Shown in pieces: positions 1-64,000 of a DNA stretch of 64,000 bases; position 1 is the first letter of the stretch, and each line of letters starts with the position of its first letter. The stretch is from Pseudomonadota bacterium (GTDB lineage: Bacteria > Pseudomonadota > Alphaproteobacteria > G022571365): contig JACZXZ010000004.1 in the NCBI GenBank assembly GCA_022571365.1, positions 1 through 64,000 on the forward strand. Reading direction: 5' to 3'. The notes beneath the pieces are model-generated. The model made no database searches. It was not told the DNA's origin and was given only the letters and a program-made list of their open reading frames with translations. Both the position numbers and the translations under genes were made by a program.

Positions 1-15
1 CCGTTCGGTGCCGTC

Positions 16-693
16 CTATTCATCCCCCGGCACACCGTAGGACGCAGCGGCTCCGGGATCGAGCGCCCGGGCGACGTAGTCGGCCATCTGCGGCTGGTAG
101 GCCTGCCATAGTCTTCGCAACCCGGCGATCGGGTCGTCGTCGTGCCAATCGACGCGCAAATCGACAAGCGGCCAGATTTGCTCGTGCGCGACGAGCAGCC
201 CGGCCGAGTGCACCGGACCGACCTCGCCGCCGACGGCGAGCCCGCCCTCGAGCGCCTGCAGGAGCCGCTCGGCCAGGTGCAGCTCCGGCCCCGCTTCGAA
301 GGTCTGCACCATCGCCTTGGGGACCTCCGCCGTTGCCAGCAGGTTGCCGACGGCGATGCAGTCGCGGCCCGCGACGACGGCGTTGGTGCCCAGCGTCTTC
401 TCGCCCGTGTAGTGGGCCGCGGCGCCCGTGCGGTCGATGACCGCGAGCTGGCGATGCTCGATATTCGGGCGGCCCTTTATCGCATCGGCGAGCGCCTCGG
501 CGGCCCCCTTCCCGCCCGCCAGGAGATCGAGGATTTCGGGACCCAGCACCGGGTCGGTGAGGTTCTGGGTCGCCACCGCGCCGACCCCGGCGCGCACCCA
601 GGGGCAGCGCGCGGCGACGCAGATCGACGAGGTGGTGATCGCCACCCCGACCATGCCGGTGCGGCTGCAGCGGGCGGCGACGGCGAAGGTCAT
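16..693 (-). CDS. DUF1028 family protein (Ntn-hydrolase-like)
   Basis: The protein of 225 residues has the typical DUF1028 layout: an N-terminal 'MTFAVAARCSRTGMVG' strand, 'GAVATQNLTDP' near residue 45, and the 'GNLLATAEV' region. The family has an Ntn-hydrolase-like fold but no firmly assigned reaction. The ORF track begins far upstream inside phyH. I chose the ATG at 693 because the conserved N-terminus starts there and it overlaps the stop of the upstream dioxygenase (ATGA), which implies translational coupling. It is the last visible gene of a four-gene minus-strand operon with HpaB, RidA and PhyH, so a role in processing an oxidised catabolic intermediate is plausible but inferred. Confidence 0.85.
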   Translation of the reverse strand: MTFAVAARCSRTGMVGVAITTSSICVAARCPWVRAGVGAVATQNLTDPVLGPEILDLLAGGKGAAEALADAIKGRPNIEHRQLAVIDRTGAAAHYTGEKTLGTNAVVAGRDCIAVGNLLATAEVPKAMVQTFEAGPELHLAERLLQALEGGLAVGGEVGPVHSAGLLVAHEQIWPLVDLRVDWHDDDPIAGLRRLWQAYQPQMADYVARALDPGAAASYGVPGDE

Positions 694-1568
694 GGGGCGT
701 CCTCGCCCGCCGTCTTCTTCTGGCCCTGCAGGCCGAAGAAGGAGTCGTCGTCGTAGGCCTCGTGCATCTCGATCTCGCCCTCCCGCAGGCGCGCCACGGG
801 CGACGGCTTGCCGCGGACGATGCGCCCGCTGTAGCGCGACGGCACCGTCGGCGGCAAGAGCGGCCAGGCGTCGGCGGCGACGTAGTCGCAGATCAGAATC
901 CGTCGCGGCCGATCCGAGCGATTCGGCCCGCCGCCGTGGACGGTCCAGCTGTGCATCAGGCAGAGGTCGCCGGCCGCGCAAACGACCGGCACGGCGCGGT
1001 GGGCGAACTCCGCGTCCAGCTCCGGCGCCGTCTCGCCGACGAAGCGGCCATCCCGCTTGTGGCTGTAGCGCTCCCGGTGCGAGCCTGGTACGACCCAAAA
1101 GCAGCCGTTCTCCTCGCTCACGTCGTCGAGCGCCAGGAGTGCGGCCAGCATGTCGTCGTTGGTGTGCGGATCGTAGACGTGGTCCTGGTGCCAGCCGACA
1201 TGCGTGTCCGTGCCCGGGAGCTTCAAGTTGAGCTTGCAGTCGTAGAACTTCACGTCCGGGCCGACGAGCTGGGCCACCAGGTCCACGACCTTCTCACTCC
1301 ACAGGAAATCGCGGTAGACAGTCGAGACGTCGGCCGGGTTGGCGACTCGGCGCAGCCTCGGACGCTCGGCGCCGTGCCCGGCCTCGAGGTCGAAGCGCGC
1401 CTTTCCATCCGGCGTGTCGTGGCCGTAGTTGGCGTCGTGCCCGCGGCTCTCCTCGATCCAGCGGTCGAGCTCCGCCCGCATGGCCTCGAGCTCGCCCGCG
1501 CCGGCTACGGCGGGGGCGACGACCCAGCCCTGCTCACGGTAGTGGATGACATCGGCCCGGCTCAGCAT
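690..1568 (-). CDS. Phytanoyl-CoA dioxygenase (PhyH) family protein
   Basis: This is a 292-residue Fe(II)/2-oxoglutarate dioxygenase. The facial triad is visible: 'GWHQDH' gives the HxD pair near residue 135, and 'HSWTVHGGGPN' gives the distal His near 215. It is followed by 'RRILICDY', the Arg that holds 2-oxoglutarate. 'GCFWVVPGSHR' is a family hallmark. PhyH enzymes hydroxylate acyl-CoAs or small non-CoA substrates, and the substrate cannot be read from sequence. The gene lies 3 bp downstream of ridA and overlaps the DUF1028 start, so all are probably co-transcribed from upstream of hpaB. Confidence 0.9.
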   Translation of the reverse strand: MLSRADVIHYREQGWVVAPAVAGAGELEAMRAELDRWIEESRGHDANYGHDTPDGKARFDLEAGHGAERPRLRRVANPADVSTVYRDFLWSEKVVDLVAQLVGPDVKFYDCKLNLKLPGTDTHVGWHQDHVYDPHTNDDMLAALLALDDVSEENGCFWVVPGSHRERYSHKRDGRFVGETAPELDAEFAHRAVPVVCAAGDLCLMHSWTVHGGGPNRSDRPRRILICDYVAADAWPLLPPTVPSRYSGRIVRGKPSPVARLREGEIEMHEAYDDDSFFGLQGQKKTAGEDAP

Positions 1569-1571
1569 GGC

Positions 1572-1988
1572 TCAGGCCTCCTCCTCCGGAATCACCGCCT
1601 CGACGTCGATCTCCATCAGCATCTCGGGCCGCGCCAGCCCCTTGACGATCAGTCCCGTGGAGCAGGGATAGACCCCCTTGAGCCACTTTCCGACCACTTG
1701 GTAGACGGGCTCGCGGTAGGCCCGGTCGGTGATGTAGATCGTGGTCTTGCAGATATGCTCAAGCCTGGCGCCGGCCTCCTCGAGCAGGGTCTTGACGCAA
1801 TGCATGGCGTTCTCGGCCTGGGCCGCCGGGTCGCCGATTCCGACCATGTTGCCGTCGAGGTCGAAGCCGGTCTGGCCGCGCAGGAACACCCGGTTGCCGG
1901 CGCGCACGGCCATGCACAGATCGTTGTCCAGTTTCTGGTCCGGGTACGCCTCCCGGGTGTTGAACTTGCGGATGCGGGTGTGGGCCAT
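1572..1988 (-). CDS. RidA/YjgF family enamine/imine deaminase-like protein
   Basis: This is a small RidA-fold protein (about 138 residues from the chosen start). Family features include 'FLRGQTGFDLDGNMVGIGD', 'QAENAMHCVKTLLEEAGA' and the C-terminal 'MLMEIDVEAVIP'. RidA proteins hydrolyse reactive enamines or imines; several are specialised members of aromatic or nitrogen catabolic operons. The track start at 2009 is possible, but the ATG at 1988 has a better ribosome-binding site (aggaga) and gives the usual family N-terminus. It sits between hpaB and phyH in the same direction with short gaps. Confidence 0.88.
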   Translation of the reverse strand: MAHTRIRKFNTREAYPDQKLDNDLCMAVRAGNRVFLRGQTGFDLDGNMVGIGDPAAQAENAMHCVKTLLEEAGARLEHICKTTIYITDRAYREPVYQVVGKWLKGVYPCSTGLIVKGLARPEMLMEIDVEAVIPEEEA

Positions 1989-2034
1989 GGCTTTCTCCTG
2001 CGCCGTCACTCGGGACCCTCGCTGCCGCCGCCCG

Positions 2035-3498
2035 TTACTTGTCCTCCGGCTCCATCACCTTGTCGGAGAGCCCAGCGGCGTTCTTGACGAAGTCGAGGGG
2101 GCCGGAGAAGTCGAAGTTGTTGTAGACCGCGTTCAGATGCGCAAATGGCGGCGACTGGGCGAACAGCTGGAAGGTCAGCCGGTGGCCGGCATAGTCGGAG
2201 TTCAACAGGTCGCGGGCGAAGGCGAGGAGCTTCCTGCGGTCCTCGGCCGCCCAGGCCTCGCTCACGGTGTAGTACTTCTTGAGATAGGGCCCGGTCTCGG
2301 GGTCCTCGAAGGCGGCGTGGTCCGGGGTGATGCAGATCTGCCCGCCGCACAGCTCGCGCGTGAGGTGCATCATATGCGGCAGCTGCGTGCAGGCGTGCAC
2401 CCGGCCGGTGAACAGGAGCGACTGGTTCGGCATCAGCAAGCCCGCCGGGCTCTTCTCGGCGGTGGCGATGGCGGCGGTCAGATGCGCGTTGATGCCCTCG
2501 CGATAGACGGCGAGCTGGGCCAGCTTCTCGCGCACCGCCGGCTGCTTGTCGAGCCCGGTCTGGCGGACGTTGAACAGCGCCGCGCCGATCATCATGTCGG
2601 CGACGAACAGGATGCGCTGGACGAAGGGGAAGGCGGCGTAGCGGTGCAGCGTGCCGCGGATGAAGCTCGCGGCCCGGGTGTGGCGGTAGAACAGCACGTT
2701 CTCCCAAGGTATGAGGACGTCGTCGAAGACGATCAGCGTGTCGATCTCGTCGAAGCGGCTGGTGATGGGGTAGTCTTCGGCCGGCGCCCGCCCGGCGAAG
2801 CCCGTCCGGCAGATGTGCTTGATGCCGGGCCAGTGCATCTCGGCGATGAAGCCCAGCGCGTAGTCCGAGAGCTTGTCGTCGCCCCAGTTGGCGATCGTCG
2901 GTTTGACGAAGGCTTGGTTGGCGTAAGCCGCCGCCGTCTCGAACTTGGCGCCGCGGACGATGATGCCCTTGTCGGTCTCCTTGACCAGGTGCAGGAGCAT
3001 GTCGGGGTCCTGGTCCTGCGGCCTTTTCGAACGGTCGCCCTTGGGGTCGGTGTTGGCGGAGACGTGGAAGGTGTCGGATCTGAGCGCGTGCCGGACGTGG
3101 TGCTCGACGTTCTTGGAGAATTGCGGGTCGATCTCGTCGAGCACCTCCTTGCCGTCCCACAGCGACCAGACCTCGCCGATGGTCTCGTCGCCCATGCGGA
3201 TGACGACGCCGCCGAGGTCGTTCATCACCGCGTCCACCGCGCGCCGCTTATCGTGCCAATCCTCCTGCGTCTTGGGCGGCTTGTAGCCGATATTGTTGGG
3301 CTCGTTGGTGCCCTTGTCCATGTAGGACATGACCTCGCGGTACTTGTCCTCATGCGCCATGTCATAGATACGGGCGCGGGCGTCGACGATGGGCTTGAAG
3401 GCGGGATGGGTGGTGACGTCCTTGACGCGCTCGCCGTTGATCCAGATCTCGCGGCCGTCCTTGAGCGACTCGCGATACTGCGCCCCGGTCCTGATCAT
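2035..3498 (-). CDS. 4-hydroxyphenylacetate 3-monooxygenase-type oxygenase component (HpaB family)
   Basis: The protein of 487 residues matches the HpaB/HpaC large-component family, which is FADH2-dependent and shares the acyl-CoA dehydrogenase fold. It opens with 'RTGAQYRESLKDGREIWING', the usual start of this family, and carries 'PWENVLFYRHT' around residue 265 and a 4-helix C-terminal domain with 'ELCGGQICITPDHAAFEDP'. The enzyme hydroxylates phenolic or related rings using reduced flavin from a separate reductase. No reductase is encoded beside it, so it must borrow one. It is the first gene of the operon, and a palindrome lies about 70 bp upstream. The real substrate is unknown. Confidence 0.88.
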   Translation of the reverse strand: MIRTGAQYRESLKDGREIWINGERVKDVTTHPAFKPIVDARARIYDMAHEDKYREVMSYMDKGTNEPNNIGYKPPKTQEDWHDKRRAVDAVMNDLGGVVIRMGDETIGEVWSLWDGKEVLDEIDPQFSKNVEHHVRHALRSDTFHVSANTDPKGDRSKRPQDQDPDMLLHLVKETDKGIIVRGAKFETAAAYANQAFVKPTIANWGDDKLSDYALGFIAEMHWPGIKHICRTGFAGRAPAEDYPITSRFDEIDTLIVFDDVLIPWENVLFYRHTRAASFIRGTLHRYAAFPFVQRILFVADMMIGAALFNVRQTGLDKQPAVREKLAQLAVYREGINAHLTAAIATAEKSPAGLLMPNQSLLFTGRVHACTQLPHMMHLTRELCGGQICITPDHAAFEDPETGPYLKKYYTVSEAWAAEDRRKLLAFARDLLNSDYAGHRLTFQLFAQSPPFAHLNAVYNNFDFSGPLDFVKNAAGLSDKVMEPEDK

Positions 3499-3830
3499 GG
3501 CTGTGTCTCCTTCCCTCTGCGACCGTCCGTCCTCCGAGCGGACAGTCTGCCCCGCCGCGGGGCGTTTGGAAAATACTTTCCGCAGCTGGGGTCTCGGGAC
3601 AGCTCCGGCGCCTCGGTGAACAACCCGCCCCGTCCTTCGGCGGGCCTCGGCCCGGCACCACCTCGACAGCCTTGAATCTCTTCAGTCACAGCGCTACGCA
3701 TTCACCGTTCCAGTGCGCGGCTGCCAAGAGCCCTTTGTCTGCTGCCGTGTCGGCCAGCGCGGAGATGCCTCGACACGGTGCTGCTGGTGTTCCAGCCCTG
3801 GGCCGATGGCAAATCCTAGAGGCCGCCCGC
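3499..3830. promoter_or_regulatory. Intergenic region with IclR-like palindrome upstream of hpaB-type gene
   Basis: This gap separates the minus-strand hpaB-type operon from the plus-strand lipoprotein gene. At 3568-3581 it holds ggaaaatactttcc, a near-perfect inverted repeat that resembles the published IclR-family operator pattern TGGAAATnATTTCCA. It lies about 70 bp before the hpaB-type start, a reasonable place for a catabolic regulator. No regulator gene is nearby in the window. The rest of the gap shows nothing I can name. Confidence 0.35.
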
Positions 3831-4994
3831 ATGAAATATCTTCGAGCCGTTCAAGTCGTCCTCCTGCTCACCATGCTGGTGACGGCCGGCTGCGTTTCTG
3901 CCCGCAACCAGGAGGCGGTCCGTGTCCTGAACGACATCGCTGCGCGCGGCGGGCCGAGCGAGCTCAAGTCAATGACCCCGACGCCCCGACGGCTGACCGT
4001 GACCTACCTTGTCGATGGCCGACCCGGCATTGCCGATCTGTACCAGCCCGGCGACCCGGCTGGCGCGCCTTTGGTGCTGGTGCCCGGTTTCACGCGCGAG
4101 GGCAAGAACGACCTGCGCGTCGTCGAGTTTGCCAGCAGCCTCGCCCGCGCGCGGTTCCTGGTCATGGTGCCGGATCTCGCCGGCTCGCGCGAGTTGCGGG
4201 TGAGCGTTGCCGACGCCCGCAGCATCGCCGACGCGGCGATCTATCTGGCCGACCGCGGTGCCGCGGACGGACACCAGGGAGTGGGCATCGCCGCCATTTC
4301 CTACGCGGTCGGACCAGCCGTGATGGCGAGCTTGAAGGCCGACGTCCACGACCGGATCCAGTTCGTCGTGGGGATCGGCGGCTACTACGACACGACCGCC
4401 GTGGTGACCTTCATGACCACGGGGAAGTACCGGGATGGGCCAGACGGCAGGTGGCGGTTCAAGCGGCCGCACCCGGCCGGAAAGTGGATATTCGCGTTGA
4501 GCAATATCGACCAGCTGAGCGACCCCGACGACCGGGCGGCGCTGATCGCGATGGCCGAACGGCGCATCGCCGATCCCAAGGCCCCAATCGACGACTTGGC
4601 CGTCGGCCTCGGTCCCGAGGGCCGCTCGCTGTTCGAGCTGTTGACGAACCGCGACCCCGAGCGCGTGGTCGGCCTGATTGCGCGGTTGCCGTTCACGGTC
4701 CAGCGTCATCTCGAAAGCCTCTCGCTTCGACATCTCGACCTTTCTCGCCTAGCGGGGCGCTTGATCTTGATCCACGGCCTCGATGACACGATGATCCCGC
4801 ACACCGAGAGCAAGGCCCTCGCGGCGGCGGCGGGCAATGCCGAGCTGTTCCTGGTTGAAGGCTTTTCCCATATTGACTCGACGAGCGTCGGGTTGTTTGG
4901 GCGCTTGACCTTGATCCGTGCGATGCAAGCGCTCCTCGACCGGCGACGGCCCATGGAGGACAGGCCCGGCTCCACAGCTGGGCCCCCATCCTGA
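3831..4994 (+). CDS. Alpha/beta-hydrolase-fold lipoprotein
   Basis: The 387-residue protein starts with a short signal sequence ending in the lipobox 'VTAGC', so it is probably a lipid-anchored periplasmic protein. The hydrolase fold is suggested by the 'LVLVPGFTREG' oxyanion strand, a nucleophile-elbow-like 'AAISYAVG' near residue 160 with Ala at one usual Gly position, 'IHGLDDTMIPHTES' with a candidate Asp near 325, and 'GFSHIDS' with a candidate His. I chose the ATG at 3831 because the track start adds 53 residues before the signal peptide. The substrate is unknown, and it is transcribed away from the neighbouring catabolic operon. Confidence 0.7.
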   Translation: MKYLRAVQVVLLLTMLVTAGCVSARNQEAVRVLNDIAARGGPSELKSMTPTPRRLTVTYLVDGRPGIADLYQPGDPAGAPLVLVPGFTREGKNDLRVVEFASSLARARFLVMVPDLAGSRELRVSVADARSIADAAIYLADRGAADGHQGVGIAAISYAVGPAVMASLKADVHDRIQFVVGIGGYYDTTAVVTFMTTGKYRDGPDGRWRFKRPHPAGKWIFALSNIDQLSDPDDRAALIAMAERRIADPKAPIDDLAVGLGPEGRSLFELLTNRDPERVVGLIARLPFTVQRHLESLSLRHLDLSRLAGRLILIHGLDDTMIPHTESKALAAAAGNAELFLVEGFSHIDSTSVGLFGRLTLIRAMQALLDRRRPMEDRPGSTAGPPS

Positions 4995-5027
4995 CGAATC
5001 AAGCCGCCTTCGCCTCATGCTGGTCGG

Positions 5028-6293
5028 TCAGCCGTTCAACGAGCTGACGCGCCGCGCCGCGTTGGCCAAACGGGTGACCCGCGCAAGCGGCGGCGGGTGC
5101 GAATGGTGAAACGCCGAATAAAGCCGATCGGGTGTGAGGGTATTCGCATTCGCGCCGTACAGCTTCACGAGCGCCCGGCTCAGAACCCGCGGATCGGCGT
5201 GGTCGGCGGCGAAGGCGTCGGCCTCGAACTCGAACCGCCGGAATGCAGAGGATGCAAGCGGTTTCAAGAATACCCGCAAGACCGGTAGGATCAGCAGCAC
5301 CAATGCAATCGCCGCGTGGGGCGACGCGCGGGCTACGCCAAGGCCGTTATAAAACCCGGTCTGTTCAGCCAGCCAGCCCAGCAGCATGACACCGACCAAG
5401 CTGGCGAGGGCCATGGCGGTCAGGTACTTTTGTATGTGGCGGCGCTTTAAGTGACCGACCTCGTGGGCCAATACCGCCTCGATTTCCTCGGGACCGAGGG
5501 CGTCGAGGAGGGCGTCCAAAAGCACGACGCGCTTGCTGCCCCCGATCCCCGTGACGTAGGCGTTGCCGTGAGTGGAGCGGCGCGATCCGTCCATGACGAA
5601 GACACGGTCAAGCACGAGGCCGCATCTTTCCAGCAGTCCGGCGATCCGTGTCCTCAACGCCTCGTCCCGCAACGGGACAAAACGGTTGAACAGGGGCGCG
5701 ACCAGTGTCGGGTAAGCCCACGTTTTGGCCAGAACGAACGCCATCCACACGGCCCAGAGGCCCAGCCACCAGAGGCTCCCGGCATTTTCCATCAGCCACA
5801 GGGCCAGGGCCGCCAGGGGTGCGCCGATCACCACCAGCAGAAGCCCTTTTTTGATCGCGTCGGCCATGAACAGCCGCAGGGTTACGCGATTGAAGGCGAA
5901 ACGCTCCTCGATGACGAAAACGTGGTAGGCGAGAAGGGGCAGGCGGAGCAGCGCCATCAGCAGCAGGGTGCTCGCAACCACCCCGACACCGGTGGCGAGC
6001 GGCACGAGATCCACGGCGCGCCAGGCCTGGTCGAGCAAATTTAGCCCGCCGCCCACCGTCCAACCCAGCAGGAAAGCCGCATCGATGCCCGTCGCGGCAA
6101 TGGCAAGCTTGGTTCTTGCCACGCTGTAGTCTGCCGCCTTGTGGTGGAGGTGAAGGGAGATGCTGTCCCGGAATTCCGACGGCACGGTGGAACGATGCGC
6201 CTGCACGTGAGCCACCTGGCGCGTGGCGAGCCAGGTTTGAAGGACAACGGAGCAAGCCAGCGCCGTCAGGAAAGTGGCGGTAAAACCGTTCAT
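5028..6293 (-). CDS. M48 family (Ste24-like) membrane zinc metallopeptidase
   Basis: This is an integral membrane CAAX-prenyl-protease-type peptidase of about 421 residues. It has several N-terminal transmembrane helices, the zinc motif 'AVLAHEVGHLKRRH' (HExxH) in the middle, two further helices, and the third zinc ligand in 'FEFEADAFAADH'. 'VIEERFAFNRVTLRLF' is the conserved M48A pre-domain. Bacterial members act in membrane protein quality control. The ATG at 6293 ('MNGFTATFLTAL') is preferred because it begins directly with the first hydrophobic helix. The gene is convergent with the lipoprotein gene. Confidence 0.88.
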   Translation of the reverse strand: MNGFTATFLTALACSVVLQTWLATRQVAHVQAHRSTVPSEFRDSISLHLHHKAADYSVARTKLAIAATGIDAAFLLGWTVGGGLNLLDQAWRAVDLVPLATGVGVVASTLLLMALLRLPLLAYHVFVIEERFAFNRVTLRLFMADAIKKGLLLVVIGAPLAALALWLMENAGSLWWLGLWAVWMAFVLAKTWAYPTLVAPLFNRFVPLRDEALRTRIAGLLERCGLVLDRVFVMDGSRRSTHGNAYVTGIGGSKRVVLLDALLDALGPEEIEAVLAHEVGHLKRRHIQKYLTAMALASLVGVMLLGWLAEQTGFYNGLGVARASPHAAIALVLLILPVLRVFLKPLASSAFRRFEFEADAFAADHADPRVLSRALVKLYGANANTLTPDRLYSAFHHSHPPPLARVTRLANAARRVSSLNG

Positions 6294-6617
6294 GCCGCCG
6301 CTCCTTCCCTCAGCGGGGCGGCACATCGGTTCCGGAGGCCGCCGGCCATCCGCCGCACCAGGAAGGAGCCTTCGCGGACCAGGCCGATATCGACCTGGAC
6401 CAACGCTGCTCCGGCCCTCGGTCGGCTACCGGGCGTCATCGGCCGCAGCGATGCCGCCCACTGCAAGGAGGGGCAGGGGACCCGGAAAAGCGGAAAGCTC
6501 TCCCACCAACGCGCCATTCCTGTCGAATCCCGCCGCCGGTCCCACAGGGTTGGGGAGGTCCCGTCCCATGAGCGTTATCGGTAGGGCAGGAGCACGGTAA
6601 GCCAAGGGGTTGAGGCC

Positions 6618-6749
6618 TCAATCGCGGCAGGCGGCGTACCCGGCCGCGATAGCCCGTTTACGGACGGCACTTTCATCGAAGCGTGACCCCTTCTTGATCA
6701 AGAGCCGATACATGGCTGCCCCAATCGCGGTCGTGCCATGATTAGCCAT
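6618..6749 (-). CDS. Small basic ORF overlapping the end of serC
   Basis: This 43-residue frame is absent from the ORF track. It starts ATG GCT AAT inside the last codons of serC and overlaps its stop, so it could be translationally coupled. The peptide is basic ('YRLLIKKGSRFDESAVRKR') with no membrane segment or known motif. I do not recognise a family; it could be a real small protein, or the tail of a lost gene such as a transposase. About 320 bp between it and the M48 gene start hold nothing else I can support. Confidence 0.3.
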   Translation of the reverse strand: MANHGTTAIGAAMYRLLIKKGSRFDESAVRKRAIAAGYAACRD

Positions 6750-7896
6750 GGTGGCGCGAGAACTCTTCCATGAAATCGATCAGGGCCTCTACGCCCTCTT
6801 CTGGCATCGCGTTGTAGAGGCTGGCACGGATACCGCCCATCACGCGATGCCCCTTGAGGTTGAGCAGGCCGCGCCGGTGCGCCTGCGCTAGAAACCGCGC
6901 CTCAAGAGATTCATCGGACAGCCGGAAACACACGTTCACGAGCGAGCGGTCAGCGGGAGCGACCGGGCAACGATAGAAACCATTGGCGTCAATCGCGGCG
7001 TATAGCTTGGCGCTCTTGCGCCGGTTCAACCGCTCAATCGCCGGCATTCCCCCCTGGCCCTGCACCCAGTTGAAGACCAGTCCCGCCAGGTAGATGGCGT
7101 AGGTCGGCGGCGTGTTCACCCTGGAGTCATGATCGGCCTGGATCTTGTAGTTGAAGACCGTCGGCGTTCCGGGCAGGGCGCCGCCGAGAAGATCTTCGCG
7201 GACGATCACGATGGTCAGCCCTGCGGGGCCGACGTTCTTCTGGGCACTCGCGTAGATCAGTCCGTAGCGCGCGATATCCACGGGCCGGGATAGGAAGTCG
7301 GACGTCATGTCGGCCACGAGCGGCACCTCGCCGGTCTCCGGCGTCCAATGGAACTCCAGCCCCTGCGCGGTTTCATTGGTGGTGATGTGACAAAAAGCCG
7401 CGTCCGGGTTCAGGCGCCAGGTTTGGCGCGGCGGCACCCGGGTGAAGTTGTCGCGCTCCCCGCTGGCCGCGACATCGACGCGGCAGTAACGTCGGGCCTC
7501 GGCAATGCCTCTCCTGGACCAGTGGCCGGTCTCCACATAGTCCGCCCGTTCCCGGCCGCGCAGAAGGTTCATGGGAACCATGGCGTGATGGGCGTAGGCG
7601 CCTCCCTGCAAGAACAGCACGCGGTAGTTGCTGGGAATCGCCAGAAGGCCCCTTAGATCCTCGATGGCGCGCGCCAAGATCTCGGTGAACTCCGGGCCGG
7701 TGAAGGGCATCTCCAACACCGAAATCCCGGTCCCCCGCCAGTCGAGCATCTCGTCGCGGGCTTGGGCCAGCACCACCCGCGGCATGATGGCGGGGCCGGC
7801 GGCGAAGTTGAAGACACGGCGCCCGCCGCGACCGGTAGTCCCGCGCGAGCTTCGCCGCCGCCGGGTCGTGTCGCCTGCCTCCGGGAGCGTCTGCAT
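6742..7896 (-). CDS. serC: Phosphoserine aminotransferase
   Basis: SerC converts 3-phosphohydroxypyruvate plus glutamate to phosphoserine in serine synthesis and also serves vitamin B6 synthesis. The protein has the class-V PLP aminotransferase markers 'RVFNFAAGPA' at the N-terminus, 'LFLQGGAYAHHAMVPMN', 'VADMTSDFLSRP' and the PLP lysine in 'YASAQKNVGPAG'. It ends with 'GGIRASLYNAMPEEGVEALI'. At 384 residues it has a roughly 25-residue basic N-terminal extension before 'RVFNF' compared with typical 360-residue members, so the true start may be internal. It lies 18 bp downstream of the membrane-protein gene in the same direction. Confidence 0.93.
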   Translation of the reverse strand: MQTLPEAGDTTRRRRSSRGTTGRGGRRVFNFAAGPAIMPRVVLAQARDEMLDWRGTGISVLEMPFTGPEFTEILARAIEDLRGLLAIPSNYRVLFLQGGAYAHHAMVPMNLLRGRERADYVETGHWSRRGIAEARRYCRVDVAASGERDNFTRVPPRQTWRLNPDAAFCHITTNETAQGLEFHWTPETGEVPLVADMTSDFLSRPVDIARYGLIYASAQKNVGPAGLTIVIVREDLLGGALPGTPTVFNYKIQADHDSRVNTPPTYAIYLAGLVFNWVQGQGGMPAIERLNRRKSAKLYAAIDANGFYRCPVAPADRSLVNVCFRLSDESLEARFLAQAHRRGLLNLKGHRVMGGIRASLYNAMPEEGVEALIDFMEEFSRHHG

Positions 7897-7914
7897 GGGG
7901 CCGGACCAGGGGGA

Positions 7915-8424
7915 TCAGTCGAACGGAAAAAGGGCGTGCGGGCCCGCCGCCATCAGATACAGCAGCGGGATCGACAACACGGTGTTGGCGCGCGCCGAGA
8001 GAAACGTGATGCGCGAGCAGCGCACCCGCTCCTCGAGAGGCGCCGGGACGAAGCCCAGCACCTTCTTCTGGTGCGGCCACATCACCAGCCAGACGTTGAG
8101 CACCATGATCGTGCCGATCCACGCGCCCGCCCCGATCGGCGCCTCGTAGCCGGTGAGAGTCAAGGCGTCGACCAGCTGCTCCTGGCGCCACAGCATCAGG
8201 ATCCCGGTCACCCAGGCGACGATCGAGGCGTAGCGGAACACCGAGTGCTCGCGCCAAGCCCGCCCCATATAGGACGAGGTCAGCACCTCTTGCTTGTCCT
8301 GCTCGGGCGTGTAAGGCAGGAACCTCGGCACCAGGACGAGGCCGACATAGTTGTGGCCAATCCACACAATGCCGGCAAAGAAATGGAGCCAGCGCAACAA
8401 CAGGTCGACTAGCAGTCCGTCCAC
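7915..8424 (-). CDS. Urate-oxidase-N (PuuD-like) domain membrane protein
   Basis: The protein of 169 residues has about four transmembrane segments. Its opening 'LLLRWLHFFAGIVWIGHNY' and the later 'VLNVWLVMWPHQKKVLGF' match the membrane domain of PuuD-type urate hydroxylases (Urate_ox_N). The conserved His residues in these segments resemble haem or quinone ligands. The cytochrome c domain present in full PuuD proteins is missing, so the domain acts alone or with a separate cytochrome. A urate role is not supported by neighbours. It lies between the small membrane-peptide gene and serC, likely in one operon. Confidence 0.7.
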   Translation of the reverse strand: MDGLLVDLLLRWLHFFAGIVWIGHNYVGLVLVPRFLPYTPEQDKQEVLTSSYMGRAWREHSVFRYASIVAWVTGILMLWRQEQLVDALTLTGYEAPIGAGAWIGTIMVLNVWLVMWPHQKKVLGFVPAPLEERVRCSRITFLSARANTVLSIPLLYLMAAGPHALFPFD

Positions 8425-8457
8425 GGCGTGATCGCGTTGCCGGCCTGGAGTGCGATC

Positions 8458-8565
8458 TCACCCGGCTCCCGCGCTGACGAGAGCCCGCAGGACCACGACC
8501 AGCAGCGCGGTCAGGGCGAGCCCGCAGAGGACCGTGCCGGCGACCGAATCAAGGGGCGTTTTCAC
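8458..8565 (-). CDS. Small single-pass membrane peptide, full-length copy
   Basis: This 35-codon frame was missed by the track. It starts with GTG after a strong ribosome-binding site (aaggaggagg) and encodes 'KTPLDSVAGTVLCGLALTA' followed by more Leu/Val, one clear membrane helix. Its first 68 coding bases recur identically at 10116-10183. It lies 34 bp before the urate-oxidase-N-like gene, so co-translation with that membrane protein is likely. The function is unknown; it could be a small subunit of a membrane complex. Confidence 0.6.
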   Translation of the reverse strand: MKTPLDSVAGTVLCGLALTALLVVVLRALVSAGAG

Positions 8566-8667
8566 GGCCTCCTCCTTGCTGTGTCGGGTGGCACATTATT
8601 GTGCTGCCCCGCTGGTGCATTTTTGCTCCGCCGTTGATAGCTCCGACCACTTACCGCAGCGGGATCC

Positions 8668-9990
8668 CTAAGCAACCGTAGCCACGACGCCCAATCCCTC
8701 CATTGATTTCTTGAAGATAATGGGTTCGCAGTCCACGAACGCGCGCGGATTAAAGTCGGGGTCGGCCATCACGCCCCAGATCTTTCGCATCTGCATCCCT
8801 TTATTGCCCGCATCGTAAAGGGGGAAGACGATCGCCTCCCGCAGATACTTCTCCAAGGGATGGACCTTATCAAGGGCGTTGACACCCATGACCTGCATAC
8901 ATTTGAAGACGGCCTCGAACAGGAACTCGCCCGCGAAGACCTTCGCCATCGCGCCAAGGGCATGGCCTTCGGAGTCATACATGTCCAGGTAATGGGCCGC
9001 TTTCCACGAGAGGTAGCGGCACGCCTCGATCCGCATGGCAACGTCTGCCAACATATACCCAACGTTTTGGTGGTAGATGATGGGCTTGTCACCCCCCGCG
9101 GTATATGTCTTGGCCCAGTCCAACACGTATTCATAGGCCGCCCGCGCCACGCCAACGGCCGCGATGCCTGCGACCGGACCCGACCAAGTGAAAGCCTTGC
9201 TGATGACGAGGTCTCCGTTGCCGGCCGCGAACACGTTCTCTTCGGGTATCCGGCAGTTATCGAACTCGATCCAGTTATTCTGGCAGAGCCGATGGCCGAG
9301 CTTATCAATCGGCTGTTTGTACCGCACGCCGGGCGTCCCTCGAGGCACGAGCATTGCGCTAAGCCCCTCCTTGCCCCCTTTCTTCTTATCCGTCCGGACA
9401 ATAACGGTATTAACGTTGGCCCCTTTCAGGTCCCAGCCCCCGGCGTTGCCCGGCCAATATTTTGTGCCGTTCAGCACGTATTCCCCCTTTCCCTTATCGT
9501 ACTCGGCGGTGACACCAATACCGATAGGATGGGGACCTGGGTGATCGAAATTCGCTGTGCCCCCAGGGGCTCCGGGAGCCTCGCTAACTACCCAGCCAGC
9601 TAAATATTCCCCGGTGGGATCGCTTGTGGCCTCGCCCACCCACTTCTTTTTCTGCTCCTCCGATCCAAACCATACAAGGGGCATCAAAGCCAAGCCATTG
9701 ATCAACAGGGTTGTAGCGAAACCCGGATCGACGGCGCAGATCTCTTCTGCCACGATCTGGAAATCGATATTGCTAACGCTCGCGCCACCATACGCCTCGG
9801 GAAGAAAACCCATGGCGAATCCCAGCTTATACGCCTCGACATAGGCGGGTTTCGTCATTTCAAAGGCCTTCTGAGGATCCGGCTCAGCGTCAGCCTTGGC
9901 GACGAGCGGCTTCAAGACATCTTGGGAAAACTCCTGCGCCGTCTTCCGCAACGACTTCTGCTCCCACGTCAGTGAAAAATCGATTGCCAT
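8668..9990 (-). CDS. Acyl-CoA dehydrogenase family protein
   Basis: The 440-residue flavoprotein has the acyl-CoA dehydrogenase domain order: an N-terminal helical domain ('EQKSLRKTAQEFSQDVLKPL'), a middle beta domain ('YVLNGTKYWPGNAGG'), and a C-terminal helical domain ('GIAAVGVARAAYEYVLDWAK'). A 'YEG' catalytic motif like that of MCAD is not obvious, so the base may be placed differently. The gene is flanked on both sides by copies of the small membrane-peptide gene. Its third codon positions are visibly less GC-rich than its neighbours, which suggests separate acquisition. It is probably transcribed with the pqqA-D-E genes upstream. Confidence 0.88.
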   Translation of the reverse strand: MAIDFSLTWEQKSLRKTAQEFSQDVLKPLVAKADAEPDPQKAFEMTKPAYVEAYKLGFAMGFLPEAYGGASVSNIDFQIVAEEICAVDPGFATTLLINGLALMPLVWFGSEEQKKKWVGEATSDPTGEYLAGWVVSEAPGAPGGTANFDHPGPHPIGIGVTAEYDKGKGEYVLNGTKYWPGNAGGWDLKGANVNTVIVRTDKKKGGKEGLSAMLVPRGTPGVRYKQPIDKLGHRLCQNNWIEFDNCRIPEENVFAAGNGDLVISKAFTWSGPVAGIAAVGVARAAYEYVLDWAKTYTAGGDKPIIYHQNVGYMLADVAMRIEACRYLSWKAAHYLDMYDSEGHALGAMAKVFAGEFLFEAVFKCMQVMGVNALDKVHPLEKYLREAIVFPLYDAGNKGMQMRKIWGVMADPDFNPRAFVDCEPIIFKKSMEGLGVVATVA

Positions 9991-10111
9991 CCTCTCTTCC
10001 TCCCGAGAAAAGAAACTTAAGGGCTATCTCTATGGTCCAGCCAGCACGTGACGGCGGCCTAAGTGGAAAAATGACGGCCGATTTCTACACGGCCGCCGCA
10101 CCCGCCCGCCG

Positions 10112-10189
10112 TTACACCACGACCAGCAGCGCGGTCAGGGCGAGCCCGCAGAGGACCGTGCCGGCGACCGAATCAAGGGGCGTCTTCAT
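10112..10189 (-). CDS. Small membrane peptide, truncated copy
   Basis: This is a 25-residue frame beginning ATG AAG ACG and reading 'MKTPLDSVAGTVLCGLAL' before stopping at TAA, ten residues shorter than the copy at 8458-8565. Sixty-eight bases are identical between the copies, and homology stops abruptly at the 3' end. The upstream region differs and has only a gcgggg-type binding site. It lies between pqqE and the acyl-CoA dehydrogenase on the same strand. It may be a working peptide that keeps most of the helix, or a duplication scar. Confidence 0.45.
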   Translation of the reverse strand: MKTPLDSVAGTVLCGLALTALLVVV

Positions 10190-10238
10190 CCCCGCCGGTT
10201 GTCAAGGCGACGGCGCCCTCGCGCGCGGACTTCAGTAC

Positions 10239-11411
10239 TCATGGGGGAGAGGGAGCTTCATCCCATCCCCCTGTGAAGGCCGTTGAGACCGCGCGCGGGC
10301 GTCGCATCACGAGCGGACGATGGACCCGGGGCCGAAACGCGTCCTCGATCGCCGCTTCGATCACATGGTGATGCGGCGAAAGGGCGCATGCCGGATCGGT
10401 GTTGGCCGCATCCCCGGTCAGCAGATAGGCTTGGCAGCGACAGCCGCCGAAATCCTTTTTTCTTTCGGGACAGCCGCGGCAGGGCTCCTTCATCCAGCTC
10501 TCGCCGCGGAACCTGTTGAAGGCCGGCGAGTCGTGCCAGATCCACTCGAGGCTGTGGTCCCGCACCGAGGGAAAGTCCATGTCCTTGATAACCCGGGCTT
10601 CCTGGCAGGGCAGGCCGGTGCCGTCGGGGGCGATGGTGAAATGAATGGTGCCCCAACCGTTCATGCACGCCTTGGGCCGGCCCATGTAATAGTCGTGGTC
10701 GACGAAGTAGATCGTCATGCGGCCGGCCATCCGCTCGCGAAATGCCTTCACCAACTCGTCGGCGCGCTCGACCTGCTCTCTGGTGGGCAGGAGCTCGTCG
10801 CGGTTGAGCCAAGCCCAGTTGTAGTACTGGATTTGGACGTATTCCAGGTAGTCGGCCTTGAGTTCCTCGGCCATGGCCAGGATGTCCTCGGTGCGGTCGA
10901 GGGTCTGGCGGATCGTCGGGACGTTGAGCACCATGGGGAAACCGTGCGCCTTGATCAGGCGCGCGACCTCTAGCTTGTGCTTGTGAGCCTTCGCTCCGAC
11001 CAGCTTGTCGGTGAGGTCGCGGTCACAGGACTGGATGCTGAGCTGGATCTGATTGAGGCCGGCCTGCTTCAGGGCCACGAGCCGTTTCTCTGTCAGCCCC
11101 ATTCCCGAGGTGATGAGATTGGTGTAATAGCCGAGCTCACTTGCCTCGGCGACCAGCTCCTCGACGTCCTTGCGGACGAGTGGCTCACCGCCGGTGAACC
11201 CTAGCTGTAGAGCACCCAACTCACGGCCCTCGCGCAGAACGCGCTTCCATTCCTCGGTGCTAAGCTCGTCGCGGTAGAGGTCGAAGTCGAGAGGGTTGCT
11301 GCACCAAGGGCATGCAAGCGGGCACCGGTAGGTCAGCTCGCAGCAGAGCCAGAGTGGTTTGCCCTGTCCGTCAAGACTTAGGGAAGAATCCGATCCGGGA
11401 AGAACTGGCAT
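10239..11411 (-). CDS. pqqE: PqqE, PQQ biosynthesis radical SAM enzyme (set 1)
   Basis: PqqE forms the Glu-Tyr carbon-carbon crosslink in the PqqA peptide. The radical SAM cluster motif is 'CPLACPWC' near residue 27; 'FTGGEPLVRKD' is the GGEP SAM-binding motif. The SPASM domain carries 'PKACMNGWG', 'LPCQEARV', and the 'CRGCPERKKDFGGCRCQA' cluster with a final Cys in 'ANTDPAC'. All cluster ligands are present. I start at the ATG at 11411, which has a ggaggt site. That ATG and about 13 following codons derive from an out-of-frame duplicated pqqD end (see pseudogene entry). It pairs with the set-1 pqqA and pqqD; no pqqB or pqqC lies with it. Confidence 0.93.
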   Translation of the reverse strand: MPVLPGSDSSLSLDGQGKPLWLCCELTYRCPLACPWCSNPLDFDLYRDELSTEEWKRVLREGRELGALQLGFTGGEPLVRKDVEELVAEASELGYYTNLITSGMGLTEKRLVALKQAGLNQIQLSIQSCDRDLTDKLVGAKAHKHKLEVARLIKAHGFPMVLNVPTIRQTLDRTEDILAMAEELKADYLEYVQIQYYNWAWLNRDELLPTREQVERADELVKAFRERMAGRMTIYFVDHDYYMGRPKACMNGWGTIHFTIAPDGTGLPCQEARVIKDMDFPSVRDHSLEWIWHDSPAFNRFRGESWMKEPCRGCPERKKDFGGCRCQAYLLTGDAANTDPACALSPHHHVIEAAIEDAFRPRVHRPLVMRRPRAVSTAFTGGWDEAPSPP

Positions 11412-11644
11412 GTGACACCTCCAGGGACTTGACGCCGCCGCCCGCGACGGCACCGTCGGCATAGTGTGTTTTCAGTTCTTCGATCACCTCGCCCACCGGC
11501 TTTTCCCCCCGGTGCGGCATCCCCGGTGCAGCGACTGAAGATCTCGCCGGTGGTCTCGTTCAACTTCACGGCGCCTTCGGGGTAAAAAAAAGCAGCCAGC
11601 GGTAGGTCAGCTCACAGGCGAGCCAGGGCGGTTTGCCCTGCCCG
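11412..11644 (-). pseudogene. Decayed pqqE 5' fragment plus pqqD 3' fragment (tandem duplication scar)
   Basis: Reading the minus strand after the pqqD stop, the first 55 bases encode 'DGQGKPPWLACELTYRW', which matches the start of the neighbouring PqqE. The sequence then jumps to 'PEGAVKLNETTGEIFSRCTG', which matches the middle of the neighbouring PqqD. After a frameshift it continues with 'KPVGEVIEELK' and ends in 'LEVSH', where the present pqqE ATG lies. The arrangement pqqD - pqqE' - 'pqqD - pqqE is explained by a tandem duplication of the pqqD/pqqE junction followed by deletion and decay. It is not translatable as a whole. Confidence 0.8.
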
Positions 11645-11944
11645 TCAGGACTTGAGTTTGATCCAGCCTCTGGCGTGCGACACCTCCAGGAACTCAAGGA
11701 GGCTTTTTTCCAGCGTCGCGTTCGACTCGGGGTCCGAATATATCTCCTTCAATTCTTCGATGATCCGGGCGACCGGCTTATCCCCGGTGCAGCGACTAAG
11801 GATCGCGCCGGCGCCCTCGTTCAACTTCACCACGCCTTCCGGATAAAGTAGAACGTGCGAATCCTGGGTCTCTTCCCAACGGAAGAGGTACATCGGGTTG
11901 ATTTCGAAACAGTCGTCCAATTGAACCCGGGCGTCTGCAGCCAT
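11645..11944 (-). CDS. pqqD: PqqD-type PqqA-binding chaperone (set 1)
   Basis: PqqD is a RiPP recognition element that binds the PqqA leader and delivers it to PqqE. The 99-residue protein shows the family core 'VVKLNEGAGAILSRCTG' and 'ARIIEELKEIYSD' in the middle, then a C-terminal winged-helix part. It differs clearly from the second PqqD in the window (24862-25149), with an unusual acidic N-terminus ('DDCFEINPMYLFRWEE'). The start at 11944 has a purine-rich aaggaaggg site. It lies about 90 bp after its pqqA and is followed by the duplication scar and pqqE. Confidence 0.85.
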   Translation of the reverse strand: MAADARVQLDDCFEINPMYLFRWEETQDSHVLLYPEGVVKLNEGAGAILSRCTGDKPVARIIEELKEIYSDPESNATLEKSLLEFLEVSHARGWIKLKS

Positions 11945-12031
11945 GAACTCGCCCTTCCTTCCGGCCGTTCGCGCAGAAAGGCAAAGAGGGACTGCTGGAT
12001 GCAAGCCCCTCTTTCAGATGGTATTCTCGTT

Positions 12032-12112
12032 TCAGCTCAAGCGGGCGTATGCGTAGGCCGTCACTTCAAAGCCTAGGCGCAGGTCGTAAAAGCCAGGGTC
12101 GATCCACTTCAT
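12032..12112 (-). CDS. pqqA: PqqA precursor peptide (set 1, Pseudomonas/enteric-like type)
   Basis: This 26-residue peptide is absent from the ORF track. It reads MKW at the start and 'LRLGFEVTAYAYARLS' at the end. The E-x-x-x-Y core (Glu16, Tyr20) that is crosslinked into PQQ is intact. The start has a strong ggaggtg site. The core context 'DLRLGFEVT' resembles pseudomonad and enterobacterial PqqA and is unlike the two other PqqA genes in the window ('VGMEINCY'). It heads the pqqA-pqqD-pqqE operon on the minus strand. Confidence 0.9.
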   Translation of the reverse strand: MKWIDPGFYDLRLGFEVTAYAYARLS

Positions 12113-12462
12113 AATCCACCTCCCTTTACTTTTGAATAATTCCAGTGAATAATGCTACAAAATAAAATTTGAATAATTCTAACTAAAAACTCAAGACTTC
12201 GAAGTTATTCGAACACCAAATTCTTGGCCGGTCAAGCGGTTTTTTTTATAACAGTCTCCCGGTTTTCGCCATGTCACTTCCAGAATCAGGAAAATCGCCG
12301 CGGATCGATCCATTGGCACCGACTCATCCTGATTATTGGGGAATGCCCTGCTAAAATCGCGACTGCCGCTGGCGGCCGGCTTGACGCCGCCTCCGTCACG
12401 CCAATAGATTGGCGCAAGCCTGTGGGCATAAGGCTGGAGCGAATCGGGAGGAACCTCTCACC
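12113..12462. promoter_or_regulatory. AT-rich divergent promoter region with GAATAAT boxes
   Basis: This region lies between pqqA (minus) and the NitT/TauT-type operon (plus). The first 130 bases are strongly AT-rich, unlike the rest of the window. They contain repeated boxes: gaataattc at 12134-12142 and 12171-12179, gaataatgc at 12147-12155, and the inverted form gaataacttc at 12201-12210. The boxes are partly palindromic and could bind a regulator of pqqA. Closer to the plus-strand gene the composition returns to GC-rich. No regulator gene is adjacent. Confidence 0.45.
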
Positions 12463-13443
12463 GTGATACGCGCCGTCCGGATTCTTCTCGTCCTTGTCGT
12501 GTTCTGCGCCGCCTCGCTGACCGCGGCGGCCGAATCGGTGAAGATCAGGATCGGGGTGCTCAAATTCGGCACCGTGACCTGGGAGGCGGACGTGATCCGC
12601 CACCACGGCCTGGACGAGGCCGAGGGCATCGGGCTCGTGTTCCGCGAGCTGGCCAGCAAGCAAGCCACCGCGGTGGCGCTTCAGGGTGGCGCCGTGGACA
12701 TGATCGTGACCGATTGGTTCTGGGTCTCGCGCCAGCGGGCGGCGGGCGCTGACTATACCTTCGTGCCCTATTCGACGGCGGTCGGGGCGCTGGTGGTTCC
12801 GGCCGACTCGCCGATAGACAGCCTGGCCGACCTGCGCGGCAGACGCCTCGGCATCGCCGGCGGCCCGGTGGACAAGAGCTGGCTGTTGCTGCGGGCCCTG
12901 GCCCGCAAGCGCCACGACATCGACCTGAACACCGAGGTGGAGAAGGTTTTCGGCGCGGCGCCGCTGCTCAATGAGCAGATCAAGATAGGTAGAATCGACG
13001 CGGTGATCACCTTTTGGCCCTATGCCGCCCGGCTCGAGGCCGCGGGCATGCGGCGGCTCATCGGGGTCGAGGAGGCGGGGCGCGAGCTGGGCATCGCCTC
13101 CGAGGTGCCGCTGCTCGGCTATGTGTTCAGCGAGGGCTGGGCCGACGCCCACCGGGACGAGGTGCTGGCCTTCGTCCGGGCCTCGCGGAAGGCCAAGGAA
13201 ATCCTGCGCGCCTCGGACGCGGAGTGGGAGCGGTTGAAGCCGCTCACCAGGGCCGAGGACGAGGCGACCTTGGTCGCCTTGCGGGAGGCCTTCCGCGCCG
13301 GCATCCCGGAGCAATGGGGCGAGGCGGAGCGGCGCGACGCCCGGCGCATGTTCGAGATCCTGAGGGAGCTGGGCGGCGACAAGCTGGTCGGCACCACCCG
13401 CGAGCTGCAGGCGGGGACCTTCTGGTCCGGCCTGAGTTTCTGA
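12463..13443 (+). CDS. ABC transporter periplasmic substrate-binding protein (NitT/TauT/NMT1-like)
   Basis: This is a signal-peptide-bearing binding protein of about 326 residues from the chosen GTG at 12463, which has a gggagg site. The hydrophobic segment 'ILLVLVVFCAASLTAAAES' ends in a likely signal-peptidase site. It shows the NMT1/SsuA-type pattern: 'VDMIVTDWFWVSRQRAAGAD', 'LADLRGRRLGIAGGPVDKSW' and 'IDAVITFWPYAARLEAAG'. Family substrates include nitrate, sulfonates, taurine and thiamine precursors, and none can be assigned here. It heads a three-gene operon with permease and ATPase, just upstream of the PQQ dehydrogenase. Confidence 0.85.
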   Translation: MIRAVRILLVLVVFCAASLTAAAESVKIRIGVLKFGTVTWEADVIRHHGLDEAEGIGLVFRELASKQATAVALQGGAVDMIVTDWFWVSRQRAAGADYTFVPYSTAVGALVVPADSPIDSLADLRGRRLGIAGGPVDKSWLLLRALARKRHDIDLNTEVEKVFGAAPLLNEQIKIGRIDAVITFWPYAARLEAAGMRRLIGVEEAGRELGIASEVPLLGYVFSEGWADAHRDEVLAFVRASRKAKEILRASDAEWERLKPLTRAEDEATLVALREAFRAGIPEQWGEAERRDARRMFEILRELGGDKLVGTTRELQAGTFWSGLSF

Positions 13444-13459
13444 AACCGTGGGCGCGGGG

Positions 13460-14202
13460 ATGAGATCCTCGTTCTTGATCCAGCTCGCCTCCATCGTCCT
13501 GCTGGTGGCGCTCTGGCAGGTGGCGGCGGCGGCCATGGACGACAGTCGTTTGCTGCCGGGACCGGTGGCGGTGCTGGACGTGCTCGTGCGCGACATCGGC
13601 GACGGCGAACTGCCCTATCACGTCGGTGTCACCCTGGCGCGAGTCGCCGCCAGTTTCGTGCTCGCCATGACGATCGGGATCGCCATCGGCATCGCCATGG
13701 GTCGAGCCAAGACGCTAGACCGCTTCTTCGACAGCTGGCTGATCCTGTTCCTCAACATCCCGGCCCTGGTGACCATCATCCTGGCCTATGTCTGGTTCGG
13801 ACTGGTGGAGGCCGCCGCCATCGGCGCGGTGGCGATCAACAAGATCCCTACCGTCGTGGTCACCGTGCGCGAGGGAACGCGGGCGCTCGAGCGCGACTAC
13901 ATGGAGATGGCCGAGGTCTTTCGGGTGGGCCAGTGGCGGCAATTGCAACAGGTGGTGCTGCCCCAGCTTTACCCCTTCCTGATGGCGGCCGCGCGATCGG
14001 GCCTGGCACTGATCTGGAAGATCGTGCTGGTCGTGGAGCTGCTCGGCCGCAGCAACGGCGTGGGCTTCCAGCTCTACCTGTTCTTCCAGCTTTTCGACGT
14101 TGCCAGCATCCTGGCCTATACCATCGCCTTCGTCGCCGTGATTCAGACGATCGAGCTAACCCTCATGCGGCCGGTGGAGCGGTGGGCCACGCGGTGGCGG
14201 CG

Positions 14203-14206
<4 letters not shown>
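13460..14206 (+). CDS. ABC transporter permease (NitT/TauT/SsuC-like)
   Basis: The protein of about 248 residues has roughly six transmembrane helices and the binding-protein-dependent transport signature 'EMAEVFRVGQWRQLQQVVLPQL' (EAA loop region) near residue 150. 'LTIG'-like glycine-rich helices and 'LFLNIPALVTIILAYVWFGL' match SsuC/TauC permeases. The ATG at 13460 was preferred over the upstream GTG at 13448, but either is possible. It follows the binding-protein gene by 16 bp and overlaps the ATPase gene at ATGA. Confidence 0.88.
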
Positions 14207-14961
<755 letters not shown>

Positions 14962-15185
14962 CCGCCCGGCGCCATCCGGGGATGGAGGCGTGGATGGGCG
15001 AGAGAAGCGGCGCCCCGCAGCTCAGCGATCTTGGGGGTCTGGCATGGTTAGGCCGTCCCTGCGTAAAGTCCGTAAACCGCCATCTTTCACCTGGCCAGGG
15101 TTCCAGCATCGAGGGCGGCGCCGGGAAAGGGCGATGGGTCCGAGTCCCGCGCCCTGCGATCATTTGCCGAGCCGCCGGGACGCAA
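14962..15185. other. Non-coding stretch after the NitT/TauT-type operon
   Basis: No supported gene, RNA or strong terminator was seen here. Reading frames on both strands are arginine/proline-rich shadows. The duplicated promoter block of the PQQ dehydrogenase begins immediately afterwards. Confidence 0.4.
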
Positions 15186-15341
15186 CCGCCAAGGCCGAAA
15201 ACCTCGTCGGCCTCTGAGCGACGCCTTTTATAGATAGGTTTCGTCTAGGTAGGTTCCGTCATCCCGCTATCTGACAGGGCCCATATGGGAGGTCCGGCCA
15301 CGATGTCTTTTCTTGACGTTGCCTAGGCAAGCGTGCAAAAT
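15186..15341 (+). promoter_or_regulatory. Promoter block of PQQ dehydrogenase 1 (duplicated before PQQ dehydrogenase 2)
   Basis: This block recurs with high similarity at 26525-26658, before the second PQQ dehydrogenase. It contains a hairpin with arms aggccga/tcggcct (15192-15213), a perfect palindrome cccatatggg (15280-15289) inside the longer shared string ctgacagggcccatatggga, and a sigma-70-like promoter: ttgacg at 15313-15318, 17 bp, then caaaat at 15336-15341. Conservation of palindrome and promoter while the downstream leader diverges argues that the two dehydrogenases share an operator. The regulator is unknown. Confidence 0.65.
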
Positions 15342-15442
15342 CGCTTCATCGTAACCGAGCTGCCAAACTGGAGTTCCGTGGCTGGGCTCACGGGACGCGA
15401 AAAGAAAATACAAGGCTCGGGAACCTATGGGGAGGGAGAACC

Positions 15443-17269
15443 ATGAAATTGGTGACTAAGTTTGCTGTCCTTGCGGCGGCCACGTTCGCCGTGGGGCTCC
15501 TTTACGTCTCGCCGGTCCAGGCCGGACCGGTGACGTATCAAGACCTTTTGACCTCCGACGACGATACATCCTCATGGCTGCAGTACGGCCGCACCTATGA
15601 CGGCCATCGCTATGTTCGCTTGGACCAGATCAACCGGTCCAACGTCAACCGGCTTCGGCCCGTGTGGATTTTCCCGACCGGAGGCGAGAACCGCGGTCTG
15701 CAAGCGACCCCGCTCGTCCATGATGGCGTGATCTACATGTCGGCCGATGAATCGCGCGTTTTCGCGATCGACGCCCGCACCGGTGCGAAGATATGGGCGT
15801 ACGACCCAGAGGTCGCGGAAGAGGCGGAGCGCGTCTATTGCTGCGGGTCGCAGAACCGTGGCGTGGCGCTCTTGGATGACAAGGTGTTCGTCGCCACCAT
15901 GGACGCCCGCATAGTCGCGCTCAACAAGGACACCGGCGAGGAAATTTGGGACACGGTGGTGCACACCTGGGAAGATGGCTACAGCATCACCGGCGCGGTG
16001 CTCGCGGTCAAGGACATGGTGCTGACGGGCGTTGCCGGCGGCGAGTTCGGCATCCGCGGGTTCGTCAAGGCCTTCGACGCCGACACCGGCGAGCTTCGCT
16101 GGACCGCTTACGCGATCCCCGAAGGGGACGATTCCTGGCCGGGCGACATGTGGAAGGACGGCGGAGGCTCCACCTGGACCACCGGCGCCTTCGACCCCGA
16201 GCTCAACCTGGTCTACTGGCACGTCGGTAACGCGGGCCCCTGGAACTGCAATCTGCGCCCGGGCGACAACAAGTGGACCGCGGGCGTGATCGCGATCGAC
16301 GCCGATTCCGGCGACATCGTCTGGGGCTTCCAGTACACCCCGCACGACTGCTGGGACTATGACAGCGTCAGCACGCCGGTTCTCGCCGACATCGTGATCG
16401 ACGGCCAGATGAGGAAGACCCTTCTCCACCACGACAAGAACGGCTTCTTCTACGCCATCGACCGCACCAACGGCGAGTTCATCTACGGCAAGCCCATGGT
16501 TCCCGGGCTCAACTGGGCCTTCGGGCTCGACCCGGTGACCGGTCGGCCGGACGTCAACCCGGACTTCGTGGCGGTGACCGGCGGGCCCGAGGTCGCGCCG
16601 ATCATCCCCAGCCTCGAAGGCGCGATCGACTGGCAGCCTCTGGCCTACAACTCCGATACCGGCTTGATCTACTTCCTGTCCAACACCTGGGCCATGGGCT
16701 ATAAGTTCTACGAAGACTGCCCGCGTCCGACAGGGGCGGGTGAGTGGTATCTGTGCGCGGACTATCAGCAGTACATCCGCCCGGACATTCCCGTCGGCGC
16801 GTTCCTGGCGGTCGACGTGGCCACCGGCAACGAGGTCTGGCGCACCACCAACACCCTGCCGTTCTGGTCCGGGGTCGTCGTCACCTCGGGCGGTCTCGTG
16901 TTTATGGGTGACAACTACGGGCACGCCATGGCGATGGACGCCCACAACGGCACGGTGCTCTGGCGCTTCCCGACCGGCTCGCCGATCACGGGAAGCCCGA
17001 TCACCTATGATATCGACGGTGTGCAGTACGTGCTGTTCCCCTCGGGCATGTCCGGCGACATGACCTTCTACTACACCAACCCGAAGGCCGGGAACCTCAT
17101 CGCCTTCGCGCTCGACGGCGGGGGTACGCCGCCTCACCCGGTGGGTAACAACCTCCAGTACGTTCCGGGCGGTCATTCGCCCGTCGGCGAGGCGGGCATG
17201 TTCCTCGGTGGCAGAGTCATCGAGGGGTATGGCTACCCGCCCACGGAGGAAAAGCCACTCGTACAATAA
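15443..17269 (+). CDS. PQQ-dependent methanol/ethanol-type dehydrogenase 1
   Basis: This is a periplasmic eight-bladed quinoprotein of 608 residues with a cleaved signal peptide ('AVLAAATFAVGLLYVSPVQA'). PQQ and metal ligands are visible: the vicinal disulfide 'YCCGSQNRG' near residue 130, metal ligand Glu in 'GGEFGIRGF', Asn in 'GNAGPWN', and the catalytic Asp in 'CWDYDSVS'. The second Asp of that D-Y-D is the extra ligand associated with lanthanide-dependent enzymes (XoxF, PedH); calcium MxaF types carry Ala there. Extra Cys residues ('PWNCN', 'HDCWD') are unusual. A ggggagg site precedes the ATG. It is paired with the cytochrome c gene just downstream. Confidence 0.93.
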   Translation: MKLVTKFAVLAAATFAVGLLYVSPVQAGPVTYQDLLTSDDDTSSWLQYGRTYDGHRYVRLDQINRSNVNRLRPVWIFPTGGENRGLQATPLVHDGVIYMSADESRVFAIDARTGAKIWAYDPEVAEEAERVYCCGSQNRGVALLDDKVFVATMDARIVALNKDTGEEIWDTVVHTWEDGYSITGAVLAVKDMVLTGVAGGEFGIRGFVKAFDADTGELRWTAYAIPEGDDSWPGDMWKDGGGSTWTTGAFDPELNLVYWHVGNAGPWNCNLRPGDNKWTAGVIAIDADSGDIVWGFQYTPHDCWDYDSVSTPVLADIVIDGQMRKTLLHHDKNGFFYAIDRTNGEFIYGKPMVPGLNWAFGLDPVTGRPDVNPDFVAVTGGPEVAPIIPSLEGAIDWQPLAYNSDTGLIYFLSNTWAMGYKFYEDCPRPTGAGEWYLCADYQQYIRPDIPVGAFLAVDVATGNEVWRTTNTLPFWSGVVVTSGGLVFMGDNYGHAMAMDAHNGTVLWRFPTGSPITGSPITYDIDGVQYVLFPSGMSGDMTFYYTNPKAGNLIAFALDGGGTPPHPVGNNLQYVPGGHSPVGEAGMFLGGRVIEGYGYPPTEEKPLVQ

Positions 17270-17296
17270 TCCAACACCAAATCCTCACCCATACAC

Positions 17297-17342
17297 CCGG
17301 CGGAAGGCAGCCGCATCTTGTGCCCTTCCGCCGGGCTTTTTT
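17297..17342 (+). terminator. Rho-independent terminator after PQQ dehydrogenase 1
   Basis: The 12-bp arms cccggcggaagg and ccttccgccggg pair perfectly around a 15-nt loop and are followed by a run of six T. It is one of the strongest terminators in the window. It overlaps the proposed start of the cytochrome c gene, so part of transcription may read through into the cytochrome. Confidence 0.8.
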
Positions 17343-17731
17343 CTGCCCTGGGTGCCCTGGTGCTTGGGGCAGCGATCCTATTTTCGGGAGGCCAGCTCGC
17401 CGCGAGCAACGGCGAGCCAGCCGCGGACGAAGCGGAGTTCGCCGCCGGGGAGGCCGAGGACGACGCGTTCACCAATCCCTTTCTCGGGGATCCGGAGGCG
17501 ATCGAGGAGGGCTACTGGCTGTTCCTCGCGCGCTGCACCGGCTGCCACTGGAACCCGTTGCGTGGCCCCCGGATCTTCCAGACCAAGCGGAGCTACGAGT
17601 ATTTCTTGGAGGTCGTGATCAACGGGCGGAAGACCCTCCGGACCATGCCTCCCTTCGGCTCCCTCCTGTCGCCCGACGACATCTCGAAGATTCACGCCTT
17701 CCTCATGTCCCGAAAAGGCCTTAGAGATTAG
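17318..17731 (+). CDS. Class I cytochrome c, electron acceptor of PQQ dehydrogenase 1
   Basis: The haem-binding motif 'CTGCH' sits near residue 72 and a Met ligand lies in 'LRTMPPFGSL'. It is paralogous to the cytochrome at 28586-28948 ('FLEVVINGR' shared). It is probably the periplasmic electron acceptor of the adjacent dehydrogenase. The start is uncertain: the frame is open back to the dehydrogenase stop, the only early starts are TTG at 17318 (inside the terminator hairpin) and a GTG about 12 codons later, and the signal-like segment 'LGALVLGAAILFSGGQLAAS' lacks the usual positive residues. The first codons may have been lost or altered. Confidence 0.8.
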   Translation: MCPSAGLFSALGALVLGAAILFSGGQLAASNGEPAADEAEFAAGEAEDDAFTNPFLGDPEAIEEGYWLFLARCTGCHWNPLRGPRIFQTKRSYEYFLEVVINGRKTLRTMPPFGSLLSPDDISKIHAFLMSRKGLRD

Positions 17732-17839
17732 GGAGTCGGGGCCGCCCGAGCCTTAAGGACAATCCAGTCGGCCGCCACGACGCGTCTCCGTCGCGTGGCG
17801 CGGCGCAAAGGCGCGTCGCGTGGCGCCGAGACTGCCGGG
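17732..17839. other. Short GC-rich gap after cytochrome c 1
   Basis: It holds imperfect repeats of gcgtcgcgtggcgc-like sequence that could fold, but no gene. The decayed pqqB begins just beyond it on the other strand. Confidence 0.35.
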
Positions 17840-18075
17840 TGCGCCGGTGCGCGCCCCTAATCGCTCAGGCTTGAGGCAGGTTTCGATTCAAAAGAGCCTG
17901 CTAGGCGCAGGCTCGGGCGAGGCGTTGAACGGCAAGCTCGTGGTCCGTTGCCGGCGTCGTGGCGAACGGAGGATGGGGTCTGCGAGGGTGCCGCGGCGCG
18001 GTCGGCCCGCACCCGACGGCTTCAATGCAGGGATCCAACACCCACTGCCGCGCCGAGGACCAAGACCCGAATCAT
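17840..18075 (-). pseudogene. Decayed pqqB downstream of the extra pqqA
   Basis: On the minus strand, directly after the pqqA copy, a frame starts 'MIRVLVLGAAVGVGS' and stops. It aligns with the true PqqB start 'WVLVLGSAAGGGF'. After the stop and a small deletion the match resumes as 'RRVRADRAAAPSQTPSSV' against 'RRVWAGDDAVVPQTQSSV', then 'FNASPE' against 'LNASPD', and fades near 17840. Stops, frameshifts and loss of the metal-site residues make it non-functional. It is the broken twin of pqqB at 23202-24131. Confidence 0.75.
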
Positions 18076-18115
18076 GACAGCCTATGCCCTGGCCTCGCGG
18101 GTGGCGCCGGCCGGA

Positions 18116-18199
18116 TTACAGCTCGGCGCAAGCGTAGCAGTTGATTTCCATCCCGACGGCGATTTCGACGATTTTGGGCTTACGCCAGACTTGCCTCAT
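18116..18199 (-). CDS. pqqA: PqqA precursor peptide, third copy
   Basis: The 27-residue peptide was missed by the track. It is identical to the pqqA at 23067-23156 through 'EIAVGMEINCYACAEL' but ends two residues earlier. The crosslinked Glu and Tyr (E-x-x-x-Y) are present, and the gene keeps a gggaggtcac binding site. It lies in the left arm of an inverted repeat and is followed by a decayed pqqB. It could still supply precursor peptide in trans if transcribed. Confidence 0.8.
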   Translation of the reverse strand: MRQVWRKPKIVEIAVGMEINCYACAEL

Positions 18200-18548
18200 C
18201 GTGACCTCCCTATTTCCCTATATCTTCGTTCTTCGGGCTTCGGAATTTCCGAAGCCGCGACAAGCGCATTATCTACGCGAAGCGGGATGCAATGCAAGGG
18301 ATTATAATGACACACCGACCCGGCGGCCCCGGAGGGCCGAGTCGCCGGAGGACCTAAGCGCATCGCCTCGTTGGTGCGAGGCCGGATCACACGCCAGGGG
18401 CGTGGCCCGCTCGAAGAATTGAGCCGAGGGGGATGCCCGTGGGAGGCGCTGGGCATGATCTTTTTCCCTGTCGCCGCCGCCCGGACAAGCGCTGTTCCCG
18501 ACCCCTGCATCGGCCGCAGCCGCGCCGGTTCCGGCGGTTGGGCCCTGG
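18200..18548. repeat. Inverted repeat, left arm (upstream region of pqqA copy 3)
   Basis: Together with pqqA (from 18116) this region is an inverted copy of about 22735-23150. Similarity covers the pqqA upstream region and the sequence encoding the N-terminus of the ABC binding protein. It contains the perfect 19-bp palindrome gcttcggaatttccgaagc at 18237-18255 between promoter and pqqA; the right arm has a related site. Point differences and small indels show the arms are not newly made. Expression toward pqqA could use ttgcat and tagata elements read on the minus strand. Confidence 0.7.
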
Positions 18549-18557
18549 CCTCGGGCG

Positions 18558-18676
18558 CGGTCATCGCCGAGGTGGCGGTGGATCTTCCCCGCGACCGGCG
18601 CGCCGATGATGCGATAGAAGCCTTCCGCGCCGGGCTCCTGCGCCAAAACCAGGCCCTGCTCGGCACCCCAGGGTGA
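18558..18676 (+). pseudogene. 3' remnant of a NitT/TauT-type ABC ATPase gene
   Basis: The sequence encodes 'VIAEVAVDLPRDRRAD' and 'LRQNQAL' and ends at a TGA. It closely matches the last 38 codons of the ATPase gene at 14203-14961, with nearly 50 identical bases at the start. It is fused in frame to the inverted-repeat arm, producing the 101-codon ORF at 18371-18676, which encodes a chimera and is unlikely to be functional. It marks a junction where a copy of the ABC operon end was joined to pqqA upstream DNA. Confidence 0.75.
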
Positions 18677-18713
18677 CGGCCTGGCGACCAGGCCTGCTCC
18701 CTTCCGCGCGGCA

Positions 18714-19523
18714 TTAGCCGGTAGTGACGGTCTTGCGGCTCATCATTCCCCGGGCCGGGTTATAGCCGTAGATGGCCAGTCCCACGAAGAGCGCCAGCAC
18801 GCCCACGGTGATAAGCAGCGAGAGGAAGTTAACCTGCCCGTAGAGGGCGAAGCGGATGGTTTCCACCGCATGGGTGAAGGGGTTGGCCAAACAGATCTGG
18901 TAGAGCAGCAGGCTCGACTCCTTCATTTTCCACAGCGGATACAGCGCCGAGGACAGGAAGAACATGGGGAAGATCACGAAGTTCATGATCCCGGCGAAGT
19001 TCTCGAGCTGCTTGATGACCGAGGACAGCAGCATGCCGAGCCCGCCCAGCATGAGGCCCGAAACCACCAGGGCCGGAAACAGGGTCAAATAGCCGAGGGG
19101 CGGCATCTCGATCCCGAAGAAGTAGGCGATCAGAAGAAAGGCATACACCTGGAGGATCGAGACGAAGGCGCCGGCGAGGAGTTTGCACATAAGCAGGTAC
19201 CAGCGTGGCAAGGGACTGACCAGCAGGGTGCGCATGCTGCCCATCTCGCGGTCGTAGACCATGGAGAGCGAACTTTGCATGCCGTTGAAGAGCTGGATCA
19301 TGCCGATCAGCCCGGGGATGATATAGACCTCGAAGGTCACATAGGTCTCATAGGGCGGGATGATGGAGAGGCCGAGGGCGGCGCGGAACCCGGCGGCGAA
19401 GACCAGCAGCCAGACCAGGGGCCTGACCAGCGCCGCAACGAAGCGTTCGCGCTGGTGCACGAAGCGCAGCGCCTCGCGCGACACGATACCCAGGAAGCAG
19501 CGATAGTAATGGGTGGCCGTCAC
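18714..19523 (-). CDS. pedC: ABC transporter permease, PQQ-alcohol-dehydrogenase-associated (PedC type)
   Basis: The 269-residue ABC-2-type membrane protein has about six helices. The segments 'YVTFEVYIIPGLIGMIQLFNG' and 'MVYDREMGSMRTLLVSPLPR' are typical of export-type permeases, and the order and neighbours match the permease that accompanies PQQ alcohol dehydrogenases. It overlaps the ATPase gene by 4 bp. In Pseudomonas putida the ped ABC genes, and in Methylorubrum the related lut genes, support lanthanide-dependent alcohol oxidation; the transport direction and cargo here are inferred. Confidence 0.82.
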   Translation of the reverse strand: MTATHYYRCFLGIVSREALRFVHQRERFVAALVRPLVWLLVFAAGFRAALGLSIIPPYETYVTFEVYIIPGLIGMIQLFNGMQSSLSMVYDREMGSMRTLLVSPLPRWYLLMCKLLAGAFVSILQVYAFLLIAYFFGIEMPPLGYLTLFPALVVSGLMLGGLGMLLSSVIKQLENFAGIMNFVIFPMFFLSSALYPLWKMKESSLLLYQICLANPFTHAVETIRFALYGQVNFLSLLITVGVLALFVGLAIYGYNPARGMMSRKTVTTG

Positions 19524-20305
19524 GGCCCCGAGTCCGCCTCATCGCCGGTGAGAACGTCGAATGCCTCGCCGACGCTATTCACCCCGGCGGCTCGGTTGAC
19601 GTCGTTGACGCTGCCCTGTGCCCGGATCAAGCCCTTGTGCAGCATGATGACGCGGTCGTCGTCGAACACCTCGTCGATCAGATGGGTCGCCCACAGCACG
19701 GCGATGCCGTCCTCGCGGCATAGGCGGTGTACATGCTCGACGATCCCCCGGCGGGTGGGCACGTCGAGACCCACCGTGGGCTCGTCCAGCAGGAGCACCC
19801 GCGGGCGGTGCAAAAGCGCGCGGGCGATCTCCACCCGCCGCCGGTGGCCGCCGTTGAGCCGCCGCACCTTCTCCCCCCGCCGCTCATACATCCCGAGGCG
19901 GGTCAGCTCGGTCTCGATGCGATGTTGCGCCTCCTGCCGCCCCATGCCGTGGAGGGCGGCGTGGTAAAGAAGGTTGTGCCGCACCGTCAGGTCGAGATCC
20001 AGGGTCGGCTGCTGGAACACCACGCCGATCTGGGCCAGGGCCCGCGTCGGCCGCCGGCGCACATCCGCGCCTTTGATCCGGATCGTGCCATTGCGGCTCT
20101 CGTAGAGATGGGTGATGAGCGAGAACAGCGTGGTCTTGCCGGCACCGTTGGGGCCCAGGAGGACGACGAACTCCCCCGGCTGGATGGCGAATGAGATCTC
20201 TTCAAGGGCGAAGCGGTTGCCGAAGCTGTAGCTGAGCCCCGCTACCTCGAGGGCGGCGCCATCCGTCGCATCCGCCGCCAGGTTGCCGCGCGCCTGCTCC
20301 GTCAC
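19520..20305 (-). CDS. pedB: ABC transporter ATP-binding protein, PQQ-alcohol-dehydrogenase-associated (PedB type)
   Basis: This is an ATPase of about 261 residues. Walker A is 'GPNGAGKTT', the Q-loop is 'FQQPTLDLDLTVRHN', the signature is 'RLNGGHRRRVEIARAL' (NGGH in place of SGGQ), and Walker B is 'VLLLDEPTVGLD'. I chose the GTG at 20305 because it has a perfect gggagg site, while the track start at 20356 adds 17 unlikely residues. It partners the ABC-2 permease downstream and follows the beta-propeller gene in the same operon. Confidence 0.86.
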   Translation of the reverse strand: MTEQARGNLAADATDGAALEVAGLSYSFGNRFALEEISFAIQPGEFVVLLGPNGAGKTTLFSLITHLYESRNGTIRIKGADVRRRPTRALAQIGVVFQQPTLDLDLTVRHNLLYHAALHGMGRQEAQHRIETELTRLGMYERRGEKVRRLNGGHRRRVEIARALLHRPRVLLLDEPTVGLDVPTRRGIVEHVHRLCREDGIAVLWATHLIDEVFDDDRVIMLHKGLIRAQGSVNDVNRAAGVNSVGEAFDVLTGDEADSGP

Positions 20306-20387
20306 GGGCGTGCCTCCCGCTGCCCTGGCCGGCCGGGGCGCTGCCGTCCAGCCCACCGGGGCCGGCGGTGTCCTGCGCCCGACCGGC

Positions 20388-21410
20388 TCATGGCCTGACC
20401 GCGACGCCCCAGGGAAAGCGCCCCACGGTGATGGATTTGGTCACCTTTAGCCGCCCAACGTCGATCACCGAAACGTCGTTGCTGCGTCCGTTGGTGGTGA
20501 ACAGCAGCGACTCGTCGGGGCTGAAGGCGAGCTGCCACACCCGCTGGCCGACAAGCAGGTAGTCCTCCACCTCGTATGTGCGGGCGTCGATCACCGCCAC
20601 CCGGTTGGCCGGGCCGAGCGCGACGAAGGCCCATCTCCCATCGGAGGTGAGCCGCACGCCCACCGGCTGGATGCCCTCCCGCGAGATGCCTGGGATCGAA
20701 AACCCGATGACCTTGACGATCTCGCGCGTGGCCGCGTCGATGACGCTGACCGTTCCGCCGACCTCCGAGCTCACCCATAGATAGCGGCCGTCGTGATTGA
20801 ACTGGGCATAACGGGGGCGTGCGTCGACCAGCACGTTGCTCACTATCTCCATGGTCTCGGTGTCGATGAAATGGGCCATGTTGGTGGTTTCGGAGGTGTT
20901 GACGAGCCACCTGCCGTCGGGGCTGATGGCCAGGCCCTCGGGCTCCACGCCGACGGGGATTTCGGCCAGCACGGTGCGCTCTTCGATATCCACCACGGTG
21001 ACCAGGTTGTCGTCCTCGTTCGCGATGTAAAGAATGCGGCCGTCGGGATGGAGCACGAACACCTCGGGGTCGGGGCCGGAAGGAATCTCACCCACCACGG
21101 TCAGGGTTTCCAGATCCAGCACCTGCACCGTGTCGTCGTCGCTGGCGCAAATGTAAAGTTGGCGGTTGTCGGCGCTGAAGCCGATCCCGCGCGGTCGCCG
21201 CCCGACCGGCACCGTCTCCACCACCTCGAGAGTGTCGCCGTCTATGATGCTGATCGTGTTGTCCTTCTCGTTCGAGACGTAGATGGTGATGGCCTCGGCC
21301 GTGGGAAGCGGCGCAATGGCGAAAGCCACAAGAAAAGCCACAAGAGCGGCCAGCACCGACGCGGCTCTTAGGGCTTTCCTTGCTATTCGCGGTTGCGCTT
21401 TGTTTCGCAA
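20388..21410 (-). CDS. Periplasmic YVTN beta-propeller protein, PQQ-catabolism-associated
   Basis: The 340-residue exported protein starts with a signal peptide ('VLAALVAFLVAFAIAPLPTAEA') and contains about seven YVTN-type blades of roughly 42 residues, for example 'IYVSNEKDNTISIIDGDTLE' and 'RPRGIGFSADNRQLYI'. It corresponds to the beta-propeller that co-occurs with PQQ-dependent alcohol catabolism (PedA2-like). The start is TTG at 21410 with a gaggaga site nine bases upstream. It may bind the transported ligand or assist dehydrogenase maturation in the periplasm; this is inferred. Confidence 0.85.
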   Translation of the reverse strand: MRNKAQPRIARKALRAASVLAALVAFLVAFAIAPLPTAEAITIYVSNEKDNTISIIDGDTLEVVETVPVGRRPRGIGFSADNRQLYICASDDDTVQVLDLETLTVVGEIPSGPDPEVFVLHPDGRILYIANEDDNLVTVVDIEERTVLAEIPVGVEPEGLAISPDGRWLVNTSETTNMAHFIDTETMEIVSNVLVDARPRYAQFNHDGRYLWVSSEVGGTVSVIDAATREIVKVIGFSIPGISREGIQPVGVRLTSDGRWAFVALGPANRVAVIDARTYEVEDYLLVGQRVWQLAFSPDESLLFTTNGRSNDVSVIDVGRLKVTKSITVGRFPWGVAVRP

Positions 21411-21535
21411 AGCGCTGTCTCCTCTTGGCTAGTTCCTCCCGTCACAGGAGGTTGATTCGACGAAGATGGGCGCCGAAAGCATCGGGACAATTTACCACAA
21501 ACACGTCCGATGCGTGGACCTGTCATTCGATTGCG

Positions 21536-22798
21536 TTAATCCAGCTCACAGCCTGACTCAGGCCGGTCATAGCCAAGGGTGTCGAGCTCGGTGTACTGGT
21601 GGAGGAACCCTCTCTGGGGCGAGACCGAAACCAGGGTCCTTGGCGCCGCGAGCAGAACCGGCTGGCGTAGCTGCCCGTTCCAGGGACGGAAGGAGAGCGC
21701 CACGCCCTTGAACGCGGCGAGGGCAAACTCGGGTCCGCGCAGATATGCCGCCACCTTGTCGAACGCCGTGGATTGGGCCCGCGTCGCGGCCTCGCCGATG
21801 ACCCGCACCGCCGCCCATACCGCGTGGTCGAGCGGAGTCATCCAGCGCCCGACCAGCTTGTGGAACCGCCTCTGGAGTTGCCATCCGCCCCATTGCTCAT
21901 GGGTGCGGTGCCACATGGTCGGCACCAGGCCCTGGGTGCCGGCCACCAGCCTGGGCTCCCAGGTGCGATAGATCAGGTACTCGCCGAACTCGCCGATCTC
22001 GTCGGCGACGATCAGGACGTCATAGTCGATCCCCTGGGTGAAGACCGGCATCTCCGCCTGGGCGGTACGTCTGGCGTCGGGACCATAGTCCCAGACCTTT
22101 TCGGCTACGATCTTGCCGCCGAAGCGCCCGGCGGCGCGCCGCACCGCGGCGGCGAACAGCCGGTCTTCATCCCGCCGCCCCACCACCAGGAACCATTTGC
22201 GCCACTTCTTCCAAATCAGATACTGCGCCAGCGCGTCGGCCAGCATGGCGCGGCTGGGCAGGATGTGCAGGACGTTGGGGCGACAGTCGGCGTTGCGCAA
22301 GGTGTCGTCGGACGCACCGGCGTTGTAGATCAGAACCCCCTGCGCCTCGGGCAAATCGGCGAGCTTGAGTAGCTTGTCCGTGGGCAGGTTGGTGATGACA
22401 TGGCGATAGCCTTGCCCCACCAACTCGCGGAACGCCGCCACCATGTCGCCGTCGACGGGCACCACGACTTCGAAAAATTCGAACTTCTGGTTGGTGAATT
22501 GGCCGGTGGTGTTGTTGTCGGCGATCGCCAAGCGGCCGCCCTGAAGGCCTTCATCCTGCGGGGGTTCGTCGAGACCGTAGATCACCGATGGGCGCTCCAC
22601 CTCTTGGGTGAAGTAGACGATGCGCAGGGTCTCGACGTCCTCCTCCGCGGCCGCCGGGGGCAAACCCAGATACAGCAGAGCCAACGACGCGACGATGCCA
22701 CGGATCAGAGCCCAACCGCCGGAACCGGCGCGGCTGCGGCCGGCGCAGAGACCGGGATCAGCGCTTGTCCGTGCGGTAGCGACAGGGAAAAAGATCAT
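21536..22798 (-). CDS. ABC transporter substrate-binding protein, PQQ-dependent alcohol dehydrogenase system
   Basis: This periplasmic binding protein of about 420 residues resembles the branched-chain type-I fold; 'LRIVYFTQEVERPSVIYGLD' opens the mature domain and 'FLVVGRRDEDRLFAAAVRRA' lies mid-protein. It matches the binding protein found with PQQ alcohol dehydrogenases (PedA1-like). The N-terminus is unclear: the ATG at 22798 gives an odd glycine-rich leader before the hydrophobic segment 'GIVASLALLYLGLPPAAAEE', and no ATG, GTG or TTG sits nearer. The leader lies in the inverted-repeat arm. The track start at 23092 adds promoter-region sequence. It heads the minus-strand operon. Confidence 0.8.
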   Translation of the reverse strand: MIFFPVATARTSADPGLCAGRSRAGSGGWALIRGIVASLALLYLGLPPAAAEEDVETLRIVYFTQEVERPSVIYGLDEPPQDEGLQGGRLAIADNNTTGQFTNQKFEFFEVVVPVDGDMVAAFRELVGQGYRHVITNLPTDKLLKLADLPEAQGVLIYNAGASDDTLRNADCRPNVLHILPSRAMLADALAQYLIWKKWRKWFLVVGRRDEDRLFAAAVRRAAGRFGGKIVAEKVWDYGPDARRTAQAEMPVFTQGIDYDVLIVADEIGEFGEYLIYRTWEPRLVAGTQGLVPTMWHRTHEQWGGWQLQRRFHKLVGRWMTPLDHAVWAAVRVIGEAATRAQSTAFDKVAAYLRGPEFALAAFKGVALSFRPWNGQLRQPVLLAAPRTLVSVSPQRGFLHQYTELDTLGYDRPESGCELD

Positions 22799-23066
22799 GT
22801 CCCAACGCCTCCCATGGGAATCTTCCTGGTCTCGATTCTTCGAGTGGGCCACGCCCCTGGCGTATGATCCGGCCTCGCACCAACGAGGCGATGCGCTGGT
22901 CCTTCGGCGACTCGGCCCCCTGGAGCCGCCGGGTCGGTATGTCATATAATCCCTTGCATTGCATCCCGCTTCGCATAGATAATGCGTCTGTCGCGCCTTC
23001 GGAAATTCCAAGGTTCGGAAATTTCGAGGAATGAAGATAGAGGAATGAAGATATAGGGAGGATACA
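22735..23066. promoter_or_regulatory. Inverted repeat right arm and divergent pqqA / ABC operon promoter region
   Basis: This region is the counterpart of 18200-18548. Toward pqqA it has a plausible promoter, ttgcat at 22954-22959 and gataat at 22978-22983 (18-bp spacer), then ccttcggaaattccaagg at 22996-23013, an imperfect palindrome near the expected transcript start. A leader with two copies of aggaatgaagata and a tagggagg binding site follows. The left arm carries a perfect version of the palindrome, so it is probably an operator or leader hairpin shared by both pqqA copies. The ABC operon must start within the same region. Confidence 0.55.
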
Positions 23067-23156
23067 ATGAGGCAAGTCTGGCGTAAGCCCAAGATCGTCG
23101 AGATCGCCGTCGGGATGGAGATTAACTGCTACGCTTGCGCCGAGCTAGACACCTAG
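23067..23156 (+). CDS. pqqA: PqqA precursor peptide (set 2, Methylobacterium-like type)
   Basis: The 29-residue peptide, too short for the track, ends 'EIAVGMEINCYACAELDT'. The Glu and Tyr of the E-x-x-x-Y core (Glu18, Tyr22) are the residues joined into PQQ. The 'VGMEINCY' context resembles methylotroph PqqA and differs from set 1. It has a tagggagg site and heads the full pqqABCDE operon, 45 bp before pqqB. Confidence 0.92.
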   Translation: MRQVWRKPKIVEIAVGMEINCYACAELDT

Positions 23157-23201
23157 ACATATGCCCGACCAGCGGGAAGCGGGCAATCGTGGAAGGGCGT
23201 A

Positions 23202-24131
23202 GTGTGGGTGCTCGTTTTGGGCTCGGCCGCAGGCGGCGGCTTTCCTCAGTGGAACTGTAACTGCTTAAACTGCCGGCGTGTCTGGGCCGGGGACGACGCG
23301 GTTGTGCCCCAAACACAATCGTCCGTTGCCGTGAGCTCGGGTGACGGCTCGTGGTTTCTTCTGAACGCGTCGCCCGACCTGCGTGAGCAGATTATCAAAA
23401 ATGCCGAGTTGCATCCGCTTGAGGGCAATCGCCACAGCCCGATCGTAGGTGTTGTCCTTACAAATGCTGATGTCGACCACGTGGCCGGGCTGCTGACCCT
23501 GCGGGAAAGGCAGCCGCTGGTGGTATACGGCACCGATAGAGTGCAAAGAGTCCTGAGCGGTAACAGCATTTTCGGCGTGCTCGATCCGGATTTGGTGCGA
23601 CGCCAGACCCTCGAAATCGGAAGTCCGGTATCCCTGACCTTGCCGGACGGGCGGCCCAGCGGCATCGAGGTCGAGGCCCTGGCGGTTCCCGGCAAGGTGG
23701 CCCTGTATCTGGAAGACCCGCAGGCAGGACCGAATTTCGGTTCTGTCACGGAGGACACGATCGGCCTCAGGGTGGCGGAAACGGGGACGGAGCAGGGCTT
23801 CTATTACATCCCGGGCTGCGCGGCCATGACCCCGGAGCTTTGCGAGCGGCTTCGCGGCGCGCGGTTGGTCCTGTTCGATGGGACGCTATGGAAGGACGAC
23901 GAGATGATCACCGCCGGCGTCGGGACGAAAACGGGCAAGCGGATGGGGCATATGAGCATTTCGGGGCCGGACGGAACCCTCGATGCGTTTGCGACTCTCG
24001 GAGTGGAGCGTAAGGTGTTCATACACGTGAACAACACCAATCCCATCTTGCTCCCTGATTCGCCGGAGCGGGCCGCGGTCGAGGCGGCGGGCTGGGTGGT
24101 GGCCTACGACGGCATGGAGATCCGGCTGTGA
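23202..24131 (+). CDS. pqqB: PqqB, PQQ biosynthesis iron-dependent hydroxylase
   Basis: PqqB has a metallo-beta-lactamase fold and hydroxylates the crosslinked Glu-Tyr intermediate. Family features are the N-terminal 'VLVLGSAAGGGFPQWNCNCL', the structural cysteines in 'NCNCLNC', 'LLNASPDLREQI', and 'TNADVDHVAGLLTLRE' with the partial metal motif. 'GHMSISGPDG' and 'VFIHVNNTNPIL' lie near the end. The 309-residue length is normal. The start is GTG at 23202, and the stop overlaps pqqC (GTGA). It is the only intact pqqB in the window. Confidence 0.95.
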   Translation: MWVLVLGSAAGGGFPQWNCNCLNCRRVWAGDDAVVPQTQSSVAVSSGDGSWFLLNASPDLREQIIKNAELHPLEGNRHSPIVGVVLTNADVDHVAGLLTLRERQPLVVYGTDRVQRVLSGNSIFGVLDPDLVRRQTLEIGSPVSLTLPDGRPSGIEVEALAVPGKVALYLEDPQAGPNFGSVTEDTIGLRVAETGTEQGFYYIPGCAAMTPELCERLRGARLVLFDGTLWKDDEMITAGVGTKTGKRMGHMSISGPDGTLDAFATLGVERKVFIHVNNTNPILLPDSPERAAVEAAGWVVAYDGMEIRL

Positions 24132-24865
24132 CGGAGGTGTTGAACCCCGACGAGCTTGAGCGTCGCCTCCGGGAGATTGGGGCGGAGCGCTACCACAACC
24201 ATCACCCGTTTCACAAGTTGCTGCACGCCGGCAAGCTGAACCGCGGGCAGGTCCAGGCTTGGGCGCTCAACCGTTATTATTACCAAAGCCGCATCCCGAT
24301 AAAGGATGCGGCTTTGGTCTCGCGCCTGACCGACCCGGCGCTGCGCCGCGAGTGGCGCCGGCGGATCGTCGACCACGACGGGGAGGCGCCGGATGACGGC
24401 GGCATCGCGCGCTGGTTGACCTTGACCGACGGTCTGGGACTCGACCGCGCTTGCGTGGAATCGACGCGCGGCGTCCTGCCGGCCACCAAGTTCGCCGTCG
24501 ATGCCTATGTTCAGTTTGTCCGCGGGCGCTCCATTCTCGAAGCCATCGCCTCGTCCCTCACCGAGTTGTTCTCGGCCGGCATCATTTCCGAGCGCGTGGC
24601 CGGCATGCTGGCGAACTACTCGTTCGTGGACGAGCAGGCGTTAGCCTATTTCAACGCGCGCTTGACCCAGGCGCCGCGCGACTCTGAGTTCGCGCTCGCC
24701 TATGTGAAGCGCGAGGCGCGCACGCCCGATCAACAGCAGGCGGTGTTGGACGCCCTGGTTTTCAAATGCGATCTGCTGTGGGCGCAGCTCGATGCGCTCT
24801 ACCACGCTTACGTCGAGCCGGGGCACGTTCCCCCGGGGGCCTTCGTGCCGGACGGGGTGGGATGA
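24128..24865 (+). CDS. pqqC: PqqC, pyrroloquinoline-quinone synthase
   Basis: PqqC is the cofactor-free oxidase that performs the final ring closure and oxidation to PQQ. The 245-residue protein contains the family landmarks 'RYHNHHPFHKLLHAGKL', 'QAWALNRYYYQSRIPIKDA', 'IVDHDGE' and 'SLTELFSAGIISERV', and ends 'LLWAQLDALYHAYV'. The GTG start overlaps the pqqB stop and its own stop overlaps pqqD, so translation of the operon is coupled. Both pqqA-D-E sets must share this enzyme. Confidence 0.95.
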   Translation: MTEVLNPDELERRLREIGAERYHNHHPFHKLLHAGKLNRGQVQAWALNRYYYQSRIPIKDAALVSRLTDPALRREWRRRIVDHDGEAPDDGGIARWLTLTDGLGLDRACVESTRGVLPATKFAVDAYVQFVRGRSILEAIASSLTELFSAGIISERVAGMLANYSFVDEQALAYFNARLTQAPRDSEFALAYVKREARTPDQQQAVLDALVFKCDLLWAQLDALYHAYVEPGHVPPGAFVPDGVG

Positions 24866-25149
24866 ACCGCCGCGTGGTCATAGAGCTCACCTCGATGCCG
24901 CGCCTGCCGCGGCACGTCAAGCTGCGCTTTGACAAGCAACGGAATCGCTGGATCATTCTGGCGCCCGAACGCGTGCTCGTGCCCGACGAGATCGCCCTCG
25001 AAGTCGTCAAACGCTGTACCGGCAAGGCCAGTGTGGCGGCCGTCGTCGAAGACCTTGCCGCAAGCTTCGACGCCCCGCGCGAGGAGATCGAATCAGACGT
25101 GACCCGTCTTCTCCAAGACCTCGCCGACAAGGGATTCGTGGTGACATGA
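24862..25149 (+). CDS. pqqD: PqqD, PqqA-binding chaperone (set 2)
   Basis: This is a canonical PqqD of 95 residues: '[20 protein letters not shown]' then '[20 protein letters not shown]' and a C-terminal 'DLADKGFVV'. It binds the PqqA leader for PqqE. The ATG at 24862 overlaps the pqqC stop and the gene overlaps pqqE in the same way. The track start upstream is a shadow of pqqC. It shares only the core pattern with the set-1 PqqD. Confidence 0.94.
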
Positions 25150-26240
25150 GCGCGCCCGACCCACCTCTCGCGGTGCTCGCCGAGCTCACCCATCGGTGCC
25201 CGTTGCAGTGCCCTTACTGCTCGAACCCGGTGGACCTGGAGCGCGCGAGTAGTGAGCTCGACACCGCGACCTGGTGCCGGGTCCTCGATGAGGCTGCCGA
25301 GATGGGCGTGCTCCAGGTCCACTTCTCGGGCGGCGAGCCAACCGTGCGCAAGGACCTCGAAGAGCTCGTGCGCCATGCGACGCGGGGCGGGCTTTACAGC
25401 AACCTGATCACCGCCGGGGTGCTGCTCGATGAGGCGCGGATCGAGGCGCTGGCCGCGGCCGGTCTCGAACACGTCCAGCTCAGCTTTCAGGACAGCGAGG
25501 CGGCCAACGCGAATCGCATCGGCGGCTTTCGGGGCGGTCATCAGAAGAAGCACCAGGTCGCCCGATGGGTGCGCAAGGCGGGGCTGCCGCTCACCGTCAA
25601 CGCCGTCGTCCACCGGCAGAACCTGGACCATCTCGAAGACATCATCGAGATGGCGGTCGCGCTCGACGCGGAGCGGCTGGAGGTGGCGCATGTGCAGTAT
25701 TACGGCTGGGCGCTGAAGAACCGCGCGGCGTTCCTGCCGACGCGGGCACAGCTCGACGCCGCCACCGCGGTTGTCGCCGCGGCGCGCGAGCGGCTCAAGG
25801 GCACCCTGGTGATCGACTATGTCGTGCCGGATTACTACGCGCGCTGGCCCAAGGCCTGCATGGGCGGCTGGGGACGGCACTTCCTCAACATCACCCCGGC
25901 CGGCAAGGTCTTGCCCTGCCACGCGGCCGAGAGCATTCCAAGCTTGCGTTTCGACACGGTCGCCGAACGGCCGCTGGCCGAGATCTGGGCTCAGTCCGAG
26001 GCGTTCCAGCGCTTCCGCGGCACCGACTGGATGCCGGAGCTCTGCCACTCGTGCGCGCGGCGGGAGATCGACTGGGGCGGGTGCCGATGCCAGGCCTTCG
26101 CGCTTACCGGGGACGCCGCCAACACCGACCCGGCCTGCCAGCTCTCGTCCCTGCACGAGGGCGTCTACGCCCTGGCCGAGCGGGAGGCCGGCGCCCCGCC
26201 TCCGGCCTTCACCTATCGGCGCATCGGCGGAGCGGCCTAG
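25146..26240 (+). CDS. pqqE: PqqE, PQQ biosynthesis radical SAM enzyme (set 2)
   Basis: This 364-residue radical SAM-SPASM enzyme crosslinks Glu and Tyr in PqqA. The cluster motif is 'CPLQCPYC' near residue 17, followed by '[16 protein letters not shown]'. The SPASM cluster ligands are 'PKACMGGWG', 'LPCHAAES', '[18 protein letters not shown]' and the Cys of 'ANTDPAC'. Domain order matches the set-1 PqqE, but residues are divergent throughout, so the two are old paralogues or one was imported. It is the last gene of the pqqABCDE operon. Confidence 0.95.
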
Positions 26241-26290
26241 CTACTATGCGATGCGGCACGGTAACCCTGGGATTTTCCAGCGATGCAGGG

Positions 26291-26431
26291 GATGGACCCG
26301 AGCGTCACGGAGCGGCAGGACAGGGGATGGACCCGAGCGTCACGGAGCGGCAGGACAGGGGATGGACCCGAGCGTCACGGAGCGGCAGGACAGGGGATGG
26401 ACCCGAGCGTCATGGAGCGGGCAGGACAGGG
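26291..26431. repeat. Four tandem copies of a 35-bp unit
   Basis: Units starting gatggacccgagcgtcacgg occur at 26291, 26326, 26361 and 26396. The first three are identical; the fourth has a C-to-T change and one inserted G. The unit length is not a multiple of three and there are no spacers, so it is neither coding nor a CRISPR. It lies 50 bp after pqqE. Confidence 0.9.
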
Positions 26432-26524
26432 GCATTGGAACTTGCGGCTTGGCAAGGCATGGAAGCCCGTTGCGAGTCGACCGGTCGGTGGACGGAATCC
26501 AGGAACGGGCCGTTGGAACGGAGC

Positions 26525-26658
26525 TGCCGAGGCCGGAGACGTCATCGGGCTTGAGCGAGGCCTTTTGGGGGCCGTCATCCAGCTATCTGACAGGGCCCAT
26601 ATGGGAGGCCCGGCCACGATGTCTTTGTCTTGACGTTGCCCAGGCGAATGTGCAACAT
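26525..26658 (+). promoter_or_regulatory. Promoter block of PQQ dehydrogenase 2
   Basis: This is a duplicate of the block at 15186-15341. It has the palindrome cccatatggg at 26596-26605, ttgacg at 26630-26635 and caacat at 26653-26658 with a 17-bp spacer. The hairpin at its left end is less perfect than in the first copy. The leader between here and the ATG at 26792 is unrelated to the first, except for the gggagg region at the start codon. Confidence 0.62.
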
Positions 26659-26791
26659 GGCTTGGTTAACAATTGGGCCGATAAGCCGCGCGCGCCTGGC
26701 CGAGATCAAGGGGACAAGCAAGATCAAGGGGATGCGCAAGCGGAAAGAACGCGGATAAAACACGGCTCGAGAATCTATTGGGAGGAAAACC

Positions 26792-28549
26792 ATGAAATCA
26801 TTGTCTAAGATTGCTGTCCTTGGGGCGGCCACGGTCGCCGTGGGTCTCCTTTACGCCTCGCCGGTCCAGGCCCATGTGGAGACCGAAGACCTGGTGAACG
26901 CGGATGCCAACAAGGCCGAATGGCTGATGTATGGCCGCACCTATGACAACCAGCGCTTCAGCCCGCTGACCGAGATCACCCCCGCAAATGTTTCGGAGAT
27001 GACGCCGGTCTGGGCGTTTTCCACGGGCGGCAAGTTCGCCGGCCTCGAGGGGACGCCCTTGTTCCATGACGGCGTGCTCTATGTCTCCGCCGACTATGCG
27101 CGGGTCTTCGCGATCGACGCGCGCACCGGGATGGTGAAGTGGAGGTATGTGCCGGAATATGACGAAGGGCTTGACGCCGTGGTGTGCTGCGGTCCGTCCA
27201 ACCGAGGCCTGGCGCTCAAGGGCGACTTCGTCTATGTCCAGCTGTTGGACACTCGGCTGGTCGCCCTCAACATCGCCGACGGCACGGTCGCCTGGGAGGC
27301 GACGATGGACGACTGGCGACAAGGCATCGCCTCGACGGGCGCGCCGCTGGTCGTTAAGGACCACGTGATCGTCGGCCACGCCGGGGGCGAATTCGGCGTG
27401 CGGGGCTACATCAGGTCCTACAACGCCCAGACCGGCGCGCTCGAGTGGACCGCCTACACCATTCCCGGCCCCGGCGAGCCGGGTAACGAGACCTGGCCCG
27501 GGGATACCTGGATGCGGGGCGGCGGCACAACCTGGGTGACCGGGATCTATGATCCCGAGCTCGACCTGCTCTACTGGGGAGCGGGCAACCCGGCGCCGTG
27601 GAACGCCGACGTGCGCCTGGGGGACAACCTGTGGTCAAACTCCCTCATTGCGTTCGATCCAGACAGCGGGGATATCCAGTGGGGCTTCCAGTTCACCCCG
27701 AACGATCCCTTCGACTATGACGGCAACGCGCCCGGGCCGATCCTGATCGATGTCACCATCGACGGCGAGGCGATCAAGGCCATGGTGCAGTCGAACCGGA
27801 ACGGCTTCCTGTATGTGCTGAACCGGGAGAACGGTGAGTTCATCTACGCCGTTCCCACCATCGATGGGATCAACTGGACCACGGGCATCGATCCGGTAAC
27901 CGGCCGTGCCAGCATCGACATGACGATGTACCCGATGAGCGGCGGACCGAAGATCGAACCCATCATTCCCAATCTCGAGGGTGGAACCAATTGGTTCCCC
28001 GCGGCCTATAACCCCGATCTCGGCTACATCTTCTTCAACACCAACGACTGGGCCATGATGTTGAAGGCGATTCCGGAGGAGGACATCGTATATGTGCCCG
28101 GCGAATATTACGGGCTGCATGACTTCCAGGCCTACCGGCTGGGGGAGAACTTCGGATACACCAAGGCCTTCGACGTCGCCAACAAGAAGTTCGTTTGGGA
28201 GGTGCCGAGTACGGAGATGTTGTTCGCCGGCTTGCTGGCGACCAAGGGCGGCCTCGTCTTTACCGGCGACGAGCGGGGCTTCTTCATGGCCATCGACGCC
28301 AAGTCCGGCGAGGTGCTGTGGCGGTTCCAGACCGGGTCGGGGATCAACGCCTCGCCGATCTCCTACGAGCTGGACGGCAAGCAGTATGTCGCCATCCTGT
28401 CAGGTATGGGCGGCGACCCGCTCTATTACTACTTGGAGGAGCCCAAGGGCGGCATGCTCTGGGTCTTCGCCATCGACGGCGTGCTTCAGGACAGCCCGGC
28501 GTCCAACGTTGTACCGATTCCGGGAGCAGTGCCCCTGTTTGAACAGTAA
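26792..28549 (+). CDS. PQQ-dependent methanol/ethanol-type dehydrogenase 2
   Basis: This 585-residue periplasmic quinoprotein is a paralogue of the enzyme at 15443; their signal peptides are nearly the same ('VAVGLLYASPVQA'). It has the vicinal disulfide 'VCCGPSNRG', metal ligands in 'GGEFGVRGY' and 'GNPAPWN', and the catalytic region 'PFDYDGNAPGP' with the second Asp linked to lanthanide use. Blade motifs such as 'GEVLWRFQTGSG' occur in the last third. It lacks the extra cysteines of enzyme 1. A gggagg site precedes the ATG. Different active-site surroundings suggest a different alcohol or aldehyde range. Confidence 0.93.
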   Translation: MKSLSKIAVLGAATVAVGLLYASPVQAHVETEDLVNADANKAEWLMYGRTYDNQRFSPLTEITPANVSEMTPVWAFSTGGKFAGLEGTPLFHDGVLYVSADYARVFAIDARTGMVKWRYVPEYDEGLDAVVCCGPSNRGLALKGDFVYVQLLDTRLVALNIADGTVAWEATMDDWRQGIASTGAPLVVKDHVIVGHAGGEFGVRGYIRSYNAQTGALEWTAYTIPGPGEPGNETWPGDTWMRGGGTTWVTGIYDPELDLLYWGAGNPAPWNADVRLGDNLWSNSLIAFDPDSGDIQWGFQFTPNDPFDYDGNAPGPILIDVTIDGEAIKAMVQSNRNGFLYVLNRENGEFIYAVPTIDGINWTTGIDPVTGRASIDMTMYPMSGGPKIEPIIPNLEGGTNWFPAAYNPDLGYIFFNTNDWAMMLKAIPEEDIVYVPGEYYGLHDFQAYRLGENFGYTKAFDVANKKFVWEVPSTEMLFAGLLATKGGLVFTGDERGFFMAIDAKSGEVLWRFQTGSGINASPISYELDGKQYVAILSGMGGDPLYYYLEEPKGGMLWVFAIDGVLQDSPASNVVPIPGAVPLFEQ

Positions 28550-28585
28550 GCGGGGCGCAATGGCTTTAGCACGGGCCCGGCCGCG

Positions 28586-28948
28586 GTGAGGCGATCATTG
28601 ATCGGCTTCGTCGCGGCCGGGCTCGTTGCTGTGGTGGCATCGTCGTCGGCGTGGTCTCAAGCCGGCGACACGGCCGAGGAGGAGCTCAAGAACCCCTATC
28701 TGGGGCAGGAGGAGGCGATTGCGGAGGGCAGGCGGACCTACCGGGGCAGGTGCATCCTTTGCCACCGGAATATGGGCGGACGAGGCCCGAACCTCTTCGC
28801 GACCAAGCTCACCGACGAGCAGTTCCTGGAGGTGGTGATCAACGGGCGCTTGGGCATGAGGGGGCCGATGCCCGCCTTCGGTTACAGAATGTCGTTAGAC
28901 GACATCTGGAAGGTCCACGCCTTCATCAAATCCCGAGATCGCTTTTAA
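28586..28948 (+). CDS. Class I cytochrome c, electron acceptor of PQQ dehydrogenase 2
   Basis: The 120-residue protein begins with a good signal peptide ('MRRSLIGFVAAGLVAVVASS', GTG start) and carries the haem motif 'CILCH' near residue 55 and a Met ligand in 'RGPMPAFGYRM'. It is a paralogue of the cytochrome at 17318-17731 and follows its dehydrogenase by 36 bp, consistent with the usual dehydrogenase-cytochrome pair. It presumably passes electrons to the terminal oxidase. Confidence 0.9.
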   Translation: MRRSLIGFVAAGLVAVVASSSAWSQAGDTAEEELKNPYLGQEEAIAEGRRTYRGRCILCHRNMGGRGPNLFATKLTDEQFLEVVINGRLGMRGPMPAFGYRMSLDDIWKVHAFIKSRDRF

Positions 28949-28954
28949 GCCCAG

Positions 28955-29035
28955 GGCGGGCCTGGCCCCAACCTTCGCAAGCCCGAGCCGGGCGACGAGG
29001 CGTTCTTCGAGACCGTGATGAACGGCCGGCGAGAC
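28955..29035 (+). pseudogene. Remnant of a third cytochrome c domain
   Basis: Immediately after the cytochrome stop, one frame reads 'GGPGPNLRKPEPGDEAFFET' and then 'VMNGRRDG'. This matches 'GGRGPNLFATKLTDEQFLEV' followed by 'VINGR' in the gene just upstream, that is, the half of the domain after the haem motif. No CxxCH or start codon remains. It looks like a degraded tandem copy. Confidence 0.65.
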
Positions 29036-29070
29036 GGCCGCGCCAGGGCGGCATCCCTCGCCGGCCGTTT
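29021..29070 (+). terminator. Strong hairpin terminator after the cytochrome c remnant
   Basis: The arms aacggccggcgag (29021-29033) and ctcgccggccgtt (29057-29069) pair over 13 bp around a 23-nt loop, followed by a short T run. It lies between the plus-strand cytochrome unit and the stop of the convergent symporter gene and could serve both strands. Confidence 0.7.
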
Positions 29071-29072
29071 TC

Positions 29073-30428
29073 TCATCGCGCCGCCTCGCCTCCCGCGAAG
29101 TAGGCGCGGCTCAAACCGAAGATCGTCACGCTCAGCAACAGCAGGGCGATCAGGTTGGGCACTGCCATCAGCGCATTCATAACGTCGGCGAACAGCCACA
29201 CCACGGGAAGGCTGATGACGGCGCCGATGAAGAGCACCGCCACCCAGAGGAGGCGGTAGGGCAGGATAACGCGCACGCCGAAGAGGAATGCCGCACAGCG
29301 CTCGCCGTAGAAGCTCCACCCGAGGGTAGTGGTGAAGGCGAAGACGACGAGGCCGAAGGTCACCACCCAGGTGCCCACGGTGGGCAGGCCCGTGTTGAAG
29401 GCGAGCGCGGAGAGCGACGCGCCGGTCTCGCCGCTGGTCCAGGCCCCGGTCGTGATGATTACCAGCGCCGTCATGGTGCAGACGATGATGGTGTCGATAA
29501 AGACGCCGATCATGGCGATGGAGCCCTGGCGGGCGGGGTGTGTCGTGCGCGCGGTGGCATGGGCGATCGGCGCGCTGCCGAGGCCCGCCTCGTTCGAGAA
29601 GATGCCACGGGCGACGCCGAAGCGGATCGTCGCCATCACGCCGGCGCCCAGGAACCCGCCGACGGCCGCCGTGCCCGAGAAGGCGTCGCGGAAGATCATG
29701 CCGATGGCGCCCGGCACCTGGGGCGCGTTGAGGACCAGGATGACGAGCGCGCCGAGGACGTAGACGATGGCCATGAAGGGCACGAGGTGCTCGACGACCT
29801 GGGCAATGCGCTTCAGGCCGCCGATGATGACGGCGAAGACGAGGGCGGCCAGGGCGAGGCCGGTGGCCCAGGTGGGTACCGACAGGGACTGCTCGAGGAC
29901 GTCCGCCACCGAGTTGGCCTGCACCATGTTTCCGATGCCGAAGGCGGCGATCATGGCGAACAGCGCGAAGGCGGCGCCGAGCCACTTCCAGCGTGGGCCG
30001 AGGCCGTTCTTGATGTAGTACATCGGGCCGCCGACATAGGCGCCGCGCTCGTCGACCTCGCGGTAACGTACGGCCAACACAGCCTCGCTGTACTTCGTCG
30101 CCATGCCGACCAGCGCGGTGATCCACATCCAGAACACCGCACCGGGCCCGCCGAGGTAGATCGCCGTCGCCACGCCGGCGATGTTGCCGGTGCCGATCGT
30201 CGCAGATAGCTCGGTCATGAGCGCCTGGAACGGTGTGATCTCGCCTTCGGCGCTCTCCTCCGGGTGGCGCCCGGCAAAGAGCTGCTTGAAGCCGTAGCCG
30301 AGCTTGCGGATCGGCATGACTCTAAGGCCGATCGTCAGAAACAGGCCGGTGCCGAGCAGCATCAGCAGCATCGGCGGGCCCCAGACCACTCCGCTGATGG
30401 TCTCGAGAGCGGAACTCAGAGCGTACAT
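29073..30428 (-). CDS. Sodium:alanine (AGCS family) symporter
   Basis: The protein of about 451 residues has around ten transmembrane segments and the family motifs 'FQALMTELSATIGTGNIAGV' near residue 75, 'GGPGAVFWMWITALVGMATK' and 'GIFSNEAGLGSAPIAHA'. AGCS proteins import alanine or glycine with sodium. The ATG at 30428 ('MYALSSALET') is preferred over the track start because it has a gggggg-rich site and begins the normal N-terminus. It is convergent with the cytochrome c unit. Confidence 0.92.
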   Translation of the reverse strand: MYALSSALETISGVVWGPPMLLMLLGTGLFLTIGLRVMPIRKLGYGFKQLFAGRHPEESAEGEITPFQALMTELSATIGTGNIAGVATAIYLGGPGAVFWMWITALVGMATKYSEAVLAVRYREVDERGAYVGGPMYYIKNGLGPRWKWLGAAFALFAMIAAFGIGNMVQANSVADVLEQSLSVPTWATGLALAALVFAVIIGGLKRIAQVVEHLVPFMAIVYVLGALVILVLNAPQVPGAIGMIFRDAFSGTAAVGGFLGAGVMATIRFGVARGIFSNEAGLGSAPIAHATARTTHPARQGSIAMIGVFIDTIIVCTMTALVIITTGAWTSGETGASLSALAFNTGLPTVGTWVVTFGLVVFAFTTTLGWSFYGERCAAFLFGVRVILPYRLLWVAVLFIGAVISLPVVWLFADVMNALMAVPNLIALLLLSVTIFGLSRAYFAGGEAAR

Positions 30429-30625
30429 GGCAACCCCCCCTGGAAATGTCAGTCGTTCGTGCGGAGCAGCCCCCAAACGCTCCGACGATCCGGCATGGTA
30501 ACCAATCCCAGGGGCATTGCAACTGCCCGAGCGGGAACCGCGCCAGTCCTCGTCACTGCGGACATTGCCTGAATGTAGCGCGGCCCAGCGGTCTCTCCGA
30601 TTCCATTCGAGGCGTTAGGAAAGCT

Positions 30626-31603
30626 CTACCAGACGTACTTCTTCAGACCCGAGAGCCCCTTGCGTGCAAAGAGCATGACAACGATTAAAAGCGCGCCGAA
30701 CAGCACGAGGCGCCAGGCGCCGAGGCCGCGGAAGTACTCCTGGAAGCCGATCAAAAGGAGCCCGGCAAAGAGCGAGCCCCACAGCGTGCCGCGCCCGCCG
30801 ACATAGGTGATGGTCAGTATCTCCACCGTGCGCGGGAGGCCAAATTCCTCCGGGGTTGGCGACAGGATGCCGATGTAGTGGGCGTAGTAAGCGCCCATGA
30901 TGCCGGTGAAGAAGCTCGCCACCGTGAAGTTGAGTAGCTTGTACCTGGTCGCGTTGAGGCCGAGGCTCTCGGCCGCCAGTTGGTCCTCGCGGATCGCCTG
31001 GAAGGCGAGCCCGAACTTCGAGCGCACGAGCAGCCACATGGCCATCAGGATGATCGTTCCGAGCACGATCAGCAGGTAGTAGTAGGCGAGAAGGTTATCG
31101 CGGCCGAAGTCAACGCCAAGGATGCTGGGGAAGGGATCGACGCTCAGTCCCAGAACGCCGCGCGTATATTCCGGTGTGTTCGAGATGGAGAAACGCACGG
31201 CCTCGCCCACGAAGAAGGTCATGAGCGCGAGGTAGAGCCCCTTCAACCGGATCGTGATGATGCCGGTAATGAATCCAAGAGCGGCCGCCACCGCACCGCC
31301 GATGAAGAGGCCGGCCCATGGACTGATGCCGTAGTGGAAAGAGGCGAGCGCCGAGCCGTAGGCGCCAACGGCGATAAAGCCGGCATAGCCGAAGTTTATC
31401 AGGCCCGCATAGCCGAGCATGAGGTCGAAGATGGCGCCGAAGATCCCGAACATCAGCGCCGAGATGAACACGGTCGTGATGAATGGGCTGTCGGCCAGTG
31501 GCGGGACGAACAGGAGCAGGCCGATCAGCACCGCCAACTTTATGACCCTGAGCAGCGTGAGCCGGTTGGTTTGGCCCGCGGTGGACGCGAGACTCACGGT
31601 CAC
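30626..31603 (-). CDS. livM: Branched-chain amino-acid ABC transporter permease (LivM type)
   Basis: The 325-residue LivM-type permease has about nine hydrophobic segments and the family stretches 'LGYAGLINFGYAGFIAVGAY' and 'YVGGRGTLWGSLFAG'. The cytoplasmic coupling loop around 'FGLAFQAIREDQLAAESLGL' is conserved. It forms the membrane channel with LivH. The start overlaps the livH stop by 4 bp. It is the last gene of a liv operon read on the minus strand. Confidence 0.93.
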   Translation of the reverse strand: MTVSLASTAGQTNRLTLLRVIKLAVLIGLLLFVPPLADSPFITTVFISALMFGIFGAIFDLMLGYAGLINFGYAGFIAVGAYGSALASFHYGISPWAGLFIGGAVAAALGFITGIITIRLKGLYLALMTFFVGEAVRFSISNTPEYTRGVLGLSVDPFPSILGVDFGRDNLLAYYYLLIVLGTIILMAMWLLVRSKFGLAFQAIREDQLAAESLGLNATRYKLLNFTVASFFTGIMGAYYAHYIGILSPTPEEFGLPRTVEILTITYVGGRGTLWGSLFAGLLLIGFQEYFRGLGAWRLVLFGALLIVVMLFARKGLSGLKKYVW

Positions 31604-32517
31604 GGACGCTCTCCCTTCGCCGCCACGAACAGCCCGGACGGCCGGAGGATAAGGATCAGGACGACGAGCACGGCCGTGAGCACGTTCTGCCAGCCGGCCG
31701 ACATGAAGAAGATCGCATAGGCCTCGATGACGCCGAGCAGCAGGCCGGCGGCGATCGCCCCCGGCACATAGCCGAGACCGCCCAGGATGACCACCGCAAG
31801 GCCCTTGACGATGGGCTGAAGGCCGACAGAGGGATAGGCCGGGTAGATCGAGATGAGCAGGGCGCCCGAGAGGCCCGCGAGCGCCGCGCCGAGGCCGAAG
31901 GCATAGGTGTAGACGCGGCTGATGTCGATGCCGAGCGTCTGCGCCGCCTCAGGGTGCTGCGCGGTCGCCCGGATCGCCTTGCCGGTGTTCGTGAACTTGA
32001 TGAAGGCCCAGAGCAGGAAAACGACGAGCGTGGCAATGCCCAGAATCATAAGGCGCTCGTAGCTGATGCTGATGTCGCCTATGGCTACGTCGCCGAAAAT
32101 CATCTGCGTGATACCGCGCCGCCGGCTGCCGAAGAGGATGAGCGCCAGGTTCTCCAGCAGCACCGACAGCCCGATCGTCAGCACGAAGGAGTCGAGCAGC
32201 CAGTCGCGCCCGGCCCGCTTGCGCAGCGTCGCTATGAGACCGCGCTCGATGATCATGCCGGCCAGGAAGAGGACGGCGGCGGCGGCGGCGATGCCCACGA
32301 CGAAGGGCAGTCCGAGCATGACGCTCACGGACACCATGACGTAGGCGCCCATCATGAAAAGCGCGCCGTGGGCGAAGTTCGCGACACCGAGGATCCCGAA
32401 GATGAGCGAGAGGCCGGCGCCCATCAGGGCGTACATGGAGCCGCGCACCAAGCCCTGGAGGAAGACCTCACTTAAGATACTGGGTTCCAGCAGGAGGCTC
32501 AGATTCGTCACAGCCAC
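31600..32517 (-). CDS. livH: Branched-chain amino-acid ABC transporter permease (LivH type)
   Basis: The 305-residue membrane protein has LivH hallmarks: 'GSMYALMGAGLSLIFGILGV' near the N-terminus, 'KAIRATAQHPEAAQTLGIDI' as coupling loop, and 'LAVVILGGLGYVPGAIAAG'. It partners LivM. It overlaps livF by 10 bp and livM by 4 bp, so the operon is tightly coupled. Confidence 0.93.
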   Translation of the reverse strand: MAVTNLSLLLEPSILSEVFLQGLVRGSMYALMGAGLSLIFGILGVANFAHGALFMMGAYVMVSVSVMLGLPFVVGIAAAAAVLFLAGMIIERGLIATLRKRAGRDWLLDSFVLTIGLSVLLENLALILFGSRRRGITQMIFGDVAIGDISISYERLMILGIATLVVFLLWAFIKFTNTGKAIRATAQHPEAAQTLGIDISRVYTYAFGLGAALAGLSGALLISIYPAYPSVGLQPIVKGLAVVILGGLGYVPGAIAAGLLLGVIEAYAIFFMSAGWQNVLTAVLVVLILILRPSGLFVAAKGERP

Positions 32518-33218
32518 TCCTTGATGATGTCCTCGAGGCGTTCCTTGAACTCCGCCTGCGGGCCCTGGTGGCTGTTTTCGCCGAGCTTCAGAACGTAGAC
32601 GTAGTCGGCGATCTCGATCGACTTCTTTGCGTTCTGGTCGACGATGAGGATGGTGAACTTCTCCTCCTTGAGCTTGGAGATCTCCTCGTAGATCGAGTCC
32701 ACGAGCTTCGGCATGAGGCCGACGGAGGGCTCATCCAGCAGCAGGGTCTTGGGTCCCGTCATGGTGAGGCGGGCGATCTCGAGCATGCGCTGCTCGCCGC
32801 CGGAGAGCGCGCCCGCGGCAAGGCCGCGCTTCTCCTTGAGGCGGGGAAAGCGGCCATAGACCACTTCGAAGGCCCTCTTGACCGCGGGCTTATCGCCCCT
32901 GAAGATCCAGGCGCCGAGCTGCAGATTCTCGTGCACCGTCATGTTGGGAAAGACGCTGTGGTCCTGAAGCAGGTAGGCGATACCCTCGCGCAACATGTCC
33001 TTGGGCCGCAGCCCCTTCATGGACTTACCGTAGTACAGGATGTCGCCCTCGCTCGGCGGCAGGTAGCCGTAGATGGTCTTGAGCAGCGTCGACTTGCCGG
33101 CGCCGTTGGGACCCAGGATGAGGGTCACGAGCCCCTCCCGGGCCGTCAGGTCGACGCCGTGCAGGATGGGCACCTCCTTGGTGTAGCCAGCGACGACGCC
33201 TTTGACTTCGAGTGTCAT
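32508..33218 (-). CDS. livF: Branched-chain amino-acid ABC transporter ATPase (LivF type)
   Basis: The 236-residue ATPase carries Walker A 'GPNGAGKSTLLKTIYG', the LivF-typical 'LLQDHSVFPNMTVHENLQLG', signature 'LSGGEQRMLEIARL' and Walker B 'TLLLDEPSVGLMP'. It works with LivG. The gap of about 80 bp to livG contains nothing notable. Confidence 0.93.
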   Translation of the reverse strand: MTLEVKGVVAGYTKEVPILHGVDLTAREGLVTLILGPNGAGKSTLLKTIYGYLPPSEGDILYYGKSMKGLRPKDMLREGIAYLLQDHSVFPNMTVHENLQLGAWIFRGDKPAVKRAFEVVYGRFPRLKEKRGLAAGALSGGEQRMLEIARLTMTGPKTLLLDEPSVGLMPKLVDSIYEEISKLKEEKFTILIVDQNAKKSIEIADYVYVLKLGENSHQGPQAEFKERLEDIIKEWL

Positions 33219-33302
33219 GCCCTCACCACCCCTTCCCGCACCGCGCGCGCTCCCCCTCGCGGGGATCTGCGCCGGTGACGCCCATTGCCGACCGCGCGTC
33301 CG

Positions 33303-34016
33303 TCAATGTCCCAGGTAGGCCTCGATCACGGCCGGGTTCTCGCGCATCTCAGCCGGCGTGCCCTTGGCAATGTTGCGGCCGGCGGCGAGCACCGTGACCG
33401 TCTCGCAGAGATGGCTGACGTGGGGCATCTCGTGGCTGATGAGCAAGAAGGTCTTGCCCTCTTCCTTGTTGAGCTTGAGGACGATTTCGATCAGCCGGTC
33501 GATGAGCGCCGGGCTGATGCCGTTGAAAGGCTCGTCGAGGAGGACGAGCTCGGGATCGACCATCATGGTGCGCATGAACTCGAGCAGCTTCCGCTGCCCG
33601 CCCGAGATCTCAATCGCTGGCTGGTCCTTCAGCTCCGCGAGTTGCGCCAGATCGAGCAGCTCCATTGCCTGCGCCTTCGCGGCGACACGCGAGAGCCTAC
33701 GCGGGATGGCCGGAACCAGCATGTTCTCGAGCAGGGTCATCTCGCTGAACACCCGGGCGACCTGAAAGGTTCGTCCGAGCCCGAGCGAGGCGATGTCGTT
33801 TAACTTCCTGTTGGTAATGGTTTTGCCTTTGAAGGTGATGGTCCCGCGGGTGGCGGTGTAGATTCCGTTGATGACGTTGAAGAGTGTCGTCTTACCGGCG
33901 CCGTTCGGGCCGATGATCCCCTGGATCTGGCCGGATTCGACCTCGAGCGAGATCTCGTCGAGCACGACGAGGCCGCCAAAGCGTTTTTGTAGATTAGCGA
34001 CCGTGAGCAGCGCCAT
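33303..34016 (-). CDS. livG: Branched-chain amino-acid ABC transporter ATPase (LivG type)
   Basis: The 237-residue ATPase has Walker A 'GPNGAGKTTLFNVINGIY', the LivG-like 'GLGRTFQVARVFSEMTLLEN', signature 'ISGGQRKLLEFMRT' and Walker B 'LVLLDEPFNGISP'. The end 'NPAVIEAYLGH' is typical of the family. It follows the two binding-protein genes and precedes livF. Confidence 0.93.
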   Translation of the reverse strand: MALLTVANLQKRFGGLVVLDEISLEVESGQIQGIIGPNGAGKTTLFNVINGIYTATRGTITFKGKTITNRKLNDIASLGLGRTFQVARVFSEMTLLENMLVPAIPRRLSRVAAKAQAMELLDLAQLAELKDQPAIEISGGQRKLLEFMRTMMVDPELVLLDEPFNGISPALIDRLIEIVLKLNKEEGKTFLLISHEMPHVSHLCETVTVLAAGRNIAKGTPAEMRENPAVIEAYLGH

Positions 34017-34145
34017 CGTCCTCGCTCAGCCCTCCCCTCGGGGGTCAGCGATCATCGCCGTTGAACGCGGACGGATAGCGAGAGGGGAAACGGGTGGCCG
34101 ACATCGCCTCTCCCCCGCGCACGCGCGTCACTGCTTCGTTCGAGA

Positions 34146-35495
34146 TCAGATCCAAGGCGGCTGCTCGAACTCCTGTTGGGCGTACTTCAAGGGCCAGACG
34201 ATCTTCGCCTCGCCCTTCTTGAGCTGCACCATCGGGAGGAAGAAGCCTTCCATGAAGCGCCCGGTCATGACCTCGTTCGGCGCCAGGGCGTTGGGCCCCG
34301 GCTCCTTGGAGAACTTGTAATATTGCCAGACGCCCTCGTACTCGATCTCGCGCGTGGTCTCGACCAGGGTGTCGAAGTCGAGCGTGCCGGCCTGGTTCAG
34401 CACCTCGATCGCCAGGCGCATGTAGTCGTAAGCATGTCCGGACGGCGCGATGCCCGGCTCCTCGCCGTATTTGGCCTCGTAGCGGTCGACCCACGCCTGC
34501 TGGAACGGGGCCATGACGCGCGGCGAGTCCATGGTGACGACGAAATCGGAGGCATCCCCCGTCAGCTCGTACCACTCGCTGAACCAAGTCAAGCCATGGC
34601 CGATGACCAGCGCCTTGACCCGCTGGCTGCGGAACTGCTTGACGAAGTTGGCGGCGCTGACGCTGCCGGTCGTGGTTATGCCCACGACCGAGACGCGCAG
34701 CGCCTTGTATTTGGCGATGAGCGGCGAGAATTCCGCCTCGTCGAGCGCCGTCACGTCGTAGGGCAGTGGATCGAAGCCGGCCTGCTTGAGCGAGTTCATG
34801 AGCGCCTCGCCCCAGCCGCGGCCGTAGTCGGTGTCCTCGACGAGCACCGCGGCGGTCTTGGTGGCCGGCGTCCACAGGCCGTTATCCATGAAGTGCCGCA
34901 AGGGCTCGCCGTAGAGGCCGGCGAAAATCGGCGGCGAAGGCCAGCCCTTGAACCAGCCCTTGTATTTCTCGGGGTCCTTGTTGATCTTCTCGGAGACGTA
35001 CTGGGACGCGCCCTGGTGGCCGATGTGGACGATCTTGAGCGGCACCTCGGCGTCCATCACCGCCATGGCGACCGAGGAATGCCAGCCGTTCACCATGAAC
35101 TGCACGCCCCGGCGGTTGACGGCGTCGGTGACGGCCTTCACCGCCTTCTCGGGGCTCGACTGGCTGTCGACCCAGACGATCTCGATGTCACGCTTGGATC
35201 CGTCGATCGTGACCGGCGTCTCGCCGGCGGCGCGGGCGCCCTCGAGAGCCATCTCGACGCCCTTCCTGACATCGTCGCCGGTGCGGCTGGCCGGGCCCGT
35301 GAACGGCCCCATGACGCCGACCTTGACCGGCTCGCCCGCCTCGCCTGCCTCCTGCGCGCGCAACGCCGAAGGCATGATGACCATCAAGGAGCCGACCGCG
35401 CCCAAACCCCCGACGGTCTCGAGGAAGCCGCGCCGCGAAAGGCCGTCCGGCAATGTCAGCTTGGTCTTCCTATCGCTTCCCCTCCCCTCCGTCAT
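34146..35495 (-). CDS. Tat-exported amide/branched-chain amino-acid ABC binding protein, copy 1
   Basis: The 449-residue periplasmic protein has a twin-arginine signal ('LSRRGFLETVGGLGAVG') and the type-I binding fold of urea/amide/Leu-Ile-Val receptors ('VKVGVMGPFTGPASRTGDDV', 'VLVEDTDYGRGWGEALMNSL'). The ATG at 35495 follows a ggagggg site; the track start adds unrelated residues. It is nearly identical to the copy just upstream. Cargo may be an amide or amino acid. Confidence 0.9.
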   Translation of the reverse strand: MTEGRGSDRKTKLTLPDGLSRRGFLETVGGLGAVGSLMVIMPSALRAQEAGEAGEPVKVGVMGPFTGPASRTGDDVRKGVEMALEGARAAGETPVTIDGSKRDIEIVWVDSQSSPEKAVKAVTDAVNRRGVQFMVNGWHSSVAMAVMDAEVPLKIVHIGHQGASQYVSEKINKDPEKYKGWFKGWPSPPIFAGLYGEPLRHFMDNGLWTPATKTAAVLVEDTDYGRGWGEALMNSLKQAGFDPLPYDVTALDEAEFSPLIAKYKALRVSVVGITTTGSVSAANFVKQFRSQRVKALVIGHGLTWFSEWYELTGDASDFVVTMDSPRVMAPFQQAWVDRYEAKYGEEPGIAPSGHAYDYMRLAIEVLNQAGTLDFDTLVETTREIEYEGVWQYYKFSKEPGPNALAPNEVMTGRFMEGFFLPMVQLKKGEAKIVWPLKYAQQEFEQPPWI

Positions 35496-35592
35496 TGTGG
35501 TTTCTCGTCTCGGGTATGCCGAAATGCGGCATCGCGGCGACGCCGCCCACAGCCCGAGACGCCGACCTCTCGCCATGGTCTCCGGCCGGCGG

Positions 35593-36933
35593 TCAGATCC
35601 AAGGCGGCTGCTCGAACTCCTGTTGGGCGTACTCCAAGGGCCAGACGATCTTGGCCTGGCCCTTCTTGAGCTGCACCATCGGGAAGAAGAAGCCTTCCAT
35701 GAAGCGCCCGGTCATGACCTCGTTCGGCGCCAGGGCGTTGGGTCCCGGCTCCTTGGAGAACTTGTAAAAATGCCAGACGCCCTTGTACTCGATCTCGCGC
35801 GTGGTCTCGACCAGGGTGTCGAGGTCGAGCGTGCCGGCCTGGTTCAGCACCTCGATGGCCAGGCGCATGTAGTCGTAAGGGTGGCCGGACGGCGCGATGC
35901 TCGGCTCCTCGCCGTATTTGGCCTCGTAACGGTCGACCCACGCCTGCTGGAACGGAGCGATGACGTGGGGCGAGTCCGTGGTGACGACGAAATCGGAGGC
36001 ATCCCCCGTCAGCTCGTACCACTCGCTGAACCAAGTCAAGCCGTGGCCGATGACCAGCGCCTTGACCCGCTGGCTGCGGAACTGCTTGACGAAGTTGGCG
36101 GCGCTGACGCTGCCGGTCGTGGTCATGCCCACGACCGAGACGCGCAGCGCCTTGTATTTGGCGATGAGCGGCGAGAATTCCGTCTCGTCGAGCGCCGTCA
36201 CGTCGTAGGGCAGTGGATCGAAGCCGGCCTGCTTGAGCGAGTTCATGAGCGCCTCGCCCCAGCCGCGGCCGTAATCGGTGTCCTCGACGAGCACCGCGGC
36301 GGTCTTGGTGGCCGGCGTCCACAGGCCGTTATCCATGAAGTACCGCAAGGGCTCGCCGTAGAGGCCGGCGAAAATCGGCGGCGAGGGCCAGCCCTTGAAC
36401 CAGCCCTTGTATTTCTCGGGGTCCTTGTTGATCTTCTCGGAGACGTACTGGGACTCGCCCAGGTGGCCGATGTGGATGATCTTGAGCGCCGCCTCGGCGT
36501 CCATCACCGCCATGGCGACCGAGGAGTGCCAGCCGGTCACCATGACCTGCACGCCCCGGCGGTTGACGGCGTCGGTGACGGCCTTCACCGCCTTCTCGGG
36601 GCTCGACTGGCTGTCGACCCAGACGATCTCGATGTCACGCTTGGATCCGTCGATCGTGACCGGCACCTCGCCGGCGGCGCGGGCGTCCTCGAACGCCATC
36701 ATGGCGCCGTCCCTGATGGCGTCGCCGGTGCGGCTGGCCGGACCCGTGAACGGTCCCATGACGCCGATCTTGACCGGCTCGCCCGCCTCCTGCGCGCGCA
36801 ACGCCGAGGGCATGATGACCATCAGGGAGCCGACCGCGCCTAAGCCCCCGACGGTCTCGAGGAAGTTGCGCCGCGAGAGGCCGTCCGGCAATGTCGGCTT
36901 GGTCTTCTTGTCGCCCCCTGTTCGGTCCATCAT
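35593..36933 (-). CDS. Tat-exported amide/branched-chain amino-acid ABC binding protein, copy 2
   Basis: The protein of 446 residues has a Tat signal ('LSRRNFLETVGGLGAVG') and is almost the same as copy 1 over its whole length. Differences cluster in the signal region and the N-lobe ('DAIRDGAMMAFEDARA' against 'DDVRKGVEMALEGARA') and near the end ('GVWHFYKF' against 'GVWQYYKF'). It heads the liv operon. Tandem copies may differ in ligand range or raise receptor dose. Confidence 0.9.
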   Translation of the reverse strand: MMDRTGGDKKTKPTLPDGLSRRNFLETVGGLGAVGSLMVIMPSALRAQEAGEPVKIGVMGPFTGPASRTGDAIRDGAMMAFEDARAAGEVPVTIDGSKRDIEIVWVDSQSSPEKAVKAVTDAVNRRGVQVMVTGWHSSVAMAVMDAEAALKIIHIGHLGESQYVSEKINKDPEKYKGWFKGWPSPPIFAGLYGEPLRYFMDNGLWTPATKTAAVLVEDTDYGRGWGEALMNSLKQAGFDPLPYDVTALDETEFSPLIAKYKALRVSVVGMTTTGSVSAANFVKQFRSQRVKALVIGHGLTWFSEWYELTGDASDFVVTTDSPHVIAPFQQAWVDRYEAKYGEEPSIAPSGHPYDYMRLAIEVLNQAGTLDLDTLVETTREIEYKGVWHFYKFSKEPGPNALAPNEVMTGRFMEGFFFPMVQLKKGQAKIVWPLEYAQQEFEQPPWI

Positions 36934-37299
36934 TGCCCTCCCAACTCTCAGGCGCGCTGGCAAGTTTGCGTGGGCTCGCTTCTCGGGTCGCACGGACCCC
37001 GCCACGATAACAGATGGCCGGGTCCGCGTCGATTCGCGCGAGCGGCCACGCCTGGGCCGAAGATTAAACGGCGCTCATCCGGAACGATCAAGAACGGAAT
37101 GTCGTCAATGTGAAGAATTCGACATTGGCGCGGCCGCGACGACGGCGCGGCCGAGGGCGCCGGCGATGTTTTGTATTCTCGAACGGTCTTGCCTTTCGGA
37201 CCGGGCTCGGGAGCCCCTCGCATGATGGACAAGCCGGTGACGGGAATCGGGGGGCCGCCGGCTCCGGGCCTCGCCGTGATGATGGCGAGGATGGGGGCC
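36934..37299. other. Intergenic region upstream of the liv operon
   Basis: About 365 bases lie between the first binding-protein gene and the end of the first polyamine-type operon. It must hold the liv promoter, but no convincing -35/-10 pair, operator or gene was recognised. Its plus-strand reading frames are shadows or low-complexity. Confidence 0.35.
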
Positions 37300-38127
37300 C
37301 TAAGGCTTGATGCCCCTAAGCCGCTCGCCGCGCCGGCGCAAAAGCTCGGCGGTGGTCAAAACAAGGACCGCGATGAAGATCACCAAGGTCGCCACCGCCG
37401 CGATCGCGGGGTCGACCTCGTAGCGGATGCCCTCGAACATCTTCACTGGCAGGGTGCGGTATTCCATGCCGGAGAGAAACAGGGCCACCACCACCTCGTC
37501 GAAGGAGATAATGAAGGCGAAAAGCGCCCCGGAAACAATGCCGGGCGCGATCACCGGCAAGGTGACCTTGATGAAGGCCTTGACCGGCGAGGCGCCGAGG
37601 CTCACCGCCGCGAGCTCCAGGCTGCGGTCGAAGCCGTGCAGCGTCGCCGAGACGACGATGACCACGAACGGGGTGGCGAGCACGGTGTGCGCCATGACCA
37701 TGCCCGGAAAGGTTTCGACCAGGCCTATCTGGCTGTATAGGAAGTAGAGCCCGACCGCCGTGATGATCAGCGGTATCACCATCGGCGAAATGAGGAAGGT
37801 GGTCAGCACCGCCTTGCCGCGGAACTTGCCCCTGACCAGGCCGACCGCGGCCATCGTGCCGATCACCGTGGCGCAGACCATGGTGGTCAGGCCGATGGCG
37901 AAACTGCTCCTGATCGCGAGCACCCACTTCGGCTCGTTGAGAAACTCCTCGAAGTACTGAAGCGAGAAGCCCGGCGGCGGGAAAGTGAGGTACCGGCTCG
38001 AACTGAACCCCATGGGCACCACGATGAGGACGGGAATGATCAGGAACAGGAATACCAGGGCGCAGTAAATCCGGAAGGCGTAATACCAGACGCGGTCCGG
38101 CTTGGAGGCATAGGGTTGCAGGGCCAT
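37300..38127 (-). CDS. Spermidine/putrescine-type ABC transporter permease (PotC type), cluster 1
   Basis: The 275-residue permease has six helices and the EAA-loop region 'LELAAVSLGASPVKAFIKVTLP' of PotC-type permeases. The N-terminus 'MALQPYASKPDRVWYYAFRI' closely resembles the paralogue at 42414. It ends the first polyamine-type operon and is separated from the PotB-type gene by 3 bp. Cargo may be polyamines or related cations or amino-acid derivatives. Confidence 0.88.
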   Translation of the reverse strand: MALQPYASKPDRVWYYAFRIYCALVFLFLIIPVLIVVPMGFSSSRYLTFPPPGFSLQYFEEFLNEPKWVLAIRSSFAIGLTTMVCATVIGTMAAVGLVRGKFRGKAVLTTFLISPMVIPLIITAVGLYFLYSQIGLVETFPGMVMAHTVLATPFVVIVVSATLHGFDRSLELAAVSLGASPVKAFIKVTLPVIAPGIVSGALFAFIISFDEVVVALFLSGMEYRTLPVKMFEGIRYEVDPAIAAVATLVIFIAVLVLTTAELLRRRGERLRGIKP

Positions 38128-38130
38128 GGC

Positions 38131-39378
38131 TCAGCTCAGGCGCACTTTTTCCAGGCCGAGGAATCGGTTGTAAACCAGGAATACCGCAATGGTCGCGATC
38201 AGGAGGATCGTGCCGAGCGCTCCGGCCATGCCCCAGTTCAGGAAGGTGTTCACGTTGATCGCGACCATCAGGCTAATCATCGTATCCTTGGGCCCGCCGA
38301 CCAGCGCCGGGGTGATGTAGTAGCCGAGCGACAGGATGAACACGAGCAAGCATCCCGCGCCGACGCCGGGAAGGGTCTGCGGCAGGTACACATGCACGAA
38401 CGCCCGGAACGGATTCGCCCCCAGATTGGCCGCCGCCTTCATGGGAAACGGCCCGAGGTTCTTCATGACGCTGTAGATGGGCAGCAGCATGAAGGGCAGC
38501 AGGATGTGCACCATGGCGACGTAAACGCCGATGCGGTTGTGCATCATCTGGACCGGCTCGGTGAAGATGCCGAAGCCGGTCATGACGTTGTTCACCACGC
38601 CCTCGGTCTGGAGCAGCATCATCCAGGCATAGGTGCGGACCAGAAGCGAGGTCCAGAACGGCAGCAGCACCAGGATCATCAGCAGGTTGGAATGCCTCTG
38701 GCTGACGTTCGCCAAAAGATAGGCGACGGGATAGCCGAGGATCAGCGCGATGACCGTCACCCAGAAGCTGATCTCGAAGGTGGTTCCAATGATTTTGAGA
38801 TAGACGCGCTCCTCGGCCCGCTTGAGCTCGAGCGAGCCGTCCGGGCTGAGCCGGGCATCGACGGCGTTGATTAGGTAGTAGGCGGTGTAGGGCGCGGCGA
38901 TCCGGCGGATCACCTTCCAGCTGTCGGGCTCGCCCCAGGCCGAGTCGAAGCTGATGAACCACTCCTTCATGGAGGCTACTTCGTCCTTGGGCAGGTTCTC
39001 GACCGTCCGCCGGAACACCCTCCAGAGCTCAATATCTTGCTGGCGGATGGGCGTGATCGCTTTCTTGTGCTCGCGTCTCTCGCGCGCTTCTGCGAGATCC
39101 TGGGCCAAGGCGCGAAACACCGGCTCCCCCGGGACCTCGTTTGAATCCTGGTCGAGCGCGGCGGCGAAGTCGGGCAGCCCGTTGCGCAACTCTGGGCTGT
39201 AGACACCGTAGAACAGCATGTAGCCGATCGGCAGCACGAAAACCAGCAGGAGGAGAAAGAACAGCGGCGCGATCAGAGTCAGCGCCCTCGTTCGGGCCCG
39301 CCGGTCGGCGCGTTGCATCTTCACTTTCAGCGACACACCGCCGATCTCGATCGGGAGCTTCAGGGTTTCGGCTGCCAT
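38131..39378 (-). CDS. Spermidine/putrescine-type ABC transporter permease (PotB type), cluster 1
   Basis: The 415-residue permease is longer than typical PotB proteins (about 280-300 residues). After the first helix ('LIAPLFFLLLLVFVLPIGYM') there is a soluble segment of roughly 140 residues rich in charged residues ('ALAQDLAEARERREHKKAI') before the remaining helices. The EAA loop is 'AAANLGANPFRAFVHVYLPQ'. The same insertion occurs in the cluster-2 paralogue, so it is a family feature here. It pairs with the PotC-type permease. Confidence 0.87.
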   Translation of the reverse strand: MAAETLKLPIEIGGVSLKVKMQRADRRARTRALTLIAPLFFLLLLVFVLPIGYMLFYGVYSPELRNGLPDFAAALDQDSNEVPGEPVFRALAQDLAEARERREHKKAITPIRQQDIELWRVFRRTVENLPKDEVASMKEWFISFDSAWGEPDSWKVIRRIAAPYTAYYLINAVDARLSPDGSLELKRAEERVYLKIIGTTFEISFWVTVIALILGYPVAYLLANVSQRHSNLLMILVLLPFWTSLLVRTYAWMMLLQTEGVVNNVMTGFGIFTEPVQMMHNRIGVYVAMVHILLPFMLLPIYSVMKNLGPFPMKAAANLGANPFRAFVHVYLPQTLPGVGAGCLLVFILSLGYYITPALVGGPKDTMISLMVAINVNTFLNWGMAGALGTILLIATIAVFLVYNRFLGLEKVRLS

Positions 39379-39441
39379 CGGCTAAATCTTCTCAAGAGGT
39401 GTTCGTCGGCAAACCACAACTTCGGCAAACCACAACTTCGG

Positions 39442-39537
39442 CGCGATCGACGCCCAAAACCGCGCCGCGATCGACGCCCAAAACCGCGCCGCGATCGACG
39501 CCCAAAACCGCGCCACGATCGATGCCCAAAACCGCGC
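39442..39537. repeat. Four tandem copies of a 24-bp unit
   Basis: Units containing cgatcgacgcccaaaaccgc repeat every 24 bp, with the cgatcga box at 39444, 39468, 39492 and 39516. The last copy has two substitutions. A pair of shorter repeats, caaaccacaacttcgg, lies just before it. The array fills most of the 213-bp gap between the polyamine-type binding-protein gene and the permease gene, where it would be transcribed in the operon mRNA. Confidence 0.88.
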
Positions 39538-39591
39538 AAACAAATAAGGGCGGCGGATAGGGGAGGGCCCGCCCGCCCGCAGGTGAGGCGA

Positions 39592-40668
39592 TTACTGGGC
39601 CAGCCAGGCCTCGAACCGCTCGGTCAGAAGTTCCCGATTTTCAACCCAGAACTCCTCGTCCACGAGCAGCGCCTGCTTGAAGTTCTCCGGCGCGTTGGGC
39701 AGGTGCGGCAGTACCTTTGGGTTGATGAGCGGGATCGCCGCCGTCGTCACCGGCCCGTAGGAAATATGGTCGGTCATGGCGGCCTGCCGGTCGGGACGAA
39801 GACTGAACGCGATCCACTTCAAGGCGAGCTCCTTGTTAGGCGAACCTTTCGGGATGACGTAGAGATCGAGGGTGTAGTTGTGGCCCTGCCAGACAATCTT
39901 GAAGTTCTGGCCCTCCTTCACGTTGGCGTCATAAATGCGGCCGTTATAGGCGGTCGCGTAGGCGACCTCGCCGTCGGCCAGGAGCTGCGGCGGCTGGGCG
40001 CCGGCCTCCCACCACTTCTTGACGTGGGGCTTGATTTCGTCGAGCTTCCGGAACGCCCGGTCGACACCCTCGGGGGTGCGCAGCAGGTCGTAAATCCGGT
40101 CTAACGGCACGCCGTCGGCCATCAGCGCGAACTCGAGATTCGACCTGGGCGACCTGCGCAGGGAGCGCGCGCCGGGGAATTTCTCGACATCCCAGAAATC
40201 GGCCCAGGTCTTGGCCGCCTTTTCCGGCGGTATCCTGTTGGCGTCATAGGCGAAGACGGTCGACCAGAAGATGGCGCCGGCCGCGCATTCCTGCACGGCG
40301 GCCGGGTGGAAGGCATCCTTGCCGCCAACCTCTTCCCAGAACTCGTCGGGGATTATCTCGACCAGGCCTGCCTCGCACAGGACGCCGGCGTCCCCCCCTT
40401 CCACGTCGACGATGTCCCATTCGACATTGCCGGCGGTGACCATGGCCTTGATCTTGCCGAGCTCGCCGCCGTAGCTGGCCTCGTTGACTATGACGCCCGT
40501 CTCCTCGGTGAAGGGCTTGATTATGGCCTCGCGCTGCGCGTCTTGGTAGCCGCCGCCAAAGGAAACGAAGGTCAATACCTCCTGGGCTCCGGCGGTCGGC
40601 GCGGCCATCAGGCCGGCGGCAAATATACCGGCAAAGGCGATCGATGTTGTCTTGAGCAGATGTTTCAT
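39592..40668 (-). CDS. Spermidine/putrescine-type ABC transporter binding protein (PotD type), cluster 1
   Basis: This periplasmic binding protein of about 358 residues starts with a signal peptide ('AGIFAAGLMAAPTAGAQE'). It shows the PotD-like pattern 'VLTFVSFGGGYQDAQREAII', 'WDIVDVEGGD' and 'AIPLINPKVLPHLPNAPEN'. I used the ATG at 40668; the track start at 40674 is TTG. It lies 22 bp after the ATPase gene. The 24-bp repeat array separates it from the permease genes. Confidence 0.88.
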   Translation of the reverse strand: MKHLLKTTSIAFAGIFAAGLMAAPTAGAQEVLTFVSFGGGYQDAQREAIIKPFTEETGVIVNEASYGGELGKIKAMVTAGNVEWDIVDVEGGDAGVLCEAGLVEIIPDEFWEEVGGKDAFHPAAVQECAAGAIFWSTVFAYDANRIPPEKAAKTWADFWDVEKFPGARSLRRSPRSNLEFALMADGVPLDRIYDLLRTPEGVDRAFRKLDEIKPHVKKWWEAGAQPPQLLADGEVAYATAYNGRIYDANVKEGQNFKIVWQGHNYTLDLYVIPKGSPNKELALKWIAFSLRPDRQAAMTDHISYGPVTTAAIPLINPKVLPHLPNAPENFKQALLVDEEFWVENRELLTERFEAWLAQ

Positions 40669-40690
40669 TTCCAAGGCCCTCCCTCGTCAG

Positions 40691-41824
40691 CTAGTGCTTG
40701 TGCCCGTCTTTTCCCAGGCCGCCCGCCTCCGTCACCCAGTCGAGCGCCTTGCAGTACCGGCTATGCCAGCACACCTCGATCTCGTCACCCTCCTTGACCA
40801 TGGCCGTCGCCTCGTTGTTGGGCAATTTGATGACGAAATCGTCGTTGCCCGCAAGACTCACGCGGTAGCGGTTGTGGTCGCCGAGATAGATGAGTTCGGT
40901 CACTTTAGCCTTGAAACGGTTGGGGTGATTGGAGGGGCCGGGATTGATGACCAGCCGCTCAGGCCTGAGCGAAAGCGTCGTCCGCGAGCCGACCCCGTCC
41001 ACGTTGATCGATGTCGCCAAGACTTTCTCGCCGGTGTCGAGCATGACCGAGCACTCGCCGGCGCTGATCGCCTCGACGGTTCCATGCAGCATGTTGTTCT
41101 CGCCGATGAATTGGGCGACGAATGAGTTCGCCGGGTATTCGTAAAGGTCGTCGGGCGTGGCTACCTGCTGGATGACGCCCTCGTTGAACACCGCGATGCG
41201 GTCCGACATGGTCAGCGCCTCGGACTGGTCGTGAGTCACGTAGATCACCGTGTTCTCGAGCCGCTCGTGAATGTGCTTGAGCTCGAGCTGCATCTGCTCG
41301 CGGAGCTTCTTATCCAGCGCGCCCAATGGCTCGTCCATGAGCACCACGACCGGCTCGAATACCAAAGCACGGGCGAGGGCCACGCGCTGTTGCTGACCGC
41401 CTGAAAGCTGGTTCGGCTTGCGATTCTCGAAGCCTGCGAGCTGCACCATGTCGAGGGCGCGGCGCGCTTGTTCCTGGGCCTTCGCCTTGTTGATTTTGCG
41501 CATCTTCAGCGGGAAGACCACGTTCTCGATCACCGTCATGTGCGGGAACAGGGCGTAATTTTGGAACACCATCCCGAAGTTGCGTTTGTGCGGCGGAACC
41601 TTGGTAATGGATTCGCCCTTGAGCAGGATGTTGCCGCCAGTCAGAGCCTCGAATCCGGCGAGCATCAGAAGCGTCGTCGTCTTGCCCGAGCCCGACGGCC
41701 CCAGGAGGGTCAGAAACTCGGCATTCCTGATGTCGATGTTGAGATCCTTAACGGCGAGGACCGCGCCGTCATAGCTCTTCTGGACGTCCACGAACTCTAC
41801 GATGACGTCGTTCTTGTGAGGCAT
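40691..41824 (-). CDS. Spermidine/putrescine-type ABC transporter ATPase (PotA type), cluster 1
   Basis: The 377-residue ATPase has Walker A 'GPSGSGKTT', Q-loop 'FQNYALFPHMTVIENVVFPL', signature '[15 protein letters not shown]' and Walker B '[12 protein letters not shown]'. A C-terminal TOBE-like regulatory domain occupies the last 130 residues. The ATG at 41824 was chosen because the conserved 'IVEFVDVQKSYDG' begins there; the track start adds about 70 unrelated residues. It heads the first polyamine-type operon. Confidence 0.9.
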   Translation of the reverse strand: MPHKNDVIVEFVDVQKSYDGAVLAVKDLNIDIRNAEFLTLLGPSGSGKTTTLLMLAGFEALTGGNILLKGESITKVPPHKRNFGMVFQNYALFPHMTVIENVVFPLKMRKINKAKAQEQARRALDMVQLAGFENRKPNQLSGGQQQRVALARALVFEPVVVLMDEPLGALDKKLREQMQLELKHIHERLENTVIYVTHDQSEALTMSDRIAVFNEGVIQQVATPDDLYEYPANSFVAQFIGENNMLHGTVEAISAGECSVMLDTGEKVLATSINVDGVGSRTTLSLRPERLVINPGPSNHPNRFKAKVTELIYLGDHNRYRVSLAGNDDFVIKLPNNEATAMVKEGDEIEVCWHSRYCKALDWVTEAGGLGKDGHKH

Positions 41825-42049
41825 GATTCCGATTTCGAGCCCTCTCCCGGAGCTTTTTTTCTCCCAGCGTTGTCCCCCGGTTGGCTGCAAGGGGCTTCCC
41901 GGACCCTGGCGACGCGTCTCCAGTATACATAAAAGCATGTACCCATAAATATGCAAACATGCAGGAGTTAACGCCGACCTGTCCGCGCGCGCCGTTTCCA
42001 GGCCGGCCTCGGGAGGGCGCTCGACCGGGTGCATCACGGCCGCCGCCTC
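41825..42049. promoter_or_regulatory. Promoter region of polyamine-type cluster 1
   Basis: An AT-rich stretch around 41920-41970 contains the inverted repeat gcatgt (41935-41940) and acatgc (41957-41962), separated by 16 bp, and a tatact-like -10 on the minus strand. These are plausible operator and promoter parts for the minus-strand ATPase gene. I see no exact -35 match. Confidence 0.4.
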
Positions 42050-42390
42050 GAAAAGAGGAACGGGGGGCCGTCGTCGCCCGAGGGCGGCACCCGAGCGTAG
42101 GAGTTCAGCTTCAAATACTCAGGGGGCCCCGGCCCTTGAGATCGATCGCGATGCGCTCCCGGTCGGCACCGATCTCCCGGAGCGCGGCCTGGGGCGCCAT
42201 GGCCGCTGGAATACGCGCGCAGGGAAGGCGAATATATGGCGCTGGCTCCGGCGATCTCCCGGGGCGCGGCCTGGGGCGCCATGGCCGCTGGAATACGCGC
42301 GCAGGGAAGGCGATATATGGCGCTGGCTCCGGCGATCTCCTGGGGCGCCGGTGGCGACGACCGGGCGGCCGCCGGGGCCGGTCCAGCCGT
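42050..42390 (-). pseudogene. Degraded glutathione S-transferase 5' fragment with internal duplication
   Basis: On the minus strand the sequence reads 'MAPQAALREIGAD', then 'IDLKG' and, after a frameshift, 'PEYLKLNSYARVP'. This matches 'MAPQAALEEIGADYELVEVD' and 'PDYLKLNPHGRIP' of the intact GST at 47505-48119. Upstream of it, the segment encoding 'ARIPAAMAPQAAPREIAGAS' is repeated with a period of 81-82 bp (boxes gatctcc at 42171, 42253 and 42334). No full thioredoxin-like domain remains. Confidence 0.75.
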
Positions 42391-42413
42391 GATGCTGGCG
42401 AAGGCGTGTGGGT

Positions 42414-43253
42414 CTAGGCCTTGATGCCCCTGAGCCGCTCGCTCCGCCGGCGCAGTATTTCCATCGTGACCATCAACAGGATCGACAGGAAGATCAGCAA
42501 GGTCGCGGCCGCGGCGATGGTCGGGTCGATCAATTCCCGGATCCCGCTCCACATCCGCCGCGGTATGGTGTGCTGCTCGACGCTGGCCAGGAACAGGACC
42601 ACCACGATCTCGTCCCAAGACGTGGCGAAGGCGAACAGCGCGCCGGAGACCACCCCGGGGAGAATGAGCGGCAGGGTGACCTTGAAGAACACCCTGGCCG
42701 GGCCGGCGCCAAGGCTGGAGCCGGCGCGGATGAGGTTCTGGTTGAACCCGACCAAGGTGGCGGTCACGGTGATCACGACGAACGGCACTCCCAAGGCCGT
42801 GTGGGCCAGAATTATGCCGGGAATGGTACTCGCCAGCCCGATCTGGGCGTAGAAGTAGTACATGCCGACCGCCGTGATGACGATGGGCACCACGATCGGC
42901 GAGATCAGCACGGCCATCACCACGCCCTTGAACGGGAAATTGGCGCGGCTTAAGCCAAGCGCCGCCACCGTGCCCAGGGCGGTCGCGAGCAATGTGGCCG
43001 AGAAGCCGATGATGACGCTGTTCTTGATCGCGCGCTGCCATAGGATGGATTGAGGAGAGTCGCCAAATATCACGTCGTACCAACGCAAGGAGTAGCCCGG
43101 CATCGGGTAGGTAAAGTAAGGCTCCGAATTAAACGACAGCGGCATGATCACGAAAATCGGTGCAATCAGGAAAAAGAATATGAGCGCGCAAATCACGCGG
43201 AAGCTGTAGTACCAGGCCCGTTCCACGGGCGAAGCGTAAGGAGGCAGCGCCAT
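42414..43253 (-). CDS. Spermidine/putrescine-type ABC transporter permease (PotC type), cluster 2
   Basis: The 279-residue permease is paralogous to the one at 37300 (N-terminus 'MALPPYASPVERAWYYSFRV'). It has six helices and an EAA loop at 'LIRAGSSLGAGPARVFFKVT'. It is the final gene of the second polyamine-type operon and is preceded by the PotB-type gene 4 bp upstream. Confidence 0.88.
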   Translation of the reverse strand: MALPPYASPVERAWYYSFRVICALIFFFLIAPIFVIMPLSFNSEPYFTYPMPGYSLRWYDVIFGDSPQSILWQRAIKNSVIIGFSATLLATALGTVAALGLSRANFPFKGVVMAVLISPIVVPIVITAVGMYYFYAQIGLASTIPGIILAHTALGVPFVVITVTATLVGFNQNLIRAGSSLGAGPARVFFKVTLPLILPGVVSGALFAFATSWDEIVVVLFLASVEQHTIPRRMWSGIRELIDPTIAAAATLLIFLSILLMVTMEILRRRSERLRGIKA

Positions 43254-43257
43254 GGTC

Positions 43258-44520
43258 TTATCCCAGCTTCATCTTCTCTATGCCGACGAAGCGGTTGTAA
43301 ATCCCGAAGAAAATCATGACGCAGAACAGCAGGACCACGCTTAAGGCCGCGGCCATCCCCCAGTTGACCGACGTGTTGGTGTGGAACGCGATGAAGTAGC
43401 TGATCATCTGGTCTCTCGGGCCGCCGACCAGGGCCGGCGTGATGTAGTAGCCCAGCGAGATGATGAAGACCAAGAGTATGCCGGCGCCGATGCCGGGCAT
43501 GGTCTGCGGCACGTAGACCTTCAGGAACGACCGGAGCGGGTTGGCGCCAAGCGAGGCCGCGGCACGCATGTGGGTGAACGAGATTCCCTTCATGACGCTG
43601 TAGAGCGGCAGGACCATGAACGGCAGCAGGATATGCACCATGGCGACGTAAACGCCGGTGCGGTTGTGAATGAGCTGAATCCGTTCGGACCACAAACCCA
43701 GGGCCACCGCGGCATCGTTGACCACGCCCTGGGTCTGCAACAGAACCACCCAGGCCGTCGTCCGGACCAGGAGCGAGGTCCAGAACGGCAACAGCACCAG
43801 GATCATGAGCAGATTGCTGTGCTTGGTCGGCAGGGTGGCGAGAAGATAGGCAATCGGATAGCCGAGTAGGAAGCACACCGCGGTCACGATGAAGCTCATC
43901 CAGAAGGTGCGCTCCAGAACATCGATATAAATGGAGACCTCCGGCGGCGCGTGGATGACATTGCCCTTTACATCGAAGTTACGGTCGAGGGCCGCCAGCA
44001 GGTAGAACATGGTGTAAGGCGGCGCCGCCTTCTTGATGGTGGCCCAATACCTTGTCTCTCCCCACCGCTTGTCGATCTCGATCAGCTTATCGAGCAGCTC
44101 CGAAGGCGGCGTCTCGGGCGGCGGCAGCCTGCGCGCGGTCTGGAGGGTCAAGGAGCGAAAGCCGGAGAGGTCGTAGTTGAGCCGTTTTGCCACCTTGCCA
44201 TGGGTTTTGGCCTCCTTTGCCGCGCGCAGATCGGCGATAAACGCGGCGACTACGTCCTCACCAGGCAGCCCTTCACCATCCCACTGCTGGATGGCCTGCG
44301 CCGTGCGCGGCAGAATCTGCGAAACCTCCGGATTCTGCACGCTCCGGAAAAGCATGATCCCGATGGGCATGACAAACGTCACCGCAAGGAACAGGAACAA
44401 CGGCGCGATCAGGCTGACGGCCCGGATCTTGCGCATTCGCTCCGCCCGGCGGAGCTTCACCTTGAGCGGGACCCCGTCGGCGGTCCGCACGATGTCCGCG
44501 GTCGGGACGATGGTGGTCAT
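43258..44520 (-). CDS. Spermidine/putrescine-type ABC transporter permease (PotB type), cluster 2
   Basis: The protein of about 420 residues carries the same long soluble insertion between helix 1 ('LIAPLFLFLAVTFVMPIGIM') and helix 2 as its cluster-1 paralogue, containing 'IADLRAAKEAKTHGKVAKRL'. The EAA loop is 'AAASLGANPLRSFLKVYVPQ'. The ATG at 44520 is preferred to the track start, which adds about 50 residues of intergenic sequence. Confidence 0.86.
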   Translation of the reverse strand: MTTIVPTADIVRTADGVPLKVKLRRAERMRKIRAVSLIAPLFLFLAVTFVMPIGIMLFRSVQNPEVSQILPRTAQAIQQWDGEGLPGEDVVAAFIADLRAAKEAKTHGKVAKRLNYDLSGFRSLTLQTARRLPPPETPPSELLDKLIEIDKRWGETRYWATIKKAAPPYTMFYLLAALDRNFDVKGNVIHAPPEVSIYIDVLERTFWMSFIVTAVCFLLGYPIAYLLATLPTKHSNLLMILVLLPFWTSLLVRTTAWVVLLQTQGVVNDAAVALGLWSERIQLIHNRTGVYVAMVHILLPFMVLPLYSVMKGISFTHMRAAASLGANPLRSFLKVYVPQTMPGIGAGILLVFIISLGYYITPALVGGPRDQMISYFIAFHTNTSVNWGMAAALSVVLLFCVMIFFGIYNRFVGIEKMKLG

Positions 44521-44605
44521 GGAGCGGGCCAGTGTTTCAGCCGGTGGCCGGTGCGGGGGAGGGAAAGGCGGGGGTAAAGCGCGCTTTACCCCCGGGATCC
44601 CTCGC

Positions 44606-45673
44606 CTACCGGGCCAACCACGCCTCGAAGCGCTCCTCCAGCTCGTCTGAGTAATCGGCCCAGAACTCGGCGTCAATCCGCAGGTAGTTCTTCGTGTTCT
44701 CCGGCGCCGTCGGCAGATCCTTGAGGATGTCAGGGTTGATCAACGGAATCGCCGCTTTGACCGTCGGCCCATAGGCGATGTACTTGGACTGGTTGGCCAT
44801 CACCTCGGGCCGGCTGGCGAACTCTATGAACCTGTACGCCAAGTCCGTCTCAGGATGGCCCTTCGGGATGATCCAGTAGTCGAGGTCGAGGAGCTGTCCA
44901 TCCCAGACGATCACGAAGTTCTTGCCCTCGATATTGACGGCGTTGTAGATGCGCCCGTTCCAGGCCTGCGTCATGACCACTTCCTTGTCGGCGAGAAGCT
45001 GGGGCGCCTGGGCGCCGGCGCTCCACCAGATGGCATGGGACTTGATCTCGTCGAGCTTGCGGAACGCCCTGGCGATGCCCTCCTCGGTACGCAGGAGGTC
45101 ATAGATCTCGCTGTTCGGCACGCCGTCGGCCATCAGGGCGATCTCCATGTTGGGATTCGGGAACCTGTACATGCCCCGCGGACCGGGGAACTTTTCGACG
45201 TCGAAGAAGTCCGCGATGGTCGAGGGCCTGGGGCCACCCTCGGGGAACACATCCCCGTCGTAAGCGTAAATCGTCGACCAAACGATCGTGCCGACGCCGC
45301 AGTCCAACGCCGCAGTCTCAATGAATCGATCCCTACCGCCCAGCCGGTCGTAGTCGATCTCTTCAAGGGTGCCCTCGTCGCACCCCTGAAGAATGTCGGG
45401 GGTTTCAGCGTCGATCACGTGCCACTGGTAGTTCTTGGTCTCCGTCATGGCCCGGACCTTGGCCATCGAGCCATCCCACTCGTCCTCGAGGACCGTGATG
45501 CCGGTCTCCTTCATGAACGGCTCGTAATAGGCCTTGCGCTGGCTCATGCTGTAGGCGCCGCCCCACGAGGCGATGGTGATGCTGTCCTGAGCCACCGCCG
45601 GGCTGGGGCCCGTCAGAGCGGCCCAGGCGATGCCGGTGGCGGCCAAGGCAGTCAATGTGAGCGAATGTTTCAT
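44606..45673 (-). CDS. Spermidine/putrescine-type ABC transporter binding protein (PotD type), cluster 2
   Basis: The 355-residue exported protein has a signal peptide ending 'GPSPAVAQD' and the same architecture as the cluster-1 protein: 'ITIASWGGAYSMSQRKAYYE', 'FFDVEKFPGPRGMYRFPNPN' and 'AIPLINPDILKDLPTAPENT'. The ligand-binding segments differ clearly between the two, which suggests different cargo. The ATG follows a ggagag site. Confidence 0.88.
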   Translation of the reverse strand: MKHSLTLTALAATGIAWAALTGPSPAVAQDSITIASWGGAYSMSQRKAYYEPFMKETGITVLEDEWDGSMAKVRAMTETKNYQWHVIDAETPDILQGCDEGTLEEIDYDRLGGRDRFIETAALDCGVGTIVWSTIYAYDGDVFPEGGPRPSTIADFFDVEKFPGPRGMYRFPNPNMEIALMADGVPNSEIYDLLRTEEGIARAFRKLDEIKSHAIWWSAGAQAPQLLADKEVVMTQAWNGRIYNAVNIEGKNFVIVWDGQLLDLDYWIIPKGHPETDLAYRFIEFASRPEVMANQSKYIAYGPTVKAAIPLINPDILKDLPTAPENTKNYLRIDAEFWADYSDELEERFEAWLAR

Positions 45674-45792
45674 CGTTGCTCTCTCCCTGTTGTTCTGTTC
45701 GTGCCGGCGGATGCCGGCGGCCCACGGTAGCCGCCAGGTCCCTCGGTCGCTGCCGATGTGGCGGCCGACCGAGGGACCCGGCAGACGGTTCG

Positions 45793-46887
<1,095 letters not shown>

Positions 46888-47504
46888 GATCCCGATTTCG
46901 AGCCCTCTCCCGGGGCTTTTTTCTCCCCGCGTCACCCCCGGTTGGCCGGATGGCGTTACCCGCGCTCTGCCGGCGCAGATAAAACTGTTTTTGTCTCCCT
47001 GGAATATAATCCCGTGAAATTATAGTCCCGTGCTCTCGTGCGCGCAACGCGCGGCGACCCAGGGTGATGCGACGGGTTTGATGTCAGGCGAAGGAAAGGG
47101 GTGCCCCTTGGCTATGTGAGAACCGACAAGTAAGGGGAATTCCCATGCCACGGGCCGTGACGATCCGAAGCCTGCCCCGGGCCTTGATAGAGTCATCAAC
47201 CTTGTAGAGTTATCAAGGAGATGCAGATGCAGGGCTACGAGTGGAGCGGTGACCACCGCTGCGTCGGCCGCCAGGCCCTGTCCCATATCCTTTAAGCCCG
47301 GATGGCCCAGCGCGTCGGCCGCCAGATCGAGAAGATGGCCCGGCCAAGGCGAAGCCGCTTTTGATTCAGGCTCGCTCGGGCCGGCCGACTGCCCAAGGAT
47401 TCCCGGTCGCCGCGGCCATCCCGGGAGACGGATTGCTTGACAGCCCGGCGGCGGCGATCCGATCATGGCCGGGCCGAGCACAGACCCCTTGAGGAGAGGC
47501 GAAG
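46888..47504. promoter_or_regulatory. Divergent region between polyamine-type cluster 2 and GST
   Basis: On the minus strand a good -10 (tataat; attata at 47019-47024) lies 17 bp from ttgcgc (gcgcaa at 47042-47047) and probably drives the ATPase gene. Two atannTCCCGTG-like boxes sit 16 bp apart at 47005 and 47021. On the plus side, ccttgata (47182-47189) and tatcaagg (47211-47218) form a perfect inverted repeat that could be an operator for the GST gene. The remaining 280 bp hold nothing I recognise. Confidence 0.45.
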
Positions 47505-48119
47505 ATGTACCAGCTATACTACGCGCCCGTCACGGCCGCCATGGCGCCGCAGGCGGCGCTGGAGGAGATCGGCGCGGACTACGAGCTCGTTGAGGTCGAT
47601 CTCAAGGCGATGCCGCCCGACTACCTCAAGCTCAACCCCCACGGGCGCATCCCGACCCTGGTCGACGACGGCACCGTGCTCTACGAGGCGGCGGCGATCA
47701 TGCTGTATCTGGCCGACCGCCATCCGCAGGCCGGCCTGGCGCCCGCGGCCGGCGAGCGGGACCGCGGGCACTACTATCAGTGGCTGCTTTACCTGGCGGA
47801 CACGGTGCAGCCCGCTTTCAAGCGATACAACTATCCGCACCGGTTCTCGACCGATATTCACCACGTGCCTGCGGTCAAGGCCAGGGCGGTCCAGGATCTC
47901 GCGGAGTTTTGGGGCAAGCTCGATGACGCGCTTGACCCCGGCCCGTACCTGCTGGGCGAGCGGTTCAGCGGCTGCGACCTGTACCTCCACATGCTGTCCA
48001 CCTGGGTCGAGGGGGACCACGAGCCGATTTCGGGTTTCCCCAATGTCGCGCGCTCGGTGGCGATGGTGGCCGCGCGGCCGGCGGTGCGGCGCATGCTCAA
48101 GGCCCACGGGCTCGCATGA
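47505..48119 (+). CDS. Glutathione S-transferase family protein
   Basis: The 204-residue GST has the thioredoxin-like N-domain ('MYQLYYAPVTAAMAPQAALE', 'HGRIPTLVDDGTVLYEAAAI' with the cis-Pro and the Glu-Ser-like glutathione site replaced by Glu-Ala) and a helical C-domain ('YLLGERFSGCDLYLHMLSTW'). It could conjugate or reduce electrophiles. A gaggagagg site precedes the ATG. A broken copy of its 5' end lies at 42050-42390, before polyamine-type cluster 1. Confidence 0.9.
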   Translation: MYQLYYAPVTAAMAPQAALEEIGADYELVEVDLKAMPPDYLKLNPHGRIPTLVDDGTVLYEAAAIMLYLADRHPQAGLAPAAGERDRGHYYQWLLYLADTVQPAFKRYNYPHRFSTDIHHVPAVKARAVQDLAEFWGKLDDALDPGPYLLGERFSGCDLYLHMLSTWVEGDHEPISGFPNVARSVAMVAARPAVRRMLKAHGLA

Positions 48120-48293
48120 GCCCTGTTTGCCGCCGGCCCGGAAGGAGGGCGCGGGGGAGGCTTGGGATCGCCGCCGCCTGTGATATGGGGGGCCCTTTCC
48201 CGCCGGTTCTCATGCCGGCAGGGGGCGCCTCCCTTTTCCTTGCTTGACCCTTTGCCCGAGGCGGAATCCGGTCGAACCCGCCGCCCCACGCCC

Positions 48294-48323
48294 TTGACCT
48301 TGCGCCGCGGCGGCGGCTATGGT
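48294..48323 (+). promoter_or_regulatory. Probable glyQ promoter
   Basis: ttgacc at 48294-48299 and tatggt at 48318-48323 are separated by 18 bp and lie about 35 bp before the glyQ ATG. The TTGACx...TATGGT pattern is common for alphaproteobacterial housekeeping promoters. Confidence 0.55.
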
Positions 48324-48357
48324 GCGCCGCACCTAAGGCGGTCGGCAGTGGCCATCG

Positions 48358-49266
48358 ATGCCGCGCAACAGCGCTTCCAAGAACTGCTTCCAGAATCTCA
48401 TTCTGAAGTTGCACACCTTCTGGGCCGGTGAGGGCTGCGTCATCCTGCAGCCCTACGACATGGAGGTCGGCGCCGGCACCTTCCACCCGGCGACGATCTT
48501 GCGCGCGCTCGGTCCGGAGCCGTGGCGGGCGGCCTATGTCCAGCCCTCCCGGCGGCCTACCGACGGCCGCTATGGCGAGAATCCGAACCGGCTCCAGCAC
48601 TACTACCAATACCAGGTGATCCTGAAGCCCTCGCCCGAGAACAGCCAGCAGGTCTATCTCGAAAGCCTCAAGGAGCTGGGCATCGATCCCCGGCGCCACG
48701 ACATCCGGTTCGTCGAGGATGACTGGGAAGCCCCGACCCTGGGCGCCTCGGGCCTCGGCTGGGAGGTCTGGTGCGACGGCATGGAGGTGACCCAGTTCAC
48801 TTACTTTCAGCAGGTCGGCGGCATCGACTGTGAGGTGGTCTCGGTCGAGTTCACTTACGGCCTGGAGCGGCTCGCCATGTACATCCAGGGTGTCGAGAAC
48901 GTGTTCGATCTCGACTGGAACGGCATTCCGAAGGACAAGGGCGGCAAAACTTATGGCGATGTCTTCCTTGAGGCCGAGCGCGAGTTCTCGGCCTACAACT
49001 TCGAGCACGCCAACACCAAGGCCCTCAGCCGGCAGTTCAAGGACGCCGAGGAGGAATGTCGGGCGTTGTTGAAGCGGAAGCTGCCGCTGCCGGCCTACGA
49101 CCAGTGCATCAAGGCCTCCCACCTGTTCAACTTGCTCGACGCCCGCGGCGTGATCAGCGTCACCGAGCGCGCCGCCTACATCGCCCGCATCCGGGCGCTG
49201 GCCAAGGGCTGCTGCGAGGCCTGGCTGGAGAGCCGGGGCCACCTCGCCGAATCTCCGGCGGCCTGA
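48358..49266 (+). CDS. glyQ: Glycyl-tRNA synthetase alpha subunit
   Basis: GlyQ is the catalytic subunit of the bacterial alpha2beta2 glycyl-tRNA synthetase. The 302-residue protein contains the class-II motifs and the family strings '[20 protein letters not shown]', '[20 protein letters not shown]' and '[16 protein letters not shown]'. The length is normal. It is followed, after a repeat element, by glyS. Confidence 0.96.
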
Positions 49267-49404
49267 CGATGCGGGCGAGCCCCGTCATTCGTCCTCACCC
49301 TGAGGAGGTGCGCTTGCGCGCCGTCTCGAAGGGTGAGCGGACATTGCCTTGTGCCTCATCCTTCGAGACGGCCTCCGGCCTCCTCAGGATAAGGCGGGAA
49401 ATTG
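49267..49404. repeat. Dispersed palindromic repeat between glyQ and glyS
   Basis: cctcaccctgaggag, tctcgaagg, ccttcgaga and ctcctcaggat form nested inverted repeats (about 49285-49390). Elements of this composition are common intergenic repeats in alphaproteobacteria. A related but different one lies at 54275-54365. It may act as a hairpin within the glyQS transcript. Confidence 0.65.
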
Positions 49405-51558
49405 ATGCCTGAGCTCCTTCTCGAACTTCTGTCCGAGGACATCCCGGCGCGGATGCAGGCCCGCGCCGCCGAGGACCTGAAGCGGCTCATCACCGACCGC
49501 CTGGAAAAAGACGGGCTAAAGTTTGAAAGTCTGCAAACCTTCGTCACCCCCCGGCGGCTGACCTTGGTGGTCGACGGCCTGCCGGTGAAGACCGAGGCGG
49601 TTGAAGAGGACCGCCGTGGCCCATCCAAGGCGGCGCCGGAAAAAGCGGTCGTAGGCTTCGCCAAGTCAATTGGTGTGAGTGTCGATCAACTTGAAATCCG
49701 CGATACCGGAAAGGGCGAATATTATTTCGCGGTGGTCAAGGAAGATACGCGTCAAACAATTGACTATATGCCGCTTATTGTTTCGGAAGCGGTATTCAAT
49801 ATGGGTTGGCCTAAATCAATGCGATGGCATTCGACTGCAATGACTTGGGTCCGTCCGATTCAAAGGATATTGGCTATTTTTGACGGAAAACCAATTGACG
49901 ATGTTCTTCAGTTGGGTCTCGAAGATAAAATTCCGGGCTTAAAATTTGCGATGAATGGTGGATTGGATGCTGCTCCAGGTGAGCTAGAAATTCCGATCTC
50001 CAACCGCACCCAAGGCCACCGGTTCCTCGCGCCCGAGGCGTTCACGGTCAAGGACTTCGCGGACTACAAGGCGAAGCTCAAGAAGGCCCACGTCGTCCTC
50101 GACCCGGCGGAGCGGCGAAAGGCGATCTGGAAGGAGGCCCAAAAGCTCGCCAAGGCCGAAGGGCTGACGGTCAAGGAGGACGACGCGCTCTTGGCCGAGG
50201 TCGCCGGCTTGGTCGAATGGCCCAAGGTGTTCATGGGGCGCATCGACGAGGCCTTCATGGACCTGCCGGCCGAGGTGCTGACCACGGTCATGCGCCACCA
50301 CCAGAAGTATTTCTCGCTCGTGAAGAAAGACGGCTCTCTCGCCCCGCGCTTCATCGTCGTCGCCGACACCGAGCCCGACGACGGCGGCAAGGCGATCACC
50401 GCCGGCAACGAGCGGGTGCTCAAGGCCCGGCTCGCCGACGCCCGGTTCTTCTGGGACCACGACCGCAAGGCGACTCTGGAAAGCCGGGTGGCGGCGCTGG
50501 AAGGGATCATCTTCCACGCGAAGCTCGGGACGCTGGCCGAGAAGGTGGCGCGGGTACAGGCCCTCGCGGCCGAACTCGCTCCCTCCATCCCCGACGCCGA
50601 CGTCGATCATGTCCGCCGCGCCGCGCTGCTCTCCAAGGCCGACCTCACCACCGAGATGGTGAAGGAGTTTCCGGAGCTCCAAGGGCTCATGGGGCGGTAC
50701 TACGCGCTTGGTGACGGCGAGAGGCCGGAGGTGGCCGAGGCCGTCGCCGAGCACTACGCGCCACTGGGCCCCAACGACCGCTGCCCGGCCGCGCCCGTCA
50801 GCGTCGCCGTGGCACTCGCAGACAAGATCGATACCCTTTGCCAGTTTTGGAAAATTGGCGAAAGGCCCACCGGGTCGAAGGACCCTTTTGCCTTACGCCG
50901 CGCCGCGCTCGGCATCATCCGGCTAATTCTTGAAAATGAGCTCCGTCTCCCTTTGAGGAGGATTTTTGGTCAGGCCGACATGCTGCATGCTGAAACGCCG
51001 GAGGGAATCGACTGGGATCGCGATGAGGTAATCAACGGCCTTCTTGCCTTCTTCGCCGACCGGCTCAAGGTGCATCTCAGGGAGAAGGGCGTGCGCCACG
51101 ACCTGATCGACGCCGTCTTCGCGCTCAGCGGCGAGGACGATCTGGTGCGGCTCATGGCCCGGGTCGAGTCGTTGCAGGCCTTCCTCGACACCGAGGACGG
51201 CGAGCACCTGCTCACCGCCTACAAGCGCGCCGCCAACATCGTGCGCATCGAGGAGAAAAGGGACGGCGTCAGCTACGACGGCGCCGCCGACGCGAAACGG
51301 TTCAAGCAGCCCGAGGAGCGCGACCTCTATGAACGGCTCGGCCGCGTGAAAGCGCAAAGCGGCGAGATCCTGAAGGCGGAGCGGTTCGACGACGCAATGA
51401 AGATTCTCGCCGGCCTCAGGAAGCCCGTGGACGTGTTCTTCGACAAGGTCACCGTTAATTGCGACGAGGCCGAGTTGCGTGAAAACAGGCTGAAACTGCT
51501 GTCCGAAATTCGCACGACCATGAACACGGTCGCCGATTTCAGCCAGATCGAGGGCTGA
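49405..51558 (+). CDS. glyS: Glycyl-tRNA synthetase beta subunit
   Basis: GlyS is the tRNA-binding beta subunit. The 717-residue protein has the family features 'LLLELLSEDIPARMQARAAE' at the start, 'FVTPRRLTLVVDGLP', 'MRWHSTAMTWVRPIQRILAI', 'TTVMRHHQKYFSLVKKDG' and the anticodon-binding-like C-terminal region. The ATG at 49405 is preferred to TTG one codon earlier. Unusually, two internal stretches (about 49665-49992 and 50820-51020) are AT-rich compared with the surrounding gene, yet the frame and conserved residues continue unbroken. Confidence 0.95.
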   Translation: MPELLLELLSEDIPARMQARAAEDLKRLITDRLEKDGLKFESLQTFVTPRRLTLVVDGLPVKTEAVEEDRRGPSKAAPEKAVVGFAKSIGVSVDQLEIRDTGKGEYYFAVVKEDTRQTIDYMPLIVSEAVFNMGWPKSMRWHSTAMTWVRPIQRILAIFDGKPIDDVLQLGLEDKIPGLKFAMNGGLDAAPGELEIPISNRTQGHRFLAPEAFTVKDFADYKAKLKKAHVVLDPAERRKAIWKEAQKLAKAEGLTVKEDDALLAEVAGLVEWPKVFMGRIDEAFMDLPAEVLTTVMRHHQKYFSLVKKDGSLAPRFIVVADTEPDDGGKAITAGNERVLKARLADARFFWDHDRKATLESRVAALEGIIFHAKLGTLAEKVARVQALAAELAPSIPDADVDHVRRAALLSKADLTTEMVKEFPELQGLMGRYYALGDGERPEVAEAVAEHYAPLGPNDRCPAAPVSVAVALADKIDTLCQFWKIGERPTGSKDPFALRRAALGIIRLILENELRLPLRRIFGQADMLHAETPEGIDWDRDEVINGLLAFFADRLKVHLREKGVRHDLIDAVFALSGEDDLVRLMARVESLQAFLDTEDGEHLLTAYKRAANIVRIEEKRDGVSYDGAADAKRFKQPEERDLYERLGRVKAQSGEILKAERFDDAMKILAGLRKPVDVFFDKVTVNCDEAELRENRLKLLSEIRTTMNTVADFSQIEG

Positions 51559-51565
51559 GGGCGCC

Positions 51566-54244
<2,679 letters not shown>

Positions 54245-54444
54245 TACCGACTCGCACGAATACGCGATACAGGCCTCAGCCTCGCCCTTCGACAGGCTCA
54301 GGGTGAGGCCCGACAGGCTCAGGGTGAGGCCCTCATGCTGAGCTTTTGTCGAAGCATGAGGGCCGGGATCCCGACATGGGGGTTTCGCGCAACCGTGGAG
54401 CAGCGCCGGTTTCAAAAGTTTGACGCCGCGCTCGCGGCGGGCCG
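54245..54444. repeat. Dispersed palindromic repeat between ppdK and ygfZ
   Basis: cccttcgacaggctcagggt at about 54282, a second partial copy of caggctcagggtgagg, and ctcatgctgagcttttgtcgaagcatgag form inverted repeats. This is a well-known type of intergenic repeat in alphaproteobacteria. It lies between two convergent genes and may serve as a transcription end. Confidence 0.7.
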
Positions 54445-55344
54445 CTAAAACGACGCCCAGTCGGGCTTTCGGGGCTTGAGGCGGGCTCGGCCGGCGGTGA
54501 GCGCACGGCCCTCCCTTTCGGCCTCGGCGACGGCTTCCAGGCGCAGCAACGCGAGGCCCTGGCCGTCCAAGGCCGAGCGCATTTCGCCGACGTTCCTATC
54601 TCCAAGCATGACCTGCGTGCCAATCTCGGGCGGCGGTCCTTCGATCTCGACCGGCATCAGGCGCTTCTTGACCAGGCCGCGATAGTAGATCCTGGCCGTC
54701 AGCTCCTGGCCCAGGTAACAGCCCTTGTCCCAGTCGATTCCATTGAGCTCGTCGAAGTTGTTCTCGAGCAGCATTGCTTTCTCGACGGCCAGGTCGCGGC
54801 TGCCGTCGGGGAGCCCGTGGGTCAGGCGCAGGCGGTCGTAGGCGGCCGCCTCGGCCGCGGCGAAGCCGGCCTCCTCAAGCGCCGTGGTCGCGACATCCGC
54901 GGGCAGGATCGCCCGGGCGCCGACCGCGGCCAGGCGCGGATCGACATAGACGACGCCGCCCGCGAACGGCGCCGCCCGGCCCGGCTCTCGGTCCAGGCCC
55001 AGGGCGCCGATCGCGCCCGGGCCGAACAGCGCGGCGACGACGAAGCCGTCACCGGCGGCCTCCACGCTGACCTTGGAGCGCAGCTTGTACATGCAGAGCC
55101 GCCGCCTGAGATCATCAAGCCGCCCGGCCTCGCAGTCGAGATAGGGGGTTTCCCCGATCCGGGCGATGAAGAAGTCGTGCAGGTACTTGCCCTGAGGCGT
55201 GAGAAAGGCGGCATAGATGGCGCGGTCGGTCGCGAGCTTTTCGATGTCGTTCGAGATCAGCCCCTGGAGGAAGCGGCCCGCATCTTCGCCGGTGACGGTC
55301 ATGAGCCCCCGGTTTCTCAGCACCACATAAGACCCGCCGGCCAT
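54445..55344 (-). CDS. ygfZ: YgfZ/GcvT-domain folate-binding protein
   Basis: YgfZ proteins aid iron-sulfur cluster repair or assembly using tetrahydrofolate. The 299-residue protein has the diagnostic 'KGCYLGQELTAR' near residue 220, the N-terminal 'LQGLISNDIEKLATDRAIYA' and a C-terminal beta-barrel part. I start at the ATG at 55344 ('MAGGSYVVLRNRGLMTV'); the track start adds about 54 residues of upstream sequence. It is convergent with ppdK and divergent from the glycan cluster. Confidence 0.88.
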   Translation of the reverse strand: MAGGSYVVLRNRGLMTVTGEDAGRFLQGLISNDIEKLATDRAIYAAFLTPQGKYLHDFFIARIGETPYLDCEAGRLDDLRRRLCMYKLRSKVSVEAAGDGFVVAALFGPGAIGALGLDREPGRAAPFAGGVVYVDPRLAAVGARAILPADVATTALEEAGFAAAEAAAYDRLRLTHGLPDGSRDLAVEKAMLLENNFDELNGIDWDKGCYLGQELTARIYYRGLVKKRLMPVEIEGPPPEIGTQVMLGDRNVGEMRSALDGQGLALLRLEAVAEAEREGRALTAGRARLKPRKPDWASF

Positions 55345-55521
55345 CTTCAAACTCTCCGCAGTCAATGGGTTTGCAGCATTCTCCGTTATCACTTGTATCA
55401 CTTGGGCAACCCCGCTCCGCTTGACAAGGCCCGCGCCCGGCGGCCCGTTCGGCCGCGCGATTGCCGCCCGCGGCGAGCGCGCTGTTTGCAACTTGGCGGA
55501 AGGCACGTATAAATTCGCGCG

Positions 55522-55692
55522 ATGCTTATCATCCTGATCGATGACACGATTCCTCTCGACGGCAACGGCCCTTCGAGCGAGTCTTGGGGCGGCGGTCCGG
55601 AGAAGGCCCTCGCCGGGCCGGCCGGCGGGCTCGCGCGGCGCGGGTCGGGTTGGGCGGTAGCGGCGGAGGGGTTCGAGGCGCTCATGCGATGA
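55522..55692 (+). pseudogene. Truncated glycosyltransferase N-terminus overlapping the GT9 gene
   Basis: A 56-codon frame starts ATG CTT ATC and reads 'SWGGGPEKALAG', the glycine-rich opening typical of GT4-type glycosyltransferases ('GGxEKAL..LA..LARRG'). It then loses similarity and stops at TGA inside the start of the next gene (ATGCGATGAGG). No catalytic domain follows. It is likely a remnant of a deleted glycosyltransferase whose translation may still couple to the GT9 gene. Confidence 0.45.
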
Positions 55693-56651
55693 GGATACTG
55701 TTCATCACCTCGACGCGGGTCGGCGACGCGGTGCTCTCGACCGGGGTGTTGTTTCATCTCATCGAACGCTACCGCGGCGCGCGCTTCACCATCGCCTGCG
55801 GTCCCGCGGCGGCGGAGCTGTTCGTCGCGGTGCCCAACCTCGAGCGCATCCTCGTGGTGGAGAAGAAGCCGGCCTCGCGACACTGGCTCGAGCTCTGGGC
55901 GTCCTGCGTCGCCTGCTATTGGGACCTGGTGGTGGACTTGCGGGCCTCCGGCATATCGTATCTGCTGCCGACCCGTCGCCGGCGCGTTCTCCGCCCAAGC
56001 GGCGAGCCGGTCCACCGGGTTCGCCATCTGGCGAGCCTGTTTGGTCTCGACGATCCCCCGGCCCCCCGCATCTGGACCACGCCGGACCATTGGCGGGCGG
56101 CGGCCGAACTGGTGTCCGATGGCTCGCCGGTGCTGGCCGTGGGGCCGACCGCCAACTGGCGCGGCAAGCAGTGGCGGATGGCGAGTTTCATCGAGCTCAT
56201 CCGCCGGCTCACCGGGGCCGGCGGGATATTGCCGGGCGCCCGCGTCGCCGTGTTCGGCGCGGCCTGTGAAAAAGCGACGGCCGTGCCGGTGATCGCCTCG
56301 ATACCGCCGGGCCAGCGCATCAATCTGGTCGGCCGGGCCGATCTGGTGACCGCCCATGTTTGTCTCCGGCGCTGCGCCTTCTATGTCGGCAACGATTCGG
56401 GCCTGATGCATCTGGCGGCGGCGGCCGGGATTCCGACCCTCGGCCTGTTCGGCCCGAGCCGGGAGGAGCTGTACGGGCCCTGGGGTGAGCACAGCGCGGT
56501 GGTGCGCACCGCCGTCCCCTATGAGGATCTGGTGGGCGGACCGGACTACGACCACCGCACCACCGGCAGCCTGATGGACAGCCTCACCGTGGACGCCGCC
56601 GAAGCGGCGGCGCGCGCGCTGTGGCGGCGCTCGGCGGGCCAGGCCGCATGA
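55689..56651 (+). CDS. Glycosyltransferase family 9 (heptosyltransferase-like)
   Basis: The 320-residue protein has the GT9 N-domain ('ILFITSTRVGDAVLSTGVLF') and the donor-site motif 'GNDSGLMHLAAAAGIPTLGL' near residue 235. Family members transfer heptose from ADP-heptose to lipopolysaccharide core. The ATG at 55689 is preferred; the track start lies in the upstream remnant frame. Its stop overlaps the next gene (ATGA), the first of several overlaps in this cluster. Confidence 0.88.
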   Translation: MRILFITSTRVGDAVLSTGVLFHLIERYRGARFTIACGPAAAELFVAVPNLERILVVEKKPASRHWLELWASCVACYWDLVVDLRASGISYLLPTRRRRVLRPSGEPVHRVRHLASLFGLDDPPAPRIWTTPDHWRAAAELVSDGSPVLAVGPTANWRGKQWRMASFIELIRRLTGAGGILPGARVAVFGAACEKATAVPVIASIPPGQRINLVGRADLVTAHVCLRRCAFYVGNDSGLMHLAAAAGIPTLGLFGPSREELYGPWGEHSAVVRTAVPYEDLVGGPDYDHRTTGSLMDSLTVDAAEAAARALWRRSAGQAA

Positions 56652-57403
56652 GCGGACCCAGGCTGTCGGCCCTGGTCGTGGTCCACAACGAGGAGGCTCA
56701 GCTCGCCAGCTGCCTGGAGCGGCTTGGCTTCGCCGATGAGATCGTGGTCGTCCTCGACCGCTGCACCGATCGCTCGAAGGAAATCGCCGCGCGCTATGCC
56801 CAAAAGTTAATCGAGGGCGCCTGGGAGAACGAAGGGGCGCGTCGCAACGGCGGCATCGAGGCGTGCGCCGGCGATTGGATCCTCGAGGTCGACGCCGACG
56901 AACGGGTGCCGCCGCGCCTCGCCGAGGAGATTCGCCAGGCGATCACCGACGCCGCGCCGGGCTATTTCCTCATCCCCTATGACAACCACATCGGCGAGCG
57001 GCTGGTGCGTTACGGCTGGGGCGGGTCCTGGGGCGTGAGCGCGACGGCCAGATTGTTCTCGCCCGGGGCCAAGCGCTGGGGGAACCAGCGCGTCCATCCC
57101 AAGCTGGTCCTCAGGGGCACCAGGCGCTGGCTCAAGACGCCGATGATTCACTATGTCGACCGCAACATTTCGGACATGATCCATCGGCTCGACCGCTACA
57201 GCACCGCGCGGGCCCGGGACCTGCGCGAGTCCGGCGAGATCGGCTCGTTCGGCCGCAACCTGAGACGCATGGTCTGGCGCTTTTGCAAGTGTTACATCGC
57301 CCGCAAGGGTTACCGGGAAGGGGGGTACGGCTTCCTGATCGCCCTCTTTGCCGGTCTCTACCCCATGCTGTCGTATCTCAAGGCCAGGCTCGAGGACGAA
57401 TGA
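56648..57403 (+). CDS. Glycosyltransferase family 2 (WaaE/KdtX-like)
   Basis: The 251-residue GT2 enzyme opens 'LSALVVVHNEEAQLASCLER', has 'LEVDADERVPPRLAEEI' with the DxD metal site, and ends with 'YPMLSYLKARLEDE' preceded by a hydrophobic segment. 'RNGGIEACAGDWILEVDADE' is typical of lipopolysaccharide-core glucosyltransferases of the WaaE group. It overlaps the GT9 gene by 4 bp, consistent with core or surface-glycan assembly on the inner face of the membrane. Confidence 0.87.
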   Translation: MSGPRLSALVVVHNEEAQLASCLERLGFADEIVVVLDRCTDRSKEIAARYAQKLIEGAWENEGARRNGGIEACAGDWILEVDADERVPPRLAEEIRQAITDAAPGYFLIPYDNHIGERLVRYGWGGSWGVSATARLFSPGAKRWGNQRVHPKLVLRGTRRWLKTPMIHYVDRNISDMIHRLDRYSTARARDLRESGEIGSFGRNLRRMVWRFCKCYIARKGYREGGYGFLIALFAGLYPMLSYLKARLEDE

Positions 57404-57494
57404 ATCCGCGCCCCCTCGGCCCGGCCGTCCGACCGGGTGGGCCCCCGCCCGGGGGCCGCAGGTCCCGCGCCGCTGCCCTCCGGGAGCCCTGGCC

Positions 57495-58532
57495 GTGACC
57501 CGTGTGCTTCAGGCGATCGCCGGCGCCGAGCACGGCGGCGCCGAGGCTTTTTTCACGCGCCTGGTCCTGGCGCTTGACCGCGCCGGGCTCGAACAACGCG
57601 TGGTGATGCGGCGCCACGCCGGACGGGCGGCGACGCTGCGCTCGGGCGGCATTGAGCCCGTGGAGCTCTCTTTTGGCGGCGCCCTGGATTTCTTCACGGC
57701 GCGCGGGCTCAGGCGCGAGATCGCCGCCTTTCGCGCCGACGTGGTGCTCACCTGGATGAGCCGGGCAAGCCGGCTGTGCCCGGCCGGCCGCTTCATCCAT
57801 GTCGGCCGTCTGGGCGGCTACTACGATCTCAAATACTACCGGCGCTGCGGCCACCTGATCGCAAACACGCGGGCCATCGTCGACTACATGGTCCGCAGCG
57901 GCTGGCCGGCCGAGCGCGCCCATCATCTGCCCAACTTCGCGAGCGCGGCCACGGCGCCGCCGGTTCCGCGCAAGGCCCTGACAACGCCGGCCGAGGCGCC
58001 GCTGTTGCTCGCCCTTGGACGTCTCCACGCGAACAAGGCCTTCGACGTCTTGATCGAGGCGCTGACAAAGGTGCCGGAGGCCTGGCTGTGGCTCGCCGGC
58101 GAGGGGAAGCTCCGGGGCGAGCTCGAAGCGCTTGCGGCGCGCCTGGGCGTGGCCCCGCGCATCCGGTTCCTGGGCTGGCGCGAAGACGTGGCGGGCCTGC
58201 TCGCGGCCGCCGACATGCTGATCTGTCCGTCCCGGCACGAGCCGCTCGGCAACGTCGTGATCGAGGCCTGGGCCCAAGGCGTGCCGGTGATCGCCGCCGC
58301 CAGCGCCGGGCCGAGGGAGCTCATCTCGCCGGAAGAGAACGGCCTTGTGGTCCCGATCGACGATTCGGGCGCGCTCGCCCGGGAGATCCGGCGGCTCCTC
58401 GCCGACAGGGGGCTCGCGGCCCGGCTTGTCGCCGGCGGCCGGAGGACCTATGAAGGTGAGTATAGCGAGGCCGCGGTGGTCGCTCGCTACCTCGATTTCT
58501 TCGAGCGCGTGACGGGACCGTGTGCGGCATAG
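57495..58532 (+). CDS. Glycosyltransferase family 4 (GT-B fold)
   Basis: This is a GT4 enzyme of about 345 residues. The N-domain contains 'AGAEHGGAEAFFTRLVLALD'; the donor domain contains 'LLALGRLHANKAFDVLIEAL' and 'CPSRHEPLGNVVIEAWAQGV' with the E-x7-E motif. I use GTG at 57495; the track start includes 49 residues of intergenic sequence. The 3' end overlaps the asparagine-synthase-like gene by 13 bp. Confidence 0.88.
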   Translation: MTRVLQAIAGAEHGGAEAFFTRLVLALDRAGLEQRVVMRRHAGRAATLRSGGIEPVELSFGGALDFFTARGLRREIAAFRADVVLTWMSRASRLCPAGRFIHVGRLGGYYDLKYYRRCGHLIANTRAIVDYMVRSGWPAERAHHLPNFASAATAPPVPRKALTTPAEAPLLLALGRLHANKAFDVLIEALTKVPEAWLWLAGEGKLRGELEALAARLGVAPRIRFLGWREDVAGLLAAADMLICPSRHEPLGNVVIEAWAQGVPVIAAASAGPRELISPEENGLVVPIDDSGALAREIRRLLADRGLAARLVAGGRRTYEGEYSEAAVVARYLDFFERVTGPCAA

Positions 58533-60283
58533 CCGGGATCATGACCGCGGACGGATCGCCGCCCGACCAGGTGGTCCTGGAGGGCATGGCGGAGGCCCTC
58601 GGCCACCGGGGGCCGGACGGCCGTGGCCGGTATCTCGCGGGCAATGTCGGCATGGTCCAGCGGCGGCTCGCCATCATCGACCTCGAGACCGGCGACCAGC
58701 CGTTTTTCGAGCCGGGCGGCGCGGCCCTGGTCGCCAATGCCGAGATCTACAACTACGTCGAGCTGCGCGAGGCGCTTCACGGCGTCAACTTCGCCACGAC
58801 CTCCGACTGCGAGCCGGCGCTGTATCTTTACCGCCGCCATGGGCTCGACTTCGTGGCGCACCTGCGCGGCATGTACGCGATCGCGCTCCACGACCCCCGG
58901 GCCGGACGGCTCGTGCTCGCGCGCGATCCCTTCGGCATCAAGCCGCTCTACTATGCCGAGACGGCGCGCGGCCTCGCCTTCGCCTCCGAGCCCCAGGCCT
59001 TGCTCGGCGCCGGGCTGGCGGCGCGGCGGATACAGGCCGAGGCGCGCGCCGAGCTCTTACAGCTCCAGTTCACCACGGGCGCCCACACCATCTTCAAGGG
59101 CCTGAAGCGGGTGCTTCCCGGCGAGACGTTGGTGGTGGCGGGCGGACGCGTCGTCGAGCGCCGCCGGCTCGATGCCCTGCCCGCCGGGGGGCCCGAGGCC
59201 TGGGACGAAAGGGAGGCGCTCATCCGCCTGGACGATGCGCTCACCGACAGCGTGCGCGTACACCAGCGCTCGGACGTTCCCTACGGCATGTTCCTCTCGG
59301 GCGGCATCGATTCCTCGACCCTGCTTGCCCTGATGGCGCGCCTCAATGACCGGCCGGTCAAGGCGTTCACCGTCGGCTTTCCGGGCACGGGCGTCCCCGA
59401 CGAACGCGCCCGCGCCCGCGCCGTGGCCCGGGCCGTCGGCGCCGAGCATGTCGAGATCCCGTTCGAGGAAGAGGACTTCTGGCGGCTCCTGCCGGAGACG
59501 GCGGCCGCACTCGACGATCCCGCCGCCGATTACGCCATCCTGCCCACCTACAAGCTCGCCCGCGAGGCGAGCCGCGAGCTCAAAGTGATCCTCACGGGCG
59601 AGGGCGGCGACGAGATGCTCGGCGGCTACGGCCGCTACCGCAGCGCCATGAGACCCTGGTGGCGGGGCGGCCGGGCCATGTGGCCGCGCGGCATCCTCGA
59701 CGGGCTCGGGGTCTTGAGGGCGGAGGCGGTCGGCTGGCGCGACGGCATTGCCGCGATCGAGATCACCGAGGCCAAGGCCGGCCGCTCGCGGCTGCAGGTC
59801 GCCCAGGCGACCGATTGCGCGGGGTGGCTGGCGGGCGACCTGCTCATCAAGCTGGATCGGTGTCTCATGGCCCACGGGCTCGAAGGGCGCACCCCGTTCC
59901 TCGACCGCCGGGTGGCCGAGGTCAGCTTCCGCCTGCCCGACCGGCTCAAGATCCGGCGCCGCATGGGCAAGTGGCTGCTCAGGCGCTGGCTGGAGGAGCA
60001 TCTGCCTGAAGCCGAGCCGTTTACCCGCAAGCGCGGCTTCACCGTGCCGGTGGCGGAATGGATCGCGCGGCGGGGCGCGACTCTGGGCCCGTTGGTGGCC
60101 GCCCAGCCGGGGGTGGCGGAGATCTGCGAGCCGGCGGCGGTCGCCGGGCTGTTCGCCGCGCGCGGCAAGCGCCAGGGTTTCGCGGCCTGGACGCTGCTGT
60201 TCTATGCCCTGTGGCATCGCCATCACGTGCTCGGTCTCAAGCCCGAGGGCGACGCGTTCGAAACCCTGGCGGCGCGGGGGTGA
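58520..60283 (+). CDS. Asparagine synthase (glutamine-hydrolysing)-type amidotransferase
   Basis: The 587-residue enzyme starts 'MCGIAGIMTADG' with the nucleophilic Cys2 of the glutaminase domain (GTG start). The synthase domain has the PP-loop 'FLSGGIDSSTLLALMA' near residue 260 and 'LTGEGGDEMLGGYGRY'. True AsnB makes asparagine, but members beside glycosyltransferases often amidate sugars or act in exopolysaccharide systems. Its position inside a glycan gene cluster favours the latter; this is inferred. Confidence 0.88.
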   Translation: MCGIAGIMTADGSPPDQVVLEGMAEALGHRGPDGRGRYLAGNVGMVQRRLAIIDLETGDQPFFEPGGAALVANAEIYNYVELREALHGVNFATTSDCEPALYLYRRHGLDFVAHLRGMYAIALHDPRAGRLVLARDPFGIKPLYYAETARGLAFASEPQALLGAGLAARRIQAEARAELLQLQFTTGAHTIFKGLKRVLPGETLVVAGGRVVERRRLDALPAGGPEAWDEREALIRLDDALTDSVRVHQRSDVPYGMFLSGGIDSSTLLALMARLNDRPVKAFTVGFPGTGVPDERARARAVARAVGAEHVEIPFEEEDFWRLLPETAAALDDPAADYAILPTYKLAREASRELKVILTGEGGDEMLGGYGRYRSAMRPWWRGGRAMWPRGILDGLGVLRAEAVGWRDGIAAIEITEAKAGRSRLQVAQATDCAGWLAGDLLIKLDRCLMAHGLEGRTPFLDRRVAEVSFRLPDRLKIRRRMGKWLLRRWLEEHLPEAEPFTRKRGFTVPVAEWIARRGATLGPLVAAQPGVAEICEPAAVAGLFAARGKRQGFAAWTLLFYALWHRHHVLGLKPEGDAFETLAARG

Positions 60284-60420
60284 GCCCCGGCGGTGGCGGG
60301 AAAGGGAGTGGCGGGAAAGGGAGCAGAAGCCCGGGCGGCCTCACCACCCCAGCCGGCCCGGGCGTGGACCAGCGCGTGGACCAGGGCGTGGACCGATTTC
60401 GGCAGGAGGAGCCATTCCGA
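60284..60420. other. Short gap with small direct repeats
   Basis: Two copies of ggcgggaaagggag and three of gcgtggacca lie between the amidotransferase and the dihydroorotase. A cggcaggaggagcc site precedes the next ATG. No separate gene is supported. Confidence 0.5.
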
Positions 60421-61752
60421 ATGGCCGAGGCTTATGATCTGATCGTCCGTGGCGGCATCGCGGTCACGCCGGACGGGCGGGCCCAGGCGGACATCGGCGT
60501 CCGGCAAGGGCGCATCGCCGCCATGGGCGACCTCGCCCGCGCATCGGCGCCCACCATCGTGGAGGCGCGGCACCTTCATCTCCTCCCCGGCGTCATCGAC
60601 ACCCAGGTCCATTTCCGCGAGCCCGGGCTGGAGCACAAGGAGGACATCGCAACCGGCACCGCCGGCGCGGTCCTGGGCGGCGTCACCGCGGTCTTCGACA
60701 TGCCCAACACCGACCCCAGCACCACGACCGCCGCCGCTCTCGCCGACAAGGTGGCGCGGGCGCGCGGCCGGGCCCGGTGCGACATCGCCTTTTTCGTCGG
60801 CGCGGCCGAGCACAACATGGATCGGCTGGGCCAGCTCGAGCGGCTGCCGGGCGCGGCCGGAATCAAGCTGTTCATGGGAAGCACGACCGGCGACCTGCTG
60901 GTCGCCGACGATGAGGGGGTCTCCCGCGTGCTGGCCGCGGGCTTCCGCCGCGTCGCCGTCCACGCCGAGGATGAAGAGCGGCTGCGCGCGCGGCGGGCGC
61001 TTATCGAGGCGGGGGCGACCGCCCACATGCATCCGGTGTGGCGCGACGTGGAGACGGCGCTCAGCGCGACCCGACGGCTCTTGGGATTGGCCCGCGCCGC
61101 GCGCCGGCGGGTCCATGTCCTGCACGTCTCGACGGCCGAGGAGATGGCGCTCTTGGCCCAGCGCCGCGACATCGCGACCGTCGAGGTGACGCCCCAGCAT
61201 CTGACGCTCGCCGCGCCCGAGTGCTACGACCGGCTCGGCAACCACGCCCGGATGAATCCCCCGATCCGCGACGCGCATCATCGCGAGGCCTTGTGGCGGG
61301 CGCTCGGCGAGGGCGTCGTGGACGTGGTGGGCTCCGACCACGCGCCGCACACGCGGGAGGAAATGGACCGCCCCTATCCGGACGGCCCCTCCGGCATGCC
61401 GGGGGTCCAGACCCTGCTGCCGATCCTGCTCGACCATGTGAACGCCGGGCGGCTCTCGCTCGAACGACTGGTGGATCTCACCAGCGCCGGGCCGGCGCGC
61501 ATCTACAACATCGCCCAAAAGGGCCACATCGCGGTGGGCCGCGACGCGGATCTCACCCTGGTCGACCTCGGCGCCAAACGCAGGATCGAGGGTGACTGGA
61601 TCGCGAGCCGCTGCGGCTGGACGCCGTTCGAGGGGATGGCGGTCACGGGCTGGCCCGCCGCGACCATCGTGCGCGGCCATGTGGTCATGCGCGAGGGGGA
61701 GCTCCTGGGCGCGCCGGTGGGCGCGCCGGTCCGCTTCACCGAATGTCTCTAG
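60421..61752 (+). CDS. Dihydroorotase-like amidohydrolase (class I)
   Basis: The 443-residue amidohydrolase resembles class I dihydroorotases of pyrimidine synthesis. 'LPGVIDTQVHFREPGLEHKE' is the metal motif, but the usual HxH is Gln-Val-His. The carbamylated-Lys region is 'GIKLFMGSTTGDLLV', and later ligands are 'VAVHAEDEER', 'HVLHVST' and 'DVVGSDHAPHT' with the catalytic Asp. Similar QVHFR forms are known in alphaproteobacteria, so this may be the working PyrC or a related cyclic amidase. Neighbours do not help; it interrupts the glycan cluster. Confidence 0.85.
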   Translation: MAEAYDLIVRGGIAVTPDGRAQADIGVRQGRIAAMGDLARASAPTIVEARHLHLLPGVIDTQVHFREPGLEHKEDIATGTAGAVLGGVTAVFDMPNTDPSTTTAAALADKVARARGRARCDIAFFVGAAEHNMDRLGQLERLPGAAGIKLFMGSTTGDLLVADDEGVSRVLAAGFRRVAVHAEDEERLRARRALIEAGATAHMHPVWRDVETALSATRRLLGLARAARRRVHVLHVSTAEEMALLAQRRDIATVEVTPQHLTLAAPECYDRLGNHARMNPPIRDAHHREALWRALGEGVVDVVGSDHAPHTREEMDRPYPDGPSGMPGVQTLLPILLDHVNAGRLSLERLVDLTSAGPARIYNIAQKGHIAVGRDADLTLVDLGAKRRIEGDWIASRCGWTPFEGMAVTGWPAATIVRGHVVMREGELLGAPVGAPVRFTECL

Positions 61753-61952
61753 AGGCGCGCGGGCGGGCGCGGGCCAGGGCTCAAACGGTTTCCGGCCGTC
61801 GCTTAAACCCGCCCCGCGCAGATCGACTTGAACCGAGCTCACTCCCTTCCGTGCTTGCGCATTCGCCGTTTGCCGATACCATTCGGACCTGACCTCAAGG
61901 CGCCATTCGTTAAAGCGTCATTCGTTGGTCCCAGCCAGAGAGGCATGCGCGC
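61753..61952. other. Intergenic gap before the second GT2 gene
   Basis: About 200 bases hold no recognised gene or terminator. A short direct repeat (attcgttaaagcgtcattcgttgg) lies about 40 bp before the next start. Confidence 0.35.
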
Positions 61953-62786
61953 ATGTCCGCCGTTCAGCGCTCCCGTGCTCGAAAGCCCGGCCGTCCCGAC
62001 CAGGATCGGGCAGGCCCCGAGCCGCCGCTCGCGGCCGAACGTTCGGCCGACGCGCGGCGGCCGGCGCTGTCGGTCGTGATTCCGGCACGCAACGAGGCCG
62101 GCAGCATCCGGCCCTTGATCGAGGAAATCCACCGGGCGCTGGAGCCGCTTGTCGCGTTCGAGATCGTTTGTGTGGACGACGGCAGCGAGGACAACACGGC
62201 CAGCGAGCTCAGGGCGGCGCGCGCGGCCGACCCGCGGCTCAGGGTGCTCAGCCACCGGCACGCCTGCGGACAGAGCACGGCGATATGGAGTGGCGTGGCC
62301 GCGGCCCGGGGCGAGTGGATCGTCACCCTGGACGGCGACGGCCAGAACGTGCCGGGCGACATCCCCATGATGCTCGAGGCGCGCGACGCGGCCGATCTCG
62401 AGGACCTCCATATGGTCGCTGGCATCCGCCGCCGACGTCGCGACAACTGGCTCAGGCGCGTCTCCTCGCGCGTCGCCAACGGCTTGAGACGGCGCTTGCT
62501 TAAGGACGGCATAATCGACTCCGGCTGTGGCCTAAAGCTGTTCCGCCGGGATGCGTTCCTCGCGCTTCCTTACTTCGATCACATGCACCGTTTCCTGCCG
62601 ACGCTCATCCGGCGCAACGGCGGCGAGGTGATCCAGGTCCCGGTCGATCACCGGCCGCGGCTCAGCGGCAAATCGAGCTACGGCATTCACAACCGCCTGT
62701 GGACGGGTATCGCCGACCTTCTCGGCGTGATGTGGCTCCAGCGGCGGACGAAACAGCCAATTATCGATAACAAGGATGGGTCATGA
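61953..62786 (+). CDS. Glycosyltransferase family 2 (dolichol-phosphate mannosyltransferase/ArnC-like)
   Basis: The 277-residue enzyme has a charged N-terminal tail, then 'LSVVIPARNEAGSIRPLIEE', 'VCVDDGSEDNT' and the DxD site 'VTLDGDGQNVPGDIP'. 'HRPRLSGKSSYGIHNRLWTG' and the C-terminal end fit polyprenyl-phosphate glycosyltransferases that make a lipid-linked sugar donor. This suits the GT39-type membrane transferase encoded two genes downstream. It overlaps the next gene by 4 bp. Confidence 0.87.
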   Translation: MSAVQRSRARKPGRPDQDRAGPEPPLAAERSADARRPALSVVIPARNEAGSIRPLIEEIHRALEPLVAFEIVCVDDGSEDNTASELRAARAADPRLRVLSHRHACGQSTAIWSGVAAARGEWIVTLDGDGQNVPGDIPMMLEARDAADLEDLHMVAGIRRRRRDNWLRRVSSRVANGLRRRLLKDGIIDSGCGLKLFRRDAFLALPYFDHMHRFLPTLIRRNGGEVIQVPVDHRPRLSGKSSYGIHNRLWTGIADLLGVMWLQRRTKQPIIDNKDGS

Positions 62787-63067
62787 CGCAGTTCACGATT
62801 TGGCTCGTTATCGGATTCCTCGGCCAGGTCCTGTTCGGGATGCGGTTTGTCGTGCAGTGGATCCGCAGCGAGCGTGAGGGCCGCAGCATCATTCCTGTCG
62901 CCTTCTGGTATTTCAGCGTCGCCGGGGGCGTCACGCTTCTGTCCTACGCGCTCTGGCGGCAGGACCCGGTGTTCATCGTCGGCCAGGCCGGCGGTTTGCT
63001 CATCTACGGGCGAAACCTGTTCTTCATCAGGCGGGACCGGCGGCGCGCGGCCACCCCCGGCTCGTGA
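62783..63067 (+). CDS. Lipid A biosynthesis N-terminal domain (LAB_N) membrane protein
   Basis: The 94-residue protein has three membrane segments and the LAB_N pattern 'GFLGQVLFGMRFVVQWIRSE', 'FWYFSVAGGVTLLSYALWR' and 'GQAGGLLIYGRNLFFI'. Such proteins occur between an ArnC-like and an ArnT-like gene and are thought to help lipid-linked sugar transfer or flipping. The overlaps on both sides (ATGA, GTGA) indicate a coupled trio. Confidence 0.9.
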   Translation: MTQFTIWLVIGFLGQVLFGMRFVVQWIRSEREGRSIIPVAFWYFSVAGGVTLLSYALWRQDPVFIVGQAGGLLIYGRNLFFIRRDRRRAATPGS

Positions 63068-64000
63068 GCGAAGGCGGGCTGACCCACACCGGGGTCCGAC
63101 TCCCGCTGGGGCGCCGGGCGCTCGCCTGGAACGCGCGGCTGGTCTTATCGAGGAGCGGATTCCACGCCTTCATTTCCGTCCACATCCTCGTCCTCTTCCT
63201 GGTGCGCGGGCTGCTGTTCCCCGGCACCGGCGGCGACGACGCCGAGCAGCTCGTTTTCTCCCAGACCCTTGCCTGGGGTTACGACATCGCCAACCCGCCG
63301 CTCTACACCTGGCTGGTGGTTGCCTCCCAGCAGGTCTTCGGCGTCACGGTACTGTCGGTCGCCTTCGTCAAGTTCTCGCTCATCTGGCTGACCTACGTCT
63401 TCCTTTACCGCTCGGCCCGCCACGTGCTCGAGGATGACCGCCTGGCTGCGCTCGCGGCCCTGTCGCCCCTGGCGCTGTATTACGTGGCCTGGGACGCGGT
63501 GCTGGGCTACAGCCACTCGGTGCTGCTCATGGCGATGTGCGCGGTGACTTTCTACGCCGTGCTGCGGCTGGACGCAAAGGGCAGCGTGCTCTCTTATCTC
63601 GCCCTCGGCCTGGCGTTGGGGCTGGGCCTGTTGTCCAAATATCCATACGCGCTGTTCGCCGTGTCCCTCCTGGTGGCCTGCCTCGCCGACCGCAGCCTGC
63701 GGGCGCGCCTGATAAGCCCGTGGAGCCTTCTTGCGCTCGCCGCCGCCGCGGCGGTCATCCTGCCTCATATCCTCTGGATCGTGGACCAGCCGGACAACCT
63801 GTTCTCGGCCTCCAAGGCCAAGTTCGAGATTTCTGGGGGCCCGGGCTACGTCGCCGCCGCGGCGACCGGGGTGCTGGATGCGGCCGAAGCCGTGGTGGGG
63901 TTTCTGTCCCCGCTTCTGATCTTGCTGTTGATCTTCTTCTGGCGGGCCTTCGGGCCGGTCGGAAGGAACGCCTCTTCCTCGGCCCGTTACCGCCGCCTGC
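63064..64000 (+). CDS. GT39/ArnT-like membrane glycosyltransferase (partial, runs off window)
   Basis: This frame is absent from the ORF track because it has no stop before the window edge. It starts GTG at 63064, overlapping the LAB_N stop. 'GDDAEQLVFSQTLAWGYDIA' followed by 'NPPLYTWLV' is the luminal acidic motif region of GT39 and ArnT-type transferases, which move sugars from polyprenyl-phosphate to lipid A or proteins. Several hydrophobic helices follow. At least 312 residues lie in the window, and the C-terminal part is missing. Confidence 0.85.
   Translation, partial: MSEGGLTHTGVRLPLGRRALAWNARLVLSRSGFHAFISVHILVLFLVRGLLFPGTGGDDAEQLVFSQTLAWGYDIANPPLYTWLVVASQQVFGVTVLSVAFVKFSLIWLTYVFLYRSARHVLEDDRLAALAALSPLALYYVAWDAVLGYSHSVLLMAMCAVTFYAVLRLDAKGSVLSYLALGLALGLGLLSKYPYALFAVSLLVACLADRSLRARLISPWSLLALAAAAAVILPHILWIVDQPDNLFSASKAKFEISGGPGYVAAAATGVLDAAEAVVGFLSPLLILLLIFFWRAFGPVGRNASSSARYRRL

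Follow-up and report, generated by a model that had tools for sequence, protein, structure and literature searches.

A second set of pqq genes, arranged as pqqA/E/D-puuD-serC-pyrD, has been described in denitrifiers, including Hyphomicrobium denitrificans and others, and was speculated to serve oxygen-free PQQ synthesis (PMC12423496; Mol Microbiol 2025). Section 2.9 of that article does not mention a small ORF. PuuD itself is a cytochrome c urate oxidase with a DUF989/Urate_ox_N region, eight helices, and a cytochrome c domain (PMC4562309). A further system of interest is subunit IIa of the ba3-type cytochrome oxidases, a single-helix peptide of 34-41 amino acids (aa) that is encoded directly upstream of its partner and is structurally equivalent to a helix belonging to the partner in other lineages. 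Subunit IIa was unannotated in the Aquifex genome, was detected by mass spectrometry, and was seen in a crystal structure (PMC3128077).

Here, we analyzed a stretch of 64,000 nucleotides from an alphaproteobacterial genome assembly, called the window below, in which a first-pass annotation had noticed a tiny membrane-peptide gene on both sides of an acyl-CoA dehydrogenase gene. We propose, with a probability of roughly 70%, that the small ORF of 35 aa, which we call pep, is a genuine gene encoding helix 1 of a PuuD-like protein in a second-type pqq operon, and that the later insertion of a foreign gene duplicated the start of pep.

The pqq operon of the window

The genes of the operon and its surroundings lie on the minus strand in the order pqqA, pqqD, pqqE, pep copy 2, dehydrogenase, pep copy 1, PuuD-like gene, serC, pyrD remnant, and M48 peptidase:

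12032-12112, minus: pqqA, precursor peptide MKWIDPGFYDLRLGFEVTAYAYARLS (ORF; upstream of pqqD in relatives too)
11645-12004, minus: pqqD (PF05402)
10239-11462, minus: pqqE, first copy (TIGR02109)
10112-10189, minus: pep copy 2, truncated duplicate of 25 aa with an ATG start
8668-9990, minus: acyl-CoA-dehydrogenase-fold gene, nitroalkane-oxidase-like, 440 aa (Pfam/NCBIfam, PDB alignment, composition)
8458-8565, minus: pep copy 1, intact gene for a single-helix peptide of 35 aa, MKTPLDSVAGTVLCGLALTALLVVVLRALVSAGAG
7915-8424, minus: PuuD-like membrane protein, the presumed partner of pep (PF06181 Urate_ox_N; AlphaFold model)
6742-7896, minus: serC, phosphoserine-transaminase family (family match; order conserved in relatives)
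6426-6605, minus: pyrD remnant, N-terminal motif LMGRDLPNPVGPAAGFDRNG joined to C-terminal PLLAVGGIAAADDAR, then a stop
5028-6326, minus: M48 peptidase, CAAX protease type (PF16491, PF01435)

As in the pqqADE-puuD-serC-pyrD cluster outlined in PMC12423496, pqqA, pqqD, and pqqE are followed by genes for a four-helix PuuD-like protein and SerC, and this set coexists with a classical one, which in the window comprises pqqB, pqqC, a pqqD-like ORF (named without a family-profile scan), and a second pqqE. Two features set the window apart from the outlined cluster: only a remnant of pyrD is left, and the operon contains an inserted nitroalkane-oxidase-like gene. In seven of the compared loci, serC is followed by a PyrD-like stretch; an intact pyrD-like gene after serC is absent in the window, and the sole strong DHO_dh match in the genome is on another contig. 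The operon is a second-type pqq cluster and a candidate for oxygen-independent PQQ synthesis, and in this genome it looks partly decayed.

The PuuD-like protein resembles PuuD in matching PF06181, with a partial match at profile positions 165-237, but differs from it in having 169 aa, four helices plus a detached one, and no cytochrome c domain. Urate oxidation by this protein is not implied.

Two copies of pep and the gene between them

The dehydrogenase gene is flanked by two direct repeats:

8492-8564, 73 nt: direct repeat on the PuuD-like side
10116-10188, 73 nt: direct repeat on the pqqE side

The repeats have a single mismatch over 73 nt and a start-to-start spacing of 1624 bp, and they contain the 68 identical bases that the first-pass annotation had pointed out (ACCACGACC...GGGGCGT). 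An exact match of 68 bases cannot be chance, and with up to 3 mismatches the 41-base core of the repeat occurs at only two sites in the 2.3-Mb genome assembly. Copy 1 of pep has a GTG start behind a strong Shine-Dalgarno sequence, AAGGAGGAGG, and is located upstream of the PuuD-like gene with a gap of 33 nt, while copy 2 is located 49 nt downstream of pqqE. Both copies read MKTPLDSVAGTVLCGLALTALLVVV; in copy 2 a stop codon comes next, so that the final valines of the hydrophobic core form the end of the peptide. The ORF translations agree with the initial description of one full copy and one that stops early. That description had also spoken of a gene duplicated on both sides of the dehydrogenase; there are indeed two copies, but the wording is misleading, because the true gene is the ORF of 35 aa and the copy of 25 aa is a truncated by-product. 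We found no curated-family match for pep in Pfam or NCBIfam.

The base usage of the dehydrogenase gene differs from that of its surroundings, as had been noticed before: its GC3 is 0.709, compared with a mean of 0.865 (sd 0.046) for the other genes of the window longer than 600 nt (z = -3.35). The best match of the protein among solved structures was nitroalkane oxidase (PDB 2c0u). Catalytic residues of this enzyme are Asp402, Ser276, and Arg409; the inserted gene has Asp393 at the position of the first and a serine at that of the second, but a glutamine at that of Arg409, and a nitroalkane oxidase activity is putative. Strong homologues of the dehydrogenase were rare, with one further genome in a draw of 385 genomes from the window's class and two in a draw of 399 genomes from the phylum. 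Strong homologues were also present in 17 plasmid records, and on a Shinella plasmid a homologue is located near nirB, ribA, and an integrase gene.

A foreign gene that is bounded by direct repeats and has a plasmid-borne homologue near an integrase could be a mobile cassette, with the 73-bp repeat as a recurring integration site or the end of a mobile element (att-like). We consider this very improbable and rejected it, since the ORF listing of the 1.55-kb insert has no integrase or transposase gene; moreover, the repeat is coding sequence with only two occurrences in the genome, and blastn of the insert flanks against homologous dehydrogenase loci gave matches essentially confined to the gene body. 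A scan for promoters and terminators around the insert detected nothing above shuffled sequences, and a hairpin between copy 2 and the dehydrogenase gene folds only slightly better than shuffles (z -2.2).

When 1624 bp were removed in silico, the ancestral order of pqqE, pep, and PuuD-like gene was restored with an intact ORF of 35 codons. The old site can still be recognized at both ends, because each copy retains its original flank, copy 2 that of pqqE and copy 1 that of the PuuD-like gene. This restored ORF, the foreign composition, the patchy taxonomic distribution of the gene, and relatives that lack it (see below) support the earlier suggestion of an insertion by recombination, and they point to a compositionally foreign gene placed between pqqE and pep. 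It might have arrived through a homologous crossover with a related DNA molecule, or through a repair event that duplicated the target.

The insert junctions are those of the assembled contig. The source is a draft assembly of 116 contigs, and no relative has a dehydrogenase gene between pqqE and pep, which would fit an assembly artefact, in which two strain variants or a chimeric metagenome join produced the repeat and the insert. Such an artefact is quite improbable, as both copies are within one contig, the estimated contamination is 0.7%, and the copies differ in start codon, one internal base, length, and flanks, which is unexpected from a simple duplicated join.

The operon in relatives

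Scanning named genomes with the PuuD-like protein identified five PQQ-type loci, from Azohydromonas aeria and from metagenome-assembled genomes (MAGs) of Burkholderiales, Rhodocyclales, Hyphomicrobium, and Rokubacteria. All five contain pqqA-pqqD-pqqE-PuuD-like-serC without the dehydrogenase gene, and in four of them a small ORF separates pqqE from the PuuD-like gene. The peptide is 36 aa long in the Rokubacteria MAG (MKTPLDSVAGTVACGAALTVILFLVVRFLMGGGAAG). In the Rhodocyclales MAG it has 32 aa, and its ATG overlaps the stop codon of pqqE; Azohydromonas has a version of 30 aa, and in the Burkholderiales MAG the ORF reads longer. The locus from Hyphomicrobium (L040) has the same operon but, unlike the window, no detectable pep, which indicates that some lineages dispense with the helix or replace it.

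The draw of 385 genomes from the window's class yielded six further PQQ-type loci, all with pqqA-pqqD-pqqE followed by pep, the PuuD-like gene, and serC. In five of them pep is separate. In the sixth (L082), pep and the PuuD-like gene are joined in one reading frame, giving a chain of 207 aa whose PuuD-like part is 74% identical to that of the window; this locus also has two pqqE genes in tandem. The wider phylum draw added one locus (L099, genome G402) with the order pqqD-pqqE-pep-PuuD-like-serC, in which pep probably starts with TTG. Its fetched sequence of 3.4 kb begins inside pqqD, so pqqA is outside it.

Overall, the dehydrogenase-free order pqqA-D-E...PuuD-like-serC was present in 11 relatives, and from pqqD onward in a twelfth (L099). 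The 11 relatives span Alpha- and Betaproteobacteria and a Rokubacteria MAG, and of all 12 loci pep is a separate ORF in 10, fused in one (L082), and missing in one (Hyphomicrobium). The comparison with loci lacking the dehydrogenase, which the first-pass annotation had suggested, hence recovered the order pqqE, pep, PuuD-like gene. The start of pep overlaps the pqqE stop as ATGA in L039 and L086 and is one base away from it in L041, boundaries of the kind known from co-translated genes.

Probable homology of pep to the first helix of PuuD-like proteins

We also fetched about 42 non-PQQ paralogue loci from Alphaproteobacteria, the window's class, whose proteins score far lower with the PQQ-type profile. 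In most of them the helix and the PuuD-like protein form one continuous reading frame, which begins with the motif M..IL.SL..TVIAG..L, and a separate upstream helix ORF is present in L003/L068, L005, L007, L012, L016, and L079. From 26 of the paralogue N-terminal helices alone we built an HMM and, with every filter switched off, compared it with 3116 ORFs from the window and eleven PQQ loci. The top nine matches were PQQ-operon peptides (E 0.0004 to 0.16), and the next match had an E-value of 2.5; the individual E-values are modest because pep is short and hydrophobic. The AlphaFold model of the PuuD-like protein alone has four long helices (mean pLDDT 81.7), so that pep would supply a fifth. 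A Foldseek search of this model against the PDB gave no match at E <= 0.001 and only weak helical-bundle matches above this threshold.

The sequence of pep is conserved at the protein level. Its genes in L084 and L085 differ by 2 synonymous and 0 nonsynonymous changes, and either of them differs from L086 by 13-15 synonymous and 8 nonsynonymous changes (approximately 25 synonymous and 68 nonsynonymous sites). The values are dN 0.13 and dS 0.88 for L084-L086, and dN 0.27 and dS 0.74 for the window and L041, the Rokubacteria copy. Selection on pep is purifying, as judged from small counts of substitutions, and the pattern of non-coding DNA was not seen.

Small single-helix regulators are common in bacteria, and pep is a separate ORF in 10 of the 11 PQQ-type relatives that carry it. 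It could hence be an independent small membrane protein, a regulator or accessory of the PQQ operon, that neighbors the PuuD-like gene by chance and is occasionally fused to it. We regard this as improbable, because in L082 and in most non-PQQ paralogues the PuuD-like chain begins with the pep helix, and because pep is always directly upstream of the PuuD-like gene in the fetched loci. The first-pass proposal of an unannotated small protein family thus stands as far as pep is a real conserved gene, with 10 separate orthologues and dN below dS, but not as far as the family would be independent. Instead, pep is best read as a real and conserved gene of the pqq cluster that encodes a detached transmembrane helix 1, the PuuD-like protein being a five-helix protein that is naturally split. 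The fusion of the same helix to the body in L082 and the paralogues argues, short of proof, for an association of pep with the PuuD-like body. A literature search for articles that connect the pqq operon with a small membrane protein and with gene fission gave none.

Possible role and history of pep

We propose that pep is inserted into the inner membrane, where it would pack against the four helices of the PuuD-like protein and so complete a protein of five helices that is a single chain in other lineages. The completed protein might then perform or support a membrane-linked redox step on a PQQ precursor. Later, in the lineage of the window, the foreign nitroalkane-oxidase-like gene would have entered between pqqE and pep by recombination, which would have duplicated the first ~73-77 bp of pep. 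The truncated 25-aa copy would have stayed behind pqqE, and the full copy in front of the PuuD-like gene would have gained a new ribosome-binding site. This scheme starts from the gene order, the conservation, the fusion, the foreign composition, and the repeat, all of which were observed directly; the physical association, the redox role, a role of pep in PQQ chemistry, and the way in which the foreign gene was inserted are what we infer from them. Our analysis did not show a heme site or chemistry for the PuuD-like protein. A more far-reaching idea, which we consider unlikely, is that pep and the PuuD-like protein form an unrecognised two-subunit membrane oxidoreductase that replaces an oxygen-dependent PQQ step (PqqB/PqqC), with pep as an overlooked essential subunit.

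The nearest functional analogy for pep is subunit IIa. Both are short single helices that are encoded directly upstream of the partner, form part of the partner elsewhere, and escaped annotation. The two proteins are unrelated, the polarity of the IIa helix is opposite, and the association of pep with its partner is a prediction, whereas subunit IIa is seen in a structure.

With pep, a PQQ cluster of possible oxygen-free synthesis would gain an unannotated conserved subunit. Cloning or deleting the cluster without knowledge of pep would miss a gene, because pep is unannotated there. The PuuD-like proteins also provide a compact example from nature of a membrane protein that carries its first helix fused in some lineages and separate in others.

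Other genes of the window

The M48 peptidase gene adjoins serC in loci L083-L086 (51-54% identity) and has another location in the remaining loci, and it is possible that its product is the PqqA-processing protease. The genome has two M16 peptidase matches. The window also contains two genes for PQQ-dependent alcohol dehydrogenases, which share it with the two pqq gene sets:

15443-17269, plus: PQQ-dependent alcohol dehydrogenase, methanol/ethanol family
26792-28549, plus: PQQ-dependent alcohol dehydrogenase, methanol/ethanol family

The pqqD/pqqE junction (11316-11853) contains a partial tandem duplication that has diverged (about 85%). Two adjacent and very similar genes for ABC-transporter substrate-binding proteins are located at 34045-37005 (ORFs 34146-35576 and 35593-37005) and seem to result from a tandem duplication of recent date.
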